Below, in pieces: positions 1 through 9,597 of a stretch of DNA of 9,597 nucleotides. Position numbers and translations under genes: made by a program. Below the pieces are notes generated by a model that ran no database searches, was not told the DNA's origin, and worked only from the letters and a program-made list of their open reading frames with translations. How positions within the stretch are numbered: position 1 is the stretch's first letter; the number at the start of each line of letters is the position of its first letter. This stretch comes from a bacterium. GTDB lineage: Bacteria; ARS69. The DNA is taken from NCBI GenBank assembly GCA_025774865.1, contig JALGZO010000315.1, forward strand, positions 1-9,597, read 5' to 3'.

Positions 1-163
1 CGAGTCCGCGGTACGGGCGAATCTCCGGGTACTTCGCGGCGAGCTCCGGGTGCATGACCCGGGCGCGATAGATCGTGAATCGCTCCCAGGTACCGTCGGG
101 CATCGGGAGGCCGATCTCGACCGTTGAAGCGACCGTCCACTCACGGGGAGCGCCGGCGAGGGA
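1..163 (-). pseudogene. Inverted N-terminal propeptide fragment of a reprolysin-like metallopeptidase
   Basis: Read on the minus strand, this stretch is open from a TAG stop at 184-182 to the window edge. From about 163 it gives LAGAPREWTVASTVEIG, then LPMPDGTWERF, then VMHPELAAKYPEIRPYRGL. The LPMPDGxxxRF, HPELAAKYPEIR and YRG motifs are those I know from the propeptide of secreted M12B/reprolysin-like bacterial metallopeptidases, which normally sits directly before the domain encoded on the + strand from about 137-160 onward. The fragment has no signal peptide and no usable upstream start, and it is cut at base 1. It is therefore not a complete divergent gene but looks like the missing N-terminal part of the neighbouring peptidase in opposite orientation. 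The junction must lie somewhere in about 128-160. A real inversion, a paralogue remnant and an assembly chimera are all possible. The exact right border is uncertain. Confidence 0.68.
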
Positions 164-232
164 CGCTACGCCGTCGCGTTTCTACGCGATCTGATCCTGG
201 GACCCGACGAGCTGGGCGTTCCCGCGTGCGAA

Positions 233-1972
233 GTGCAGGCGGATCCCGGCGTCGTCGAGGAGCACAACCGGCTCGTGGACGGCTTTCTCCGGGGCGGAGG
301 GATCTCCCACGGCGACATGCTCTACACGTACCGACTGGCGTTCGCAGTCACCGGGGAGTGGACCGCCCAGGCCGGCGGCACTGTGTCGGCGGGCCTGGCC
401 CGGATCGTGGAGACGGTGAACCGCATCAACGAGATCATGGGGCAAGACTGGTCGGTGGCGCTGGAGCTCGTCCCGAACAACGACCTTCTCGTCTACACGA
501 ACGGCGCAACGGATCCGTACTCCAACGGCAACCTGGGCGCGATGATCGACCAGAACCAGAACAACGTGAATTCGGTCATCGGTAGCGCCAACTACGACAT
601 CGGACACGTCTCCGGGACCGGTGGAGAGAGCGGGCTTGCGGGCTTCCGCGTCGTCTGCAACAACGGCTCGAAGGCGCGCGGTGCCGGCCAGCACAACAGC
701 ACGGGCGGCGAGCAGTACAAGCTGGTCACGGCGCACGAAATGGGCCACCAGTTCGGCGCGAGCCACACGTTCAACTCGAGCCACTCCTCCTGCATCGGAC
801 AGCGATCGGCTGCGTCGGCGTACGAGCCGGGCGGCGGCTCCACGATCATGGCGTACGCCGGGAGGTGCGGAGACCAGCAGATCCAGCCGGACTGGGACCC
901 GTACTATCACGCACAGACATATGCGCAGGTGGTCGCCAACATCACGGGCGGACCGGGGTCCCTCTGCCCCACCGTCACGCCGACCGGCAACACGCCCCCG
1001 GTCGCCCTGGCCGAGACCGTCGGACACTTCGTTCCGCTCGACACGCCCTGGCTGATGAACGGCAGCGCGACCGACGCCGACGGCGACAGCCTCACCTACT
1101 GCTGGGAACAGTACGATCTGGGTCCGGCCGGTCACCCGAACTCCCCCGAGGCCAACGCGCCGATCTTCCGCTCCTTCTCGCCCACGACCAACACCTTCAG
1201 GTACTTCCCGAGGATCGGGCGCATCCTGAACAACAATCACCGCATCGGCGAGATCCTCCCGACCTACGAGCGCAACGTCCGACTCCGCCTCACCGTGCGG
1301 GACGGCCTCGGGGGCGTGCACTGGGACCAGGGCTTCGTCGGCGTCGACGGCACCGCCGGACCGTTCCAGGTAACGTCGCAGTCCACCGCGACGACCTGGA
1401 ACTCGGGCACGCAGGAGACGATCACGTGGGACGTCGCGAACTCCGACAACGGAATCGTCAACTGTCAGACCGTCAACATCCTGATGTCCGAGGGCGCAAT
1501 CACGTTCCCCCACGTGCTCGCTTCCGGAGTACCCAACGACGGATCGCAGATGATCACCGTGCCGCCCGTGAACGTCCCCGACGCGCGCGTCATGGTCCAG
1601 GCCGCGGACAACATCTTCTACGACATCAACGACGGGGACATCACGATCATCGTCGACGCAACCGACGTGACGCTGCCGAATGCCGTCGCGGCCGGACTGA
1701 GCCTGGAGCCGGCTCGTCCGAATCCGTTCGCCGGCACCACGAGGATCGCTTACTCGGTCCCCACGCGGGGCCACGCGTCGATGCGCATCTACGACACGGC
1801 CGGGCGGCTCGTGCGCGTCCTCTTCGACGAGACCGTCGCGGAGGGACAACACGCCGCGGAGTGGGACGGATTGGACCGGAGCGGCTCCCCCGTCGCCTCG
1901 GGCGTCTACTTCGTCCGCCTGAAGACGGAGCGTGGCAGCACCGGGATGCAGAAGGTGCACCTGCTTCGATAA
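233..1972 (+). CDS. Secreted zinc metallopeptidase (reprolysin-like, M12B type) with C-terminal sorting tail; 5' end disrupted
   Basis: The product is probably an extracellular zinc endopeptidase. Counting from the GTG at 233, an N-terminal alpha/beta region (about 30-165) precedes the zinc site AHEMGHQFGASH (H168, E169, H172, H178), a full HExxHxxGxxH motif. The Met-turn follows as GGGSTIMAYAG (M206). After it come beta-sandwich-like regions (about 255-480) and a FlgD-Ig-like tail (about 487-579) with RPNPF, YDTAGRLVRV, SGVYFVRL and a terminal KVHLLR. Such tails are known to direct or anchor export in type IX-like systems. The start is not credible: 233 is a GTG without a Shine-Dalgarno, the frame is open back to a TGA at 125-127 with no ATG, and recognisable sequence (GRYAVAFLRDL) lies upstream of 233. 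Signal peptide and propeptide are missing, and part of the propeptide is readable on the opposite strand at 1-163. The catalytic domain is intact. Family assignment is confident; a functional start is doubtful. Confidence 0.88.
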   Translation: MQADPGVVEEHNRLVDGFLRGGGISHGDMLYTYRLAFAVTGEWTAQAGGTVSAGLARIVETVNRINEIMGQDWSVALELVPNNDLLVYTNGATDPYSNGNLGAMIDQNQNNVNSVIGSANYDIGHVSGTGGESGLAGFRVVCNNGSKARGAGQHNSTGGEQYKLVTAHEMGHQFGASHTFNSSHSSCIGQRSAASAYEPGGGSTIMAYAGRCGDQQIQPDWDPYYHAQTYAQVVANITGGPGSLCPTVTPTGNTPPVALAETVGHFVPLDTPWLMNGSATDADGDSLTYCWEQYDLGPAGHPNSPEANAPIFRSFSPTTNTFRYFPRIGRILNNNHRIGEILPTYERNVRLRLTVRDGLGGVHWDQGFVGVDGTAGPFQVTSQSTATTWNSGTQETITWDVANSDNGIVNCQTVNILMSEGAITFPHVLASGVPNDGSQMITVPPVNVPDARVMVQAADNIFYDINDGDITIIVDATDVTLPNAVAAGLSLEPARPNPFAGTTRIAYSVPTRGHASMRIYDTAGRLVRVLFDETVAEGQHAAEWDGLDRSGSPVASGVYFVRLKTERGSTGMQKVHLLR

Positions 1973-1993
1973 CGTCGGGTCTACCGTGTTCGA

Positions 1994-2024
1994 GGGCGTC
2001 GGACCGAGGTCCGGCGCCCTTTTT
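1994..2024 (+). terminator. Rho-independent terminator of the metallopeptidase gene
   Basis: An 11-bp stem (1994-2004 with 2009-2019, ten Watson-Crick pairs and one G-U) closes a CGAG tetraloop and is followed by five T residues at 2020-2024. It lies 21 bases after the peptidase stop codon. The T-run is only on the + side, so it should stop peptidase transcripts. On the other strand the hairpin is not followed by Ts, so it would terminate the convergent BNR gene poorly. Confidence 0.9.
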
Positions 2025-2032
2025 CGTGGCGC

Positions 2033-4570
2033 CTACTCGAGGACGACGATCTTGCGGCTGATGCGCTCGCCTCCCGCTTCCGCGACGGCGAAATAGACCC
2101 CGGCGACCATGTCATGCAGCGGCACGGTCACGCGTCGCACGAATCCGCTCCCCCTGGCCTGATCATCGACGCGACGAACGAGGCGACCACGGACGTCGAA
2201 GACGTCGAGCGTCGCGGCCACGGGGCGTTTCGCGGCCCACCGCAGAATGATCTCGTCACGCGCGGGGTTCGGAAACGGCGGATCGAGCATCAGGTTCCGC
2301 GACGAGATTCCCACCTGGGGGGAGGTCGTGGTCAGAGGCGGCGTGATCTCCACCGTCCACGCGCCACGCCCGTGCGTTCCGGCCACGAGCGTGCGCGATG
2401 CTTCCTGGATCTCGAGGTCCCAGACGACCGTGTTCGGCAGACCCACCGAGTAGGGGCCCCAGTGGAACCCGGCGTTCGTGGTGGCCCAGACGCCCAAGTC
2501 GGTTCCCACGAACCAGTGCTCGGGCGCGAGCGGATCCGCGGCGATCGCACGCACGGAGATCGACGGGAGATTCCCGGTGACGTCCTGCCAGGTGGCCCCG
2601 AAGTCCGAGGTTCGCGCCACGCGAGCGACTCCCTCCGTGTACCCGGCGAACGTCACGAACGCCGACGCGGAATCGGCGGGGTCGGCCAGGATCCGGAACT
2701 CGCTTCCGGTGGCAAAGGGGAACGGTGCCGCGTCATTCCAATTCACGCCGTCGTCGATCGTGTACTTCGCCCCGTCTTCCAGAATCCAAACGACGTCGCC
2801 ATTGACCGGACTGATGGAGATCGACTTCGCGGGAATCGTATTGACGCGAACCCAGCTGTCGCCACCGTTCGAGGTCCGCCACGTTCCCTGTCCCGACGAG
2901 GAACGCATCGTGTAGAGCTCCTGCGGATTGCTGCGGTTGAGATCGAGAGGTGTGTACCAGGAACCCGCGCCCGGCGGGATTCCGTTCTCGATGCTCACCC
3001 ACGTCACACCGCCGTTCGTCGACTTGCGGAGCTGCCCGAATTGCATCTCACCGACGATCACGTCCGCATCGAAGGGGTCGATCACGCAGACCATACCGTC
3101 GTCGGGGAGTCCGTCGTTCCAGTGATTCGAGCCGGACGGACGGATGTCCGTACCGTTGTCCTGCGTACCGCCCGCAAGACGCGTGGGGTCGGACTGGGCC
3201 ACACAAATGTCATAGAACTGAAACGTGCTGAGACCGTTGTTCCGGTCCGCCCACGTGTCGCCGTCGTCCGTCGTCAGGAAGACGCCGCCGTCGGTCGCGA
3301 CCCAAAGCTGATCCGGAGAACCGGGACGATAGCGGGCGTCGTGGTGGTCGACGTGCACGACACCCTGCGCGATCACGAAAAACGTCGTGGCTCCGTCGGT
3401 CGACCGGAAGAGGCGGACGCCGCCGGTGACGACTCGATCGCGATCGTTCGGATCGGCCGCGATTGACAGATTGAACCAGCCCTGGACACCACCGACGTTC
3501 GTCGATGTGTTGCGAGCCGACCAGCTGGCGCCTCCGTCGGTGCTCCGATAAATCCCCGTCGTGTTGACGCCAGGCTTGTCTTCGAAAATGACGTAGACGT
3601 ACTCCGGGTCGTCCGGGGTGACCGCGATCTTCGACTTCCCGATGAGAGAGGCTGACGGTTGGCCCGTCCCCGCGAACGCGAACGTCAGACCGTCGTCGGT
3701 GGAGATCTTGACCCCGTTGCCGACCGCGCCGCCGCCCTGGACCGTGTACACGGTGTTGGGATCGCCCGGCTTCCACTTCACGTCGTGGTGATCTTCGCCC
3801 ACGATCACCTGATCCCAGGTGGCGCCGTTGTCCGACGAGCGCCACAACCCGTCGATCGCGCCGGCGAGGAATGTCCCGTTCGGCCCCACCTCCACGAGGT
3901 GGAAGCCGTGCCCTTCGTTGCGCGTATGGGTCAAGCTCGTCGTCAGCCAGGTCGCGCCGCCGTCCTCGGAGCGGAGGATCCCGACCCCCGAGATCCCGCC
4001 CGTGATGCTGCCCGGGAGCTCCCCCGTCGCGATGACGATGACGTTCGGCTGCGTCGGGTGAATGGCGACCCCCGACACGGCGAGAGACGGGATGTTGTCG
4101 GTGAGGGGCTCCCACGAGGAGGCGTCGATGGTCGAGCGCCACAGGCCCCCTCCGGCCGATCCCGCGTAGACGATGCTCGGATCGACGGGATCGAACGTGA
4201 GCGCGAGAATCCGACCCGAGAAATTCGCGGGGCCGAGATTGAACCAGGCGGCACGGGGGGTCGGGCCGTCGGCCGGGAACGCCCTTTCCTTCTCCTCCCA
4301 GGCGCGCCACCGGGCTCCGAAGGCGGGGGGCCGACCGTCGACGAGATTCGCCTCGTACTCCCATTTGACACGGTTGTACGGCTTCCAGCCGCTGCCGGGC
4401 GTGGTCTTCAGCTCGGGATGCCGCTCATAGAAGGCAGCCTTCTCGGCGAGCCAGTCGAGCAAGGGTACGGCGGAAACGGGCGGATCGAGCGCCGGCGATG
4501 GAGCGGCGAACCAACTGACGGCCGCGACGGCGAAGACCGCGATCTGCAGGGGAGGACGGATCCAGGGCAT
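2033..4570 (-). CDS. Secreted BNR/Asp-box beta-propeller protein (sortilin/VPS10-like) with C-terminal sorting tail
   Basis: The 845-residue product is probably extracellular or cell-surface, with no reaction assigned. The start chosen is the ATG at 4570-4568. It has GGAG eight bases upstream and opens a signal peptide (W3-I-R then a hydrophobic run from about 8 to 23, likely cleavage after SPA27). The frame could extend to a GTG at 4666 but that adds a non-hydrophobic leader. A pre-propeller region with WFNLGPANFSGRI (about 109-121) precedes many Asp-box repeats of the S-x-D-x-G-x-x-W type, among them RSEDGGATW, RSSDNGATW, RSTDGGASW, TTDDGDTW, KSTNGGVTW, RTSNGGDSW and RTSDFGATW. I count about eleven including weak copies, which suggests one or two propellers. 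The tail (about 760-845) has FPNPARDE, DVRGRLVRR, VAGVYF and a KIVVLE end. Asp-box folds occur in sialidases and adhesins, but I see no catalytic signature, so a binding or structural role is as likely. It converges on the metallopeptidase. Confidence 0.88.
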   Translation of the reverse strand: MPWIRPPLQIAVFAVAAVSWFAAPSPALDPPVSAVPLLDWLAEKAAFYERHPELKTTPGSGWKPYNRVKWEYEANLVDGRPPAFGARWRAWEEKERAFPADGPTPRAAWFNLGPANFSGRILALTFDPVDPSIVYAGSAGGGLWRSTIDASSWEPLTDNIPSLAVSGVAIHPTQPNVIVIATGELPGSITGGISGVGILRSEDGGATWLTTSLTHTRNEGHGFHLVEVGPNGTFLAGAIDGLWRSSDNGATWDQVIVGEDHHDVKWKPGDPNTVYTVQGGGAVGNGVKISTDDGLTFAFAGTGQPSASLIGKSKIAVTPDDPEYVYVIFEDKPGVNTTGIYRSTDGGASWSARNTSTNVGGVQGWFNLSIAADPNDRDRVVTGGVRLFRSTDGATTFFVIAQGVVHVDHHDARYRPGSPDQLWVATDGGVFLTTDDGDTWADRNNGLSTFQFYDICVAQSDPTRLAGGTQDNGTDIRPSGSNHWNDGLPDDGMVCVIDPFDADVIVGEMQFGQLRKSTNGGVTWVSIENGIPPGAGSWYTPLDLNRSNPQELYTMRSSSGQGTWRTSNGGDSWVRVNTIPAKSISISPVNGDVVWILEDGAKYTIDDGVNWNDAAPFPFATGSEFRILADPADSASAFVTFAGYTEGVARVARTSDFGATWQDVTGNLPSISVRAIAADPLAPEHWFVGTDLGVWATTNAGFHWGPYSVGLPNTVVWDLEIQEASRTLVAGTHGRGAWTVEITPPLTTTSPQVGISSRNLMLDPPFPNPARDEIILRWAAKRPVAATLDVFDVRGRLVRRVDDQARGSGFVRRVTVPLHDMVAGVYFAVAEAGGERISRKIVVLE

Positions 4571-4578
4571 GGGACGGA

Positions 4579-4582
4579 CTCC
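4579..4582 (-). promoter_or_regulatory. Shine-Dalgarno (GGAG) of the BNR propeller gene
   Basis: GGAG on the minus strand ends eight bases before the ATG at 4570. It decides the start in favour of this ATG, which also opens the signal peptide, over the in-frame GTG at 4666. Confidence 0.6.
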
Positions 4583-4615
4583 GGATTCAGCGGAGAGCAC
4601 GCCGTGATGGTAATG

Positions 4616-4621
4616 AATATA
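4616..4621 (-). promoter_or_regulatory. Candidate -10 element (TATATT) for the BNR propeller gene
   Basis: TATATT on the minus strand matches the sigma-70 -10 consensus at five of six positions and lies about 45 bases upstream of the chosen start, in a small AT-rich island within GC-rich DNA. No convincing -35 hexamer is found at 16-18 bases. The position where one would lie is occupied by the inverted repeat at 4627-4653. Confidence 0.35.
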
Positions 4622-4626
4622 CGCCC

Positions 4627-4653
4627 CCCGGGGTCCGGACCCTAGACCCCGGG
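4627..4653. repeat. Inverted repeat in the divergent intergenic region (possible operator)
   Basis: CCCGGGGTC (4627-4635) and GACCCCGGG (4645-4653) are perfect 9-bp inverted arms around a 9-base spacer. Nested within it is the perfect 12-base palindrome GGGTCCGGACCC (4631-4642). It sits just upstream of the candidate -10 of the BNR gene, where a repressor or activator site could lie. No T-run follows, so it is not a typical terminator. The regulatory role is inferred from position and symmetry only. Confidence 0.4.
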
Positions 4654-4683
4654 CGACAGGTCTCACCAGTCTATTCTGGGGGC

Positions 4684-4695
4684 GATCGGCCGATC
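4684..4695. repeat. Perfect 12-bp palindrome GATCGGCCGATC
   Basis: A fully self-complementary 12-mer lies between the two divergently transcribed genes, about 118 bases before the exonuclease start. It could be a small dimeric regulator site or chance in GC-rich DNA. No second copy was noticed in the window. Confidence 0.25.
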
Positions 4696-4777
4696 TGACA
4701 AGGGGGTCCGCGGATCTCGTTCACGCCGGATGTGGCGACGGCCCGGCTGTTCCCGTAACCGCATGAGAAGCCGGCAA

Positions 4778-4806
4778 ATGACCCCACGACCCGCCTGCGC
4801 TATTCT
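4778..4806 (+). promoter_or_regulatory. Candidate promoter for a leaderless exonuclease mRNA
   Basis: ATGACC (4778-4783; four of six to TTGACA) and TATTCT (4801-4806; four of six to TATAAT) are separated by exactly 17 bases. The -10 ends six bases before the ATG at 4813, so transcription would be expected to begin at or next to the start codon. No Shine-Dalgarno precedes the ATG, which fits a leaderless transcript. Both hexamers are imperfect. Confidence 0.4.
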
Positions 4807-4812
4807 CTGCTC

Positions 4813-5718
4813 ATGAACATCCATCTCGTCGATGGCACCTACGAGCTCTTCCGGCACTACTTCGCGCTGCCGTCACGCGTCGATCGCGAGGGCCGCGAGG
4901 TGGGCGCCCTCGTGGGTGTCGTCAGCTCGATCCTCGCCATGCTGCGGGACGGCGCCACCCATGTCGGGGTGGCGACGGACCACACCGTGGAATCGTTCCG
5001 GAACGACCTCTACGACGGCTACAAGACGGGGGACGGCATCGAGCCCGAGCTCTGGGACCAATTCCATCCGCTCGAAAAGGCCTTGCGGGCGCTCGGCGTC
5101 GTCGTCTGGCCGATGGACGACCAAGAGGCGGACGACGGGCTCGCCGCAGCCGCGCACCGGGCGGCGGCTGATCCACGCGTCGAGCGGGTGTTCGTATGCA
5201 CCCCGGACAAGGATCTCGCCCAGTGCGTGCGCGGCGACCGGGTCGTCCAGTTCGATCGTCGCCGCCGCATCCTGCGAAACGAGCGCGGCGTGCACGAGAA
5301 GTTCGGCGTCGGTCCCGAGTCCATCCCAGACTGGCTCGCTCTCGTCGGCGACGCCGCCGACGGCTTCCCGGGCGTCCCCCGCTGGGGCGCCAAGAGCGCG
5401 GCGGTCGTCCTCGATCACTACGAGCACCTCGAGTCGATCCCTCGCGACGGAACGTCCTGGAAAGTGAGCGTTCGCGGCGCCGCCGCTCTCGCCCTGAGTC
5501 TCCGCGACGCCTGGGAGGATGCGCTTCTCTTTCGCGATCTCGCGACGCTTCGCACGGATGCGGACGTGTTCGCCTCGGTCGACGAGCTCCGGTGGGCGGG
5601 CCCCACCCACCGCTTCGCGGCGCTCTGCGACCGTCTCGACGCCCAAGAGCTCGTCACCCGCGCGACCGCGATCAGGCCCGGAAGCGTGGAGACCGGGGCA
5701 GGCCGAGAGCTGCTTTGA
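4813..5718 (+). CDS. 5'-3' exonuclease / flap endonuclease (PIN-like fold with H3TH domain)
   Basis: This cytoplasmic metal-dependent nuclease probably removes 5' flaps or RNA primers, like the N-terminal domain of DNA polymerase I or E. coli ExoIX. Its 301 residues match the size of stand-alone members. The acidic metal-site residues are all in place: LVDG (D7), VATDH (D56) with SFR and YK (R63, K71), QEADDGLA (E105, D107, D108), TPDKDLAQCV (D132, D134), and GDAADGFPGVPRWGAKSA (D180, D183), which is the helix-3-turn-helix DNA-binding segment. The basic residue usually following YK (YKxxR) is absent here (YKTGDG). The ATG start lacks a Shine-Dalgarno but fits a leaderless promoter. The stop overlaps the next gene's TTG start by four bases, so the two are probably co-transcribed and translationally coupled. 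Family assignment is firm; in vivo substrate is inferred. Confidence 0.92.
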   Translation: MNIHLVDGTYELFRHYFALPSRVDREGREVGALVGVVSSILAMLRDGATHVGVATDHTVESFRNDLYDGYKTGDGIEPELWDQFHPLEKALRALGVVVWPMDDQEADDGLAAAAHRAAADPRVERVFVCTPDKDLAQCVRGDRVVQFDRRRRILRNERGVHEKFGVGPESIPDWLALVGDAADGFPGVPRWGAKSAAVVLDHYEHLESIPRDGTSWKVSVRGAAALALSLRDAWEDALLFRDLATLRTDADVFASVDELRWAGPTHRFAALCDRLDAQELVTRATAIRPGSVETGAGRELL

Positions 5719-7496
5719 GCGCCATCTGCGGAATCCACAGCCCCGGCGATCCCGGTCGGGCAGCTCCCGAGATTCTCGAACGAATGCTGGCCGCCCTCGC
5801 CCTTAACGGCGAGACCACGCGATCGTTCGTCGATCCGAAGTCCGGCCTGGCGCTCGGCCGCGTGGCCCGACCGGAGCCGGCTCGGCCGGGGGATCCGAGT
5901 CCGGAGTGGCACGAGAGCGACCACGTCGTGGTGGCGCTCGAGGGGATCGTCGCGAGCGACCCGGAGCATCGGGCGGCGCCGGCTCGAAGTGTCGCCCGCA
6001 CTCTCGAGGCGGACGAAACCGGCTTCCCCGCCGGGCTTCACGGACAGTTCGGGCTCGCGGCCTGGAGCTCCGTCTCGCGAACGCTGCGGCTGGCGCGCGA
6101 CCCGCTCGGGGCCGGCGATCTGTACTGGTTCCACGATCCTGCTACCGGCCTCGCGGTGTTCTCCAGCGAGCTCAAGGGCCTCGTCGGTCACCCCGCTGTT
6201 CCCCGGCGGGTCGATCCCGAAGCCCTGGCGGCACTCCTGGCGATCGGTTACCTGCCGGCGCCGCTCTGCCCGTTTCGAGACGTTCACAAGATGTTCGCGG
6301 GCGAGGTCGTCGAGCTGGACCGCCGCGGGCGCGCCGCCGCCCGGCGCTACTGGACGATGCCGGCGTACGCTCCGCGGCGCGCCGGCGGTGACGAGCTCGC
6401 CGCCGAGGCCCGGCAGTTGGTTCTCGACCGCTTCGCGTGCGTCGTCGACGGGCAGGAGCGAATCGGGGTGTTCCTCAGTGGTGGCGTCGACTCCACGATC
6501 GCACTGGGCGTTCTCGATCTGATCGGGATTCCGGAGCTGCCCTCCTTCGCGTTCGGCTCTCGGATCGGTCCGGCGCGCTACGCCGAGGATCTCGCCTGGG
6601 CGAAGCGCGCGGCCGACGCGCGGGGAGCCCCGTTCCATCCGGTCGTCATCGAACCCGGTCACGATCCGGTACCCCGGCTCGAGGAGGTGTGGCGCCATTT
6701 CGATGATCCCGTGCTGAGTCCGAACGCCTACACGAGGTTCCTCCTGGCCGAGGCCGCGCACCGGGACGATGTTCCCATGTGTGTCGGAGGCTCCACGGCC
6801 GGCTCCTTGTTCGGAACGAACTCCGACGAATCCGTCGCGAAGATGATTCGAAAGTCCGGCGCGACGAGCCCGCCCGCGCTCCTGGCCCACCGCTTCAACC
6901 GCATCTTCCCCTTCGATGAGATCGGTGACCTGCTGGCCGAGCCGCCGGAGAGCCCGGGTCGGATCGGGCTCGACCTCGCCGAGCGCTACTGCGCCGACAT
7001 CGACACGGACAGCGTCGGAGAGGTGATCAAACTGGCGATGTTGCGCATCGCGGGCGCGGAGAAGTCCACGGCCACCCAGAATCGAAGCGCGAGGCTCGCC
7101 GGGGTGAACGTGCGCCACCCGTTCCGTGACGTCGCCATTCTCGAGTTCAGCCGAACGATCCCGATCGATCTCAAGGGGCGACGCGATCCGGAGCAATCGA
7201 AGCACCTGCTGAAGCGCGCGTTCCGCGACGTCCTACCGGCCGAGATCGCGGCGCGCGAGAAGATCGGGTATCCCAGTTACTACTGGACGGGCGGTGAGAT
7301 CGACTCGCTCGCGGAAACGCTGCTCTCTCCCCGAGCCGTAGAGCGGGCCGGATTGTTCCGACCGGACCGTGTTCAGCAGATCCTCGACGAGGATCGGGCG
7401 AGCGGGAAGAAGTCGGCCGGGAAACGCACGTGGGCCCTGCTGACGATGCAGGCTTGGCACGCGTTCTACATCGAGGGACGCGAATCGCTCGTCTGA
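5715..7496 (+). CDS. Asparagine-synthetase-like protein (class II amidotransferase + ATP-pyrophosphatase domains), diverged active sites
   Basis: The 593-residue protein has the two-domain layout of AsnB. The N-terminal half starts M-S-A-I-C-G-I and contains RDPLGAGDLYW and FSSELKGL; the C-terminal half has the PP-loop FLSGGVDST (S255-T261) and AREKIGYPSYYW near the end. The TTG at 5715 is the only start that includes the ICGI motif; it overlaps the exonuclease stop (TTGA). The enzyme class activates a carboxylate as acyl-AMP and attacks it with ammonia or an amine. Several key features are altered. The cysteine is residue 5, not 2. The NGEIYN glutamine-binding motif reads LEGIVAS. The second acidic loop, GDGGDELFGG in the family, reads GGSTAGSLFG (about 358-367), losing its acidic residues. 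Glutamine-dependent asparagine synthesis is therefore doubtful. A diverged amide- or lactam-forming role or loss of one activity is possible. The 3' end overlaps a convergent gene by 31 bp. Confidence 0.85.
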   Translation: MSAICGIHSPGDPGRAAPEILERMLAALALNGETTRSFVDPKSGLALGRVARPEPARPGDPSPEWHESDHVVVALEGIVASDPEHRAAPARSVARTLEADETGFPAGLHGQFGLAAWSSVSRTLRLARDPLGAGDLYWFHDPATGLAVFSSELKGLVGHPAVPRRVDPEALAALLAIGYLPAPLCPFRDVHKMFAGEVVELDRRGRAAARRYWTMPAYAPRRAGGDELAAEARQLVLDRFACVVDGQERIGVFLSGGVDSTIALGVLDLIGIPELPSFAFGSRIGPARYAEDLAWAKRAADARGAPFHPVVIEPGHDPVPRLEEVWRHFDDPVLSPNAYTRFLLAEAAHRDDVPMCVGGSTAGSLFGTNSDESVAKMIRKSGATSPPALLAHRFNRIFPFDEIGDLLAEPPESPGRIGLDLAERYCADIDTDSVGEVIKLAMLRIAGAEKSTATQNRSARLAGVNVRHPFRDVAILEFSRTIPIDLKGRRDPEQSKHLLKRAFRDVLPAEIAAREKIGYPSYYWTGGEIDSLAETLLSPRAVERAGLFRPDRVQQILDEDRASGKKSAGKRTWALLTMQAWHAFYIEGRESLV

Positions 7497-8494
7497 GCGG
7501 GGTCGTACGTTTCGAGCTCGCGGCGACCGAACTCCGCGAGCTGGCGCGTCGCGGTCCGCCAGTCTTCCCGGCGGCGCACGACCTCTGTCGCGGCCAGTTT
7601 CACGAACGTATAGGCCTTGTAGAACGGCGTCAGGGTCCGGGCACCTTGGCCCATGATCTCTTCGTAAGTCATGAGGAATCGCCGCGACGACTCATGGGCC
7701 GCGCTTACCCCGCGTCCCGTACGCCACGCGTGTCGCTCGAGGTGCGCCAGGAAGTGCCCCACGTCGAGCGCGGCGTCGCCGACGCCGACCTCGTCGAGGT
7801 CCAGCCCCCAGATCGCAGCGCCATCCCAGAGCAGGTTCGCGTAGTAGAAGTCCTTGTGGATGACGACCGGCGAGCCCACCGAGGCCATTCGAGACGAAGC
7901 GGCGTCGAGGGCGCGGGCCAGACCCCGTTCGTCTTCCGCCGAGAGATGGGAGCGGATCTCGTCGAACCAGCCCTCCAGCCGCGCGAGTCTCCCCCCGGTC
8001 GGGACGAACCTCAGACCCTCGGGCGGATCACACCCGTGGAGCCGGGCGAGCCACGTTCCGGCGAGCTCGAACGGCGCGACGCTCGCATCGGTTTCGATGA
8101 AGTCGCGGAGGTCGATGCCGTCGATGCCGCTCTGCAGGACGAGCCCGAGCTCCTCGATGAAACTCAACGCCGCGGGGAGCCGGGTCCGGCCCGCGTCGGA
8201 GAACGCGAGGGCGCCGAGCTCGATCTGCCGGTCGTACATGCGCCGCGCCCGCCGTCGGCTGCGGTAGAGCTTCCCGATGAGCCCGCCCCGGCTCTCCGCG
8301 CTCGAGTCGCCCACCGGCGTGTAGCGGATCGTGCAGCGCTGCCCGACCTTGTGACTCAGGATCGTCGCGTGGTGACCCCGCGCCGAACGCGGGTGCGTCG
8401 CGCGATCCAGGATCTCCTGCATCGCCACCGAATCGAGGGCTCGCTCCAGAGCCGGAAGGGCCGGGTCGAGCATGGTCCCGGGCGAGGTCGCCAT
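7466..8494 (-). CDS. APH/choline-kinase-fold phosphotransferase
   Basis: This 342-residue cytoplasmic protein probably transfers phosphate from a nucleotide to an unknown small molecule. Motifs seen: GGLIGKLYR (candidate N-lobe nucleotide-binding lysine), the catalytic loop IHKDFYYANLL (H213, D215, N220; Brenner-type HxDxxxxN) and the metal loop GLDLDEVGVGDAALDVGHF (D232, D234). The frame stays open to 8962 but everything above the ATG at 8494 lies antisense-offset over the preceding kinase, so that extension is spurious. The ATG has GGGAGG nine bases upstream and begins one base after the upstream kinase's TGA, giving a coupled two-gene operon. The C-terminus ends inside the convergent Asn-synthetase-like gene. 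Members of this superfamily include aminoglycoside, homoserine, choline and sugar kinases; nothing here points to antibiotic resistance. Confidence 0.85.
   Translation of the reverse strand: MATSPGTMLDPALPALERALDSVAMQEILDRATHPRSARGHHATILSHKVGQRCTIRYTPVGDSSAESRGGLIGKLYRSRRRARRMYDRQIELGALAFSDAGRTRLPAALSFIEELGLVLQSGIDGIDLRDFIETDASVAPFELAGTWLARLHGCDPPEGLRFVPTGGRLARLEGWFDEIRSHLSAEDERGLARALDAASSRMASVGSPVVIHKDFYYANLLWDGAAIWGLDLDEVGVGDAALDVGHFLAHLERHAWRTGRGVSAAHESSRRFLMTYEEIMGQGARTLTPFYKAYTFVKLAATEVVRRREDWRTATRQLAEFGRRELETYDPAQTSDSRPSM
7515..7542. repeat. Inverted repeat just beyond the convergent gene ends
   Basis: AGCTCGCGG (7515-7523) and CCGCGAGCT (7534-7542) form a perfect 9-bp stem with a 10-base loop. 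It begins 19 bases after the Asn-synthetase-like stop codon, inside the 3' coding part of the convergent kinase. No T-run follows on either side, so it is at best a weak or factor-assisted transcription end or mRNA 3' stabiliser. Confidence 0.3.
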
Positions 8495-8495
8495 G

Positions 8496-9597
8496 TCACC
8501 GTACCTCCCACGCGGCGAGACGCTCTTGGGCCCGGCGCAGGAGCCGCCGACCGGGCCGCTGCCCCTCGCTGACCGCGACGCCCCGGGCGAGGTCGCCTTC
8601 CAGCGCCCGTACACCCTTTCGCGCGAGCGCGATGACCAGGTAGAGGCGGGCGGCCAGCCCGAGGTCCGGGTCGCAGCGTTCGCGGTCGACTTCGTCCAGG
8701 AACACTTCGGCGAGCGCGCGCAGCTCCGCTCGATCGAACCGCAACGCTTGCTCCTCGAGGATGGCCGCGAAGTTCCCCACGTCGATCGCACCGTCACCGA
8801 GGCAAGCTCGATCGAGGTCGACGATGCCCACACGATCCTCCTGCAGCAGGAGTTGGTCGGGTTTGAAGTCGCCGTGAACGAGCTCGAGAGGTCGTGAGGG
8901 AAGCTCGACGATCCGACCGCGCAAACGCTCGATGAGGGTCCCCAGCTCTTCGAGGAGAGCATCGCCCCCGGGAGTCAGACGTCCCGCCCGACTCGCGAGG
9001 CCGTCGAGGTCCCCCGCGAGAGTGCGACGCGTTCCGCTCTCCAGGCGCATCGACTGGAACGCTCCGATCGCTCGTGCGGCCGTCCGGACGAGGCCCTCCG
9101 CCCCGTTGGTCACGCCCGTGCCCGTCTTCAACCGACCCGCCAAATCGTCGCCGGTGAGCAGTTCCATCAGCACGAGCTCGTCCGGGCGCACCCGGCCGAG
9201 GGGGCGCGGAATCACGAGACCCCTCTCCATCGCCTGCGGTCCGAGGGACTGGAGCTTGCCGCGAACCTCGGCGGCGAGAGACGCCCGCCGGTACACCTTC
9301 CCGATCGCCGTCCCGCCGTCCGTCTCGTACCGCAACACGGCCGAGCGGTGCGCGCGGTAGCGCAGAACCTGCACCCGCCGAACGGGCGACGGTCCCTCTC
9401 CTCCGTCGAGCTCCGTGAGCGATACCGCTTCCCGAAGCGCCGGCACCTTGCGGTCAGCCGGAAACACCTCGACGAAACACGGCTCGTCCGGGAGAAGAAA
9501 CGCACCGCCCGGCGTGCGCTCGTCTCGATCGTGATACTTCTTTCGACGGATTCGGCTCAGCCTTTCGAGCGGAGCCCAGGTCAAGGTGACGTACTCC
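8496..9597 (-). CDS. APH/choline-kinase-fold phosphotransferase, 5' end beyond the window
   Basis: This is a second small-molecule kinase of the same fold, directly upstream of the first. Seen motifs: VQVLRYRAHRSAVLRY, then TAIGKVYRR (candidate nucleotide-binding lysine), the catalytic loop LVHGDFKPDQLLL (counting from the TTG at 9584: H237, D239) and VDLDRACLGDGAIDVGNF (D256, D258). The usual Asn of HxDxxxxN is Gln (Q244), a variant I know from bacterial phosphotransferase-family proteins and not necessarily inactivating. A TTG at 9584 is the first start-like codon, but the frame continues open to the edge (reading EYVT before it) and no ribosome site precedes it, so the gene is most likely truncated by the window. 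An additional N-terminal part (about 1-60, FVEVFPADRKVPAL) precedes the kinase lobe and is not found in the downstream paralogue. Substrate unknown. Confidence 0.82.
   Translation of the reverse strand, partial: EYVTLTWAPLERLSRIRRKKYHDRDERTPGGAFLLPDEPCFVEVFPADRKVPALREAVSLTELDGGEGPSPVRRVQVLRYRAHRSAVLRYETDGGTAIGKVYRRASLAAEVRGKLQSLGPQAMERGLVIPRPLGRVRPDELVLMELLTGDDLAGRLKTGTGVTNGAEGLVRTAARAIGAFQSMRLESGTRRTLAGDLDGLASRAGRLTPGGDALLEELGTLIERLRGRIVELPSRPLELVHGDFKPDQLLLQEDRVGIVDLDRACLGDGAIDVGNFAAILEEQALRFDRAELRALAEVFLDEVDRERCDPDLGLAARLYLVIALARKGVRALEGDLARGVAVSEGQRPGRRLLRRAQERLAAWEVR
8504..8509 (-). promoter_or_regulatory. Shine-Dalgarno (GGGAGG) for the downstream phosphotransferase
   Basis: GGGAGG on the minus strand lies within the last codons of the upstream kinase gene, nine bases before the ATG at 8494. 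It fixes that start and supports translational coupling across the TGA-C-ATG junction. Confidence 0.65.

Follow-up and report, generated by a model that had tools for sequence, protein, structure and literature searches.

A reprolysin-like metallopeptidase gene that lacks its 5' end occupies the left part of contig C318, and directly ahead of it, on the opposite strand, lies a stretch that reads as part of the propeptide of the same type of protein (Table 1). The window, meaning the whole stretch of DNA that was analysed, is this entire contig (9,597 bases; G000:C318:1-9597), so that base 1 is also a contig end. Next to the peptidase, window 2033-4666 (minus strand) encodes a protein of BNR/sortilin-like repeats that ends in a T9SS type A sorting tail; beyond this gene lie a free-standing 5'-3' exonuclease of the kind found at the N-terminus of DNA polymerase I and an asparagine-synthase-like gene (window 4813-7496, plus strand), the latter probably starting at TTG 5715 and overlapping the exonuclease stop. 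Two APH-fold kinases are encoded on the strand opposite to these two genes (window 7466-9596, minus strand), and lasso and lanthipeptide models scored far below their cut-offs against the genes of window 4813-9596.

The genome bin that contains C318 is fragmented (785 contigs, 4.7 Mb, completeness 92.65, contamination 8.3). Its contigs were fetched to the number of 139, of which 91 were readable and 48, all shorter than 3 kb, read as N. Genome-wide absences given below cover the readable contigs, and the 5' part of the peptidase gene may sit on one of the N-masked short contigs.

Table 1. Features at the left end of contig C318.
Feature	Position	Strand	Basis
Part (~53 residues) of the propeptide of a secreted reprolysin-like (M12B-type) peptidase, inverted and cut off by the contig end at base 1	1..166	-	tblastn, profile
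TGA closing the plus frame upstream	125..127	+	Open reading frame inspection
Junction zone, GGCGAGGGACGC	155..166		Alignments, sequence
5'-truncated reprolysin-like metallopeptidase with FlgD-Ig/T9SS type A C-terminal sorting tail	167..1972	+	Pfam, TIGR04183, relatives

The peptidase and the inverted propeptide fragment

The catalytic domain of the plus-strand peptidase matches Pfam Reprolysin_4 at 103.2 bits (cut-off 22), its translation contains the zinc motif AHEMGHQFGASH, which is of the HExxHxxGxxH zinc-binding type, and a type A sorting domain (TIGR04183; 33.2 bits, cut-off 23) marks it as T9SS cargo. With the reprolysin-like peptidases (Pfam Reprolysin_2/3/4/5, M12B-type) that bear TIGR04183, it shares the catalytic domain, the zinc motif, the sorting tail and the propeptide motifs, these last being inverted in C318, and it differs from them in its unassembled 5' end. 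It is 53-57% identical to its nearest relatives, to which a second copy in the same genome, on contig C510, is much closer, and no sequence relative was found among solved structures at E 0.001. The C318 peptidase is an ordinary T9SS-tailed member of its family. Searching genome G000 with the peptidase returned at least 150 matches, mostly via the C-terminal sorting domain, and the genome therefore encodes very many T9SS/FlgD-tailed proteins.

Inspection of the plus-strand frame bears out the initial annotation in that the frame meets a TGA at 125-127 and has no plausible start codon or signal peptide. This TGA falls within the inverted segment and is not a mutation of the peptidase gene. As assembled, no signal peptide and propeptide precede the catalytic domain in its own frame, the propeptide being present in inverted form at the contig end. 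On the minus strand, positions 2-181 form an open frame reading ...ASLAGAPREWTVASTVEIGLPMPDGTWERFTIYRARVMHPELAAKYPEIRPYRGL. Residues 6-59 of its translation, covering window 166-5, align with propeptides from the family to which the plus-strand peptidase belongs. The fragment scores 50.9 bits against a profile built from 82 relatives, tblastn against relatives gives values down to 5e-14, and a reverse search with the related protein L123 returned C318:5-166 on the minus strand (E 1.1e-12). Judged by these similarities, minus-strand 1-166 encodes a genuine propeptide, much as had been proposed for positions 1 to ~163, with the breakpoint at 155-167. Both halves, the minus-strand fragment and the plus-strand peptidase, have conserved motifs and open frames and are free of decay.

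The junction and gene order in relatives

Plus-strand homology to relatives begins at 155-167 (tblastn, alignments), and at this breakpoint two pieces of one gene type are joined head to head, the contig running from reversed propeptide through the breakpoint into the catalytic part, with about 110-125 bp absent at the join. In relatives, 41-43 codons separate YRG from the plus-strand start, and the window retains one codon and a base of these; a missing stretch had been predicted at 30-40 residues, and the gap is indeed there, its size being slightly larger than supposed. The bases of the junction zone can be read on either strand. On the minus strand they give ASLA, in agreement with the family's A-x-LA-x-AP, and on the plus strand they give GEGR, a weak fit to the GDAR/GDPR that stands before a conserved Y, needing a one-residue gap; the plus-strand alignment to the profile of 82 relatives stops short of GEGR. 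It is possible that these 12 bases (155-166) represent a complementary stretch shared by the two sides of the breakpoint.

The propeptide lies directly upstream of the catalytic part, on the same strand and in one uninterrupted frame, in 82 of 83 relatives, and none of the 83 carries the propeptide on the opposite strand. The distance measured in relatives from the propeptide motif to the plus start is 285-294 bp. In the exception, L083, the best catalytic match, at locus base 167, belongs to another copy near the locus edge, and a same-strand propeptide match at 3563-3727 shortly precedes position 4001, the site of the match by which the locus had been retrieved. Within the bin of C318, one orientation of the junction was assembled, and the second (left) junction of a would-be inverted segment is absent from the assembly. 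The readable contigs yielded neither the signal peptide region of the C318 peptidase nor a second or mirror-image copy of window 1-400, such as the initial annotation had suggested looking for. For a position drawn at random from this assembly, the chance of being 166 bp or less from a contig end is 5.5%.

Origin of the inverted contig end

The first ~166 bases are probably a fold-back (inverted) chimera at the contig end. This had been offered in the initial annotation as an alternative to a switchable gene, and it fits best with the position of base 1 at a contig end and with the collinearity of the relatives. The chimera is favoured because the join combines an inversion with an intervening deletion, its parts are closely spaced, it lies near a contig end and its tail is of about read length, and because no mechanism for a real inversion was found. 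The undecayed state of both halves also argues against an old rearrangement, since an old leaderless fragment would be expected to decay. On this model, a leftward-reading peptidase strand would have been joined at ~155-167 to the other strand of the propeptide-coding stretch ~290 bp upstream, during amplification, library preparation or assembly, an in vitro or in silico origin that we infer from the observed geometry, contig end and collinearity of relatives. Beyond the join, the tail would run backwards through the propeptide over roughly one read length to the contig end, and the organism's own gene would most likely be collinear, encoding in order a signal peptide, propeptide, catalytic domain and sorting tail.

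Among 475 chimeras obtained when a single E. coli cell was amplified, the inverted form with an intervening deletion (A'C) made up 85%, and of the inverted joins between segments less than 10 kb apart, 93.5% had complementary bases at the junction, the overall range extending up to 21 bp (PMC1855051); these figures serve here for geometry only. C318 resembles these fold-back products of strand-displacement amplification in its inverted join with deletion and in its short spacing, and complementary junction bases of the same kind are possible in it. Weighing against a chimera, none of the bin's 91 contigs that could be read ends in a long, near-exact inverted duplication, so that they offer no second example of the artefact in this assembly. 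In addition, at 155-166 bp the tail would be a little longer than a read of 150 bases, and an assembler should prefer the true collinear molecules if those were well covered.

Elsewhere in the bin, the contig ends L209/L260 and L213/L227 share exact 114-base overlaps, which points to de Bruijn assembly with k=115. The ~110-125 bp deletion is close to k-1 in size, an estimate too loose to be of use.

Rearrangement or a second paralogue

The spacing of 285-294 bp in relatives agrees with a clean inversion of a ~290 bp internal segment, and a single such event in the ancestry of this organism, with a disrupted (pseudo)gene as its outcome, would also be consistent with the one orientation present in the assembly. 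A fixed inversion of this kind is nevertheless unlikely, in that neither half is decayed, the junction is located at the end of a contig, none of the relatives has it and the second junction is missing from the assembly. The initial annotation had proposed an on/off or N-terminus-switching peptidase. In such a system, reversible inversion of a ~290 bp segment would part the catalytic domain from its signal peptide and propeptide and thereby switch secretion of the T9SS metallopeptidase on and off. The split and its inverted geometry stand as features of the assembly, and the one junction has the geometry expected of the off state, with a possible short complementary stretch; the switch itself is highly improbable. 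Invertible DNA switches reportedly operate by conservative site-specific recombination, and C318 resembles them in that a short segment toward the 5' end of a gene lies inverted, but it is without demonstrated flanking inverted repeats, invertase or second orientation. A nearby invertase, which the initial annotation had suggested looking for, did not turn up: the 9.6-kb contig contains no recombinase, the readable genome contains no serine recombinase (invertase) by a search that gave hits in 10 of the 14 genomes used as controls, and all four tyrosine recombinase matches lie on contigs other than C318. Flanking inverted repeats longer than 8 bp are absent in five relatives, C318 itself containing one border only, and the relatives are collinear (82 of 83). 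Mixed orientations would, moreover, be expected to branch or break the assembly at the junction, and the contig runs through it. Were the inversion real and reversible, it would be a switch lying inside the gene of a secreted protease; the main lesson of the locus is one of caution, in that a contig ending in a short inverted tail can mimic a split or invertible gene.

The minus-strand fragment might instead come from a different paralogue. The second family gene, on C510, starts at the first base of its contig, inside the linker, and the fragment could be, for example, the upstream part of this gene, either misassembled to C318 or lying head to head with the C318 peptidase. C510 begins about 10-11 codons past the end of the fragment in the family alignment, where a gap of ~30 bp would fit, and a grouping of the fragment with L122/L123, to which C510 is close, is not rejected by the tree test (AU p 0.23), the fragment being short. 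A paralogous source is all the same quite improbable on the evidence of divergence. The catalytic domain of C510 is 80% and 78% identical to L122 and L123, respectively, and the sequence comparison makes it a likely ortholog of genes in related genomes (clade support 97), whereas the fragment is 51% and 62% identical to the same two proteins, much as the catalytic domain of C318 is (57% and 54%). Branch lengths are likewise long for the fragment (0.90) and C318 (0.82), against 0.23 for C510. L122 and L123 are themselves 73% identical, and at 73% the probability of 19 or fewer matches in 37 positions to L122 is 0.004, that of 33 or fewer in 53 to L123 being 0.06. A head-to-head pair would in addition leave no space for the start of either gene. 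The evidence leans toward derivation of the fragment from C318's own gene, as the fold-back chimera supposes, with C510 as its rival. A contig end truncates each of the two paralogous peptidase genes (C318 and C510) in the same part, the propeptide/linker region, and the C510 gene (L022) has a frameshift at a G run at ~270-280, where ...YRTAIAATG continues as EYTIFHGGTV in another frame, reflecting either a sequencing error or a pseudogene.
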